Shown in pieces: positions 1 to 46,864 of a DNA stretch of 46,864 bases. The notes below the pieces were generated by a model, which was given only the letters and a program-made list of their open reading frames with translations, did no database searches and was not told the DNA's origin. The stretch is from Actinomycetes bacterium (GTDB lineage: Bacteria; Actinomycetota; Acidimicrobiia; Acidimicrobiales; Bog-793). The stretch covers positions 1 to 46,864 of the forward strand of contig JAJZKA010000009.1 in NCBI GenBank assembly GCA_021809805.1, in the 5' to 3' direction. Numbering within the stretch: the stretch's first letter is position 1; every line of letters begins with the position of its first letter. The position numbers and the translations under genes are program-made.

Positions 1-87
1 GCCGCAACCGTGCGCGAGAACCAGCACCTGCTCGTCGCCAGCTACCTCGGCACCAGCCAATCCCCGCAGGCGGCGCAGGCGCACTGA
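1..87 (+). CDS. C-terminal fragment of an ABC transporter ATPase (probably LivF/LivG type)
   Basis: The window opens inside a reading frame of 28 sense codons ending in TGA at 85-87. The peptide tail, with the run HLLVASYLG, resembles the usual end of branched-chain amino acid ABC ATPases, where a valine-rich segment is followed by a YLG motif. The next gene is a periplasmic binding protein of the same transporter class, which supports the reading. No ATPase motif lies within the window, so the assignment rests on the tail and the neighbour. It would energise uptake at the inner face of the membrane. Confidence 0.5.
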   Translation, partial: AATVRENQHLLVASYLGTSQSPQAAQAH

Positions 88-197
88 CACGGGCACGCGG
101 GGCAGCGCACCGAAGATCTCATGTGGAACCACCTGGGGGCACCATGCAGAGCTACAAGAAACCGAACAATGAGAAAATGAGAGAAGGAGGGATACAC

Positions 198-1517
198 ATG
201 CGCCATAGTTGGTCGAAGGCGCTCAGGCCCGTCACCGTCGGTGCCGCCGCGCTCGGACTGACCGCAGGCGTGCTCGGAGTGGGGGCCGGCGTCGCATCGG
301 CTCACGGCCACGCCAAGCCGATCGAGTCCGTGTACAAGTACGCGGCGTACGTCGGCGGCAAGGGCAAGGCGAACAACAAGCTTGCACCCATCACGATCGG
401 AGTCGTGAACCAGCAGACATCGACGAACGCTCCTGCACCGGTGTGGACGACAGGCGTGAAAGTCGCTGTGAACTACATCAACGAGCACACCCACGGCATC
501 GACGGTCACCCGCTCAAGGCCATCTACTGCGCGATCCCGACAACAGTCGGTGCGGCGGCCAAGTGCGGCCAGGAGTTCGCGAACAACCCCGCGGTGTCGG
601 CCGTGGTGGTGGGCGCGGTGGACGACGGCAACACAGCGTTCGAGTCCGCGCTGAAGCCGTCGAAGAAGCCGACGTTCTTCGGCGTCTCGCTCAGCACCGT
701 TGACGAGAGAGACCCCTACGGTTTCATCCTCTACAACACAAGCACCCAGGTTCTGGCACCTGCGGCGACCGTCGCCTCCAAGGTGATGCACGCCAAGTCG
801 GTGTCGTTGGTCTACCCGTCCAACATCCCTGGCAACGTGTACCAAGCCGGCGTCGTCTACGCGGGGATGAAGTACGCGGGCATCAAGAACGTCTACAAGG
901 TCGGGTTCACAACCGCCGTGACCAACTTGACCGCGCCGTTCGAGGCTGCGCACGTGGGCCAGACCACACTGTTCTACCTCGTGAACAGCGGTGGGCCCGC
1001 GTGCTCCAACGCCTACCTCACGCTCAAGAACCTGGGTCTGCTCACAAAGACCAAGGTGCTCGTGAACGTGCCGTGCGACACCCCCACAATTGCCAAGGCC
1101 GATGGCGGGCAACTGCCGAAGGGCTGGTACTACCTGACGGCGAACCCGCTGCCGGGCTCTCCGACAAAGGCTGTCGGGGCCGCAGAGAAGGTGTTCGCGG
1201 AGTACGGCAAGGGGCCGCTCGCCCTCGACGCATGGAGCGCTGACGCGTTCGGCCAGACGCTGACCGTCGCCAAGCTCGACACCGAGCTCCTGAAGGCGCA
1301 CAAGAAGATCACGCCGTCGACGGTGTTCGCCAAGGCGCGGGCCTTCAAGGGACCGGTCGTCCAAGGTGCGCCGAGGATCAATTGCGGCGCGCTCAAGGCG
1401 ACGCCGGCCAGCTGCAACAAGACGGACCGGTTCTTCCAGAACACGGCGCCGAACGTGATGAAGCCCGTCGGCGGATGGATCGGCTCCCCGAAGGGCTTCA
1501 AGGCTCCGCTGACATAG
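198..1517 (+). CDS. Branched-chain amino acid-type ABC transporter substrate-binding protein
   Basis: This is a 439-residue extracellular solute-binding protein of the Peripla_BP_6 (LivJ/LivK-like) class. The ATG at 198 is preferred over the upstream GTG at 123 because a GGAGG lies a few bases before it and because it places a signal peptide at the N-terminus: basic MRHSWSKALR, a hydrophobic Ala/Gly/Val stretch, then ASA-H as a likely cleavage site near residue 35. The mature part starts with IGVVNQQTS and has the fold's typical alternating order. I see no lipobox cysteine, which is unusual for a Gram-positive binding protein. It follows the probable ABC ATPase tail and precedes the E1 genes, so its ligand may feed that pathway; the ligand is unknown. 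A GC-rich hairpin follows the stop. Confidence 0.85.
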   Translation: MRHSWSKALRPVTVGAAALGLTAGVLGVGAGVASAHGHAKPIESVYKYAAYVGGKGKANNKLAPITIGVVNQQTSTNAPAPVWTTGVKVAVNYINEHTHGIDGHPLKAIYCAIPTTVGAAAKCGQEFANNPAVSAVVVGAVDDGNTAFESALKPSKKPTFFGVSLSTVDERDPYGFILYNTSTQVLAPAATVASKVMHAKSVSLVYPSNIPGNVYQAGVVYAGMKYAGIKNVYKVGFTTAVTNLTAPFEAAHVGQTTLFYLVNSGGPACSNAYLTLKNLGLLTKTKVLVNVPCDTPTIAKADGGQLPKGWYYLTANPLPGSPTKAVGAAEKVFAEYGKGPLALDAWSADAFGQTLTVAKLDTELLKAHKKITPSTVFAKARAFKGPVVQGAPRINCGALKATPASCNKTDRFFQNTAPNVMKPVGGWIGSPKGFKAPLT

Positions 1518-1536
1518 CGAAGTCACTGGCCTCGCC

Positions 1537-1574
1537 GGGCCGCAGCGGCCCCACCCAAGGTGCCGCTGCGGCCC
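1537..1574 (+). terminator. Hairpin terminator after the binding-protein gene
   Basis: A perfect 13-bp inverted repeat (GGGCCGCAGCGGC at 1537-1549 and its complement at 1562-1574) with a 12-nt loop lies 20 bases past the stop. No T-run follows, as is common in GC-rich actinobacteria. Confidence 0.6.
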
Positions 1575-1778
1575 GCGCGGGTCATCTCTGCGTCGTCGTG
1601 CGGAGCACAGACGCACGGCACGCGGTGATCGGAGAGACCCCCGCCGGACCAGTGGGGGAAGTGTCCGAGGATGCCGGTGGGCACCCGCGGGCTGGCATCG
1701 CTTGACGGCGGCCGTCGCGTCTGTCGAGACTTCACAAGAGCCGTCCTTTGGGACGTCCGGTAGAACGGAGGGGATCGC

Positions 1779-2834
1779 GTGGCAACCGGCTACCCGACCG
1801 ACGACGGCGCGCTCGAGGCTCCAGCCCCCGAGCGTCTCGTTTGGATGTACACGCAGATGTACCGGATCCGCGAATTCGAGGAGCGGGTCAAGTCGACCTT
1901 CACGGCGCATCCCGGTGTCATCCGGGGGCACACCCATCTCGCCGACGGCGCGGAGGGCTCGATCGTGGGCTCGATCGCGGCCCTGGCGCCCGGCGACCAG
2001 ATCCTGACTTCCTACCGCTGTCACGGCTATCCGATCGCGCTGGGCACCGACACGAAGGCGATGATGGCCGAGATCTACGGCAGGTCGACCGGGCTCTGCG
2101 GGGGACTCGGTGGGTCGATGCACCTGTTCGATCCCGCCCGAGGCTTCCTCGGGGGATCGGGCATCGTCGCGCAGCACCTGCCGCATGCGGCGGGCGCTGC
2201 CTGGGCGGCCCAGATCCGTGGCGCGGGCCAAGCCGTCGTCTGCTTCTTTGGCGACGGCGCCAGCAAGCAGGGTGCGTTCCACGAGTCCTTGAACATCGCG
2301 TCGCTGTGGAAGCTCCCCGTCGTCTACGTGATGGAGAACAATCACTACCAGGCCTCGACGCGCAGCGACCAAGAAGACGCCAACGCCGCTGCCGGCGAGC
2401 CACTCGCCGTGAAGGCGACCGCCTACTCGATGGTGGGCATCACCGTGGACGGCACGGACCCGGTGGCGGTGCACGCCACCGTGGCGGCAGCGCTTGCCCG
2501 GGCTCGGGCGGGCGAAGGCCCCACCTTGGTCGAGTCGCTCGTCTACCGGTTGAGCGCGCACGGCAACCTCATCGCGCCGCCTGGAGTTCCGCTGCACTAT
2601 CCCGAGCACGAGGCGGTCGCCATCTTCGGCAACCAGGCCGAGTACGAGGCGGCGCTGCGGGGCGATCCCGTGCCGCGGTTCCGCCATCGCCTCGTCACCG
2701 ACGGCGTGCTCGACGCTCTCGACGCAGACGCACTGGAGGCGACGGTGCGCGAGGAGATCGACGAGGCCGAGCGCTTCGCCCTCGAGAGCCCCTTGCCCGC
2801 GCCCGACAGCGGCCTCGCCTACGTCTACGCCTAG
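1779..2834 (+). CDS. ThDP-dependent dehydrogenase E1 component, alpha subunit (divergent copy 1)
   Basis: This 351-residue protein belongs to the E1 alpha family of pyruvate, branched-chain 2-oxoacid and acetoin dehydrogenases, which decarboxylate or cleave a keto substrate on thiamine diphosphate. The ThDP/Mg motif runs from GDG (158-160) to NN (187-188), and GLGGSMH (109-115) is conserved. The start GTG has GGAGGGG 5 bases upstream. The C-terminal loop that in typical family members reads R-x-x-GHS-x-DP is altered here to RLSAHGN followed by IAPPG, so the usual Asp is missing; the second copy downstream keeps the canonical form. The beta subunit follows after 14 bases. No lipoyl E2 or E3 gene is in the window. 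Substrate unknown; acetoin or a related keto compound is a guess. Confidence 0.85.
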   Translation: MATGYPTDDGALEAPAPERLVWMYTQMYRIREFEERVKSTFTAHPGVIRGHTHLADGAEGSIVGSIAALAPGDQILTSYRCHGYPIALGTDTKAMMAEIYGRSTGLCGGLGGSMHLFDPARGFLGGSGIVAQHLPHAAGAAWAAQIRGAGQAVVCFFGDGASKQGAFHESLNIASLWKLPVVYVMENNHYQASTRSDQEDANAAAGEPLAVKATAYSMVGITVDGTDPVAVHATVAAALARARAGEGPTLVESLVYRLSAHGNLIAPPGVPLHYPEHEAVAIFGNQAEYEAALRGDPVPRFRHRLVTDGVLDALDADALEATVREEIDEAERFALESPLPAPDSGLAYVYA

Positions 2835-2848
2835 ATGAAGGAACGCCA

Positions 2849-3829
2849 ATGGCACACGTGATCCCCTATATCGCAGCGATCCAAGAGGCCATCCGAGAGG
2901 AGATGGAGCGCGACGAGCGCGTCCTGTACTTCGGCCAGAACATGGCGACCTCGCCGGACGATCCCTTCTTGAAGCAGTTCGGGCCCGCACGCGTACGGGT
3001 CACCCCGATCTCCGAGACGGCTGAGATCGGCATGGCCACCGGCGCCGCGATGGCCGGTTTCCGGCCCGTCGTCGAGCTGTACATGGCCGAGTTCCTGCTC
3101 GTGGCCGCCGACCAGGTCGTGAACGAGGGGTCCCGGTTCCACTTCATGTCCAAAGGCGCCGTCACGGTCCCCATGGTGCTCGTGGCGGGCTACGGCTTCA
3201 CCTACGGCTGGGCCGGCCAGCACACCGGCTCCATCTACGGGATGTTCATGGGTGTGCCGGGCCTGCGGGTCGCGATGCCTTCGACGCCAGCCGATGCCAA
3301 GGGCCTCATGACCACCGCGATCCGCGACGACAACCCGGTCCTCTTCTTCCACCACTACCTCTTGGCGCTCACCGAGGGAGAGGTGCCCGACGGCGAGTAC
3401 GCCGTGCCGTTCGGTGTGGCCGACGTGAAGCGGTCGGGGAGCGACGTCACGGTCGTCGCCACCGGCAACACCGTCCACAGCGCGCTCGCCGCCGCCGAGA
3501 CTCTCGCCGAGCGAGGGGTGAGCGCGGAGGTCATCGACCCCCGCACGATCGCCCCGCTCGACGTCGACACGATTCTCGGGTCCGTCGCTCGGACGGGTCA
3601 CCTCGTCGTCGTCGACCAGGCGACCCGGCACGCGTCGGCGGCGGCGGTGATCGCAGCCGAAGTCGCGCAGAAGGGGTTCTCCTCGCTCCAGGCGCCGATC
3701 TCGCTCGTCACCGCGCTCGACAGCTCCATCGCCTACGCCGAGCCGGTGGAGTCATTCGTGCTCCCCGATGAACACAAGATCGTGGCCGCCGTGGGCGAGA
3801 CGCTCGGCCTCGCTCCGCTGCCCGGCTGA
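2849..3829 (+). CDS. ThDP-dependent dehydrogenase E1 component, beta subunit (divergent copy 1)
   Basis: A 326-residue E1 beta subunit partnering the preceding alpha subunit. Conserved elements are TPISETAEIG, where the Glu would activate ThDP, GLRVAMPSTPADAKGL and the C-terminal transketolase domain with EVIDPRTIAPLD. Two usually conserved spots are changed: the early GEDV-type motif reads GQNM, and the QHSQS motif reads QHTGS. The start ATG at 2849 gives the standard family N-terminus and has AAGGAA just upstream. It is part of an operon with the genes on both sides; only one base separates its stop from the next start. Subunit identity is secure, substrate is not. Confidence 0.85.
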   Translation: MAHVIPYIAAIQEAIREEMERDERVLYFGQNMATSPDDPFLKQFGPARVRVTPISETAEIGMATGAAMAGFRPVVELYMAEFLLVAADQVVNEGSRFHFMSKGAVTVPMVLVAGYGFTYGWAGQHTGSIYGMFMGVPGLRVAMPSTPADAKGLMTTAIRDDNPVLFFHHYLLALTEGEVPDGEYAVPFGVADVKRSGSDVTVVATGNTVHSALAAAETLAERGVSAEVIDPRTIAPLDVDTILGSVARTGHLVVVDQATRHASAAAVIAAEVAQKGFSSLQAPISLVTALDSSIAYAEPVESFVLPDEHKIVAAVGETLGLAPLPG

Positions 3830-3830
3830 G

Positions 3831-4829
3831 GTGGCCGGCGAGAACGGGGCGCTGCGGCAGGGTGGCGGGACGCTCGACGCGAACGTCGCCCGTCACCTGC
3901 TCGTCACCATGTGGAGGATCCGCGCCTTCGAGGAGCGGCTCGAGCCCTTGAAGCGATCGAGCACGGTCCACGGTCTCACCCATCTCAGCATCGGTCAGGA
4001 AGCCGTCGCCGCAGGGGTGTGCACCCAGCTGGGCAACGACGAGATCGTCTACAGCAACCACCGCGCGCATGGCCATGCGCTTGCCAAGGGCGTCGACATG
4101 GGGCGCCTCTTGGCCGAGCTCATGGGCCGTGCCGATGGCTGCTGTCGTGGTCTCGGGGGTTCCATGCACGTCGTCGACGTCGCGCACGGCTTCTTCGGCG
4201 CGACCGGTGTGGTCGGGGGCAACCTTCCCTTCGCGGTGGGCGCTGCGTTCGCCAGCCGTCTTCGCGGCGACAGCGCAGTGGTGGTCGTCTTCTTCGGCGA
4301 CGGCGCCGCCCAGGCCGGCATCTTCGCCGAGAGCGTCAACCTCGCCAGCCTGTGGCAGGTCCCCGTCGTCTTCGTCTGTGAGAACAACGGCTTCGCCGAG
4401 TTCACCCCTCGCTCGGCCCATACCCGGGTCGAACGTGTGAGCGATCTCGCCGCGCCGTTCCACGTCACCGCGGCGACGGTGGACGGGAACGACGTCGTCG
4501 AGGTGCACCGGGCATTCGGCGAGGTGCTCGCCTCGGCGAGCGCCGGCAAGGGGCCGTTCCTCCTCGAGTGCCTCACGCATCGGCGCTCGGGTCACTACGT
4601 CGGCGATCCGGGCGGTTATCGCGTCGCTTCCGACGACGAGTCGTGGCGCGACAAGGATCCCATCGGGCGGCTCGTCCGCCGGGGAGCCACCGAGGGGTGG
4701 TTCGGCGAGGACGCCGCCCGAGCGATCGAGGCTGCGGCACGCGACGAGGTCGAGGCCGCGGTCGCATTCGCGAGCGCGAGCCCCTTCCCGGATCTCACGT
4801 TGCCTGCCGATCTCACCTACGCCCGCTGA
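3831..4829 (+). CDS. ThDP-dependent dehydrogenase E1 component, alpha subunit (canonical copy 2)
   Basis: A second E1 alpha protein of 332 residues. The ThDP motif begins at GDG (156-158) and ends at ENN; GLGGSMH and the loop HRRSGHYVGDPGGYR keep the canonical GH and DP residues that copy 1 lacks. The GTG at 3831 follows the previous stop by one base, giving tight coupling; upstream codons in this frame overlap the preceding gene and are not needed. The stop overlaps the start of the next gene (TGATG). It resembles pyruvate/acetoin-type E1 alpha. With copy 1 it forms an alpha-beta-alpha-beta array, suggesting two related but distinct activities or a duplication that has diverged. Confidence 0.85.
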   Translation: MAGENGALRQGGGTLDANVARHLLVTMWRIRAFEERLEPLKRSSTVHGLTHLSIGQEAVAAGVCTQLGNDEIVYSNHRAHGHALAKGVDMGRLLAELMGRADGCCRGLGGSMHVVDVAHGFFGATGVVGGNLPFAVGAAFASRLRGDSAVVVVFFGDGAAQAGIFAESVNLASLWQVPVVFVCENNGFAEFTPRSAHTRVERVSDLAAPFHVTAATVDGNDVVEVHRAFGEVLASASAGKGPFLLECLTHRRSGHYVGDPGGYRVASDDESWRDKDPIGRLVRRGATEGWFGEDAARAIEAAARDEVEAAVAFASASPFPDLTLPADLTYAR

Positions 4830-5803
4830 TGGTGAGGACCACGTACGCGGCGACGGTTGCCGCCACCCTCGCCGCGGCGATGCGCGCCGACGAGCGGGTG
4901 GTCGTGTTCGGCGAGGACGTGGCGCTCGGTGGCCCGTACCTCACGACGAAGGGGCTCGCCGAGGCGTTCGGCACCGCGAGGGTCGTGAACACCCCGATCA
5001 GCGAGGCTGCCATCTGCGGGGCGGCCATCGGCGCGGCCCAATCGGGGCTCCGCCCCGTCGTAGAGATCATGTTCGTCGACTTCATCGGCCTCGCCCTCGA
5101 CCAGCTCGTCAACGGTGCCGCGAAGGCCCACTTCATGTCCGGCGGGCAGCTGCGAGTGCCGATGGTGCTGCGGACCCAGGGCGGAGCGGGCCAGCGGGGT
5201 GGCGCGCAGCACTCCCAGAGCCTCGAGAGCTGGCTCGTCCACGTCCCTGGCTTGAAGGTCGTGATGCCCTCGAGCGCTCGGGAGGTGGCGGCTCTGCTGC
5301 CGAGCGCGATCGCCGACGACAGTCCGGTCGTCGTCGTGGAGTCCAAGACGCTCTACTTCCGTCACGAGGACCTGCCCGACGAGGGTGTCGCGCCCGAACC
5401 GCTGGGCACCGCGCGGGTGCTTCGGCAGGGTCGGGACGTGACGATCGTCGCAACGTCCCGGATGGTGCACGAGGCCCTCGAGGCGGCACGGCAGCTCGCC
5501 ATGCGGGGGATCGACGCGGAGGTCATCGACCCGCGCACCCTTGTGCCGCTCGACCTGGCGACGATCGCGGCGTCGGTCGTCCGCACGGGGCGACTTGTCG
5601 TCGCGCACGAGGCCGTCTGCCACGGCGGTGTCGGCGCGGAGATCGCGGCGCAGGTCCAAGCGGCGTGCTTCTACGACCTCGATGCGCCCGTTGTCCGCGT
5701 GGGCGCGCCGTTCACTCCCGTGCCGCTGAGCCCGATGCTCGAGGACGCCTATCTCCCCGGCACCGCGGAGATCCTCGACGCGGTGGACGCGGCACTCGAC
5801 TGA
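4829..5803 (+). CDS. ThDP-dependent dehydrogenase E1 component, beta subunit (canonical copy 2)
   Basis: A 324-residue E1 beta subunit, overlapping the preceding alpha stop by one base. It carries the full set of family motifs: VVFGEDVALGGPY, NTPISEAAICG with the catalytic Glu, QHSQSLESW, PGLKVVMPSS and EVIDPRTLVPLD. It would form the alpha2-beta2 E1 with the protein just upstream. In known complexes the product is passed to a lipoyl E2; no E2 or E3 is encoded in this window, so these genes either use remote partners or act with another acceptor. A repeat-rich spacer of 234 bases separates it from the cupin gene. Confidence 0.85.
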   Translation: MVRTTYAATVAATLAAAMRADERVVVFGEDVALGGPYLTTKGLAEAFGTARVVNTPISEAAICGAAIGAAQSGLRPVVEIMFVDFIGLALDQLVNGAAKAHFMSGGQLRVPMVLRTQGGAGQRGGAQHSQSLESWLVHVPGLKVVMPSSAREVAALLPSAIADDSPVVVVESKTLYFRHEDLPDEGVAPEPLGTARVLRQGRDVTIVATSRMVHEALEAARQLAMRGIDAEVIDPRTLVPLDLATIAASVVRTGRLVVAHEAVCHGGVGAEIAAQVQAACFYDLDAPVVRVGAPFTPVPLSPMLEDAYLPGTAEILDAVDAALD

Positions 5804-5815
5804 GGCTCGGGTGCG

Positions 5816-5875
5816 CAGGCGGCGCGCGCACTTGGCAGGCGGCGCGCGCACTTGGCAGGCGGCGCGCCCCTTGGG
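5816..5875. repeat. 20-bp tandem repeat, three copies
   Basis: The unit CAGGCGGCGCGCGCACTTGG occurs at 5816-5835 and 5836-5855, with a third diverged copy at 5856-5875. It is non-coding and lies directly after the second E1 beta gene. Confidence 0.85.
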
Positions 5876-5899
5876 CAGTACGCCCGTACGCACCACGTC

Positions 5900-5929
5900 T
5901 TGACCGGCGTGGTCCCGACTGGTGAGAAT
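5900..5929 (+). promoter_or_regulatory. Candidate housekeeping promoter of the cupin gene
   Basis: TTGACC (5900-5905) and GAGAAT (5924-5929) are separated by 18 bases, a fair match to the -35/-10 pattern. The start codon of the cupin gene lies about 100 bases further, leaving a GC-rich structured leader. Confidence 0.35.
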
Positions 5930-6037
5930 CTGGGCGGGGGAGCACCTGGGGCAGCCGCCGCGACCGAGCGAGGGCCTCGTGTCCTTCGGCCCCCCTGCCG
6001 GCGCCGATCGGGCGCCCCCGACAGGAAGGAGCACCAC

Positions 6038-6553
6038 GTGACGGTGGACGAGGTGGAGTCGAACGCGGCCGCGGTCGAAGCCCGCGTCGACAAGATGCGA
6101 GACAAGTACGCCCTCCAAGAAGGCTTCGTCGCGGCGACGGAGGAGGACTCCCCCTGGGTGCCCTTCGTCGAGAACGTCTACATCCGGCACCTGACCTTCG
6201 ACGTGCGCTCCAGCTCGGCCGCCAACGTGCTGCGGGTGGATGCCGGCGGCATGCTCGGCCGCCACCGCCACCGTGGGCCCGTGTCGGGCTTCACCCTCGA
6301 GGGGAGCTGGCGATACCTCGAGTACGACTGGGTGGCGACCCCCGGGTCGTTCGTCCGCGAGAGCCCTGGCCGCACCCACACCTTGTACTCCGAGCACGGG
6401 ATGAAGACCTTTTTCTGGCTGAACGGCCCGCTCGAGTTCCTCGACGAGGCCGACCGGGTCGTCGAGACGGTCGACGTCTTCTGGTTCATCGACCACTACG
6501 AGCGGTACTGCAAAGAGCACGACATCCCGATCAACCCCCGCCTCTACCTCTGA
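6038..6553 (+). CDS. Cupin-family dioxygenase-like protein (resembles 2,4'-dihydroxyacetophenone dioxygenase)
   Basis: A 171-residue single-domain cupin. The start GTG at 6038 has GGAAGGAG 5-7 bases upstream. The metal-binding pattern is visible: HRHRGP (first two His), ESPGRTHTLY (third His), with acidic residues in LEGSWRYLEYD between them. The order resembles the cupin subgroup that contains dihydroxyacetophenone dioxygenase and acetylacetone-cleaving enzymes, which break C-C bonds of keto compounds with O2 and a non-haem metal. This is recognised by pattern only. Standing after four E1 genes and an uptake system, it could act on the same kind of keto substrate; that is inference. Confidence 0.65.
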   Translation: MTVDEVESNAAAVEARVDKMRDKYALQEGFVAATEEDSPWVPFVENVYIRHLTFDVRSSSAANVLRVDAGGMLGRHRHRGPVSGFTLEGSWRYLEYDWVATPGSFVRESPGRTHTLYSEHGMKTFFWLNGPLEFLDEADRVVETVDVFWFIDHYERYCKEHDIPINPRLYL

Positions 6554-6647
6554 GACGGGGCGGCGGCGCGCGACGCGCGTGGAGGGAACCGTCCACGGCG
6601 GTACCGTGTCGTCCGATGCTCGCGCACCTCGGCGAAAGGAGCTCGTG

Positions 6648-7976
6648 ATGAACGAGACGCTCGGCAGCGACGATCTGGAGCTGCTGCGAAAGGACTTCTC
6701 GTCGAACCCCGTCTATCGCATTGCGCAGAACGCGGTGACCAAGGTCGGTCTCGATGACGTCGCCATCGACCGCGAGGTCGTGAACGCGACGGACCACGCG
6801 CTCTCCGTCTCCCTCGACGACTGGAAGGTCACCAATCAGGAGCGAAGTGGGCGGTGCTGGCTCTTCGCGGGGCTGAACCTGCTGCGTGTCGGCGCCATGC
6901 GACAGATGGGCTTGAAGGATTTCGAGTTCTCGCAGAATTTCGTGATGTTCTGGGACAAGCTCGAGCGGGCGAACTACTTCTTGGAAGCCGTCATCGACAC
7001 CGCGGCGCGCGACGTCGACGACCGCACCGTGGCGTTCCTTCTCGACTCCGTGGCGAACGACGGAGGGCAGTGGAACATGTTCGTCGCGCTCGTGGACAAG
7101 CACGGTCTCGTGCCGAAGGCCTTCATGCCCGAGACCCACAGCTCGTCGAACACCTCGAGGATGAACTCGGTGCTCCGCTACCTGCTCCGCCAGGGTGCCA
7201 AGACGCTGCGAGCGGCGGCAGCGCGCTCCGTCGAGGACGCACGGAACCAGAAGGCGCAGATCCTGGCCGTCGTGCACCGCGTGCTGTGCGTGCACCTCGG
7301 CACGCCGCCGGAGCGCATCGACTGGCAGTGGATCGACTCGGACCGCAACTTCCACCGGGACGGGGAGATGACGCCGCGCGAGTTCGCCAGCCGGTACGTG
7401 CAGCTGCCGCTCGACGAGTACGTCTGCCTGGTCCACGACCCGCGCCCGACGAGCCCGGTGGGGCGGACGTTCACCGTCGAGTTCCTTGGCAACGTGACGG
7501 GCGCGCCGCCGGTCACCTACCTGAACGTCGAGATGCCGGTGATGAAGCAGATCGCCGCCGCCGCCCTCGAGTCGGGGGAACCGGTCTGGTTCGGCTGTGA
7601 CGTGGGCAAGATGATGAGCACTGACTATGGGATCTGGGACGCTGCGCTCTTCGACTACCCCTCGCTCTACGACGCTGCCTTCGCCCTCGACAAAGCCGAT
7701 CGGCTCGTCTACCACGAGACGCAGATGACCCACGCCATGCTGTTCACCGGCGTCGATCTCGCAGACGGCCGTCCGCGGCGGTGGCGGGTGGAGAACAGCT
7801 GGGGGAGCGACAAGGGCAAGGACGGGTTCTACACGATGAACGACTCGTGGTTCGACGAGTACGTCTTCGAGATCGCCGCGCGCAAGAGCCTGCTGACCGA
7901 CGAGCAGCGACGGGCGCTCGACGAGGACCCGATCCTCCTCCCCGCTTGGGACCCAATGGGGGCGCTCGCCCGCTGA
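6648..7976 (+). CDS. pepC: C1B family cysteine peptidase (aminopeptidase C / bleomycin hydrolase)
   Basis: A 442-residue papain-like peptidase of the bleomycin hydrolase family, normally a cytoplasmic hexamer with aminopeptidase activity. The catalytic Cys is C70 in QERSGRCWLFAGLN, the His is in MTHAMLFTG and the Asn in VENSWGSDKG, in the correct order. Length matches the family (about 440-460). The ATG at 6648 has GAAAGGAG upstream. The C-terminus, which in this family reaches into the active site and sets aminopeptidase specificity, ends DPMGALAR. It likely recycles peptides; a role in the neighbouring catabolic locus is not evident. Confidence 0.9.
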   Translation: MNETLGSDDLELLRKDFSSNPVYRIAQNAVTKVGLDDVAIDREVVNATDHALSVSLDDWKVTNQERSGRCWLFAGLNLLRVGAMRQMGLKDFEFSQNFVMFWDKLERANYFLEAVIDTAARDVDDRTVAFLLDSVANDGGQWNMFVALVDKHGLVPKAFMPETHSSSNTSRMNSVLRYLLRQGAKTLRAAAARSVEDARNQKAQILAVVHRVLCVHLGTPPERIDWQWIDSDRNFHRDGEMTPREFASRYVQLPLDEYVCLVHDPRPTSPVGRTFTVEFLGNVTGAPPVTYLNVEMPVMKQIAAAALESGEPVWFGCDVGKMMSTDYGIWDAALFDYPSLYDAAFALDKADRLVYHETQMTHAMLFTGVDLADGRPRRWRVENSWGSDKGKDGFYTMNDSWFDEYVFEIAARKSLLTDEQRRALDEDPILLPAWDPMGALAR

Positions 7977-8221
7977 GCGGAGGCTCGGGCCCAGCGCAAG
8001 GAGCGGTCCGTCACGGGTCCCGAACCGCTGCACCGTCTCGGGTCTCGGCGTTGGGCAGGCCGCGTCGTCCCTGGCGCTCGCCACGTCGCGGGATCCCGCC
8101 TTCTCGACGGCGCCTGAGTCGTTCGGCCCTAGCGACGGCACCCCGGCAGCCTGGAGAATCGCGCCGTGGAACGCTGGTGTGGTCGAGCGCGGCCCGAGTG
8201 CCGAATACCTCCACGGGGCAC

Positions 8222-9901
8222 ATGACTCGGGCGATCGCTCCTTCGCTCGAGAGACGCAGATGGCTGGTGCTCGCCGTCCTGTGCGTCAGCCTGCTCGTCA
8301 CGAGCCTTGACACCACCATCCTGAACGTCGCCGTCCCCGACATCATCCGGTCGCTCGGCGCCTCCACGGGCGAGCTGCAGTGGGCGATCGACGCGTATGC
8401 CGTGGTCTTCGCCGGGCTGCTGCTCGTCGAGGGGAACCTCGGTGACCGCATCGGGCGCAAGTGGGTCCTGTTGGCAGGTATCGCGGCCTTCGGCGTCGGC
8501 TCCGCCGCCAGTGCGCTGTCACGCTCGCCGGACCAGCTGATCGCCGCACGCGCGTTCATGGGGATCGGCGCTGCCGGCATCATGCCGTCGACGCTGTCCA
8601 TCCTCACGAACGTGTTCACGGACGCCGACGAGCGGGCACGCGCGATCGGCATATGGTCTGGCACCACGGGCCTCGGAGTCGCCATCGGTCCCGTCCTCGG
8701 TGGCTGGCTGCTTGCGCACTTTTGGTGGGGATCGGTCTTCTTCGTGAACGTACCGGTGTGCGCAGTCGGACTGCTTGCCGGCGCGTGGCTCTTGCCGAAC
8801 TCGAAGGACCCGCACGCCAAGCGCACGGACATCGGTGGTGCCGTGCTGTCCACCGCCGGGGTGGGACTGCTCCTCTGGGGCATCATCGAAGCGCCCACGC
8901 GTTCGTGGACGTCACCCGTGGTCCTCGGGGCGGTGGTGGCCGGCGCGGCCACGCTCGCCGCCTTCGTGGCCTGGGAGCGGCGGAGCGACCACCCGATGCT
9001 CGAGCTCTCGCTCTTTGGCTCGCGGCGCTTCTCGGGAGCGGTCGGTGCCATGGGGCTCGTGATGTTCGCGCTCAGTGGCGGGCTCTTCCTCCTCACCCAG
9101 CTGCTCCAGTTCTGTTTCGGCTACAGCGCGTTCGCCACGGGGATGCGCATCGCTCCCATCGCGCTCGTGCTCATGGTCGTGGCGCCCCTCTCGGCGCTCC
9201 TCGACCGCCGCTTCGGCACGAAGCCGGTCGTGTTCTGTGGTCTCGTGTTCATCGGCACTGGCTTCCTGCTCTTGTCGTCGACCTCGGTCCGTGGCACCTA
9301 CATCGAGGCGCTGCCAGCGTTCATGCTCTTGGGAGTGGGTGTCGGCCTCGCGTTCGCGCCCTGCACCGAAGCCGTCATGGGGGCCGTCCCGCCTGCGCGC
9401 GCAGGGGTGGGCTCCGCGACGAACAGCGCCGCGCTCCAGGTGGGCGGTGCGACCGGAGTTGCCGTGCTCGGGAGCTTGTTGAACAGCAGGTACAAGGGAC
9501 ATCTGGCTCCCCTCCTCGCAGGCCACGCCATGCCGGCGAGGGTGCACGCGCTCGTCGTCGGTTCCCTTGGGGGCGCGCTGGCCGTGGCCCAGGACATCAA
9601 GGGCGCGCTCGGCACGGCGCTCGCCTCCGCCGCGCGCGCGGCGTTCATCGACGGCCTGGACCTGGCGGTCGCGGTCGCTGCGGTGGTCGTTGGAGCGGCC
9701 GCCGTCATGGTGCTCTTCGTTCTGCCCAACCGCCCAGGGGCCGTGTCCGTCGAGGGGTCCATCGACGGCGCCGAGACGGCGGCACCTCGAAGTCCCGGTG
9801 TGCCCCCCGTCTCGCCGCAGGAGCCCGCGGCACACCTGGGACGAGCCGTCGACCGGGACGATCGCGTCACGGGCAGCACCCGCCCCCCGGCTGGCGTGTG
9901 A
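8222..9901 (+). CDS. MFS drug exporter, DHA2 (EmrB/QacA) family, 14 transmembrane segments
   Basis: A 559-residue integral membrane protein with about 14 hydrophobic helices. Family motifs are clear: LDTTILNVAVPDI in TM1, motif A GNLGDRIGRKW between TM2 and TM3, and motif C GPVLGGWLL in TM5. The family exports drugs or metabolites in exchange for protons. The ATG at 8222 is chosen because it places the first helix at residue 15; the ribosome site is weak (CACGGGG). About 245 bases without a gene precede it. The C-terminal 50 residues after the last helix are hydrophilic and rich in Pro and Ala. Substrate unknown. Confidence 0.88.
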   Translation: MTRAIAPSLERRRWLVLAVLCVSLLVTSLDTTILNVAVPDIIRSLGASTGELQWAIDAYAVVFAGLLLVEGNLGDRIGRKWVLLAGIAAFGVGSAASALSRSPDQLIAARAFMGIGAAGIMPSTLSILTNVFTDADERARAIGIWSGTTGLGVAIGPVLGGWLLAHFWWGSVFFVNVPVCAVGLLAGAWLLPNSKDPHAKRTDIGGAVLSTAGVGLLLWGIIEAPTRSWTSPVVLGAVVAGAATLAAFVAWERRSDHPMLELSLFGSRRFSGAVGAMGLVMFALSGGLFLLTQLLQFCFGYSAFATGMRIAPIALVLMVVAPLSALLDRRFGTKPVVFCGLVFIGTGFLLLSSTSVRGTYIEALPAFMLLGVGVGLAFAPCTEAVMGAVPPARAGVGSATNSAALQVGGATGVAVLGSLLNSRYKGHLAPLLAGHAMPARVHALVVGSLGGALAVAQDIKGALGTALASAARAAFIDGLDLAVAVAAVVVGAAAVMVLFVLPNRPGAVSVEGSIDGAETAAPRSPGVPPVSPQEPAAHLGRAVDRDDRVTGSTRPPAGV

Positions 9902-9971
9902 CGTCGGGCCCTGCGGCGGCGGGCACGACGGCCCCGGATGTGCACGAATGCGCATGGTCCCAGAGTGAGGG

Positions 9972-10526
9972 ATGTCCGATGGCGTCGCGCCGAAGGCGAC
10001 CGACGCGGGCCCGCTCGTGCTCGACGTGACGATCAGCCCGCGCGCTCCCCGCCAAGGGCATCACGAGCCTTCTCCCGCGCTGCCTGAATGGAACGTGCCC
10101 GAGGCGCGGGAGTCCTCGGCGTTCACGCTGCCGTCGTTTTCCTTCTGGCGGACATTCGACGAGCTGTTCCGTGACGGATGGGGCAGGCGGATGGTGTCGG
10201 TCGAGGAGTTCAGTGCGGACGGCACGCTCGCCGTGCGAGCCCCGACGCCCGGGATCGACCCGGAGAGGGACGCCGAGATCACCTTCTCGAGCGGCATGCT
10301 CCACTTCGTGGCCGAACGGCGCGAGGAGAAGGAGTAGAAGGGTCGCACCTTCCACAAGAAGGAGCTCCGCTACGGCTCGTTCGCCCGGAGCATCCCGGTA
10401 CCCGAGGGCATCGAAGAGGACGAGATCCGGGCGTCGTACAACGACGGGATCCTCGAGGTGCGGGTAGCGCGGCCCGCGCTGAAGACGGCCGAGACGACGC
10501 AGCGGATCCCCCTCTCCCGGAGCTGA
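9972..10526 (+). pseudogene. hsp20 (small heat-shock protein) interrupted by an in-frame TAG
   Basis: The frame from ATG 9972 encodes 121 residues ending at TAG 10335-10337, in the middle of an alpha-crystallin domain. The same frame continues for 62 more codons to TGA 10524-10526 and supplies the missing half, including RYGSFARSIPVPEG and DGILEVRV, both hallmarks of Hsp20. At the stop, homologues usually have an acidic residue; GAG to TAG is a single change. The downstream part keeps coding character: 58 of 62 codons end in G or C. So this is a very recent nonsense mutation, a sequencing error, or a readthrough gene. A shortened product would lack the strands needed for dimerisation. The ribosome site is poor, so the start is uncertain. 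Confidence 0.85.
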
Positions 10527-10537
10527 GCTTCCTGCTG

Positions 10538-10551
10538 CCCACGCAGGTGGG
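10538..10551. terminator. Small hairpin between convergent genes
   Basis: CCCAC-GCAG-GTGGG forms a 5-bp stem in the 30-base gap between the hsp20 locus and the HAD gene, and could serve both directions. It is weak. Confidence 0.3.
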
Positions 10552-10556
10552 TGTGC

Positions 10557-11432
10557 TCAGACCGCCGGGCGGGCGCGTTCGAGCACGAGCGCCACCCCGT
10601 CGGCGTCGTTGCTGGCGGTCACCTCGTCGACCAGTTCGAGCACGTCGGGATGGGCGTTGGCGGGCGCGATCGAGTACCCGGCCCATCCGAGCATGGCGAT
10701 GTCATTGGGCATGTCTCCGAAGGCCAGCACCTCTTGCGGGTCGATCCCGTGCTCGGCGGCGAGGATCTCGAGCGCGAACGCCTTGCCGACCCCTGACGCC
10801 GAGATCTCGATGGGGGCTGTCGGTCCGGAGCTGGTGACCTCGACCAGCCCGGCGAGGACCCGCCGCGCCCGCTCGACGAGCTCCCAATGCGCCGTGGCTG
10901 GTTCGTCGTGCCGGGCGATCAGCTTCGTGACCGGCTCGCGCACGAGGGCGTCGACCTCCAAGACGGCGGCTCCTGGAGGAACGGGCCACTGGCTCAGGTA
11001 CTGCGGCTCTTGCGCATAGCGAAGGCCGACTTCGACCGCGAAGGACACCGACGGCAGCGCGTCACGCAGGCGCGCGACGACCTCGGTGCACACCGCCGGC
11101 GGGATCGGGTGCTCATGGAGCACTCGGGACTCCGAGACGTCGTAGACGATGGCGCCATTCGAGCAGATCGCGACGGGGTGGCTCCTCGGTAGCTGGTCGG
11201 CCACCTCGTGGACCCATCTGGGTGGCCGTGCCGTGACGAAGACCACGAGGACTCCCGCCGCGCCCAGGTCGTCGACCGCGGCGACCGTGCGGGCCGAGAC
11301 CCGCCCGTCGGAGCGCAGCAGCGTGCCGTCGAGGTCGGTCGCCACCATGCGGACCGACGCGGGGAAGCCGCCCGCGCGCCGGCTTGCGGGTGCGGGGCGC
11401 GAGAACGTGGCCGACTTGGGCAGCGACGGCAT
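10557..11432 (-). CDS. HAD superfamily hydrolase, Cof-type phosphatase
   Basis: A 291-residue haloacid dehalogenase-like phosphatase. Motif I is DLDGTLL with both aspartates, motif II lies in VVFVTARP, and motif IV is FGDMPNDIAMLG. The large cap between motifs II and III is the Cof/type IIB arrangement, so it probably dephosphorylates sugar phosphates or similar small metabolites in the cytoplasm. The ATG at 11432 is supported by a -10-like TACGCT eight bases upstream, indicating a near-leaderless mRNA; an internal ATG at 11348 would remove an atypical 28-residue extension. The katG stop lies 31 bases upstream. Confidence 0.85.
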   Translation of the reverse strand: MPSLPKSATFSRPAPASRRAGGFPASVRMVATDLDGTLLRSDGRVSARTVAAVDDLGAAGVLVVFVTARPPRWVHEVADQLPRSHPVAICSNGAIVYDVSESRVLHEHPIPPAVCTEVVARLRDALPSVSFAVEVGLRYAQEPQYLSQWPVPPGAAVLEVDALVREPVTKLIARHDEPATAHWELVERARRVLAGLVEVTSSGPTAPIEISASGVGKAFALEILAAEHGIDPQEVLAFGDMPNDIAMLGWAGYSIAPANAHPDVLELVDEVTASNDADGVALVLERARPAV

Positions 11433-11440
11433 CGAGGGCG

Positions 11441-11446
11441 AGCGTA
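11441..11446 (-). promoter_or_regulatory. Candidate -10 box of the HAD gene
   Basis: TACGCT on the minus strand stands 8 bases before the ATG at 11432, matching the TAnnnT pattern seen before other starts here. Confidence 0.35.
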
Positions 11447-11463
11447 GCTCGACGTCCGACTGC

Positions 11464-13659
11464 TCAGGCGAGGTCGAAGCGGTCGAGGCACATCACCTTG
11501 TCCCAAGCGGCGACGAAGTCGTGGACGAACTTGTCTGCTCCGTCGTTGCTCGCGTAGACCTCGGCGATGGCTCGCAGCTGCGGGTTCGAGCCGAAGACGA
11601 GATCGACCGCGCTGGCGGTCCAGCGAAGCGCACCCGTCCGGCGGTCGTAGCCCTCGTAGACGTGCGAAGAAGAGGCCGAGGTCTTCCACTCGGTGCCCAT
11701 GTCGAGGAGGTGCACGAAGAAGTCGTTGGTGAGCGCACCCACCCGGTCCGTCAAGACTCCGTGGGGAGATCCACCAACGTTCGCGCCGAGCGCTCGCATG
11801 CCGCCGACGAGCACGGTCATCTCCGGCGCGGTCAGCGTCAGCATGTGCGCGCGTTCGACGAGCAGCGTCTCGGGCGCCAGCGTCTCGCCGTCGCGCACGT
11901 AATTACGGAAGCCGTCGGCGCGTGGCTCGAGCACGGCGAACGAGTCCACGTCGGTCTCCTCGGCTGATGCGTCCGTCCTCCCTGGCGCGAATGGGACGGT
12001 GACGTCGTGGCCCGCCTTCCTCGCCGCTGTCTCGACAGCGGCACAGCCGCCGAGGACGATCAGGTCGGCGAGCGAGACGCGCACGCCGTCTTGTCGCGCG
12101 TCGTTGAACTCCCGTTGGATCTGCTCGAGCACGCCCAACGTGGCGACCAGCGAGGCGGGCTGGTTGACCTCCCAGTCGCACTGAGGTGCCAGGCGCAGCC
12201 GCGCGCCGTTGGCACCGCCCCGCTTGTCGGTGCCCCGGAAGCTCGCAGCCGACGCCCACGCGGTCGCCACCAGCTCGGAGACCGAGAGCCCCGAGGCGAG
12301 GACCTTCTCCTCGAGAGAAGCGATGTCCGCCTCGCCGACGAGCCGGTGGTCGACCGCAGGAACGGGGTCCTGCCACCGCTGCGGCGCCGGCACCAAGGGG
12401 CCGAGGTAGCGCGAGACGGGGCCCATGTCGCGGTGCAGCAGCTTGTACCAAGCCTTGGCGAACGCGTCGGCGAGCTGCTCGGGGTGCTCGTGGAACCGCT
12501 TGGCGATCGGCGCGTAGACAGGATCCACCTTCAGCGCCAGGTCGGTCGTCAGCATCATGGGCGCGCGGCGCGTGGAAGGATCGTGCGCGTCGGGCACCGT
12601 GTCGCCGGCCGCCGGATCCGTGGGGGTCCACTGCTTGGCTCCTGCGGGGCTCGTCGTGAGAGCCCACTCGTAGCCGAAGAGGTTGTCGAGGAACCCGTTG
12701 TCCCACCTCGTCGGCGCGCTGGTCCACGCGCCTTCGAGGCCGCTCGTCATCGCGTCGGTGCCCTTGCCGGTTCGGTACGTGCTCTTCCACCCGAGCCCCT
12801 GTGTCTCGAGGGGTGCCCCCTCGGGCTCGGGGCCGATGTAGGCCGCGCGAGTCGCGCCGTGCGCCTTGCCGAACGTGTGCCCCCCCACGATGAGCGCGAC
12901 GGTCTCTTCGTCGTTCATGGCCATGCGGGCGAAGGTCTGGCGGATGTAGCGCGCGGCGAGCAGCGGGTCCGGATTGCCGCCGGGCCCTTCGGGGTTCACG
13001 TAGATGAGCCCCATGTGGTCGGCGCCGTAGGGTCCTTGGATCTCGCCACCGGCGTCGTGGCGCTCGTCGCCGAGCCAGGAGTCCTCGGTGCCCCAGTCGA
13101 CCTCGTCGGACTCCCAGATGTCGCGCCGCCCGAAGCCGAAGCCGAAGGTCTCGACGCCCATGGCTTCGACGGCGCAGTTGCCCGCGAACATGAGGAGGTC
13201 TGCCCAAGAGATCTTCCGGCCGTACTTCTGCTTGACCGGCCAGAGCAGCCGGCGCGCCTTGTCGAGGTTGGCGTTGTCGGGCCAGCTGTTGAGCGGGGCG
13301 AAGCGCTGGGCGCCCCCCCCGCCCCCGCCGCGCCCGTCGTGGGTGCGGTAGGTACCGGCGGCATGCCACGCCATCCGGACGAACAGAGGCCCGTAGTGCC
13401 CATAGTCGGCGGGCCACCACGCCTCCGAGGTGGTCATCACCTCGACGATGTCGCGCTCGAGCGCCTCGACGTCGAGGGTCTCGATCTCTGCCGCGTAGTC
13501 GAAGTTCGCACCCATCGGGTTGGAGAGGACGCAGTGGCGGTGGAGCAGCTGGAGGTTCAGGCGGTTCGGCCACCAGTCCGCGTTGGTCATGGGCCGATGC
13601 GGCGAGGGTGCCCGTGACGGGATCGCCGGGTTCTCGCGTTCGCTGGCGTGATCGGGCAT
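11464..13659 (-). CDS. katG: Catalase-peroxidase (HPI)
   Basis: A 731-residue bifunctional haem catalase-peroxidase. The distal site [12 protein letters not shown], the proximal His in [20 protein letters not shown] with the crosslinked Tyr, and RMAMNDEE with the crosslinked Met are present, as is the second, haem-free peroxidase-like domain. The ATG at 13659 has AGAAAGGGG upstream. A loop that usually reads GRGGAGGGMQRF is [12 protein letters not shown] here, encoded by a run of 8 C (plus strand 13313-13320) followed by 5 more. It detoxifies H2O2; the divergent Fur-family gene probably regulates it. Confidence 0.97.
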
Positions 13660-13724
13660 CTGGGCCCCTTTCTGCTTCGTCGGCCCGGCGCCCGCGGGCA
13701 CAGCCGGGCGGTCGTGCACTCGGC

Positions 13725-13741
13725 TAGAATAGCTATAACTT
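13725..13741 (+). promoter_or_regulatory. AT-rich promoter/operator between katG and fur
   Basis: In an otherwise GC-rich 135-base gap, 13725-13741 reads TAGAATAGCTATAACTT. It holds TAGAAT (13725-13730), a plausible -10 for fur, and the palindrome ATAGCTAT (13729-13736). The opposite strand offers TATAGC for katG. A Fur-family repressor binding here would cover both promoters; that is inference. Confidence 0.45.
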
Positions 13742-13794
13742 TGGAATCCATCAAGAAAAAGATCGATCGCGATCCGTCCGGTACTGTCGGACCC

Positions 13795-14277
13795 GTGGCT
13801 CGTCTGGAGGCACAGATCGGGGTCGGGACCGCCGCCCGCCAGGACTTGGCCGACCGCTTGCGGCGCAGGGGGTGGCGGCTCACCGCCCAGCGACGGGTGG
13901 TGGCCGACGTGCTCGCCGGCGAGCACGTCCACCTCAGCGCGGACGCGGTGTACAGCGCCGCCAAGCGCCTGCTCCCCGAGATCAGCCTCGCCACCGTGTA
14001 CAACACGCTGAACCAGCTGGTGGCGATGGGCGAAGTGCTGGAGATCTCGGCTGGCGACGGCCCGAAGCGCTACGACCCCAACGCCACGACCGCGCACCAC
14101 CACCTGTACTGCGTCGAGTGCGGGGCACTGCGCGACGTGCAGCCCGAGGGTACCGAGGGTCTCGTGCTGGCCAACGCGCAGCAGCACGGCTTCGAGCTCC
14201 TCGACGTCGACGTCGTCTTCCGGGGCCGCTGTCCCGCATGCCGTACGGCGCGAGCGGACCGACGCGACAGCGCGTGA
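13795..14277 (+). CDS. Fur-family transcriptional regulator (probable peroxide sensor)
   Basis: A 160-residue ferric uptake regulator family protein. The winged-helix DNA-binding part contains [12 protein letters not shown] and [11 protein letters not shown]; the dimerisation part has [15 protein letters not shown] and a second CPAC near the end, giving two CxxC zinc sites. The GTG at 13795 is the start that gives the family's normal length. It is divergent from katG across 135 bases. In many actinobacteria a FurA/CatR-type repressor of katG sits beside it, so peroxide control is likely; usually furA is upstream in the same direction, whereas here the genes diverge. Confidence 0.88.
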
Positions 14278-14334
14278 GATGCGGTGCCTGCGGTCCCCGA
14301 GCGTGTCGTCCAGGCGAGGCCCCGACGCGTGCGT

Positions 14335-14364
14335 GGGCGTGGAAAGGGGCGTGGAAAGGGGCGT
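14335..14364. repeat. 12-bp tandem repeat
   Basis: GGGCGTGGAAAG occurs at 14335-14346 and 14347-14358, followed by half a copy. It lies in the gap after fur. Confidence 0.75.
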
Positions 14365-14386
14365 CGGCGTCCAATGGGGAGCACAT

Positions 14387-14424
14387 GGGCGTGACACGTG
14401 AAGGTGGGCGTGACACGTGAAGGT
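14387..14424. repeat. 19-bp perfect tandem duplication at the start of the GNAT gene
   Basis: GGGCGTGACACGTGAAGGT is repeated exactly at 14387-14405 and 14406-14424. It spans the likely start region of the next gene, and its 19-base length would shift frame between copies. Confidence 0.85.
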
Positions 14425-14883
14425 GAGGGGCACCGGACGGCGTCGGGTGCTGCAATCGAGACCGAGCGGCTCTCGCTCGTGCTGCTCCTACCCGAGACGC
14501 TGCGTGCGCTGCTCGCCCACGACCTGCCACGTGCATCGGTGCGTCAAGGCGTGGTGCTTCCTCCTGAATTCCTCCCCGAGGACGGCGCGGTCGTCGGCCG
14601 CTGCGGCTTCCACGGTCCGCCGCGTGCAGTGGGTCGCGCGGAGATCGGTTACGCCGTGCAGGCGGCATCTCGGGGCGCCGGGTACGCCACCGAGCGAGCA
14701 CGGGCACTGGTGTGCTGGGCGTTCGCCCATGGAGAGGGGACGGTCTTCGCCTCGGTCGCGCCGGCGAACGCGCCGTCGCTCGCCGTGGTACGAAAGGTAC
14801 GGTTCGTACAGGTGGGTGTCCATCACGACGACGGGGGAGAGGAGCTCGTCTTCGAGATCCGTCGTCGCGCGGTCGCTGCTTGA
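14398..14883 (+). CDS. GNAT N-acetyltransferase, apparently shortened
   Basis: A 161-residue frame that begins to look like a GNAT enzyme at [11 protein letters not shown] and continues with [31 protein letters not shown], the acetyl-CoA pyrophosphate-binding loop (here SRGAGYA), then [13 protein letters not shown]. Related proteins have some 25-30 more residues between the VVLPPEF region and DGAVVG; here these join directly, suggesting an internal in-frame deletion. The start is unclear: GTG 14398 lies inside a 19-bp duplication and has no good ribosome site. The substrate is unknown. It may be a decaying gene. Confidence 0.6.
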
Positions 14884-15210
14884 CGGCCGGCGTCGACAAC
14901 GCTCCGGGGACCGGTACGGCCATGGCCCGCACCCATCCCCATCGGTCGTCTGCCGTCGGGCATACTGCATCGGTGGTCACGTCGCCCGTCGCCCAACGCA
15001 GCCACGAGGAGCCCGAGGCGGCGCTCGAGCGCGTGGCTGAGCCGCCGGTCGACGCGCAGCCCACGGCGCTGCGCGCACGTGCAGCAGCGCTTGTCGCGGG
15101 GCCGCCGGGCACGGTTCCCGTATGGAGCTGAGCAAGCGGGTGGACGTGATCTCCTCGGGCGTCGTCGCCACCTGGCGCACTGTGTGCCGCGATCCCCGAC
15201 ATCGGCACGC
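14884..15210. other. 327-base stretch without a confident gene
   Basis: No family is recognised on either strand. A 69-codon plus-strand frame (14922-15131) is compositionally biased and unconvincing. A 30-codon frame (15122-15214), listed separately, overlaps the next gene's start. Confidence 0.5.
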
Positions 15211-15214
15211 ATGA
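15122..15214 (+). CDS. Possible 30-residue upstream peptide, overlapping the next start
   Basis: ATG 15122 opens a 30-codon frame ending at TGA 15212-15214, which overlaps the ATG of the gamma-glutamyltransferase as ATGA. The peptide begins MELSKRVDVIS and ends with a basic, His-rich tail. There is no strong ribosome site and no known relative. It could be a leader peptide coupled to the next gene, or chance. Confidence 0.25.
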   Translation: MELSKRVDVISSGVVATWRTVCRDPRHRHA

Positions 15215-16800
15215 GGCTGGCACCGTTCGTCTCGCGCTATGCCGCAGGCGCCATGGTGTGCACGGTCGACCACCTGGCGGCGGGCACCGGCGTCGATCTC
15301 ATGCGCCAGGGAGGTTCTGCTGCTGATGCGGCAGTCGGAGCGAGTGCCGTCCTGGCGGTCACCACCCAGCACATGTGCGGCATGGGCGGCGACCTCTTGG
15401 CGATCGTGCACGACGGGGCGGACCGACCGGTCGCGCTGCACGCCATCGGTCGCGCGGGGTCTGGCGCGGATCCCGACCGTCTGCGGGCCGAGAACCATCA
15501 CCAGATGCCGGCGCACGGCGACATTCGTGCGGTGACGGTTCCCGGGTGCGTCGACGGATGGCTCGCGCTCCACGCCCGCTTCGGCCGGCTCCCGCTTGCC
15601 ACGGTGCTCGAACCCGCGCGCCGCTATGCCGATGAAGGGTTCGCGTGCTCACCGTCCCTCGCCGCCGCCGCAGGTGCTGTCGCGCACTTGCCAGGTGCCG
15701 AGCCTTTCTCGCGTGCGATCGGCGTGGGGGCGCTGGTGCGGCGCCCGGGCGTCGCAAGGGCGCTTGGCGCGGTGATCGCAGGCGGGCGAGAGGGGCACTA
15801 TCTCGGCGCGTTCGGCGAAGGGCTCGTCGCCCTCGGCCGCGGGGAGTACATCGAAGACGACCTGGCGCGCCCCCTTGCCACCTGGATCGATCCACTCTTT
15901 CTCGACGCGTTCGGCGTTCGCCTGTGGACCGCTCCACCCCCGTCCCAGGGATACCTCACCCTGGCAGGCGCTGCCCTCGCGGCGCGCCTCGGGCTCCCTG
16001 AGGACGCCGACGACGCACGCTGGGCCCACCTCACGATCGAGGTAGCGCGCGCGGTGGCTCAGGACCGCGTCGCGGTGCTGCACGAGCACGCCGACGGCTC
16101 GGCGCTGCTCGCGCCCGGCCGCCTCGAGCCGCATGTCGACGCCATCTCGGCGCGCCTCGCATCGCGGGCAACGGGGCGTTTCGGCACAGGTGGCACCATC
16201 GCACTGTGCGCGGTCGACGCCGAGCGTATGGGCGTCTCGCTCCTCCAGTCCAATGCCATGGGGTTCGGGGCCGGGATCGTCGAGCCTGCGACGGGCATCT
16301 TCTTGCACAACCGTGGCATCGGTTTCTCGCTCGAGCCGGGCCACCTTGCGGAGTACGGCCCCGGGCGGCGTCCACCGCACACCCTGTCACCGGCACTCGT
16401 CACCGGCTGCGGGGGCGCGGAGGGCACCCTGCGTGCGGTGCTCGGCACGATGGGGGGCGACTCCCAGCCTCAGGTGCTCCTGCAGCTCGTGTGCCGGCTC
16501 TTCGCGGGCGCCCAGCGCGCGGGGGACGCGATCGCGGCGGGGCGCTGGGTGCTGCAGAACGCGAAGGATCCCGGTGGGTTCCGGACCTGGGCGGCGGACC
16601 GCGAGATCGAGGTCGTATTGGAGGCGTCGACGCCACCGGCCTGGCGAGACGGGCTCGCCGCGCGCGGGCACCGGATCGTGGCGGCGCCGGTGGGAGACTT
16701 GCACGGCTTCGGGCACGCGCAGGCCGTCGTCTGTCGCGACGACGTCTTGGAGGGGGCGAGCGACCCGAGGGCGCTCGGCGGGGCTGCGGCGGGCTGCTGA
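15211..16800 (+). CDS. Gamma-glutamyltransferase family protein
   Basis: A 529-residue Ntn-hydrolase that would mature by self-cleavage before a catalytic Thr. The N-terminal part has GGSAADAAVGASAVLAVTTQ and MCGMGGDLL; the cleavage region aligns as FGTGGTIALCAVD, where the Thr of GGT is the expected nucleophile. MGGDSQPQV near residue 415 is the family signature. ATG 15211 gives the usual N-terminus. I see no signal peptide, so it may act inside the cell as an acylase/transferase rather than as periplasmic GGT. A stem-loop follows the stop. Substrate unproven. Confidence 0.88.
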   Translation: MRLAPFVSRYAAGAMVCTVDHLAAGTGVDLMRQGGSAADAAVGASAVLAVTTQHMCGMGGDLLAIVHDGADRPVALHAIGRAGSGADPDRLRAENHHQMPAHGDIRAVTVPGCVDGWLALHARFGRLPLATVLEPARRYADEGFACSPSLAAAAGAVAHLPGAEPFSRAIGVGALVRRPGVARALGAVIAGGREGHYLGAFGEGLVALGRGEYIEDDLARPLATWIDPLFLDAFGVRLWTAPPPSQGYLTLAGAALAARLGLPEDADDARWAHLTIEVARAVAQDRVAVLHEHADGSALLAPGRLEPHVDAISARLASRATGRFGTGGTIALCAVDAERMGVSLLQSNAMGFGAGIVEPATGIFLHNRGIGFSLEPGHLAEYGPGRRPPHTLSPALVTGCGGAEGTLRAVLGTMGGDSQPQVLLQLVCRLFAGAQRAGDAIAAGRWVLQNAKDPGGFRTWAADREIEVVLEASTPPAWRDGLAARGHRIVAAPVGDLHGFGHAQAVVCRDDVLEGASDPRALGGAAAGC

Positions 16801-16852
16801 GCAACCACAAGACCTGCAGCGCGCCGGCAGGCTGGTCGTCCCAGGCAGAACC

Positions 16853-16869
16853 CCCGTTTCGGCAACGGG
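16853..16869 (+). terminator. Hairpin after the gamma-glutamyltransferase gene
   Basis: CCCGTT (16853-16858) and AACGGG (16864-16869) pair over a TCGGC loop, 52 bases past the stop. There is no T-run. Confidence 0.45.
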
Positions 16870-16878
16870 CACTCGTGG

Positions 16879-16884
16879 TAGATC
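16879..16884 (+). promoter_or_regulatory. Candidate -10 of the small gene at 16891
   Basis: TAGATC is followed by exactly six bases and then ATG, the same geometry as before several other genes in this window. Confidence 0.3.
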
Positions 16885-16890
16885 GGGGCC

Positions 16891-17193
16891 ATGATCGACG
16901 ACCCGTATGACGCGTTCTTGGAGTTCGCCACGGAGCTCGCCGACGGCGATCGCTGGAAGCTGCTCCGTGCGGACGGCTGGGCGGACTTCGAGCGACGCCT
17001 CGCCGAGACGGTGGCCGATCTCTCGGTCCGGCGCCGCCAGGCGCTGATCATGCTCCTGTTCGCGCTCGTCGAGGAGCTCGTGGCGCCAGCGGATGTCCGT
17101 TCATGGCTCGACGGCCATGACGTCGCCAGCGACGAGGGCATCGAAGCGCTGATCGCCTGGCTTCGCGAGACGCGCAAGTCTCTGGGCCGTTGA
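16891..17193 (+). CDS. Small acidic helical protein of unknown function
   Basis: A 100-residue protein, mostly predicted helical, with a hydrophobic LIMLLFALVEELV stretch in the middle and an acidic N-terminus (MIDDPYDAF). I do not recognise a family. Codon use matches neighbouring real genes. No ribosome site is evident; a -10-like TAGATC six bases before the ATG suggests a leaderless mRNA. It lies between a gamma-glutamyltransferase and a GHKL kinase on the other strand, which gives no functional clue. Confidence 0.65.
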   Translation: MIDDPYDAFLEFATELADGDRWKLLRADGWADFERRLAETVADLSVRRRQALIMLLFALVEELVAPADVRSWLDGHDVASDEGIEALIAWLRETRKSLGR

Positions 17194-17205
17194 GCGCGCC
17201 AGGCG

Positions 17206-17628
17206 TCACATCATGAGCGGCAGTGCGAACCACGCCACCTTGCGCTGGCCGACGCGGCGCACGCCCCACCGGCTGGCGAGGCGGTCAACGAGCAGGAGCC
17301 CCCGGCCGGTCTCGAGCAGGAGCCCCCGGCCGGTCTCGCGCAGGAGACCCCGACCGGTCTCGCTCACGCCCGCGTGTCGAGGCGCTGCCATCGCGCATGG
17401 CGCGCCGTCCCACACCTCGACGACGAGCTCCTTGTCAGTGCGCTCGGCCACGAGGCGGACGGCGGTGCGGGCATGGAGGATGGCGTTCGTGACCAGCTCG
17501 CTCGTGAGCAGCATCGCGCAGGCGTTCAGGTCGTCGAGCTCCCAGACGGCCAGTGCGGTCTCGATGAAGCGGCGCGCCGTCTCCACCGAGTGCGGTGTGC
17601 AGTTCAGCTCCGTCTCGACGCGCGCCAC
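17206..17628 (-). CDS. GHKL-type anti-sigma/serine kinase with expanded G2 box
   Basis: A 140-residue single-domain ATPase of the RsbW/HATPase_c_2 type. The N-box is SELVTNAILHA and the G1 region VWDGAP. The G2 box normally occurs once as ETGRGLLLVDRLA, but here ETGRGLL(R/L) is repeated three times in a row, encoded by three 24-bp units, adding 16 residues beside the ATP lid. The start GTG at 17628 has TGGAGGGA upstream. A SigB/SigF-like promoter (17656-17681) lies before it, so it may belong to the stress circuit that includes the sigma factor at 36.9 kb. Whether the insertion leaves ATP binding intact is unknown. Confidence 0.82.
   Translation of the reverse strand: MARVETELNCTPHSVETARRFIETALAVWELDDLNACAMLLTSELVTNAILHARTAVRLVAERTDKELVVEVWDGAPCAMAAPRHAGVSETGRGLLRETGRGLLLETGRGLLLVDRLASRWGVRRVGQRKVAWFALPLMM
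17290..17361. repeat. 24-bp repeat, three copies, inside the GHKL kinase gene
   Basis: Two identical 24-bp units at 17290-17313 and 17314-17337 and a third with changes at 17338-17361. The length keeps the reading frame and inserts two extra copies of ETGRGLLL. Confidence 0.95.
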
Positions 17629-17655
17629 GCAGTCCCTCCATCTCGGAGGCTTCGC

Positions 17656-17681
17656 CTACCCGTTGCTTGCGGCGCACAAAC
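17656..17681 (-). promoter_or_regulatory. SigB/SigF-type promoter of the GHKL kinase gene
   Basis: On the minus strand GTTTGT (17681-17676), 14 bases, then GGGTAG (17661-17656). This equals GGTTT-N16-GGGTA, the pattern of actinobacterial SigF promoters. The predicted mRNA would start about 20 bases before the GTG and include the ribosome site. Confidence 0.6.
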
Positions 17682-17755
17682 CGAGCTCCAGGGCCAAGGC
17701 CGTGAGGCGTAGGCGCGTGACGTCGTGACCGGGACGCCGATCGCCCCTCGCGCTC

Positions 17756-17965
17756 GTGATGATCGCCGTCGCCGCTGTCCTCGGGCCCTCGGGCAGTAAG
17801 AAGACCACACAGCGACGCGTCGTCGCAGGGTGCGAACGCCTGGAGGCGGGTGCGGTCGAGGTCGGTGGCACCGCGGTGGACGATGGCAGTCGTCACGTCG
17901 CCGTGGAGCACCGTCGCATCGGGCACGTGGCGCAAGAAGACCGGCCGGATCCGCGGCGTGAGGCT
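17756..17965 (+). pseudogene. Remnant of an ABC transporter ATPase
   Basis: A 70-codon stretch reads like the first third of an ABC ATPase: VLGPSGSKKTT is a Walker A whose usual GKTT Gly has become Lys, followed by RRVVAGCERLEAGAVEVGGT and RRIGHVAQEDR, corresponding to the Q-loop region. Typical proteins read LRVIAGLERP and RRIGYVPQE. No Q-loop continuation, signature motif or Walker B follows; the frame drifts into sequence antisense to the next gene. The pattern best fits molybdate/iron/spermidine-type importers. It is a decayed fragment, not a working gene. Confidence 0.6.
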
Positions 17966-17991
17966 GGCACCGGGTCCAGCGTGGCGCGGCC

Positions 17992-18261
17992 TCAGCGTTC
18001 GCCGACAGCCCGTGCGAGCTCGTCACGCCCCATCTTGGAGCGGCCGGGGACCTCCTTGCGCTTGGCGATCTCGTAGAGCTCGGCGCGGGTCTTCGGCGCC
18101 GTTGCGCCGGTTCGCTTGCGCCGCGCGACCGCTGCGCCCTGCTTGCCGAGCGCGCTGCGGGTGCGCGCGGGCAGGTGGGCGATCGTCCGCTTGCGCTTCG
18201 AGGCGCTGATCGCCTTGTCCACGTTCTTGCGGGCCGCTCGCCGTTGTCGTTCGGTAGCCAT
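17992..18261 (-). CDS. Small basic Rho-N/SAP-like protein
   Basis: An 89-residue, strongly basic protein. The first half (RQRRAARKNVDKA through KRKRTIAHLP) is Lys/Arg-rich and probably helical. The end, KTRAELYEIAKRKEVPGRSKMGRDELARAV, has the helix-extended-helix pattern of Rho N-terminal or SAP domains that bind nucleic acid. Similar small proteins are common in actinobacteria, of unknown role. The ATG at 18261 is the only sensible start. Its function here is not known. Confidence 0.75.
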   Translation of the reverse strand: MATERQRRAARKNVDKAISASKRKRTIAHLPARTRSALGKQGAAVARRKRTGATAPKTRAELYEIAKRKEVPGRSKMGRDELARAVGER

Positions 18262-18588
18262 GTAGTGCGCGTACCCGCGCGCCCCGTGCGCCTACCGCGC
18301 GAGCTCACCGCGTCGATTGGGCAGTGGTATCGACAGGTGGTCGCGCCCTTTCTGCCCGCGGAGCCGTACGCGGCGCACCCGCCCGCGGAGCCGTACGCGG
18401 CGCACCCGCCCGCCTCGATTGCCCCTCGTCTCCGCAGTTCCCTACGCTTCGGACGGTCCGGCCAGGTTCGGCGCGTGGCGCGCCCCTGGTGTGACCAGGC
18501 GTCGAGAGTATTGACAGGTGACGGTCGGATCGCCGTGCGGCGCGCCGTCGACGCAGTGGTGTCCGAGGCGCACGGCAGCGAGGACTGG
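18262..18588. other. 327-base divergent intergenic stretch
   Basis: It lies between the Rho-N-like gene and the YbhN-like gene. It holds a 27-bp tandem repeat and a TTGACA (18511-18516) without a matching -10. No gene is supported. Confidence 0.5.
18354..18415. repeat. 27-bp tandem repeat, about 2.3 copies
   Basis: A 27-bp unit starting with GCCCGCGGAGCCGTACGCGG is repeated at 18354-18380 and 18381-18407, with a partial third copy. It lies in the leader region of the next gene. Confidence 0.85.
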
Positions 18589-19824
18589 ATGGACGAGGCT
18601 GGCGGACCGATGCGGACTCCCCCCGTCGACGGTACCGCCGCGCCCGCGGGCGGCAATGGCGGCACGCCGACGCGGCATCTCGGCAAGTGGCACTGGCCCC
18701 GGTGGCTCCCGCCCCCCAAAGTCGCCTTGGCCATCGTCATCGTGCTCGCGTTCGGCTTCCTCCTCTACCGGATCCGCGGAGACCTCGCGACCGCGTTCCA
18801 CCGCGTGCGCCCAGAGGGACTCGTGTGGCTGCCCGCAGCGTTCGCGAGCGAGATCGTGTCGTTCCTCGCGTACGCGGGGGTGCAGCGCAGGCTGCTCGTG
18901 GCAGGTGGCGTCCGCATGCCGCGTCGCACAATCGTGCGCCTGACCGTCGCCGCGACCGGGATCTCGAACCTCGTGCCCGGGGGGACCGCGCCGTCGAGCG
19001 GCTGGCTCGTCACCCAGTACCGGCGCCATGGTGTGCCGCTTCCGCTCGCGCTGTGGGTGGTGCTCGCGGGCGGGTTCGCGGCAGGGATCTCGGTGCTGTT
19101 CCTGCTCCTCGTCGGCGCGGGGATCGCAGGCGTGCTCGGCGCCTGGCCGTTCGCAGTCCTGCTGGTCCTCCTCACCGGCGCAGCCGTCGCGGGGGTGGCG
19201 ATCTCGCACCATCTCGTGGCGGTGCGGACGTGGCTCGAGCGAGAACGGCGCATCCCCTTCCTCCGCCTCGCTCGCCGGGCGGTGCAGCATGCCGGTGACG
19301 TCGGCCACTTCCGCGCCACGGTCCAAGGCGGCATCCACGTCTATGCGCTCTCGATCACGAACTGGGTCCTCGACGTCGTCGTGCTCGCCGCAGGCTTCGC
19401 AGTCCTCGCGCTACCCGTGCCCTGGCGCGCCCTGCTGTTCGCTTACGCGGCCGCACAGGTGGCAGGCGCGGTCGCACCGTTGCCCGGGGGGATCGGCTTC
19501 GTCGAGGGTGGCATGATCGGCGCGCTGACGCTCGCGGGCACCCCGGCGGGCTACGCGGTCGTCGCCACCGTCATCTACCGGCTGATCACCACGCTCGGGC
19601 TCGCCGGCATCGGCAGCCTCGCCCTCGTCTTCGTGCACCGTCGAGAGGCACGCCAGGCCGAGCTCACGGGAGCGGCGGCAGAGATCGCCGCCCGCGTGAA
19701 GCTGGAGGCGGCAGACAAGGAGACCGTGCACCCGGCAACCCAACGTGAGCGTGCCACACCGCGCCAGGCCACTGAGCGAGCCGATGCCGACGACGGAGGG
19801 ACGCCGACACCCCCTCCTCGGTGA
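18589..19824 (+). CDS. YbhN/UPF0104 (lysylphosphatidylglycerol synthase TM-domain-like) membrane protein
   Basis: A protein of about 411 residues with some eight transmembrane helices. The segment from VALAIVIVLAFGFLLY through GISNLVPGGTAPSSGWLV is typical of the flippase-like domain of MprF/AglD-type proteins (PF03706), as are PLPGGIGFVEGGM and the final helix ending in FVHRREA. It probably moves or modifies lipid-linked molecules in the membrane; the substrate is unknown. ATG 18589 is chosen for the GCGAGGA before it; the frame is open further upstream, so a longer N-terminus is possible. A charged tail of about 60 residues follows the last helix. Confidence 0.8.
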   Translation: MDEAGGPMRTPPVDGTAAPAGGNGGTPTRHLGKWHWPRWLPPPKVALAIVIVLAFGFLLYRIRGDLATAFHRVRPEGLVWLPAAFASEIVSFLAYAGVQRRLLVAGGVRMPRRTIVRLTVAATGISNLVPGGTAPSSGWLVTQYRRHGVPLPLALWVVLAGGFAAGISVLFLLLVGAGIAGVLGAWPFAVLLVLLTGAAVAGVAISHHLVAVRTWLERERRIPFLRLARRAVQHAGDVGHFRATVQGGIHVYALSITNWVLDVVVLAAGFAVLALPVPWRALLFAYAAAQVAGAVAPLPGGIGFVEGGMIGALTLAGTPAGYAVVATVIYRLITTLGLAGIGSLALVFVHRREARQAELTGAAAEIAARVKLEAADKETVHPATQRERATPRQATERADADDGGTPTPPPR

Positions 19825-19841
19825 CCGGGACTGGGTGACCG

Positions 19842-19858
19842 GGCCGGCTCAGCCGGCC
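19842..19858. terminator. GC-rich hairpin between convergent genes
   Basis: GGCCGGC (19842-19848) and GCCGGCC (19852-19858) pair over TCA, which is the stop codon of the minus-strand gene. It can end transcription of the YbhN-like gene. Confidence 0.5.
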
Positions 19859-20301
19859 TCGGCGCGGCGGGCCACGAGCACCGGGATCTCACGAGAGGTC
19901 CCCTCCTGGTACTCGGCGTAAGGGGGAAAGGCCGCCACGGCGCGCTCCCACCAGACCCTCTTCGCCTCGCCGGTGACCTCTCGGGCAACCGCGTCGAAGG
20001 GTTCGGGACCGTCCTGGATCATGAGCGCGGTGGGGTCCGCGGTGATGTTGTGGTACCAGTCGGGATGATCGGGGGCGCCGCCATTCGACGCCACCAGCGC
20101 GTACTCCCCGTCGTGCTCCACGCGCATGAGGGCGAACTTGCGGATCTTTTTCGATTTCGCTCCCCGCGTGGTCACGACGATGATACGGAGCTCCGTGTCG
20201 AGCAGCGTGTTCGCCCGCTGGCCGCCAGAGCGCTCGTACTCTGCGACCTGGTCGGCGACCCACGCCTGGCTCGAGGGTTCGTACTCTCCGACGAGGGGCA
20301 C
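19849..20301 (-). CDS. Deazaflavin (F420)-dependent nitroreductase family protein
   Basis: A 150-residue split-barrel protein of the Ddn family. The N-terminal half has LLDTELRIIVVTTRGAKSKKIRKFALMRVEHDGEYALVAS, followed by GGAPDHPDWYHNITADP, a signature of this family in mycobacteria and relatives. Members use cofactor F420 to reduce quinones or nitro compounds. The start is GTG 20301, with a -10-like TAGGGT six bases upstream and no Shine-Dalgarno, so a leaderless mRNA is likely. It is divergent from the hydroxyacyl-CoA dehydrogenase gene. It implies that the organism makes F420. Confidence 0.88.
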   Translation of the reverse strand: MPLVGEYEPSSQAWVADQVAEYERSGGQRANTLLDTELRIIVVTTRGAKSKKIRKFALMRVEHDGEYALVASNGGAPDHPDWYHNITADPTALMIQDGPEPFDAVAREVTGEAKRVWWERAVAAFPPYAEYQEGTSREIPVLVARRAEAG

Positions 20302-20307
20302 GGCTCG

Positions 20308-20313
20308 ACCCTA
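20308..20313 (-). promoter_or_regulatory. Candidate -10 of the Ddn-family gene
   Basis: TAGGGT on the minus strand followed by six bases and GTG 20301. Confidence 0.45.
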
Positions 20314-20314
20314 T

Positions 20315-20368
20315 CGTGGCGTCAGACCGATGCGCCGGCATCGCGGCGTCGCACCGATGCGCCGGCGA
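20315..20368. repeat. Imperfect 27-bp tandem duplication
   Basis: Two 27-bp units (20315-20341 and 20342-20368) share ACCGATGCGCCGGC at equivalent places. They lie in the 174-base divergent gap. Confidence 0.75.
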
Positions 20369-20475
20369 GCCCCCGCCAAGGTTCGCAGGGCCAGGCCGCC
20401 GATAGAGTGCGTTGTCGTCGAAGTCACTGTGGGCGTGGGCGGTACGCGCCGCGCGCGTATCGAAAGGAGTGCCCC

Positions 20476-21369
20476 GTGGGAGCAGACGAGATCCAGCGAG
20501 TGGGCGTGGTGGGCTGCGGGCTCATGGGTTCGGGTATCGCCGAGGTGTGCGCACGTGCGGGACGATCGGTGGTGGTGGTCGAGTCCGACGGCGCGTCGCT
20601 CGAGCGCGGTCGGCGCCGTGTCGAGTCGTCGATCAGCCGGGCACTCGCGTCGAACAAGCTGGTGGAGTCCGAGCCTGGGGAGACCCTGGCCCGCATCGAG
20701 TTCACGACGGACCTCGGGGCGCTCTTCGACCGGGAGCTGGTCGTCGAGGCAGTCGTCGAGGTCGAGGCCGACAAGGTACGGGTGTTCGAGACGCTCGACA
20801 AGGTGGTCGAGTCGCCGAACGCGCTGCTCACCTCGAACACGTCGTCCATCCCGATCATGAAGCTTGCGATGGCGACCCGTCGCCCGTCGCAGGTGGTCGG
20901 GCTGCACTTCTTCAACCCGGTCCCTGTCCTCCCTCTCGTCGAGGTCGTCGCGTCGCTCCTGAGCGGCGAGGACGCCGTGGCGCGCGCCGAGCGCTTCGCT
21001 GTCGAGGCCCTCGGCAAGCACGCCATCCGCGCCAAGGATCGGGCGGGGTTCATCGTGAACGCGCTGCTGATCCCCTACCTGCTCTCTGCGATCCGCATGA
21101 TGGAGTCGGGGTTCGCGACCGCCGAGGACATCGACACCGGCATGGTGAAGGGCTGCGCGCACCCGATGGGCCCACTCGCCCTCACCGATCTCATCGGGCT
21201 CGACACGACGATGGCGGTGGCGCACTCGCTCTACGACGAGTTCAAGGAGCCCCTCTACGCGCCGCCCCCCCTGCTCGCGCGCATGGTGGAGGCGGGTCTA
21301 TTGGGCAAGAAGTCGGGGCGCGGGTTCTTCGACTACCGCGACACCGCGTCGGCGCGCGAGACGAAGTGA
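20476..21369 (+). CDS. 3-hydroxyacyl-CoA (3-hydroxybutyryl-CoA) dehydrogenase
   Basis: A 297-residue NAD(P)-dependent dehydrogenase of the Hbd/FadB2 type, interconverting 3-hydroxyacyl-CoA and 3-oxoacyl-CoA in fatty-acid or butanoate metabolism. The dinucleotide motif is VGCGLMGSGIAE; the catalytic His lies in GLHFFNPVPVLPLVE; NTSSIPI and the C-terminal helical domain (AHPMGPLALTDLIGLD) are typical. The GTG at 20476 has GAAAGGAG upstream. The flavin reductase gene follows after 4 bases, suggesting one mRNA. Confidence 0.92.
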   Translation: MGADEIQRVGVVGCGLMGSGIAEVCARAGRSVVVVESDGASLERGRRRVESSISRALASNKLVESEPGETLARIEFTTDLGALFDRELVVEAVVEVEADKVRVFETLDKVVESPNALLTSNTSSIPIMKLAMATRRPSQVVGLHFFNPVPVLPLVEVVASLLSGEDAVARAERFAVEALGKHAIRAKDRAGFIVNALLIPYLLSAIRMMESGFATAEDIDTGMVKGCAHPMGPLALTDLIGLDTTMAVAHSLYDEFKEPLYAPPPLLARMVEAGLLGKKSGRGFFDYRDTASARETK

Positions 21370-21373
21370 GCTC

Positions 21374-21922
21374 TTGGCGTTGACGGCCGCAGCGCACGCC
21401 GAGGACGCAGGCGGCGTCGCGGCGGCCACTGTCGCTGCCGCTGGCATTGTCGGTCGCCTCGACTATCCGATGTTCGTGGTGACCGCTTGCGATGGCACCG
21501 AGCGCAGCGGCTGCCTGGCGGGGTTCGTGACGCAGTGCAGCATCGTGCCGGCCCGCTTTGTCGTGTGCATCTCCAAGGAGAACCACACCTGCGGCGTGGC
21601 GGCGCGCGCCACGGCGCTCGGCCTCCATCTGCTCGGCGAGGACCAGATCGACGTCGCGTCGCTCTTCGGCGAGCTCACCGGCGACCGCACGGACAAGTTC
21701 GACCGGGTGGCGTGGCACGAAGATCCCTCGGGCGCCCCCGTGCTCGAGGCGTGCGCCGCCTGGGTCTGCGGAAACGTCCTCGACCGAAGGGACTTCGGCG
21801 ACCATGTTGGACACCTCCTCCAGCCGTCGGCCGGAGGAGGTGGGGGCAAGGGCGGCCTGCTCCGCTACGGTCGGGCTCGCCACCTGCATCCGGGGCATCC
21901 ACCGAGGAGTCGCACCGACTGA
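21374..21922 (+). CDS. Flavin reductase-like FMN-binding protein
   Basis: A 182-residue split-barrel flavoprotein. LDYPMFVVTACDGTERSGCLAGFVTQCSIVPARFVVCISKENHT is the FMN-binding core; VLDRRDFGDHVGHLLQP is the usual second half. Members reduce free flavin for partner oxygenases or act as standalone reductases. The best start is TTG 21374, four bases after the previous stop; another TTG is at 21380. The C-terminus is Gly/Arg-rich. No partner oxygenase is adjacent. Confidence 0.82.
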   Translation: MALTAAAHAEDAGGVAAATVAAAGIVGRLDYPMFVVTACDGTERSGCLAGFVTQCSIVPARFVVCISKENHTCGVAARATALGLHLLGEDQIDVASLFGELTGDRTDKFDRVAWHEDPSGAPVLEACAAWVCGNVLDRRDFGDHVGHLLQPSAGGGGGKGGLLRYGRARHLHPGHPPRSRTD

Positions 21923-21964
21923 CTCGCAGCGCCTGTGCCCGCTCCCGGTGACCGGCCTGGCGCG

Positions 21965-23008
21965 TCAGCCGGCGCCGGCCTCAGGCTCATGGCCCTCGTC
22001 GTCGAGCACCCGGGACGCGAGTTCGTCGAGCACCCGGGACTCGAGCTGCGGCTCACCGTCGAAGGTGACCTGGACGTGCTGTTCGGGCCGGCGACGGTTC
22101 TGGTGTGCCTGCGCCGCCATCGAGCGCTGGTCGGCCTCGGTGAGCGGCGGCTGCACGATCGCTCGCGGCCAGAGACGGCGGGCGAGCACGACGTTGACCT
22201 CTGCCGAGTAGACGGTGAGCTCCGCGGCGAAGTAGAGCCAGGCGAAGAGGCCGAGCACGATGGCGAAGAGGCCGTAGATCGCGCTCTCGTCGCGCAGGTA
22301 GTGGCCGACGATCAGCTCGCCTGCGGCGAGCAGACACGTCCAGACGACACCCGCGAAGACCGCGCCGGGGACAAGACGCCGCCAGCCGACCCCGCCGGGG
22401 GTGAGGACACGGAAGGCGACGAGGTACTCCGCGCTGTTCACAACCGCCGAGCCGATCTCGCTCACCACCGCTACCGGGGGCGTCGCATGGACAAGGGTGA
22501 CGAGCGTGGTGAGCCCCGTCGACACGAGCAATCCGGTGCCCAGCACGCCGAGGAACGCCAGCGCACGCACGAGCCGCTTGGGATAGTTGGGACGCTGCGT
22601 TCCCGGCAGGTTCCACACCTGCATCATGGCGAAGATGCCGTTCTCGGCGAGCGTGAGCGAGCCCCAAAGCATGCCGGTGACCCCGATTCCGATCGCGATG
22701 ACGCTCCGATTGTCGATGGAGGTGATGTTCTTTCGCAGATCTGTCCCGACGATTGGGAACTGCTTCAGCGCGGAGTGCACCACGTCGTGGTGAAGGACCG
22801 AATGGCGGCCGACGATGAGCCCGAGGACCGTGACGAGCAATAGCAGCAGGGGGAAGACCGTCCCGAAGAGCGAGTGCGCGATCGTCGAGGTGAGCGACCC
22901 TGCGTTGTCGTCGCCGTACTTCTTGATGACCCCGAAGACGAAGCCGGGCACCGTGTGGCGTTGCTGGAAGGAGTCGACGCGCCGGATCTGGCGTTCGACG
23001 GAGTTCAT
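21965..23008 (-). CDS. YihY/BrkB family inner-membrane protein
   Basis: A protein of about 347 residues with six or so transmembrane helices of the YihY/UPF0761 class (once misnamed ribonuclease BN), of uncertain function. GSLTSTIAHSLFGTVFPLLLLLVTVLGL and the segment AIYGLFAIVLGLFAWLYFAAELTVYSAE are characteristic. The ATG at 23008, preceded by GAGGGAATGG, is preferred over the one at 23056. The hydrophilic C-terminus contains a doubled ESRVLDE(L)ASRVLDD motif from a 24-bp duplication. It sits downstream of the GHKL/SpoIIE pair on the same strand. Confidence 0.85.
   Translation of the reverse strand: MNSVERQIRRVDSFQQRHTVPGFVFGVIKKYGDDNAGSLTSTIAHSLFGTVFPLLLLLVTVLGLIVGRHSVLHHDVVHSALKQFPIVGTDLRKNITSIDNRSVIAIGIGVTGMLWGSLTLAENGIFAMMQVWNLPGTQRPNYPKRLVRALAFLGVLGTGLLVSTGLTTLVTLVHATPPVAVVSEIGSAVVNSAEYLVAFRVLTPGGVGWRRLVPGAVFAGVVWTCLLAAGELIVGHYLRDESAIYGLFAIVLGLFAWLYFAAELTVYSAEVNVVLARRLWPRAIVQPPLTEADQRSMAAQAHQNRRRPEQHVQVTFDGEPQLESRVLDELASRVLDDEGHEPEAGAG
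22000..22047. repeat. 24-bp duplication in the YihY gene tail
   Basis: CGTCGAGCACCCGGGAC occurs at 22000-22016 and again at 22024-22040, a 24-bp period that keeps the frame and doubles the SRVLD peptide. Confidence 0.8.
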
Positions 23009-23077
23009 GCGTGAACCATTCCCTCGGCCCTGGGGCGCCATGCAAGGGCCGTTCACGTCGGCGAGCGAGCGTGCTGT

Positions 23078-23449
23078 TCAGTGCCGGGTGCGCAACTCGA
23101 ACCAGACGCACTTGCCCGTCGTGCCCGACGCCGGTACGACACCCCAGGCGTCGGCGAGGGCTTCGACGATACGCAAGCCGCGGCCTCGTACGTCGGTCGG
23201 CCCCGGGTCGCGCCTGGCCGGCATGCCCGCGCCGTGGTCGCCGACGGTGATGCGAACCCCGTCGTCGAGCGTCTCCACCTTGACGACGTAGTCGGTCGCG
23301 CCATGGAGCGCCGCGTTCGTCGCGAGCTCGGAGACGACGAGACAGGCGACGTCGCAGAGATGCGAGTACGCCGGGGCCGTGGCACGTTCGACGAAGCGTC
23401 GTGCCGCCGCGATCGACGCGGGGGTCGGCGGGAGGGTCAGCTCGTCCAT
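23078..23449 (-). CDS. GHKL-type serine kinase / anti-sigma regulator
   Basis: A 123-residue single-domain ATPase of the RsbW type. All boxes are canonical: N-box VSELATNAALHG, G1 VGDHGAGMP and G2 GRGLRIVEALAD. Its start overlaps the end of the SpoIIE phosphatase gene by 13 bases, so the two are translated together. In partner-switching systems such a kinase phosphorylates an STAS antagonist, which a SpoIIE phosphatase reactivates. No STAS gene is adjacent here; the nearest is the rsbV gene at 38 kb. Confidence 0.87.
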   Translation of the reverse strand: MDELTLPPTPASIAAARRFVERATAPAYSHLCDVACLVVSELATNAALHGATDYVVKVETLDDGVRITVGDHGAGMPARRDPGPTDVRGRGLRIVEALADAWGVVPASGTTGKCVWFELRTRH

Positions 23450-25155
23450 CGCAGCTCCAAGAGGGCGATGTCGTCACGGGCATCATCTCCCGTGAGGGCC
23501 CGCACCACCTCGTCGAGCGTGTCGCTGCCGGTGTCGTCGAGGCCGATGACCGTCTGGCGCAGGCGCTCGAGGCCGACGTCGAGGTGCTCGCCGCACCGCT
23601 CCACGAGCCCGTCGGTGTAGGCGAGCAGCCGCGCCCTTGGTGGCAACGAGACGGTCACCGGGTCGTAGGAGTCCGTTCTCGAGACCCCGATCGGCGAGCC
23701 GGAACGGGTCTCGATGAACATCGCCTTCCGTTCGCCGCCGCCGTCCCATACGAGGAGCGGTGGGAGATGGCCCGCGCTCACGAGCGTCGCCTCGCGCCTC
23801 GAGACGTCGAGCTGGCCGAGGAGGACGGTCGCGAAATGCCCGTCGCGCGCGATGTCGAGGAGCGACGTGAGCTTGCCGAGGATCGTCGGCGCGCTGTCGC
23901 CCTGCGCCGCGTACGCGCGGATCGCGAAGTGCAACGAGGCCATCGCGTTCGCCGCCGGGATGCCGTGTCCCGAGACATCGCCGACCGTGAAGACCAGGTG
24001 TCGCTCGCCGCAGCGGATCACGTCGTACCAGTCGCCGCCGATGTCGGCCGTGGGATCCCCCGGGACGTAGCGTGCCGCGAGCGCGAGGCCCTCGACGGTG
24101 GGCAGGGCCTGTGGCAGGAGCGCTTGCTGGAGGCTCTGGGCGATGGTGCGCTGTTCGGAGTACAGGCGGTGGTTCTCCTGCGCGAGCCGTTCGGCAAGGC
24201 GGCGGCGGCGGGCGAGCCACTCGGTGGCCAGCACCGCGCCCACGACGAGCATCGTGCCCGTCACCGCGATGATCCATGGGAGGAGGGGCAGCACACCGCC
24301 GCCGAGCGGCGCCGTCGGCGAGTCGACGAAGAGCAGGCTCGACTGCCCGAAGGGGATGACGGCCGAGCCGGTCACCCCCGTCGACGGGAACGGGGTGGTG
24401 GCCGTGAGCAGCGCCCGGGCCGTCGGTCGCTTTCCCAGATAGATCGCGTCGCTCAGGTTCTGGAACGCCGATGTGGTGGGCGCCGTTGCGCGATGCGACG
24501 GTGAGATGGGGAGCTCGCCATAGGCGACGTAGCGCGGGGACGTGCCGACACCCTCCTCCGCGACGGCGATCTGTGGATGCGGGCCAGTGAGGATGCCCTT
24601 GACTGCCATCGACCTCGGCGCGTCGATCGTGGCGAAGAACGATGCAAGGCGCCCGGGCTCGGTGGCGAGCGCCGGCTGGCGGCCGAGGGCGAGCACCTCA
24701 CGTGCCCCGCCCGCCGTCTCGCGCCATACCGAGAAGGAGTCGAAGAGTGGATGCTGCGCATTGGTGCCCGTACCGACTTCGGGCGCCAGATAGCGGGCGA
24801 CGTCGGCGGGGGAGCCGCCCGCGTCCATGACGGCGACCGCGGTCTCGAGCGGCTGCTCGACGGTCGGGACGACCTCGCCCAACACGAGCGCGGCGTCGCG
24901 GGTCTGCACCCCGAGGAGGTGCGCTTGGGTGTGGGAGTTCACGACACCCGTGACCCACGCGAGCGCCCCGACGATCACGACCCCCGCGATCGCCACGATC
25001 ACGCTCGCCGTATGCAGGTGCCGGGCGGTCGCACCGGCGGGCGGCGCGGCGTCAAGAACTCCCGCGGCGGCCGGGAGTGTCGCATCGGAGGACGGAGGCG
25101 GCTGGCCCACGGGGGGAGCGGGGGTTGCCGGAACACGCGTAATAGTTGCAGACAC
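23437..25155 (-). CDS. Membrane-anchored SpoIIE/PP2C phosphatase with extracytoplasmic sensor
   Basis: A 572-residue receptor phosphatase. Residues 1-45 are a Pro/Ala-rich cytoplasmic lead; TM1 is about 48-70; an extracytoplasmic domain of roughly 230 residues follows, ending in TM2 near LPWIIAVTGTMLVVGAVLA; then a short coiled linker with SLQQALLPQALP, a known mark of SpoIIE phosphatases, and the catalytic domain with DIGGDWYDVI, VGDVSGHGIPAA and DDIALL supplying metal ligands. It would dephosphorylate an STAS-domain protein in response to an outside signal. The start is GTG 25155. The kinase gene overlaps its 3' end. Confidence 0.9.
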   Translation of the reverse strand: MSATITRVPATPAPPVGQPPPSSDATLPAAAGVLDAAPPAGATARHLHTASVIVAIAGVVIVGALAWVTGVVNSHTQAHLLGVQTRDAALVLGEVVPTVEQPLETAVAVMDAGGSPADVARYLAPEVGTGTNAQHPLFDSFSVWRETAGGAREVLALGRQPALATEPGRLASFFATIDAPRSMAVKGILTGPHPQIAVAEEGVGTSPRYVAYGELPISPSHRATAPTTSAFQNLSDAIYLGKRPTARALLTATTPFPSTGVTGSAVIPFGQSSLLFVDSPTAPLGGGVLPLLPWIIAVTGTMLVVGAVLATEWLARRRRLAERLAQENHRLYSEQRTIAQSLQQALLPQALPTVEGLALAARYVPGDPTADIGGDWYDVIRCGERHLVFTVGDVSGHGIPAANAMASLHFAIRAYAAQGDSAPTILGKLTSLLDIARDGHFATVLLGQLDVSRREATLVSAGHLPPLLVWDGGGERKAMFIETRSGSPIGVSRTDSYDPVTVSLPPRARLLAYTDGLVERCGEHLDVGLERLRQTVIGLDDTGSDTLDEVVRALTGDDARDDIALLELRWTS

Positions 25156-25170
25156 TACTAAAAGGGGTAG
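25145..25170 (+). promoter_or_regulatory. Candidate SigB/SigF-type promoter upstream of glucan phosphorylase
   Basis: GTTGCA (25145-25150), 14 bases, GGGTAG (25165-25170), in the 75-base divergent gap. The -10 part matches well, the -35 only partly. The spacing is identical to the promoters before the kinase at 17.6 kb and rsbV. Confidence 0.4.
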
Positions 25171-25216
25171 CGCACGGCGTGGCTGCTGCTGCTGTGGGCC
25201 TGGTCGAGACTTCCGG

Positions 25217-25222
25217 TAGCGT
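25217..25222 (+). promoter_or_regulatory. Candidate -10 near the glucan phosphorylase start
   Basis: TAGCGT stands eight bases before GTG 25231; no Shine-Dalgarno is present, which fits a near-leaderless mRNA. Confidence 0.3.
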
Positions 25223-25230
25223 CGAACCTC

Positions 25231-26952
25231 GTGGCGAGCGCACGAGCACTACCCCTGGACGTCGCGTACTACTCCATGGAGGTCGCGCTGGACGACACCG
25301 TGCCGACCTTCAGCGGCGGGCTCGGGGTCCTCGCCGGCGATCACCTCCGGGCAGCTGCTGACAGGGGACTGCGCATTGCAGGCGTGACGCTGTTGTACGC
25401 GCACGGCTTCTTCCGCCAGCGCCTCGTCGACGGCGAGCAGACCGAGGCCCCCGTGGAGTGGTCGCCCTCCGCGCACCTCGACGCGCTCGACGAGCAGGTG
25501 ACCGTCGTCGTGTCGGGGCGTCGTGTGCGAGTGCGTGCCTGGCGCGCGATGCTCCACGGCGCCGGTGGGCACGAGGTGCCGGTGTACTTTCTCGACACCG
25601 CGCTCGAGGAGAACGCTCCGGAGGACCGCGCGATCACCGATCACCTCTATGCAAGCGACCCCCACGAGCGGCTCCGCCAGGAGGCGGTGCTCGGGTTCGG
25701 CGGGCCGCTGCTCCTCGAGGCACTCGGCCACGGAACGATTCGGGTGCACCACTTGAACGAGGGCCACGGCGCGCTCGTCCCCGTGGGTCTCCTCGCTCGT
25801 CGTCGGGGCGCGGCGGACACCAGTGCCTACGGCAGTGCGCTCGAGGGCGCGAGCGGCGTAGACCTCGACGCCGTGCGGACTTCGTGCGTGTTCACGACGC
25901 ACACGCCAGTGCCGGCTGGCCACGACCGGTTCGATCCTGGTGTCGCGGCGCAGGTGCTCGGCTCATCCCTCGTCGGCTCGCTCGGCGCCCTCGGCTGTCT
26001 CGAGGCCGACGGCACGCTGAACATGACCGTGCTCGGCATGCGGACGGCGTGCAGCGTGAACGGCGTCTCGGCGATGCACCGGCGCGTCACCGAAGCGATG
26101 TTCCCGGGCCACACGGTCATGTCGATCACCAACGGGGTGCACGCCGCCACCTGGGCAGCCCCGGCGACGGCCGCCATGTTCGACCGGTACCTTCCTGGCT
26201 GGCGCCTCGACAGCCAGCAGCTGCGGTACGCCGCGATCGAGCTCCCCCTCGATGCCCTTGCTGGCGCGCACGCCGAGAACAAGCAGGCACTGTGTGCTGC
26301 GGTCCACGCGCGCACGGGCGTCGACGTCCGTGCGGACGCGCTGGTCGTCGGCATCGCTCGTCGGTTCGCCGCCTACAAGCGCAACGACCTCGTCCTCTCG
26401 GACCTCGAGCGCCTCACGACGATCGCGGAGGCCGGGCCGGTGCAGATCGTGTTCGCCGGCAAGGCGCACCCCGGCGACAGCCATGCCAAGGACATGATCC
26501 GCCACGTGGCGGCGCTGACCGGCGATCACCGAAACGGCGTCCGCGTCGCGTTCGTCGAAGACTACGGCATGGCACTGGGCCGCCTGCTGTGCGCGGGGAG
26601 CGACGTCTGGCTGAACACGCCGATCCCGCCGAACGAGGCATCGGGGACGAGCGGGATGAAGGCGGCGCTGAACGGTGTGCCGAGCTTGAGCACCCTGGAC
26701 GGCTGGTGGGCCGAGGGCGGCATCGACGGGCTCACCGGATGGACCATCGTGGACGCCGCAGGGCCGGATGCAGCGAACCGGCTGTACGACGCGCTGGAAG
26801 AGGTCGTCGTCCCGACGTACTACAAGGACCGGGAGGCGCTGGTTGCCATGGGCCGGCAGGCGATCGCGTTGAACGGATCGTTCTTCTCCGCCGACCGCAT
26901 GGTCGACGAGTACTGCCGACGCGCGTACGGCTCCTGGCTCGACGCGCGCTGA
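25231..26952 (+). CDS. Alpha-glucan (glycogen/maltodextrin) phosphorylase, short type
   Basis: A 573-residue phosphorylase of the compact bacterial type that releases glucose-1-phosphate from alpha-1,4-glucans with pyridoxal phosphate. The N-terminus AYYSMEVALDDTVPTFSGGLGVLAGDHL and the C-terminal NEASGTSGMKAALNGVPSLS, containing the PLP-binding lysine, are diagnostic; ITNGVH and RRFAAYKRNDL are also conserved. The start is GTG 25231 without a ribosome site. GlgX follows after 96 bases, and the two would act together in glycogen breakdown. Confidence 0.92.
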   Translation: MASARALPLDVAYYSMEVALDDTVPTFSGGLGVLAGDHLRAAADRGLRIAGVTLLYAHGFFRQRLVDGEQTEAPVEWSPSAHLDALDEQVTVVVSGRRVRVRAWRAMLHGAGGHEVPVYFLDTALEENAPEDRAITDHLYASDPHERLRQEAVLGFGGPLLLEALGHGTIRVHHLNEGHGALVPVGLLARRRGAADTSAYGSALEGASGVDLDAVRTSCVFTTHTPVPAGHDRFDPGVAAQVLGSSLVGSLGALGCLEADGTLNMTVLGMRTACSVNGVSAMHRRVTEAMFPGHTVMSITNGVHAATWAAPATAAMFDRYLPGWRLDSQQLRYAAIELPLDALAGAHAENKQALCAAVHARTGVDVRADALVVGIARRFAAYKRNDLVLSDLERLTTIAEAGPVQIVFAGKAHPGDSHAKDMIRHVAALTGDHRNGVRVAFVEDYGMALGRLLCAGSDVWLNTPIPPNEASGTSGMKAALNGVPSLSTLDGWWAEGGIDGLTGWTIVDAAGPDAANRLYDALEEVVVPTYYKDREALVAMGRQAIALNGSFFSADRMVDEYCRRAYGSWLDAR

Positions 26953-27048
26953 GCCCCTTCCCGTGCGGACCCTCCCCCTGCGGCCGTCCTCCCGCGGCCC
27001 GCTTCGAGTGCGGCACCAGGGCTAGAGCTGGGCTAGAGGGAGTGCGCT

Positions 27049-29163
27049 GTGGCTGACGACATCGAGGTGTGGCCGGGGCGGGCCTACCCCCTGGGCGCGA
27101 CGTACGACGGGGCGGGGACGAACTTCTCGCTCTTCTCGGAGGTCGCAGACGGAGTGGAGCTCTGCCTCTTCGACCAAGAGAGCGCCGAGCGGCGCGTGCA
27201 GCTGGAGGAGGTCGACGCCCACTGCTGGCACGCCTACCTTCCGGGTGTCGGCCCCGGGCAGCGCTACGGCTACAGGGTGCACGGTCCGTGGGACCCTGGG
27301 AACGGTCTGCGTTGCAACCCGCAGAAGCTGCTGATCGACCCGTACGCGAAGGCGATCTCGGGCATCGTGGACTGGGACCCCGCCTGCTTCGGCTACACGA
27401 TGGGCGACGAGGACTCGCGAAACGACCAGGACAGCGGCCCGCATGTCCCCAAGAGCGTCGTCCACAGTCCCTACTTCGACTGGGGGAACGACCGGCCACC
27501 CTCGACGCCTCTGCACGACAGCGTCATCTACGAGATGCACGTGAAGGGGTTCACCGCTCGGCATCCCGAGGTCCCCGAACCGCTCCGGGGCACCTACGGC
27601 GGGCTGGCACACCCCGCGGCCGTCGACCACCTGAGGAGCCTCGGTGTCACTGCGGTCGAGCTCCTTCCCGTCCACCAGTTCGTGCACGACGCGCACCTCG
27701 TCGAGCGCGGGCTGCGCAACTACTGGGGCTACAACTCGATCGGCTTCTTCGCCCCGCACAACGAGTACGCCACCGGCGACCTCGGCGAGCAGGTGCAGGA
27801 GTTCAAGGCGATGGTCCGTGCCCTGCACGAGGCGGGGATCGAGGTGCTGCTCGACGTCGTCTACAACCACACCGCCGAGGGGAACCACCTCGGGCCCGTC
27901 CTGTCGTTCAAAGGGATCGACAACCGCGCGTACTACCGGCTGGTGCCCGACGACCCTCGGCACTACTACGACACGACGGGGACCGGGAACAGCCTGAACG
28001 TCAGGCACCCGCACAGCCTGCAGCTCGTCATGGACTCGCTGCGTTACTGGGTCACCGAGATGCACGTGGACGGCTTCCGCTTCGACCTCGCCGCGACGCT
28101 CGCCCGCCAGTTCCACGAGGTGGATCGCCTGTCCGCGTTCTTCGACTTGATCCAACAAGATCCGGTGGTGAGCCAGGTCAAGCTCATCGCGGAGCCCTGG
28201 GACGTCGGCGATGGCGGCTATCAGGTAGGGAACTTCCCGCCGGTGTGGTCCGAGTGGAACGGCAAGTTTCGCGACACGGTGCGCGACTTCTGGCGAGGCG
28301 AGCCCGCGACGCTGCCCGAGCTCGCCTCGCGTCTGACCGGCAGCTCGGACCTCTACCAGTCGGACTCGCGCCGTCCCGTGGCCAGCGTCAACTTCGTCAC
28401 GGCGCACGACGGCTTCACCCTCGCCGACCTGGTCTCCTACGACCACAAGCACAACGAGGCGAACGGCGAGGACAACCGCGACGGTGAGAGCTGCAACCGG
28501 TCATGGAACTGCGGCGTGGAGGGCCCGACGGACGATGCCGACGTGCTTGCCTGCCGGGCCCGCCAGCAGCGGAACCTCCTCGCCACGCTCTTGTTCTCCC
28601 AGGGGGTGCCAATGCTGCTCGGCGGAGACGAGATCGGTCGGACCCAGCGAGGCAACAACAACGCGTACTGCCAGGACAACGAGCTCTCTTGGTTCGACTG
28701 GGGCCGTGCGGACGAGGCGCTCGGTGACTTCGTGCGCCGGTTGATCGAGCTGCGAAGGACGCATCCGGTCTTCCGCCGACGCCGGTGGTTCCAGGGCCGT
28801 CCGATCCGGGGGGCGCTCGATATCGCCTGGTACCGCCCCGACGGCGAAGAGATGGACGACGCCGACTGGGATGCCGACTTCGCGCGGTCGGTCGCGGTGC
28901 TCTTGAACGGCGACGCGATCGCCGAGCGAGACGATCGCGGACGTCGGATCACCGACGACTGGTTCCTGCTGGTCCTGAACGCCCACGATCAACAGATCGA
29001 TTGGACCCTGCCTGCGCACGGGGTGTCGCGCTGGCAGGTGGTCCTGGCGACCGCCGACGAGGGTGCGTTCGAGGTGCTGCTCGACGCCGGCAAGGCGACC
29101 TCCGTGCCCGCCCGTTCCTTCAGCGTGCTGCGCGCCGTAGAGCTCGCCACGGTCACCGAGTGA
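27049..29163 (+). CDS. glgX: Glycogen debranching enzyme GlgX (isoamylase-type)
   Basis: A 704-residue GH13 enzyme that hydrolyses alpha-1,6 branches left after phosphorylase action. An N-terminal CBM48-like part ([19 protein letters not shown]) precedes the barrel, where [21 protein letters not shown] (nucleophile Asp), LIAEPWD (acid Glu) and [12 protein letters not shown] are the four conserved regions. Length is standard. GTG 27049 is preceded by AGAGGGAG. It follows the phosphorylase and precedes rpiA on the same strand. Confidence 0.96.
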
Positions 29164-29189
29164 TCGACGCCGCACCCATTCGTGCGTGG

Positions 29190-29195
29190 GACAAT
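29190..29195 (+). promoter_or_regulatory. Candidate -10 of rpiA
   Basis: GACAAT followed by exactly six bases and ATG 29202, fitting a leaderless mRNA. Confidence 0.4.
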
Positions 29196-29201
29196 CGCTG
29201 C

Positions 29202-29861
29202 ATGGTCGACGTCGTGGGCGAGAAGCGGCGTGCAGCCGAGGCGGCGGCCTCGCTCGTCGAAGCCGGCATGTCGGTGGGGCTCGGGACCGGGTCGACCGTG
29301 GCCGAGCTGCTGGTGGTGCTCGCGGCACGGCGCCTCGAGATCCGCTGCGTGGCCACCTCCTTTGAGACCGAGGCCGCGGCCACGGCGCTGGGGCTCGCCG
29401 TTGCGCCCTTCGGCGCGATCGAGCGCCTCGACCTCGCCATCGACGGCGCCGACCAGGTGGCGCCCGACGGGTGGCTCGTGAAAGGCGGCGGCGCCGCGCA
29501 CACGCGCGAGAAGGTCGTCGCAGCGGCTGCGGACCGCTTCGTCGTCGTCGTGGACTCGACCAAGCCGGTCCCGGCGCTCCGTCCGCCGGTGCCGCTCGAG
29601 CTCTTGGAGTTCGGTCACGCGTCGACGCTGCGCCGACTCGAGGCGATCGGGCCGGTACGGCGCCGAGCGGTCGGCCCGAGCCCCGACGGCGGGGTGATCT
29701 GCGACTACCTCGGCCCCGTGGACGACGCCGTCGGCTTGGCAGCCGCGCTCGGCGCGGTCCCCGGCGTCGTCGAGCACGGGCTCTTTCCGCCCGCGCTCGT
29801 CTCCGACGTGGTGGTGGGAACCGGGGACGACGTCGAGTGGCGGGCGGTGTCCACGCGCTGA
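29202..29861 (+). CDS. rpiA: Ribose-5-phosphate isomerase A
   Basis: A 219-residue enzyme interconverting ribose-5-phosphate and ribulose-5-phosphate. GLGTGSTVAELL is the phosphate loop; DLAIDGADQVAPDGWLVKGGGAAHTREK contains the catalytic Asp, Glu/Asp and Lys pattern; VVDSTKPVP follows. Length is typical. The ATG at 29202 lacks a Shine-Dalgarno but has a -10-like element six bases before it. It lies 38 bases after glgX, linking glycogen use and the pentose phosphate pathway. It is convergent with the permease gene. Confidence 0.93.
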   Translation: MVDVVGEKRRAAEAAASLVEAGMSVGLGTGSTVAELLVVLAARRLEIRCVATSFETEAAATALGLAVAPFGAIERLDLAIDGADQVAPDGWLVKGGGAAHTREKVVAAAADRFVVVVDSTKPVPALRPPVPLELLEFGHASTLRRLEAIGPVRRRAVGPSPDGGVICDYLGPVDDAVGLAAALGAVPGVVEHGLFPPALVSDVVVGTGDDVEWRAVSTR

Positions 29862-29862
29862 G

Positions 29863-29875
29863 GCGCCGACGGCGC
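29863..29875. terminator. Short GC hairpin between rpiA and the permease gene
   Basis: GCGCCG-A-CGGCGC lies directly after the rpiA stop in a 30-base convergent gap. The loop is very short, so only the outer part may pair. Confidence 0.3.
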
Positions 29876-29891
29876 AGCCATGCCGCGTCCG

Positions 29892-31436
29892 TTACTCGGC
29901 GCCGTTCGGCTGCAGGGACGGCTCCACGGCGATCTTGACGGGCAGGTCGGTGCCGGCGGCCGGGGACTTCCCCGCGGCGAGCAGCCCAAGGTAGACGACC
30001 GCCCCCACGACGAAGCCCACGTAGAACGCGGTTGTGCCGCCCGCCATGAAGTGGTTGGCGAAGCCGCCGAAGAACCACTTCGTCGCGGGGTGGGCGGCGG
30101 CGATGTCGTAGCCGGTGGTCGTGTCCGAGAACGGCATGCTCACGACGAAGCCGACCACGACGGCGATCACCGCGCTCCACTCACGCCACCCGGCGCGAAG
30201 GTCCGAGTACGCGCTCTCGAGGATGGTCGAGTGGTGCCGCCACTGCAGGCGCTTGGTCCGCCGCGCCCAGTCGATGAGCACGACCGCGGACCACGGGGCG
30301 ATCCAGTAGCTGATGAGGAGGAGCACGTCTTCGAACTTGCTTCCCGTCGACCCCGTGTTCAACCACGCGGCGATGCCGAATGCGCAGGCCGCGCTGATCG
30401 CGGTGGCGACGGGACGCACGATCGGCAGTCCGAGTGCCTGCGCGGCGAGGGCGCCGGAGTAGTCGCTCACCATCATGATCGACACCGTCCCGAGGAACAT
30501 GGCGAGCATGGCCACGTCGCCGAGCGTGCCGCCCCCCATGATCCCGTTCACCCCGGCCATCGTGCTGAGACCGGCCAGGAGGGAGGAGGCGGCGAAGCCG
30601 AGGATCTCGATCCAGATCATCCCGACCACCATCGGGAAGAAGATGGCGCTGAACGTCGCGGTGGTCGACGAGTCCTTGGGGAGATACCGGCTGTAGTCCG
30701 ACGGGCAGACGCCCCATGAGATGGCATAGCTGAGCACGATGGCCACCATGAGGACGAAGCCGCCTTCGAAGGAGCCGCCTGGGAGGTGCTGGATGACGTG
30801 GGGACCGCGCAGGAAGGTCTTCACCGTGATGACGGCGAACAGGACGAGCAGCACGCCGGCCATCACCTTCTGGAAGAGGTGGATGGCCTCGTAGCCGATG
30901 ACGCTGACGATGCCCATGCACGCGAACGTGATCGCGAGCCCGAGGTAGAAGCTCATGCCGGTGAGGACCTTGAGCGCTTCCGCGGCGAAGATGGACTCGA
31001 GCGCCTCGAAGCCGATCTGGGTGATCCAGGTCAGCGCGGCAGGGAAGTGGACCGTGCGCCCGAAGGCCTCGCGTGACTGCTGGAGCTGCGGGCTGCCGGT
31101 TCGAACCCCGATCACGCCGAGCATGGCAACGGTGACCGAGCCGACCAGGTTCCCGAGCACGATCGCGACGACGCCCCACTCCCAGCCGAGCCCGATGAAG
31201 CTCGCCGTGCCGAGGGCGCCGACGAACATGGTGGTCGGGTTGATCTGGGCCCCGAACCACAGGGTCATGAGCCGCTTCGTCGAGCCGTAACGGTGCTCGG
31301 GCGGCACCGGCCGGATCCCGCGCCGCTCGAGCGTCAGGTCGTTGGTCCGCTGCGGGCCGCCATCGGCAAGCAGCGCGCTGTTCAGGTGGTGACGTCCCGG
31401 CGCGACCGGGGCCGGCGCCGGTGAGGGAGCCGTCAT
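29892..31436 (-). CDS. NCS1 family nucleobase/vitamin permease
   Basis: A 514-residue membrane protein with about 12 helices of the nucleobase:cation symporter-1 family (cytosine, uracil, allantoin, hydantoin, thiamine and related solutes). Helix 1 region LMTLWFGAQINPTTMFVGALG, the ISYWIAPWSAVVLIDW segment and SDYSRYLP are typical. ATG 31436 with AAGGCGG upstream is chosen over a longer frame. The upstream gene on the same strand encodes nicotinamidase, raising the possibility of a nicotinamide- or pyrimidine-like substrate; this is inference. Confidence 0.87.
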   Translation of the reverse strand: MTAPSPAPAPVAPGRHHLNSALLADGGPQRTNDLTLERRGIRPVPPEHRYGSTKRLMTLWFGAQINPTTMFVGALGTASFIGLGWEWGVVAIVLGNLVGSVTVAMLGVIGVRTGSPQLQQSREAFGRTVHFPAALTWITQIGFEALESIFAAEALKVLTGMSFYLGLAITFACMGIVSVIGYEAIHLFQKVMAGVLLVLFAVITVKTFLRGPHVIQHLPGGSFEGGFVLMVAIVLSYAISWGVCPSDYSRYLPKDSSTTATFSAIFFPMVVGMIWIEILGFAASSLLAGLSTMAGVNGIMGGGTLGDVAMLAMFLGTVSIMMVSDYSGALAAQALGLPIVRPVATAISAACAFGIAAWLNTGSTGSKFEDVLLLISYWIAPWSAVVLIDWARRTKRLQWRHHSTILESAYSDLRAGWREWSAVIAVVVGFVVSMPFSDTTTGYDIAAAHPATKWFFGGFANHFMAGGTTAFYVGFVVGAVVYLGLLAAGKSPAAGTDLPVKIAVEPSLQPNGAE

Positions 31437-31532
31437 GTGACACCGCCTTTTTGCGTCCTCGCCGACGTGCGCGCGACAGGGCACGCCCGTGCGGGACGGG
31501 ACACCACGTGCGTCGCCTGCATGCCTCGGTCA

Positions 31533-31551
31533 CCTCCACGTCTCGTGGAGG
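31533..31551 (-). other. Strong hairpin in the permease leader
   Basis: CCTCCACG and CGTGGAGG (8 bp) pair over a 3-nt loop in the 178-base gap between pncA and the permease gene. It may end pncA transcription or belong to the permease leader. No T-run follows and I could match no known riboswitch. Confidence 0.5.
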
Positions 31552-31614
31552 AGCAAACATAGGCGACATCGGTCGGCGCCGCGTCACGCGCAGCGCGCTG
31601 GTGGCGCCGCGGCC

Positions 31615-32193
31615 TCATGGGGCCACAGCGACGCCCGCGGCGGCGAGCGCTGCCACGGTGGCGTCCGTGTCCGCGCCGGCGACGTCGGCGCACAGCGACC
31701 GCAGCAGGCGCGTGCGATACCCCAAGGACGCCGCGTCGAGCGCGGTCGCCTTGTCGCAGAAGCTCGTGGCGATGCCGACCACGTCGATGTCGGTGATGCC
31801 TCGCTCCCGGAGCACGACGTCGAGGGGACGCCCTTGTTCGTCGACCCCGTCGAAACCGCTGTAGGCGGCGGCGTGCTCGCCCTTGGAGACGACGACGGTG
31901 CCCTCGGGGAGTGCCAGGGCGGGGTGGAACGCCGCGCCCGGGGTTCCCGCGCGGCAGTGGACGGGCCACGTCTCGGTGTAGTCCGGTGGGGTGCCGCTCG
32001 GGGCGAAGTGGGCGCCGGGGTCGACGTGCCAGTCGCGAGTGGCGACCACCACGGCGTAGTCGTCGGCGTGGCCGCGCGCGTAGGCGCTGATCGCCGCGGC
32101 CACCGCCGCGCCCCCGGGGACGCCGAGGGCGCCACCTTCGCAGAAATCGTTCTGGACGTCGACCACCACGAGGGCGCGGCGCTGCTCGGCCAT
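31615..32193 (-). CDS. pncA: Nicotinamidase (isochorismatase family)
   Basis: A 192-residue amidase turning nicotinamide into nicotinate for NAD salvage; homologues also activate pyrazinamide. The catalytic triad is D12 (VVVDVQNDF), K104 (VSKGEH) and C146 (IATSFC). Metal ligands D54, H56, H62 and H79 occur in ATRDWHVDPGAHF and WPVHC. ATG 32193 has GAGGGAG upstream. It lies 11 bases downstream of pgl, so it may share the pgi-gnd-pgl transcript, an odd partner for those genes. Confidence 0.93.
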   Translation of the reverse strand: MAEQRRALVVVDVQNDFCEGGALGVPGGAAVAAAISAYARGHADDYAVVVATRDWHVDPGAHFAPSGTPPDYTETWPVHCRAGTPGAAFHPALALPEGTVVVSKGEHAAAYSGFDGVDEQGRPLDVVLRERGITDIDVVGIATSFCDKATALDAASLGYRTRLLRSLCADVAGADTDATVAALAAAGVAVAP

Positions 32194-32204
32194 TGCGGGC
32201 TCCC

Positions 32205-32867
32205 TCAAAGCGCCGCGGCGCGGTCGGCCATCACGACGGACGCAGCAGCTTCGACCCTGCCGGCGGGGATCGAGGGGTCGGCGGCGAGCAGCTTGGCGAG
32301 GGGCTCGCGCTTGTCCTCCCCGCTCACGAGCCACAAGAGCTGGCGTGCTCGCGCGAGCGCGGGGTAGGTGAGGGTCATGCGGCGCCGGCCCTGGTACGCG
32401 CTGGAGGTGACTGCTACGAGGCGGTCCTCGACGTAGAGGACCGCGTCGCCGGGCACGAGGGACGCGGTGTGCCCGTCTGGGCCGATGCCGAGGTGGACGA
32501 GGTCGAACTGGCTGGGCAGCGCGGCGCCGTAACGGGCCGCCGCCGCGTCGACGTCGGCGTCGTCGACCGGCATCGGGCGGACGGCGGCGGCGGTCTCGCC
32601 GAGGGCCTCTCGCAGGTGCGCGAGGTTCCGGTCGGGGTCCCCTCGAGAAGCGATGCGCTCGTCGACCTGCCAGATGACCGTGCGATCCCACGGGACGTCC
32701 AGTCGGGTCAGCCGGGAGAACATCTCCCACGGTGAGCGCCCGCCGCTCACCGCGAAGTTGAAGATGCCGTCGCGCTCGACCGCTTCGAGCGCCCTCGCCG
32801 CGACGTAGGAGGCGGCCGACTCGGAGAGGGTGTCGAGGTCCTCGAAGACTCGGAGGTCGTGCTTCAC
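32205..32867 (-). CDS. pgl: 6-phosphogluconolactonase
   Basis: A 220-residue enzyme of the DevB/SOL family hydrolysing 6-phosphogluconolactone in the oxidative pentose phosphate pathway. FNFAVSGGRSPWEMF, WQVDERIASRGDPDRN and HLGIGPDGHTASLVPG are the conserved blocks, the last holding the catalytic His. GTG 32867 is the start that yields the family N-terminus. It lies 14 bases downstream of gnd. Glucose-6-phosphate dehydrogenase, which makes its substrate and often neighbours it, is not in the window. Confidence 0.92.
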   Translation of the reverse strand: MKHDLRVFEDLDTLSESAASYVAARALEAVERDGIFNFAVSGGRSPWEMFSRLTRLDVPWDRTVIWQVDERIASRGDPDRNLAHLREALGETAAAVRPMPVDDADVDAAAARYGAALPSQFDLVHLGIGPDGHTASLVPGDAVLYVEDRLVAVTSSAYQGRRRMTLTYPALARARQLLWLVSGEDKREPLAKLLAADPSIPAGRVEAAASVVMADRAAAL

Positions 32868-32881
32868 TGCGCGTCTGTGCC

Positions 32882-33919
32882 CTAGGCCCCTGCAGGCTTC
32901 TCCATGTGCCCGCCGAACTCGCTGCGCATGGCGGAGAGCATCTTGTCGCTCAGCTCGCCGAGCCCTCGTGACTCGAAGCGCTCGAAGAGGGACGCGGTGA
33001 TCACGGGGGCGGGAACACCCTCGTCGACGGCGGCGAGCACGGTCCAGCGCCCCTCGCCCGAGTCCGAGACGCGCCCGGCGAACGTGTCGAGGCCGGGTGT
33101 GCGGGCGAGCGCATCGGCGAGCAGATCGACCAGCCATGAGCCGACGACCGACCCGCGACGCCACAGCTCGGCCACCTCGGCGACGTCGATGGAGTACCGG
33201 TACGCCTCGGGGTCCCGCAGCGGCGTCGTCTCGGCGTCCGCCTCCTGGGTGTGCATGCCGGCGTCCGCGTGGCCGATGATGCTCAGCCCTTCGGCGATCG
33301 CCGCCATCATCCCGTACTCGACGCCGTTGTGCACCATCTTCACGAAGTGCCCCGCGCCGCTCGGCCCGCAGTGCAGGTAGCCGTCCGGCGCGGTGCCCTC
33401 GGTGCGCGTCCGCCCCGGCGTGGGCACCGCGCTGGCGGCGCCTGGGGCGATCGTCTTGAAGATGGGGTCCAATCGCTCGACCGGCCCGGTCTCCCCCCCG
33501 ATCATGAGGCAGTAACCGCGTTCGAGGCCCCAGACCCCGCCGCTCGTCCCGCAATCGACGTAGTGCAGTCCCTGCGCTTGCAGCTGCGCGGCCCGGGCGA
33601 TGTCGTCGCGGTAGTAGGAGTTCCCCCCGTCGATCACCGTGTCGCCGGCCTCGAGCAGCGGCACCAGCTGGTCGAGGGTCGCCTGGACGATCGCGGCGGG
33701 GAGCATCAGCCACACCGCGCGCGGTGCGTCGAGCTTTCCGACGAGATCCTCGAGCGAGGACGCACCGGTCGCTCCCTGCGTCACGAGCGCCCCCACGGCA
33801 TCTTGGCTCACGTCGTAGACGACGGCCCGGTGCCCGTCGTACATCAGGCGGCGGACGAGGTTTGCCCCCATCCTGCCGAGGCCGACCATACCGAGCTGCA
33901 TGGGCTTTTCGGTGGGCAT
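32882..33919 (-). CDS. gnd: 6-phosphogluconate dehydrogenase, decarboxylating (short GndA type)
   Basis: A 345-residue oxidoreductase producing ribulose-5-phosphate and CO2. LGMVGLGRMGANLVRRL binds the cofactor; DGGNSYYRDD and CGPSGAGHFVKMVHNGVEYGMM hold substrate-binding and catalytic residues including the Lys. The length identifies the short form, often NAD-preferring, rather than the 470-residue form. A -10-like TAGGGT lies six bases before ATG 33919 in the 34-base gap after pgi, suggesting an own leaderless mRNA besides any read-through from pgi. Confidence 0.94.
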   Translation of the reverse strand: MPTEKPMQLGMVGLGRMGANLVRRLMYDGHRAVVYDVSQDAVGALVTQGATGASSLEDLVGKLDAPRAVWLMLPAAIVQATLDQLVPLLEAGDTVIDGGNSYYRDDIARAAQLQAQGLHYVDCGTSGGVWGLERGYCLMIGGETGPVERLDPIFKTIAPGAASAVPTPGRTRTEGTAPDGYLHCGPSGAGHFVKMVHNGVEYGMMAAIAEGLSIIGHADAGMHTQEADAETTPLRDPEAYRYSIDVAEVAELWRRGSVVGSWLVDLLADALARTPGLDTFAGRVSDSGEGRWTVLAAVDEGVPAPVITASLFERFESRGLGELSDKMLSAMRSEFGGHMEKPAGA

Positions 33920-33925
33920 CGCCTC

Positions 33926-33931
33926 ACCCTA
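33926..33931 (-). promoter_or_regulatory. Candidate -10 of gnd
   Basis: TAGGGT on the minus strand, six bases, then ATG 33919. Confidence 0.45.
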
Positions 33932-33953
33932 TGCCCGAATGCCGCGGCGAGCT

Positions 33954-35627
33954 TCACCGGGCGGTCAGCGCTTCGGCGCGCTGCTTCATCGCGCGGTAGC
34001 GGCGGATGAGCGCGTTGGTCGACGAGTCGTGGGCAAGGGGTGGCTCGGAGCTCACCTCGAGCTCGGGCACGATCGCCTTGGCGAGCTGCTTGCCCAGCTC
34101 GACTCCCCACTGGTCGAAGGAGTCGATGCCCCAGATCGTGCCCTGGACGAAGACGCTGTGCTCGTAGAGGGCAACGAGCGCACCGAGCACCCGCGGGGTG
34201 AGCATCTCGGCGAGCAGCACGTTCGAGGGGCGGTTCCCGGGCATGACCCGGTGCGCGACGACCGGCGCCTCGACCCCTTCGGCGCGCACCTCCTCTGCGG
34301 TCTTGCCGAAGGCGAGCGCCTGGGCCTGCGCGAAGACGTTCGACATGAGCAGGTCGTGGTGCTCGCGCAGTGGGTTCAAGCTCTTCGCGAAGCCGATGAG
34401 GTCGACGGGGACGAGGCGGGTGCCCTGGTGCAGCAGCTGGTAGAAGCTGTGCTGACCGTTGGTGCCCGGCTCGCCCCAGTACACCGGGCCCGTGTCGTAG
34501 TCGACTGGGCGCCCCTCGAGCGTGACGCGCTTGCCGTTCGACTCCATCGTGAGCTGCTGGAGGTAGGCGGGGAAGCGCTTCAGATAGTGGCAGTAGGGCA
34601 TGACGCCCATCGACTGAGCCCCGAAGAAGTCGTTGTACCAGACCGACAGGAGCCCCATCACAACGGGCATGTTCTCTTCGAGCGAGGCCGACTTGAAGTG
34701 CTCGTCCATATCGTGGAAACCGGCGAGAAGCTCGCCGAAGCGCTCGGGGCCGACGGCGAGCATCGTGGACAGGCCGATGGCGGAGTCCATGGAGTACCTG
34801 CCCCCGACCCAGTCCCAGAAGCCGAACATCTGACGGGTGTCGATCCCGAACGCCGCGACGCGCTCCGCGTTGGTCGACACGGCCACGAAGTGCTTGGCGA
34901 CGGCCGCGTCGTCGCCGAGCGCGGTGACGAGCCACTCGCGCGCCGACGTCGCGTTCTCGATGGTCTCGAGCGTCGAGAAGGTCTTCGAGGAGACGATGAA
35001 GAGCGTCTCTTGGGGTGTCAGGTCGCGCGTCGCCTCGACGAGGTCGGTCGAGTCCACGTTCGAGACGAAGCGGAACGTCATGTCGCGCCGCGAGTACCAC
35101 CGCAGCGCCTCGTAGGCCATCACTGGACCGAGGTCGGAGCCACCGATGCCGATGTTCACCACGTTGCGGATCGGGCGCCCGGTGTGCCCCGTCCACTCGC
35201 CCGAACGCACCTTGTCGGCGAACGCAGCCATGCGGTCGAGCACCTCGTGGACCTGCGCGACGACGTCGGTCCCGTCGACCACGAGCGATGCCTGCCTCGG
35301 CATCCGCAACGCGACATGGAGCGCGGCACGATCCTCGGACACGTTCACGTGCTGGCCCGAGAAGAGCGCGTCGCGCCGGGCCTCGAGGCCCGACTCGCGT
35401 GCCAGGCGCACGAGCAGGGTCAACGTGTCGTCGTCGACGAGGTTCTTGGAGTAGTCGAGGAAGAGGCCGGCGGCCTCGATGCCGTAGCGCGACCCACGCT
35501 CGGGCTCGCGAGCAAACAGCTCGCGCAGGTTGGTGGCCGCCATCGCGCGCTGGTGCGCTGCGAGTGCCGCGAAGGCGGGTCGGTCGCGCAGTGGAGTCGC
35601 GCCGGGAACGCTCGGTGTCGGAGTCAC
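33954..35627 (-). CDS. pgi: Glucose-6-phosphate isomerase
   Basis: A 557-residue isomerase linking glucose-6-phosphate and fructose-6-phosphate. [41 protein letters not shown] and [18 protein letters not shown] are the family blocks, with the catalytic Glu and His in the last two regions and the final Lys in [16 protein letters not shown] 35627 is the start. A TAGGGT box lies 12 bases before it. It heads the pgi-gnd-pgl series, which would channel glucose-6-phosphate from glycogen breakdown into both pathways. Confidence 0.96.
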
Positions 35628-35639
35628 GGTGCGGTGGTG

Positions 35640-35645
35640 ACCCTA
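35640..35645 (-). promoter_or_regulatory. Candidate -10 of pgi
   Basis: TAGGGT on the minus strand, 12 bases before GTG 35627; the same hexamer precedes gnd and the Ddn-family gene. Confidence 0.35.
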
Positions 35646-36797
35646 TCGCCGGGATGCGTCGTCGTGCTGGGACGAGCCGTGCTGGGACGAGCCGTGCTGG
35701 GACGAGCCGTGCTGGGACGAGCCGTGCTGGGACGAGTGGGCGCGCCGCTGAGCCACGGCGCCCACGAGCTCCGCCAGGCGCGCCCTGGGGGAGTCGGCGG
35801 ACAGCGGTGCGGTCGCCGCCCCGGCCCCTTCCGCCATCCCTGCCAGTGCCTCCGCAAGTGCGTCGTCGGCTGCCACGGTCGGCGTCCACCCGAGCTCGCT
35901 GCGCGCGCGGTCGGTCCGCATGAGCGGGAGGCCGAGCGCCAGATCGAAGAGCGCCGGGTCGGCGGGAGCGAGGCGTGCGTGCCATGCGAGGGCGAGCGCG
36001 GCGCGCACGGCCCCGGGTGGCACTGCCACCGCACGGGTGCCGAGGATCGTGGCGATCCGTGTGGCGTCGAGCACCGGGTCGGCCGCGACGTTGAACGCCC
36101 CGCGCGCTGTGGGGTTGCTCAGCGCGAGATGGAAGGCCTGTGCAAGGTCCTTCGCGTGGACGCCTTGGAACCGGAGGCCCTCGGGGAACGGCAGGACCGG
36201 CAACGTGCCGGGGTGGAGCAGCGATGCTGGGACGAACGGGCCGGCGAAGAGGCGGCGCTGTTGGGTGCCCGACGCCCGCTGGAAGACGAACCCGGGTCGC
36301 AGGCGTACCACGCGCATCTGGGGCTGGCGGGCCTCGACGCCGTCGAGCACCCGCTCGACGTAGGCCTTCTCGCGCCCGTAGGCGGCGGTGGGCACGCTGT
36401 CGGTGGGCCAGCGCTCGTCGACCGCTTGGCTGCGGTCGGGGGACGGGACCGGCGAGTAGGCGCCCACCGACGACGAGTAGACGATGGTGCCGACTCCCTG
36501 GCGGACAGCTGCGTCGAAGACCCTCACGCTCCCGCCGACGTTCACCCGCCAGGTGACGTCCGGTCTGTGGGTGGGCTGGAAGATCCACGCGAGGTGCACG
36601 ACCGCGTCGGCACCCTCGAAGACCGGGTCCAGCTCGCCGTCGACGATGTCGACCTGGACGAACGTCGTCTTGGGCCACGATCGCTGTGGCGCGCGGCGCG
36701 CGCACGCGCGCACGCGCGTGACATCCGCGTCGGCAGCGAGCGCGTCGAGCAGGCAGGTGCCGATGTTGCCGGTCGCGCCGACGACGACGATGTCCAC
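35643..36797 (-). CDS. NAD-dependent epimerase/dehydratase family protein with repeat tail
   Basis: A 384-residue extended SDR protein. IVVVGATGNIGTCLLDAL is the Rossmann motif, VVHLAW and VYSSSVGAYSP precede the catalytic AAYGREK with Tyr and Lys, and RLRPGFVF is typical. It acts on a nucleotide sugar or similar compound, identity unknown. The last 30 residues are five tandem SSQHG/SSQHD units from a 15-bp repeat, hydrophilic and probably disordered. The start is GTG 36797 with TAGGGC six bases before it. It precedes pgi by only 15 bases on the same strand. Confidence 0.85.
   Translation of the reverse strand: MDIVVVGATGNIGTCLLDALAADADVTRVRACARRAPQRSWPKTTFVQVDIVDGELDPVFEGADAVVHLAWIFQPTHRPDVTWRVNVGGSVRVFDAAVRQGVGTIVYSSSVGAYSPVPSPDRSQAVDERWPTDSVPTAAYGREKAYVERVLDGVEARQPQMRVVRLRPGFVFQRASGTQQRRLFAGPFVPASLLHPGTLPVLPFPEGLRFQGVHAKDLAQAFHLALSNPTARGAFNVAADPVLDATRIATILGTRAVAVPPGAVRAALALAWHARLAPADPALFDLALGLPLMRTDRARSELGWTPTVAADDALAEALAGMAEGAGAATAPLSADSPRARLAELVGAVAQRRAHSSQHGSSQHGSSQHGSSQHGSSQHDDASRR
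35664..35738. repeat. 15-bp tandem repeat, five copies, in the epimerase gene
   Basis: GTGCTGGGACGAGCC is repeated four times exactly (35664-35723), with a fifth copy ending GTG (to 35738). On the coding strand it encodes the SSQHG repeats. Confidence 0.97.
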
Positions 36798-36803
36798 GTG
36801 CGT

Positions 36804-36809
36804 GCCCTA
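36804..36809 (-). promoter_or_regulatory. Candidate -10 of the epimerase gene
   Basis: TAGGGC on the minus strand followed by six bases and GTG 36797. It overlaps GGGTAG (36812-36807), which could alternatively be a SigF-type -10, but the -35 is poor. Confidence 0.35.
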
Positions 36810-36870
36810 CCCAGCCCGGCGGAGGGCCAAGCGGTCGGGCGCGGGCTGCCGCGGGTGGACGGGCATCGCG

Positions 36871-37680
36871 CTAGGAGCCCGAGGAGGTCGGCTGTCGCGC
36901 CGAGCCCGCGGGTGTGCTGGCGTCCGGTTGGGCGCCGTTCTCGGTGACGTGCTTTCTGAGCCGCTCGAGGCTTGCTGCGAGCAGTCGGGAGACGTGCATC
37001 TGGCTGATGCCCACACGAGCGGCGATCTCCGACTGGGTGAGGCCCTGGCCGAAGCGCAGCTGGAGGATGAGCTGCTCGCGGGGGGCGAGCTCGGCGATCG
37101 CCGGCGCGAGGAGCTCCCGGTCCTCGACGGTGTCGAGCGATGCGTCCTCGCCGCCGATGTGCGACGCCAAGGTCTCCTCGTTCCTGTCGGTCGCGTCGAT
37201 CGAGGACGTGCGATAGCCCTGACCGGCTTCGAGGGCCTCGAGGACCGCCTCTTCGGTCGCGCCGGTCGCCGAGGCGAGCTCGGCGACGGTGGGAGAGCGT
37301 CCGAGCTCCTGGTTCAGGGTCTCGGTGACCTTGCCCAGCTCGAGGTAGAGCTCTTGCACTCGGCGAGGTGCGCGCACCGCCCAGCCCTTGTCCCGGAAGT
37401 GGCGCTTCAGCTCACCGATGACCGTGCGGGTGGCGAAGGTCGTGAACTCGACGCCCCGGTCGGGGTCGAAGCGATCGACGGACTTCACGATCGCGAGCGA
37501 CGCCACCTGCACCAGGTCCTCGTAGGGCTCACCCCGGTTCGCGTAGCGCCGTGCCAACTGGTGCGCGAGACCGAGGTGCGCGGTCACCAGCTGGTCGCGC
37601 ACCTTTGGGTCGCGGCGCGCGACCAGCTCGAAGAAGAGCGCCTTCGTGTCGTCGCCTTGCGTCCGAGGCTCGTCGGTCAT
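36871..37680 (-). CDS. sigF: RNA polymerase sigma factor, SigB/SigF/SigG family
   Basis: A 269-residue alternative sigma factor. Region 2 reads AHLGLAHQLARRYANRGEPYEDLVQVASLAIVKSVDRFDPDRG; region 3 follows with ELGRSPTVAELA; region 4 ends in LRFGQGLTQSEIAARVGISQMHVSRLLAASLERLR, the pattern of general-stress/SigF factors. ATG 37680 has GGAACGAG upstream; an ATG at 37737 would overlap rsbW and is the alternative. Upstream lie rsbW and rsbV, and a matching promoter precedes rsbV, implying autoregulation. It would direct RNA polymerase to GTT-N17-GGGTA type promoters. Confidence 0.93.
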   Translation of the reverse strand: MTDEPRTQGDDTKALFFELVARRDPKVRDQLVTAHLGLAHQLARRYANRGEPYEDLVQVASLAIVKSVDRFDPDRGVEFTTFATRTVIGELKRHFRDKGWAVRAPRRVQELYLELGKVTETLNQELGRSPTVAELASATGATEEAVLEALEAGQGYRTSSIDATDRNEETLASHIGGEDASLDTVEDRELLAPAIAELAPREQLILQLRFGQGLTQSEIAARVGISQMHVSRLLAASLERLRKHVTENGAQPDASTPAGSARQPTSSGS

Positions 37681-37700
37681 GTCGTCTCGTTCCAGGGTGC

Positions 37701-38108
37701 TCAGCCGATCGGATCGGCGCGCCGCTTGCAGAGCCATGCGCTCGGTCGTCCTTTCGCCAAGTCGTGTCCGTGCTCGTCTACCAGCGCGTCGAGGATGCGC
37801 AGCGACAGATCTTCGGCGTCGCCAACGCGTCCGCGCGTCTCGTGGTCACCTGCCTCGTACCAGCAGTCGACCGTGATGGCGTCCTCCTCGCACTCGTAGG
37901 TCAAGTGGAGTCGCCCGTCCCGGCGCGTGCCGACCAAGGAGAGACAAAGCTCTTCGACAGCGAGGCGAAGGTCCTCGATGTCCTCGACGCCGAAGCCGGC
38001 TCGCCCGGCGACCGTGGCCGCGGTGAGCCGTGCCAGCACCACCAGGTCTGCCTGCACGGGGATCGACAGTTCGACCGACACCGTGCTCTGTCCGCGCACC
38101 GTGCTCAT
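37701..38108 (-). CDS. rsbW: Anti-sigma factor RsbW-like, with degenerate ATP-binding boxes
   Basis: A 135-residue RsbW-like protein between rsbV and the sigma gene. The helix with the N-box reads LRLAVEELCLSLVG: the Glu is kept but the Asn that coordinates Mg-ATP in GHKL kinases is Ser at about residue 57. No clear G1 (D-x-G-x-G) is visible; a remnant of the last helix is LSLRILDALVDE. It should bind the sigma factor, but kinase activity toward RsbV is doubtful from these residues. ATG 38108 overlaps rsbV by 4 bases and has GGAGCG upstream. Confidence 0.85.
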   Translation of the reverse strand: MSTVRGQSTVSVELSIPVQADLVVLARLTAATVAGRAGFGVEDIEDLRLAVEELCLSLVGTRRDGRLHLTYECEEDAITVDCWYEAGDHETRGRVGDAEDLSLRILDALVDEHGHDLAKGRPSAWLCKRRADPIG

Positions 38109-38452
38109 GCCACGCTCCGTACCGCGTCGTCCACGCTGCCGTAGATCGGGAAGACGCCCGTCAGCCCGGTGATCTCGAACACCTTCAGGATGCGCGGCTC
38201 GGTGATGACGAGCGGGAGGTCGCCGCCCGCCTCGCGGCACCGCTTCAATGCGCCCACGAGCACGCCGAGCGCGGTGGAGTCGAGGAAGGTGACCCCGAGC
38301 AGGTCGACGACGACGGTCGACTTGCCCGACGCGGTCGTTGCCTGCAGCCGGTCACGCAGTGGCGGTGCGGTGGCGACATCGATCTCCCCGGACGCGGACA
38401 CCACCGGTATGCCGTTCGCCTCGTGATCGGTGATGTGGAAGCTCTGGTCCAT
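38105..38452 (-). CDS. rsbV: STAS-domain anti-anti-sigma factor
   Basis: A 115-residue STAS protein. SGEIDVATAPPLRDRL and VDLLGVTFLDSTALGVLVGALKRC are diagnostic; S59 in LDSTALG is the residue that kinases phosphorylate. When unphosphorylated it binds the anti-sigma factor and frees the sigma factor. ATG 38452 has GGAGCC upstream. The stop overlaps the rsbW start (ATGA), indicating coupled translation. A SigF-type promoter lies about 140 bases upstream. Confidence 0.95.
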   Translation of the reverse strand: MDQSFHITDHEANGIPVVSASGEIDVATAPPLRDRLQATTASGKSTVVVDLLGVTFLDSTALGVLVGALKRCREAGGDLPLVITEPRILKVFEITGLTGVFPIYGSVDDAVRSVA

Positions 38453-38588
38453 TCGTCAACGGCTCCTTGTCGTGGCTCCGCGTTCGCCTCCCCGCTCGGG
38501 CGGCGACCCCGGAGGTCGTCTGCGGATGGTCTTTCGGACGGCAGTCTGCCCGCCCGGCGAGTGCAACCTCGATTGCCTACCCGAAGCA

Positions 38589-38614
38589 GTACCCCAAGCC
38601 GCCGGTGGTTACAC
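38589..38614 (-). promoter_or_regulatory. SigB/SigF-type promoter of the rsbV-rsbW-sigF operon
   Basis: On the minus strand GTGTAA (38614-38609), 14 bases, GGGTAC (38594-38589): five of six matches to each half of GTTTAA-N14-GGGTAT. It lies about 140 bases before rsbV and suggests that the sigma factor drives its own operon. Confidence 0.6.
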
Positions 38615-38645
38615 CCGCTCGAACCGAGGCTAGGCCGCTCCGGCG

Positions 38646-38695
38646 GCCCCGTGTACGAGCGCCCCGTGAGCGAACGCCCCGAGAGCGAACGCCCC
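38646..38695. repeat. 15-bp imperfect tandem repeat, 3.3 copies
   Basis: Units GCCCCGTGTACGAGC, GCCCCGTGAGCGAAC and GCCCCGAGAGCGAAC follow each other, then GCCCC. Confidence 0.8.
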
Positions 38696-38896
38696 AGGTC
38701 CACGCTCCCCCCCGTGCACCGCGGCGCCGGTGAGGATCTCGCCCGTCCTGGGTGACGTCGCGGCGGCTCACGGACATGTGTCCGAGTGCCAGCAGGCGCA
38801 AACGGCCGAGGATCCCCCGGGCGCCGCCTGGACGGCCAGCTCAGTTGCTATCTCCTGTTCTGCGCCATCTCTGCAGCGCCCCCTGCGTCGTCGATC

Positions 38897-41602
38897 TCAC
38901 GTGTCGGGCGCCAGCTCTACGGTCACCGACGCCGGTCCCTCGGTGGCGACCACCTCGTCGACGCCGCCGGCGTCGACGAGGTCCTGGCGCACGAGGGCGA
39001 GGAGACCGAGCCGCTCGGCGTCGCCGGTCACCGTCAGCCGGGCGACCCGTGCGCGCATCGAGCGCTTGTGGGCGGTCTTCTCCCTCCGGATCGCGGCGAG
39101 CACCTCGGTGGCCACGTCGAGCACCGGGGACGGCCCCCACTTGTCGCTCAGCGCCTCGCCGCTGGCGGGGACGGCGCTGGGTCCGGCGTCGCCCAGCTCG
39201 GTGCTGGCATCGGGCCAGGTGGCGAGATGGATCGATCCCTCCCGCCACCAGCTCCACACCTCTTCGGTGACGAAGGGCAGGAACGGGGCGAACAGCCGGA
39301 GCTGGACCGAGAGCGCGAGCGACAGGGCGGCACGTGCGGAGTCGGCCGGCGCGTCGCCGGTGGCGCCATAGGAACGGACCTTCACGAGCTCGACGTAGTC
39401 GTCGCAGAACGACCAGAAGAACGTCTCGGTGGACTCGAGCGCCCGGGTGTGGTCGTAGCCTGCGAGCGCCTCGGTGGCCTCTGTGACGACTCGGGCCAGG
39501 CGGCGCAGCAGATCGTGGTCGACCGGCTCGCAGACGGCACCGGGGTCCGGTGCCCCGATTGGCCCGTCCTGGCCGGCTGCGTCGCCGAGCCTGCCGAGGA
39601 CGAACTTGGAGGCGTTCAAGAGCTTGATGGCGAGGCGCCGGCCGATCCGCATCTGGCCCTCGTCCAACGTCGCGTCCCCACCCAGGCGGGCGCTCGCTGC
39701 CCAGTAGCGGACGGCATCGGTGCCGTGCTGCTCGAGCAGGGGCAACGGCGTCAAGACGTTCCCCTTGGACTTGGACATCTTCTTGCGGTCCGGATCGACG
39801 ACGAAGCCGGAGATCGCGGCATGGCGCCACGGCAGCTGCCCCTGCTCGAGCTCTCCTCGTACGACGGAGGAAAAGAGCCAGGTCCGGATGATGTCGTGCG
39901 CCTGGGGTCGCAGGTCCATCGGGAAGGTCTTCGCGAAGAGCTCGGGGTCCTCCTCCCAGCCGGTCACGATGAAAGGCGTGAGCGACGACGTGGCCCACGT
40001 GTCCATCACGTCGGGGTCGCCGGCGAACCCGCCCGGCTTCCCTCGCTGCTCGGACTCATAGCCCTCGGGCACGTCGGTCGACGGATCGATCGGCAGCCGC
40101 GCCTCGGCGGGGAGCAGCGGCTTGTCGTAGCGGACCGCGCCGTCGGCGTCGACTTGGTACCAGACGGGGATCGGCACGCCGAAGAACCGCTGGCGGCTGA
40201 TGTTCCAGTCGGCGTTCAGACCCTCGACCCACGCTCGGTAGCGGTGTGCCATGTACGGCGGGTGCCATCGGAGCTCGTCACCCCGCTCGAGCAGGCGGTC
40301 CCGCAGGGCGAGGGTGCGCACGAACCACTGGCGGGAGGAGACGATCTCGAGCGGCTGGCTGCCGCGCTCGTAGAACTTGACGGGATGGGTGATCTGGCGA
40401 GGCTCGCCGACGAGGTGGCCCGACTGCGCGAGGAGCTCGACGATGCGGGCCTGTGCCTGGCGCACGGTGCGCCCGACGATCTCGCCGTAGGTGCGCAGCG
40501 CCGAGTCGGGGTCGTCGGACTCCCATCCGGGCGCGCCCCAGGGCACGGGTTCGAACCGGCCGTCGCGCCCGATCAGCGTCCGGGTCGGCAGATCGAGCTC
40601 CCGCCACCACACGACGTCGGTCGTGTCGCCGAAGGTGCAGATCATCGCGATGCCGGTCCCCTTCAGTGGATCGGCGAGCGGGTGCGCGACCACCGGGACT
40701 CGCACGCCGAAGAGCGGGGTCACGACGTCTCGACCGACGAGAGGCCGGTACCGGGCATCGTCGGGGTGGGCCACCAGCGCGACGCACGCGGGAAGCAGCT
40801 CCGGCCGGGTGGTCTCGATCTCCACTCCTGCGTCGACGCTGGTCGCGCCAGCCCCCGGCGCGTCGTCGCGCTCGGCGAGCGCGAAGCGCAGGCGGTGGTA
40901 GGCGCCCGGGCGCTCACGGTCCTCGAGCTCTGCCTGCGAGACGGCGGTGCGGAAGTCGACGTCCCACAGCGTCGGCGCCTCGTGCTGGTAGGCCTCGCCG
41001 CGCCCGAGCATGCGCAAGAAAGCGAGCTGGGAGACGCGCCTCGATCGGTCGCCGATGGTCGAATAGGTGCGGGTCCAGTCGACCGATAGCCCGAGGGTTC
41101 GCCAGACATGCTCGAACGCCCGCTCGTCCTCCATGGTCAGGCGGTGGCAGAGCTCGACGAAATTCGGCCGGGACACCGGGATCGGGCGCTCGGGGGGTTT
41201 GGCGGGTGGCTCGAACCCCGGGTCGTAGGGCAGCTCGGGGTCGCAGCGCACACCGAAGTAGTTCTGGACCCTTCGCTCGGTCGGGAGCCCGTTGTCGTCC
41301 CACCCCATCGGGTAGAGCACGGCACGCTGGTGCATCCGCTGGAACCGGGCAGTCACGTCGGTGTGCGTATAGGACATCGCGTGGCCGATGTGGAGGCTCC
41401 CCGAGACGGTGGGCGGCGGCGTGTCGATGGAGAAGATGCGTGCCGCCGGCGCCGCCGGATCGAAGCGGTACGTGCCGGCCGCCTCCCATGCCGCCACCCA
41501 CTTGGCTTCGAGGCCGTCGACCGTCGGCTTCTCCGGCACTCGTGGGCGCGCGGGGCCTTTCGAGGGCGTCGCGCCGACCGCTGGGTCCGAGGAAGGGGTC
41601 AT
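38897..41602 (-). CDS. valS: Valyl-tRNA synthetase
   Basis: A 901-residue class I aminoacyl-tRNA synthetase charging tRNA-Val. The HIGH motif is GSLHIGHAMSYTHTD (near residue 70) and the KMSKS motif is KKMSKSKGN; MGWDDNGLPTERRVQNYFGV and the editing domain follow ValS order. Length and C-terminal anticodon-binding domain fit the family. ATG 41602 lies only 20 bases from the divergent cysS start; a TACGGT -10-like box 9 bases upstream fits a very short leader. Confidence 0.96.
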   Translation of the reverse strand: MTPSSDPAVGATPSKGPARPRVPEKPTVDGLEAKWVAAWEAAGTYRFDPAAPAARIFSIDTPPPTVSGSLHIGHAMSYTHTDVTARFQRMHQRAVLYPMGWDDNGLPTERRVQNYFGVRCDPELPYDPGFEPPAKPPERPIPVSRPNFVELCHRLTMEDERAFEHVWRTLGLSVDWTRTYSTIGDRSRRVSQLAFLRMLGRGEAYQHEAPTLWDVDFRTAVSQAELEDRERPGAYHRLRFALAERDDAPGAGATSVDAGVEIETTRPELLPACVALVAHPDDARYRPLVGRDVVTPLFGVRVPVVAHPLADPLKGTGIAMICTFGDTTDVVWWRELDLPTRTLIGRDGRFEPVPWGAPGWESDDPDSALRTYGEIVGRTVRQAQARIVELLAQSGHLVGEPRQITHPVKFYERGSQPLEIVSSRQWFVRTLALRDRLLERGDELRWHPPYMAHRYRAWVEGLNADWNISRQRFFGVPIPVWYQVDADGAVRYDKPLLPAEARLPIDPSTDVPEGYESEQRGKPGGFAGDPDVMDTWATSSLTPFIVTGWEEDPELFAKTFPMDLRPQAHDIIRTWLFSSVVRGELEQGQLPWRHAAISGFVVDPDRKKMSKSKGNVLTPLPLLEQHGTDAVRYWAASARLGGDATLDEGQMRIGRRLAIKLLNASKFVLGRLGDAAGQDGPIGAPDPGAVCEPVDHDLLRRLARVVTEATEALAGYDHTRALESTETFFWSFCDDYVELVKVRSYGATGDAPADSARAALSLALSVQLRLFAPFLPFVTEEVWSWWREGSIHLATWPDASTELGDAGPSAVPASGEALSDKWGPSPVLDVATEVLAAIRREKTAHKRSMRARVARLTVTGDAERLGLLALVRQDLVDAGGVDEVVATEGPASVTVELAPDT

Positions 41603-41610
41603 GACCGCGT

Positions 41611-41617
41611 TACCGTA
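41611..41617. promoter_or_regulatory. Overlapping divergent -10 boxes of valS and cysS
   Basis: TACCGT (41611-41616, plus) lies six bases before the cysS GTG, and TACGGT (41617-41612, minus) nine bases before the valS ATG. The two boxes share five bases, so polymerase could occupy only one direction at a time. Confidence 0.45.
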
Positions 41618-41622
41618 CCTTC

Positions 41623-43029
41623 GTGCTGCGGCTTCACGACACTGCGACGGGCGCCGTGCGCCCGCTCGAGCTGAGAGATCCCGGCGAGGTGTCGATGTAC
41701 GTCTGCGGGCCGACGGTCTACGACTCCCCGCACATCGGCCACGGTCGCTTCGCGCTCGCCTTCGACATCTTGCGGCGGTACCTCGTGTTCAGCGGACTCG
41801 ACGTCCACTTCGTCTCGAACGTCACGGACATCGACGACCGCATCATCACCAAGGCCGCACGCGAGGGGAGGACGGAAGCCGCCGTCGCGGCGGAGTTCGA
41901 AGCCCTGTGGTGGGAAGGGATGGACGCCCTGGGCGTCCTCCGCCCCGGCGACGTGCCGCACGCCACCGAGTACATCGACGACATGGTGGCGCTCGTGGCG
42001 GACCTCGAGGCCAAGGGGGCGGCGTACGAGACCGATGACGGGGTCTACCTCGAGGTGGACACCGTCGAGGGCTATGGACTGCTCGCCCACCAGCCGCTCG
42101 GTTCGCTTCGATCCGGTGCCCGTGTGGAGGCGGCCGAGGGCAAGCGCTCGCCGCTGGACTTCGCCTTGTGGAAGAAGGCCAAGCCCGGGGAGCCCTGGTG
42201 GAGCTCGCCGTGGGGGCCGGGTCGGCCCGGATGGCACACCGAGTGCGTGGCGATGTCGCTCGACCTGCTCGGCGAGGGATTCGACATCCACGGCGGGGCC
42301 CAGGACCTGATCTTTCCTCACCACGAGAACGAGCGCGCCCAGGCCGTCGCCGAAGGTCGGCGGTTCGCTCGCCACTGGGTGCACTGCGGGTGGGTGTCGG
42401 TCGGTGGCGAGAAGATGTCCAAGTCGCTGCGCAACTTCACCACGATCGCCGACATGCTCGCGGGCAGCGACGCCCGCGCGTTCCGCCTCCTCGTGCTGCG
42501 CGCCCACTACCGCTCGCCGATCGAGGTCATGCCCGAGACGATCGCGGACGCCGAGAAGGGGCTCGCCCGGCTCGACGCCCTGGCGCGGCGCCTGTCGCTT
42601 CCCGATCCCCTCGCCGCGCCCGCCGGAGGTGCGCTCGTGCGTGGCGACGCCGTCGCGAGCGTGCCGGGGCCGGTCGACGACGTCGCGATCGCAGAGTTCT
42701 GCGAGCACATGGACGACGACTTGGACACGCCGGCAGCCCTCGGTGGCGTCTTCGAGCTGGTGAACCGTGCGAACGCTGCAGCCGATGCCGGCGACGACGA
42801 GCGTGCGGCCGTTCTCGGCCGCACGGTGGCAATCCTGTGCGGTGCGCTCGGTTTGGGGCTGCGCGGGGCCGTGGACGACGTCGACGCGCCGACGACGCAG
42901 CTCGTGGCGGAGCGTGACGCGGCGCGCCGGGCGCGTGACTTCGCCCGCGCGGACGCGCTGCGCGACGAGCTGGTTGCCAAGGGCTGGATCGTCGAGGACG
43001 GCCCGGACGGCACCGTCGTCCGCCGCTGA
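41623..43029 (+). CDS. cysS: Cysteinyl-tRNA synthetase
   Basis: A 468-residue class I synthetase charging tRNA-Cys. YVCGPTVYDSPHIGHGRFALAFD carries the zinc-binding Cys and the HIGH motif, HTECVAM gives further zinc ligands, IHGGAQDLIFPHHENERAQ is conserved, and KMSKS is GEKMSKSLRNF. The related enzyme MshC ends differently, and full length with a C-terminal domain (ARRARDFARADALRDEL) favours CysS. The start is GTG 41623, probably leaderless. It is divergent from valS. Confidence 0.96.
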   Translation: MLRLHDTATGAVRPLELRDPGEVSMYVCGPTVYDSPHIGHGRFALAFDILRRYLVFSGLDVHFVSNVTDIDDRIITKAAREGRTEAAVAAEFEALWWEGMDALGVLRPGDVPHATEYIDDMVALVADLEAKGAAYETDDGVYLEVDTVEGYGLLAHQPLGSLRSGARVEAAEGKRSPLDFALWKKAKPGEPWWSSPWGPGRPGWHTECVAMSLDLLGEGFDIHGGAQDLIFPHHENERAQAVAEGRRFARHWVHCGWVSVGGEKMSKSLRNFTTIADMLAGSDARAFRLLVLRAHYRSPIEVMPETIADAEKGLARLDALARRLSLPDPLAAPAGGALVRGDAVASVPGPVDDVAIAEFCEHMDDDLDTPAALGGVFELVNRANAAADAGDDERAAVLGRTVAILCGALGLGLRGAVDDVDAPTTQLVAERDAARRARDFARADALRDELVAKGWIVEDGPDGTVVRR

Positions 43030-43133
43030 GGCACGCGGGATCGGGGAAACCGGGTGCGGCCACCGCTTCCTGCTAGCGTCCCTGGCGCAACGGGGGCGTC
43101 GCCAGCCGACGGGTGGGGACGCGTCCGGCAGCT

Positions 43134-43181
43134 GGACCGTACGGTCGTGCGGGAAGAGGACCGTGCGGTCGTGCGGGAAGA
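43134..43181. repeat. 24-bp tandem duplication in the cold-shock gene leader
   Basis: Units at 43134-43157 and 43158-43181 differ by one base. Each contains ACCGT/ACGGT-type inverted pieces, so the leader RNA can fold in alternative ways. Confidence 0.85.
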
Positions 43182-43210
43182 GACGAGCAGGATGAAAGGG
43201 GATCGCCACC

Positions 43211-43414
43211 GTGGCATCGGGGACGGTCAAGTGGTTCAACGCGGAGAAGGGCTACGGGTTCATCTCGCAGCCTGATGGGGGCGCCGATGTGTTCGTCCAC
43301 CACACCGCGATCCAGATGAACGGGTACCGCGTGCTCGAAGAGGGCCAGGCGGTCGAGTTCAGCGTCGAGGAGGGTCCGAAGGGCCTCATGGCGAAGGACG
43401 TACGGCCGGCCTGA
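43211..43414 (+). CDS. Cold-shock protein (CspA family)
   Basis: A 67-residue single OB-fold nucleic acid chaperone. [15 protein letters not shown] is RNP1-containing, DVFVHH is RNP2, and [15 protein letters not shown] completes the domain. GTG 43211 has AAAGGGG about 10 bases upstream. A duplicated 24-bp leader element and a very strong terminator palindrome surround it, so it is a single-gene unit. Cold-shock leaders often regulate translation; whether this duplication does so is unknown. Confidence 0.96.
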
Positions 43415-43534
43415 CGATCTCCGAGCCGTCGGCGCGCTCCTTCGGGCCCCGACCGCGCCAGTCGTTCATCCGAGTGTTCGCGCGCCGCTGGCGCGCGCTG
43501 TGCCGTGCGGCGCGCCCGCGGTGACACGGTCCTC

Positions 43535-43566
43535 GGCGACGGTCCTCGTCGACGAGGACCGTCGCC
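43535..43566 (+). terminator. Perfect 32-bp palindrome, likely terminator
   Basis: 16 bases starting GGCGACGGTCCTCGTC are followed at once by their exact complement, about 120 bases past the cold-shock gene stop. As RNA it forms a long stem with no designed loop. It may also be a protein-binding site. Confidence 0.65.
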
Positions 43567-43596
43567 GGTCCCGCATGAGCCCGACTCCGCTCAGAA

Positions 43597-43612
43597 GTTA
43601 CTTATAAGTAAC
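43597..43612. promoter_or_regulatory. AT-rich perfect 16-bp palindrome (operator candidate) before the acyl-CoA dehydrogenase gene
   Basis: GTTACTTATAAGTAAC is a perfect palindrome in a GC-rich gap. Such sites upstream of acyl-CoA dehydrogenase genes are typical of TetR-family lipid regulators; no regulator gene is adjacent. It also contains TATAAG, a possible -10. Confidence 0.65.
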
Positions 43613-43622
43613 ATCGGGGTAG
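43597..43622 (+). promoter_or_regulatory. Candidate SigF-type promoter of the acyl-CoA dehydrogenase gene
   Basis: GTTACT (43597-43602), 14 bases, GGGTAG (43617-43622): the same geometry as the rsbV promoter. The -35 lies inside the palindrome, so a repressor would block it. Confidence 0.35.
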
Positions 43623-43682
43623 GCCTGCGCCGGGTACTCCGACGCGAGGGTCGCCGGAGACGGTGCCGAAGGGGAGAGGGAC

Positions 43683-44897
43683 ATGACGGAGTTCTCACTC
43701 GAGCTGAACGAGGACCAGCTGCAGATCCAAAAGTGGGTGCACGACTTCGCAGAGAACGTGATGCGCCCCGAGGCGCACGAATGGGACGAGCGTGAAGAGA
43801 CGCCGTGGCCCATCATCAAAGAGGCGGCGAAGATCGGGCTGTACTCGTTCGACTTCGTCGCCAATTGCTTCCTCGACCCGACCGGTCTGTTGATGGCGCT
43901 GGTCAACGAGGAGATGAGCTGGGGCGACGCCGGGATCGCGCTGGCGATCTTCGGCTCCACTCTTGCCGTGGCAGGGATCTACGCGAACGGCACGCCCGAG
44001 CAGCAAGGTGAGTGGATTCCCCAGTGCTTCGGCACCCCCGACGATGTGAAGCTCGCGGCGTTCGGAGTCTCCGAGCCAGACGCCGGCTCGGACGTCTCGT
44101 CCCTCAAGTCCCGTGCCGTCTACGACGAGGCAAAGGACGAGTGGGTCTTGAACGGGACCAAGACGTGGATCACGAACGGCGGGATCGCCAACACCCACGT
44201 CGTGGTCGTCTCGGTGGACCCTGAGCTCGGGAGCCGCGGGCACGCGAGCTTCATCGTGCCCGAGGGCACGCCAGGGATCAGCCAGGGCCAGAAGTTCAAG
44301 AAGATGGGCATCCGCGCCTCGCACACCGCCGAGGTCGTCCTCGACGACTGCCGAGTGCCAGGCCGCTGTCTGCTCGGTGGCAAAGAGAAGCTGGACGAGC
44401 GCCTCGCCCGGGCACGTGAGGGCAAACGGACCTCAACGCAGGCCGCGATGGCCACCTTCGAAGGCTCTCGGCCTTTCGTCGGTGCCCAAGCGGTCGGCAT
44501 CGCCCGGGCGGCGTACGAGTACGCGCTCGAGTACGCCAAGGAGCGCAAGCAGTTCAAGCGGGCGATCGTGGAGAACCAGGCCATCGCGTTCAAGCTGGCG
44601 GACATGAAGACGCACATCGACGCGGCACGCCTGTTGTGCTGGCGCGCTGCGTGGATGGCGCGCACGGGCAAGAAGTTCGAGAGCGGCGAGGGCTCCCAGT
44701 CGAAGCTGTTCGCCGGGGAGACCGCGGTGTGGGTCACCGAGCAGGCGATCCAGATCCTCGGTGGGTACGGCTACGTCCGCGAGTACCCCGTCGAGCGCTG
44801 GCACCGCGACGCCAAGATCTACACCATCTTCGAGGGGACCTCGGAGATCCAGCGCCTCGTGATCGCGCGGGCGATCTCCGGCGTCCACGTCAAGTGA
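43683..44897 (+). CDS. Acyl-CoA dehydrogenase
   Basis: A 404-residue FAD enzyme of fatty-acid beta-oxidation type, making the trans-2-enoyl-CoA. AFGVSEPDAGSDVSSLKSRA and WVLNGTKTWITNGGIA line the FAD/substrate site; YALEYAKERKQFKRAI, QILGGYGYVREYPVERWHRDAK and TIFEGTSEIQRL follow, the Glu of FEGT being the catalytic base. ATG 43683 has GGGGAGAGGG upstream. Electron-transfer flavoprotein genes are not in the window. The IS element begins just after its stop, so the coding sequence is intact. The operator-like palindrome suggests control by a lipid-responsive repressor. Confidence 0.95.
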   Translation: MTEFSLELNEDQLQIQKWVHDFAENVMRPEAHEWDEREETPWPIIKEAAKIGLYSFDFVANCFLDPTGLLMALVNEEMSWGDAGIALAIFGSTLAVAGIYANGTPEQQGEWIPQCFGTPDDVKLAAFGVSEPDAGSDVSSLKSRAVYDEAKDEWVLNGTKTWITNGGIANTHVVVVSVDPELGSRGHASFIVPEGTPGISQGQKFKKMGIRASHTAEVVLDDCRVPGRCLLGGKEKLDERLARAREGKRTSTQAAMATFEGSRPFVGAQAVGIARAAYEYALEYAKERKQFKRAIVENQAIAFKLADMKTHIDAARLLCWRAAWMARTGKKFESGEGSQSKLFAGETAVWVTEQAIQILGGYGYVREYPVERWHRDAKIYTIFEGTSEIQRLVIARAISGVHVK

Positions 44898-44906
44898 ACT
44901 ACCTCT

Positions 44907-44964
44907 GCCTGAAGGCGGAAGGCTTCCGGTCGGAAGTCCCACCATCGGGCTCGGGCTTTCAGGC
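44907..44964 (-). ncRNA. Structured IS end / candidate omega (reRNA) guide region
   Basis: GCCTGAAGGC (44907-44916) pairs with GCTTTCAGGC (44955-44964) with one mismatch, enclosing the hairpin CTTCC-GGTC-GGAAG (44923-44936). It lies downstream of tnpB on its strand, the place where the guide RNA and right end of IS605 elements overlap. RNA identity is inferred from position and folding. Confidence 0.45.
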
Positions 44965-44995
44965 CTCTGCCGACGAGAGGTCGAAGTGACCGGGG

Positions 44996-46339
44996 TCACG
45001 CCTTGCTCCCGACGGTGATACGGACCCTGCTCTTGTTCGCGCTTCCCCGCCATGGCAACCCAGAGGGCTCTGCCTCCTCTTTCGAGGAGTCCCGGTTCGT
45101 ACCCGGGAACGCTGTGACCGGCGTTCCACCGGCCAGGACGGACTGGAGCGCCCGCCGCTTGATGTTGATGGCACCGACCACATCGGCGTGAGCGGTGTAG
45201 CCACACTGCTTGCAGTCGAACAGCTCCCTGCGGGGGCGGTTCTCCTGGTCCTTGTACGAGCACTCCGGACAGGTGAGCGAGGTCCACGGTGCGGGCACCT
45301 CTTGGGTGAGGTGGCCGTGCCTCTTTGCCTTGTGCTCGGTCCTGGTGCGGATGGCACCCCAGCTCTTGTCCAAGATGCCCCGGTTGAGCCCCGCCTTCTG
45401 GGAGACGTTGGTTCCGGGGTCATCCACGGTGCCCTTGGCAGACGCCGTCATGGCCTTCACTGTCAGGTCCTCGAACCCGACCAGGCGGTGGTTCCTCGCC
45501 AGTGTCGTGCTCACCTGCTCACAGAAGTCCCGACGCCGCCTCCGTGCACGAGCATGGAGTGCCGCCATCTGTCGGTTGGTCTCGTCAAGTCGATGTGAGG
45601 TCTTCCTCCTCTTCTCCCGCTCTTCTTTGGAGAGCTTCTTGTTCTCCTTCTTCCGGGCTTCCTTCTGGCGCTCACGCTTTCGCTCGAGGCGCACCTTGCG
45701 CTTCAGCTCCCCGGGCCTCCAGAACTCCTGGTCCAAGAGACGCCCATCGGAGATGGCGACCGGTACCGCTACCCCCACGTCGACCCCGACCGCAGAGTCC
45801 CAGTCGGAGACACGTGGCTTGGTGGGACAGCGCTTGTGGACCTCCACCAACAGGGTCACCCAACAAGTGCCGTCGGGCTCCTCTTCGTAGGTGCCAGAGC
45901 AGATGCGCGTCCCGACCACCGAACGGTGCAATCGCACCTTCACCCACCCCATCCCCTGGAGCTTCACCTCGCCCCAGCGCTTGGACACACGGCGCAGCTT
46001 CACTCCCTGGGGGTCCCTCCACTTGTAGCCCCCGGACCTCTTGGTCCACGTCGGGTAGCCGCTCTCTCCCGCAAAGAACCGCCGGTAGGCGTCGTTGGTG
46101 TCCAAGAGGGCCTGCTGGAGCACCTGGGAGGGAGCGGTCTTCAGGTACGCATACGCCTCTGTGTCCCGCAGCTCCTTCAAGAAGGTGGTCTGCTCGGTGT
46201 ACCCGACCCGTTCTCCGAAGACCTTCCATGCGGTATCGCGCTGCTCCTTGGCGACGTTCTTCACCGCCCGGCAGCACCCGGCTATCTGACGCCCCTGCTG
46301 GCGCTGTTCCTTGCTCGGGTAGGCGCGCAGCTTCATCCC
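44996..46339 (-). CDS. tnpB: TnpB RNA-guided nuclease (OrfB, IS605 family)
   Basis: A protein of about 447 residues with the RuvC-like nuclease of TnpB: AVGVDVGVAVPVAISDG (first Asp), LVGFEDLTVKAM (Glu), then a zinc finger CPECSYKD...FDCKQCGYTAHAD with the last Asp in HADVVGAINIK. A long Lys/Arg-rich helix (KRKVRLERKRERQKEARKK) precedes the Glu region. All catalytic residues are present, so it may be active. Starts at 46339, 46399 or 46426 are possible; 46339 gives MKLRAYPSKEQ, the usual TnpB beginning. Confidence 0.92.
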   Translation of the reverse strand, partial: GMKLRAYPSKEQRQQGRQIAGCCRAVKNVAKEQRDTAWKVFGERVGYTEQTTFLKELRDTEAYAYLKTAPSQVLQQALLDTNDAYRRFFAGESGYPTWTKRSGGYKWRDPQGVKLRRVSKRWGEVKLQGMGWVKVRLHRSVVGTRICSGTYEEEPDGTCWVTLLVEVHKRCPTKPRVSDWDSAVGVDVGVAVPVAISDGRLLDQEFWRPGELKRKVRLERKRERQKEARKKENKKLSKEEREKRRKTSHRLDETNRQMAALHARARRRRRDFCEQVSTTLARNHRLVGFEDLTVKAMTASAKGTVDDPGTNVSQKAGLNRGILDKSWGAIRTRTEHKAKRHGHLTQEVPAPWTSLTCPECSYKDQENRPRRELFDCKQCGYTAHADVVGAINIKRRALQSVLAGGTPVTAFPGTNRDSSKEEAEPSGLPWRGSANKSRVRITVGSKA

Positions 46340-46424
46340 CCGCCGCCCGCGTTGGTTGTGGGGGTCACGCCTGCCAAGACCCGTGCGCTTGTGGGGCATA
46401 CACCCCAATAGTAGCGTTGGCGTC

Positions 46425-46841
46425 ATGCCCAGTGATGCACCTGTCCGTACGGGCCGACATGTGGTATGGGCTTGTCACGCTCACTTGGTGTTCGTCACCA
46501 AGTACCGCCGCGGAGCGCTCACGAAGTCGATGCTGGAACGACTCCGTCAAGTCTTTATGGAAGTGTGCGAGGACTTCGGGGTCATGCTTGTCGAGATGGA
46601 CGGGGAGGACGACCATGTCCACCTCCTGGTCGAGTTCCCGCCTACGGTCCAGCTGTCACGGCTCGTGAACTCCCTCAAGGGCGTCTCGTCCAGGAGACTG
46701 CGCCAGGAGTACGCCTCTCACATAAAGCGGCACCTGTGGGGAGGGCACTTCTGGTCACGGTCCTACTTCGTCGGGACCTGTGGTGGTGCCCCGCTCTCGG
46801 TGCTCGCCGACTACATCAACTCGCAGAAGACGCCGTCTTGA
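46425..46841 (+). CDS. tnpA: TnpA Y1 transposase (IS200/IS605 family)
   Basis: A 138-residue HUH single-strand transposase. GRHVVWACHAHLVFVTKYRR opens the domain, the metal-binding HUH motif is H64-V-H66 in DDHVHLLVEF, and the nucleophile is Y130 in LADYINSQ. It is complete and looks intact. ATG 46425 overlaps the outermost possible tnpB start on the other strand, so the two genes share a compact divergent start region with TACACCCCAATAG just upstream. Confidence 0.94.
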   Translation: MPSDAPVRTGRHVVWACHAHLVFVTKYRRGALTKSMLERLRQVFMEVCEDFGVMLVEMDGEDDHVHLLVEFPPTVQLSRLVNSLKGVSSRRLRQEYASHIKRHLWGGHFWSRSYFVGTCGGAPLSVLADYINSQKTPS

Positions 46842-46864
46842 CGTTGTGGCGGGTTGTGAACGCG

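Follow-up and report, generated by a model that had tools for sequence, protein, structure and literature searches.

Why does a gene for a small ATP-binding protein carry a 24-bp unit three times in succession, each encoding the residues of a catalytic motif (the G2 box), and what have the additional units done to the protein? We addressed this question in the window, the whole stretch of 46,864 nucleotides analysed here (contig JAJZKA010000009.1 of the Actinomycetes bacterium assembly GCA_021809805.1). The gene and its motifs outside the repeat are as follows.

17206..17628, minus strand: stand-alone HATPase_c_2 (RsbW/SpoIIAB-like) gene, 140 aa
17473..17499, minus strand: intact N box ELVTNAILH, residues 44-52
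17407..17409, minus strand: G1 aspartate D74

The 140-aa product matches the Pfam family PF13581 (HATPase_c_2) with 41.4 bits, above the cut-off of 27.4, and its reading frame has no stops inside and a coding-type composition (GC of 0.73, 0.52 and 0.91 at the three codon positions). The hallmarks of PF13581, namely the N-box Glu and Asn, the G1 Asp and the G2 glycines, are all present. Moreover, all nine columns that are invariant in an alignment of 35 sequences are kept, including E44, N48, D74, G108 and G110, and H52 is nearly invariant in the same alignment; the protein therefore most likely still binds ATP. Among solved structures, SpoIIAB and RsbW were matched by the profile of this 35-member family. 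No named NCBIfam family was found above its cut-off, the only match being RsbA_anti_sig with 26.3 bits against a cut-off of 210, and no STAS or sigma gene adjoins the gene, the scanned neighbours being of other families or unmatched. The product is best read as a small regulator that stands alone and binds ATP, of the RsbW or HATPase-only kind, and as a putative kinase. The genome holds 12 matches to it, itself included. The window has another stand-alone HATPase_c_2 gene, at 23081-23455 (minus strand), in which the G2 box is single.

The repeat in the gene is composed of the following parts.

17290..17361, minus strand: tandem array of three 24-bp units (TRF score 127; direct repeat family D1)
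17338..17361, minus strand: unit 1, ETGRGLLR, residues 90-97, with 3 of its 24 bases different from units 2 and 3
17314..17337, minus strand: unit 2, ETGRGLLL, residues 98-105, base-identical to unit 3
17290..17313, minus strand: unit 3, read as the native G2 box, ETGRGLLL, residues 106-113, followed by a helix (109-117) in the structure model

The initial annotation had proposed a triplicated 24-bp unit at 17290-17361 with ETGRGLL present three times, and both points agree with our results: TRF on the window called the array at the same place (17289-17362, period 24, 3.1 copies, score 127), and translation gave ETGRGLLR, ETGRGLLL and ETGRGLLL, head-to-tail and in frame with the gene. The array did not arise by chance, because order-2 Markov simulations of the window (100 in all) reached a TRF score of 99 at most. 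Moreover, the 21-base core, allowing up to three mismatches, matched in the window only at the three units of the array, where the chance expectation was 0.07. Unit 1 differs from units 2 and 3 at three bases, of which two (GGT/GGC and GGT/GGG) are silent and one (CGC/CTC) exchanges Arg and Leu, though three differences are too few to demonstrate selection. No hairpin that would favour slippage was found in the array, and hairpin-driven slippage was rejected since folding of the array was not unusual (z -0.30).

The units lie next to, or within, the following segment.

17311..17382, minus strand: ATP lid (residues 83-106), left unstructured by the structure model (pLDDT below 50)

As had been claimed, the insertion is located in the ATP lid, between D74 and the native G2 box (residues 106-113), according to both the alignment and an AlphaFold2 model. 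The alignment took in 34 of the 36 related loci, leaving out L018 and L014, the former because it is truncated at a contig end and the latter because it is close to L012. Measured from the G1 Asp to the first glycine of G2, the distance is 34 residues in the window protein, against 18 in 26 of the 34 aligned relatives; in the others it is 17-22 (six loci), 26 (L024) and 39 (L029), so that the lid of the window protein exceeds that of 33 of the 34. Relative to the common value of 18, the window protein thus has exactly two 8-residue units more (18 + 2 x 8). In the SpoIIAB structure, the distance is 26 by manual count on a profile alignment. The AlphaFold2 model, built with a 12-sequence alignment, had a mean pLDDT of 83.2 and, outside residues 83-106, a confident Bergerat-type fold. 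In this model the helix that follows G2 starts at residue 109, though the register was partly imposed by the input alignment. A single-sequence structure model (mean pLDDT 58) built residues 76-113 as strands with pLDDT below 50 and gave no independent support for the register. Foldseek with the predicted fold returned RsbW, SpoIIAB or SigF anti-sigma (UsfX) entries as hits 1-16, including RsbW 6m37 (E 1.5e-6). Unit 3 is aligned as G2 because its glycines G108 and G110 occupy columns that are invariant (35 sequences), and it is the only copy that precedes the helix LVDRLASRWG. In terms of alignment and model, the third copy is best read as the working G2 box and copies 1 and 2 as filler in the low-confidence lid loop, and hence the view of the initial annotation that the two extra copies are G2 boxes is not supported.

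With regard to the ancestral state, all 36 related loci (L002-L037, with L018 cut by a contig end) have a single G2 box, just as the initial annotation stated for relatives. A protein search found no ortholog among 60 relatives, the best match outside this genome having about 46-47% identity, and a scan of genome_contigs gave no ortholog either. The flanking genes were not together in 9 relatives, and no second strain was found in these searches. Since no ortholog was found, the ancestral single copy is deduced from paralogs and these distant relatives. A TGRGL pair at 24-bp spacing occurred in 14 stretches of genome_contigs, and the reading frames placed none of them in a GHKL gene; a looser GRGL pair matched in 25 of 395 genomes of the class, this genome included. 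The window gene alone has an N box upstream among the 30 GRGL-pair and 14 TGRGL-pair loci inspected, where the pair patterns detect only one spacing (24 bp) and GC-rich codons. In viral_contigs, the 21-base core had one match at one locus, with no array and no N box in the frames inspected. Titles and abstract openings of the papers listed for lid duplications or RsbW/SpoIIAB repeats revealed no duplication of the G2 box.

These results are probably best explained by two successive in-frame tandem duplications, which lengthened a tolerant lid loop and left the regulator intact, the effect being slight or absent. Two in-frame 24-bp duplications would have added 16 residues to the flexible ATP lid, the older one setting unit 1 apart and the younger one yielding the identical units 2 and 3. 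As unit 1 has diverged from units 2 and 3, the first duplication is not very recent. We infer this order of events from the unit sequences, and slippage in DNA copying is the presumed origin of both duplications. Units 1 and 2 would then be loop filler tolerated by the fold, ATP handling or partner release would be changed little or not at all, and the protein would have retained its function. Tolerance of the lid to length is illustrated by the natural long lids at the same place in L029 and L024 (39 and 26 residues from the G1 Asp to G2). The array as it stands is thus most likely a tolerated mutation.

Tandem arrays are abundant in this genome. Arrays with TRF score of at least 70 occur at 45 per Mb in 486 kb of its other contigs, at 42 per Mb in a genome of the same genus (G002) and at 16-114 per Mb in samples of four other relatives. 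Short arrays being so common, an in-frame array within a gene is an ordinary event; the unusual part is that this one falls on a catalytic motif. The window itself holds 8 such arrays in 47 kb compared with 22 in 486 kb elsewhere (binomial P 0.004, for a window chosen after the fact). Near-perfect arrays of 19-27 bp units at 5815-5867, 14386-14425, 18354-18413 and 20313-20366 are apparently intergenic or just 5' of genes, reminiscent of the promoter tandem repeats of M. tuberculosis; the last of them lies between an F420H2_quin_red ORF (19849-20301, minus strand) and a 3HCDH domain gene. Another array at 35663-35736 has a perfect 15-bp unit in 4.9 copies and lies near the 3' end of the ORF at 35643-36797 (minus strand), which is of the epimerase type.

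Alternatively, the insertion may have damaged the protein, such that the lid cannot close and the gene, one among roughly a dozen paralogs, is drifting. In favour of this are the 12 matches in the genome and a lid longer than in 33 of 34 relatives. However, the frame is open with a third-position GC of 0.91, all the invariant residues are kept and the differences between the copies are mostly silent, which makes this damage unlikely.

It is also unlikely that the array is a contingency locus, in which slippage or recombination alters the unit number from cell to cell and each length confers another strength of ATPase or kinase, as in the lid repeat of MutL. The identical adjacent 24-bp copies, units 2 and 3, would be able to recombine, but the divergence of unit 1 suggests that the array may not be kept homogeneous, and similar arrays are present throughout the genome with no sign of a programme. 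Three long units are also few in comparison with known fast-switching arrays. The copy-number switch suggested in the initial annotation is unsupported, no ortholog or second strain having been found. On the other hand, there are precedents: the ATP lid of MutL has three 6-bp repeats (PMC2955026), the promoter tandem repeats of M. tuberculosis vary in copy number, which is described as able to matter (PMC12817950), and the same is described for a repeat in E. coli tolA (PMC3477136). Were the array to act as a switch, it would join MutL as the second example of this sort.

An assembly artefact, with a shorter array in the organism itself, is very unlikely: the draft genome comprises 210 contigs, but unit 1 is distinct in sequence from units 2 and 3, assembly of short reads tends to lose repeat copies rather than gain them, and a read of common length exceeds the 72 bp of the array.

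The window also contains an operon of the rsbV-rsbW-sigF type, about 20 kb from the array gene.

36871-38440, minus strand: the whole operon
38123-38440, minus strand: STAS gene, with the only STAS match on the contig (38123-38425)
37701-38108, minus strand: RsbW-like gene, with EELCLSLV at the place of the N box and without the usual form of G2
36871-37737, minus strand: SigB/F/G-type sigma gene

The RsbW-like protein of this operon has no Asn at the N-box position and is similar to RsbW, the mycobacterial anti-sigma factor of SigF (8ih8, 8jzt), while a candidate Ser is retained in the STAS protein. In M. smegmatis, RsbW1 is described as the anti-sigma factor and its homolog RsbW2 as the kinase of the antagonist RsfB (PMC7693655). 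Since the RsbW of the operon is without the N-box Asn and the usual G2 and has this similarity to the mycobacterial protein, its kinase may be encoded elsewhere. By analogy, it could be one of the stand-alone HATPases of the genome, and the window protein would be one of about a dozen candidates for it. It is very unlikely that the array is a length-tunable lid on this unlinked partner kinase, whose unit number would set the speed of STAS phosphorylation and hence the ease of sigma release, varying between cells; if true, unit number would tune how easily the sigma factor is freed, cell by cell.

Returning to the tolerated duplications, we compare the window protein with known systems. It shares the fold and the broad ATPase family with the anti-sigma factors RsbW, SpoIIAB and UsfX; unlike theirs, its gene has no adjoining sigma or STAS gene, and it reaches only 26.3 of the 210 bits of the NCBIfam anti-sigma model. 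S. coelicolor is reported to have at least 26 HATPase-only proteins, and one such regulator, SspH, is reported to need the N-box Asn and the G1 Asp though its G1 is without the usual glycines (PMC9137472). Like SspH and the other HATPase-only regulators of Streptomyces, the window protein is a single HATPase domain of about 140 aa with the N-box Asn kept and the G1 Asp without a DxGxG core; unlike them, it has a lid repeat, which the part of the report considered here does not describe for the Streptomyces proteins (PMC9137472). Lid length varies by family among GHKL proteins, and here the length difference consists of two copies of the catalytic motif itself. Therefore, one gene gives a clean series of one, two and three units for effects of lid length on ATP handling in a minimal GHKL protein. 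The closest parallel is MutL of Salmonella and E. coli, in which three 6-bp repeats (LALALA) are described in the region that covers the ATP pocket as a lid; the allele that has lost one of them is defective and a mutator (PMC2955026). The repeat of MutL has a shorter unit, contains no copy of a catalytic motif and was shown by experiment to switch, whereas the unit described here has 24 bp and is a copy of the G2 box. Nevertheless, each is an in-frame tandem repeat of three units that lies within the ATP lid of a GHKL protein with ATPase fold (PMC2955026, for MutL).
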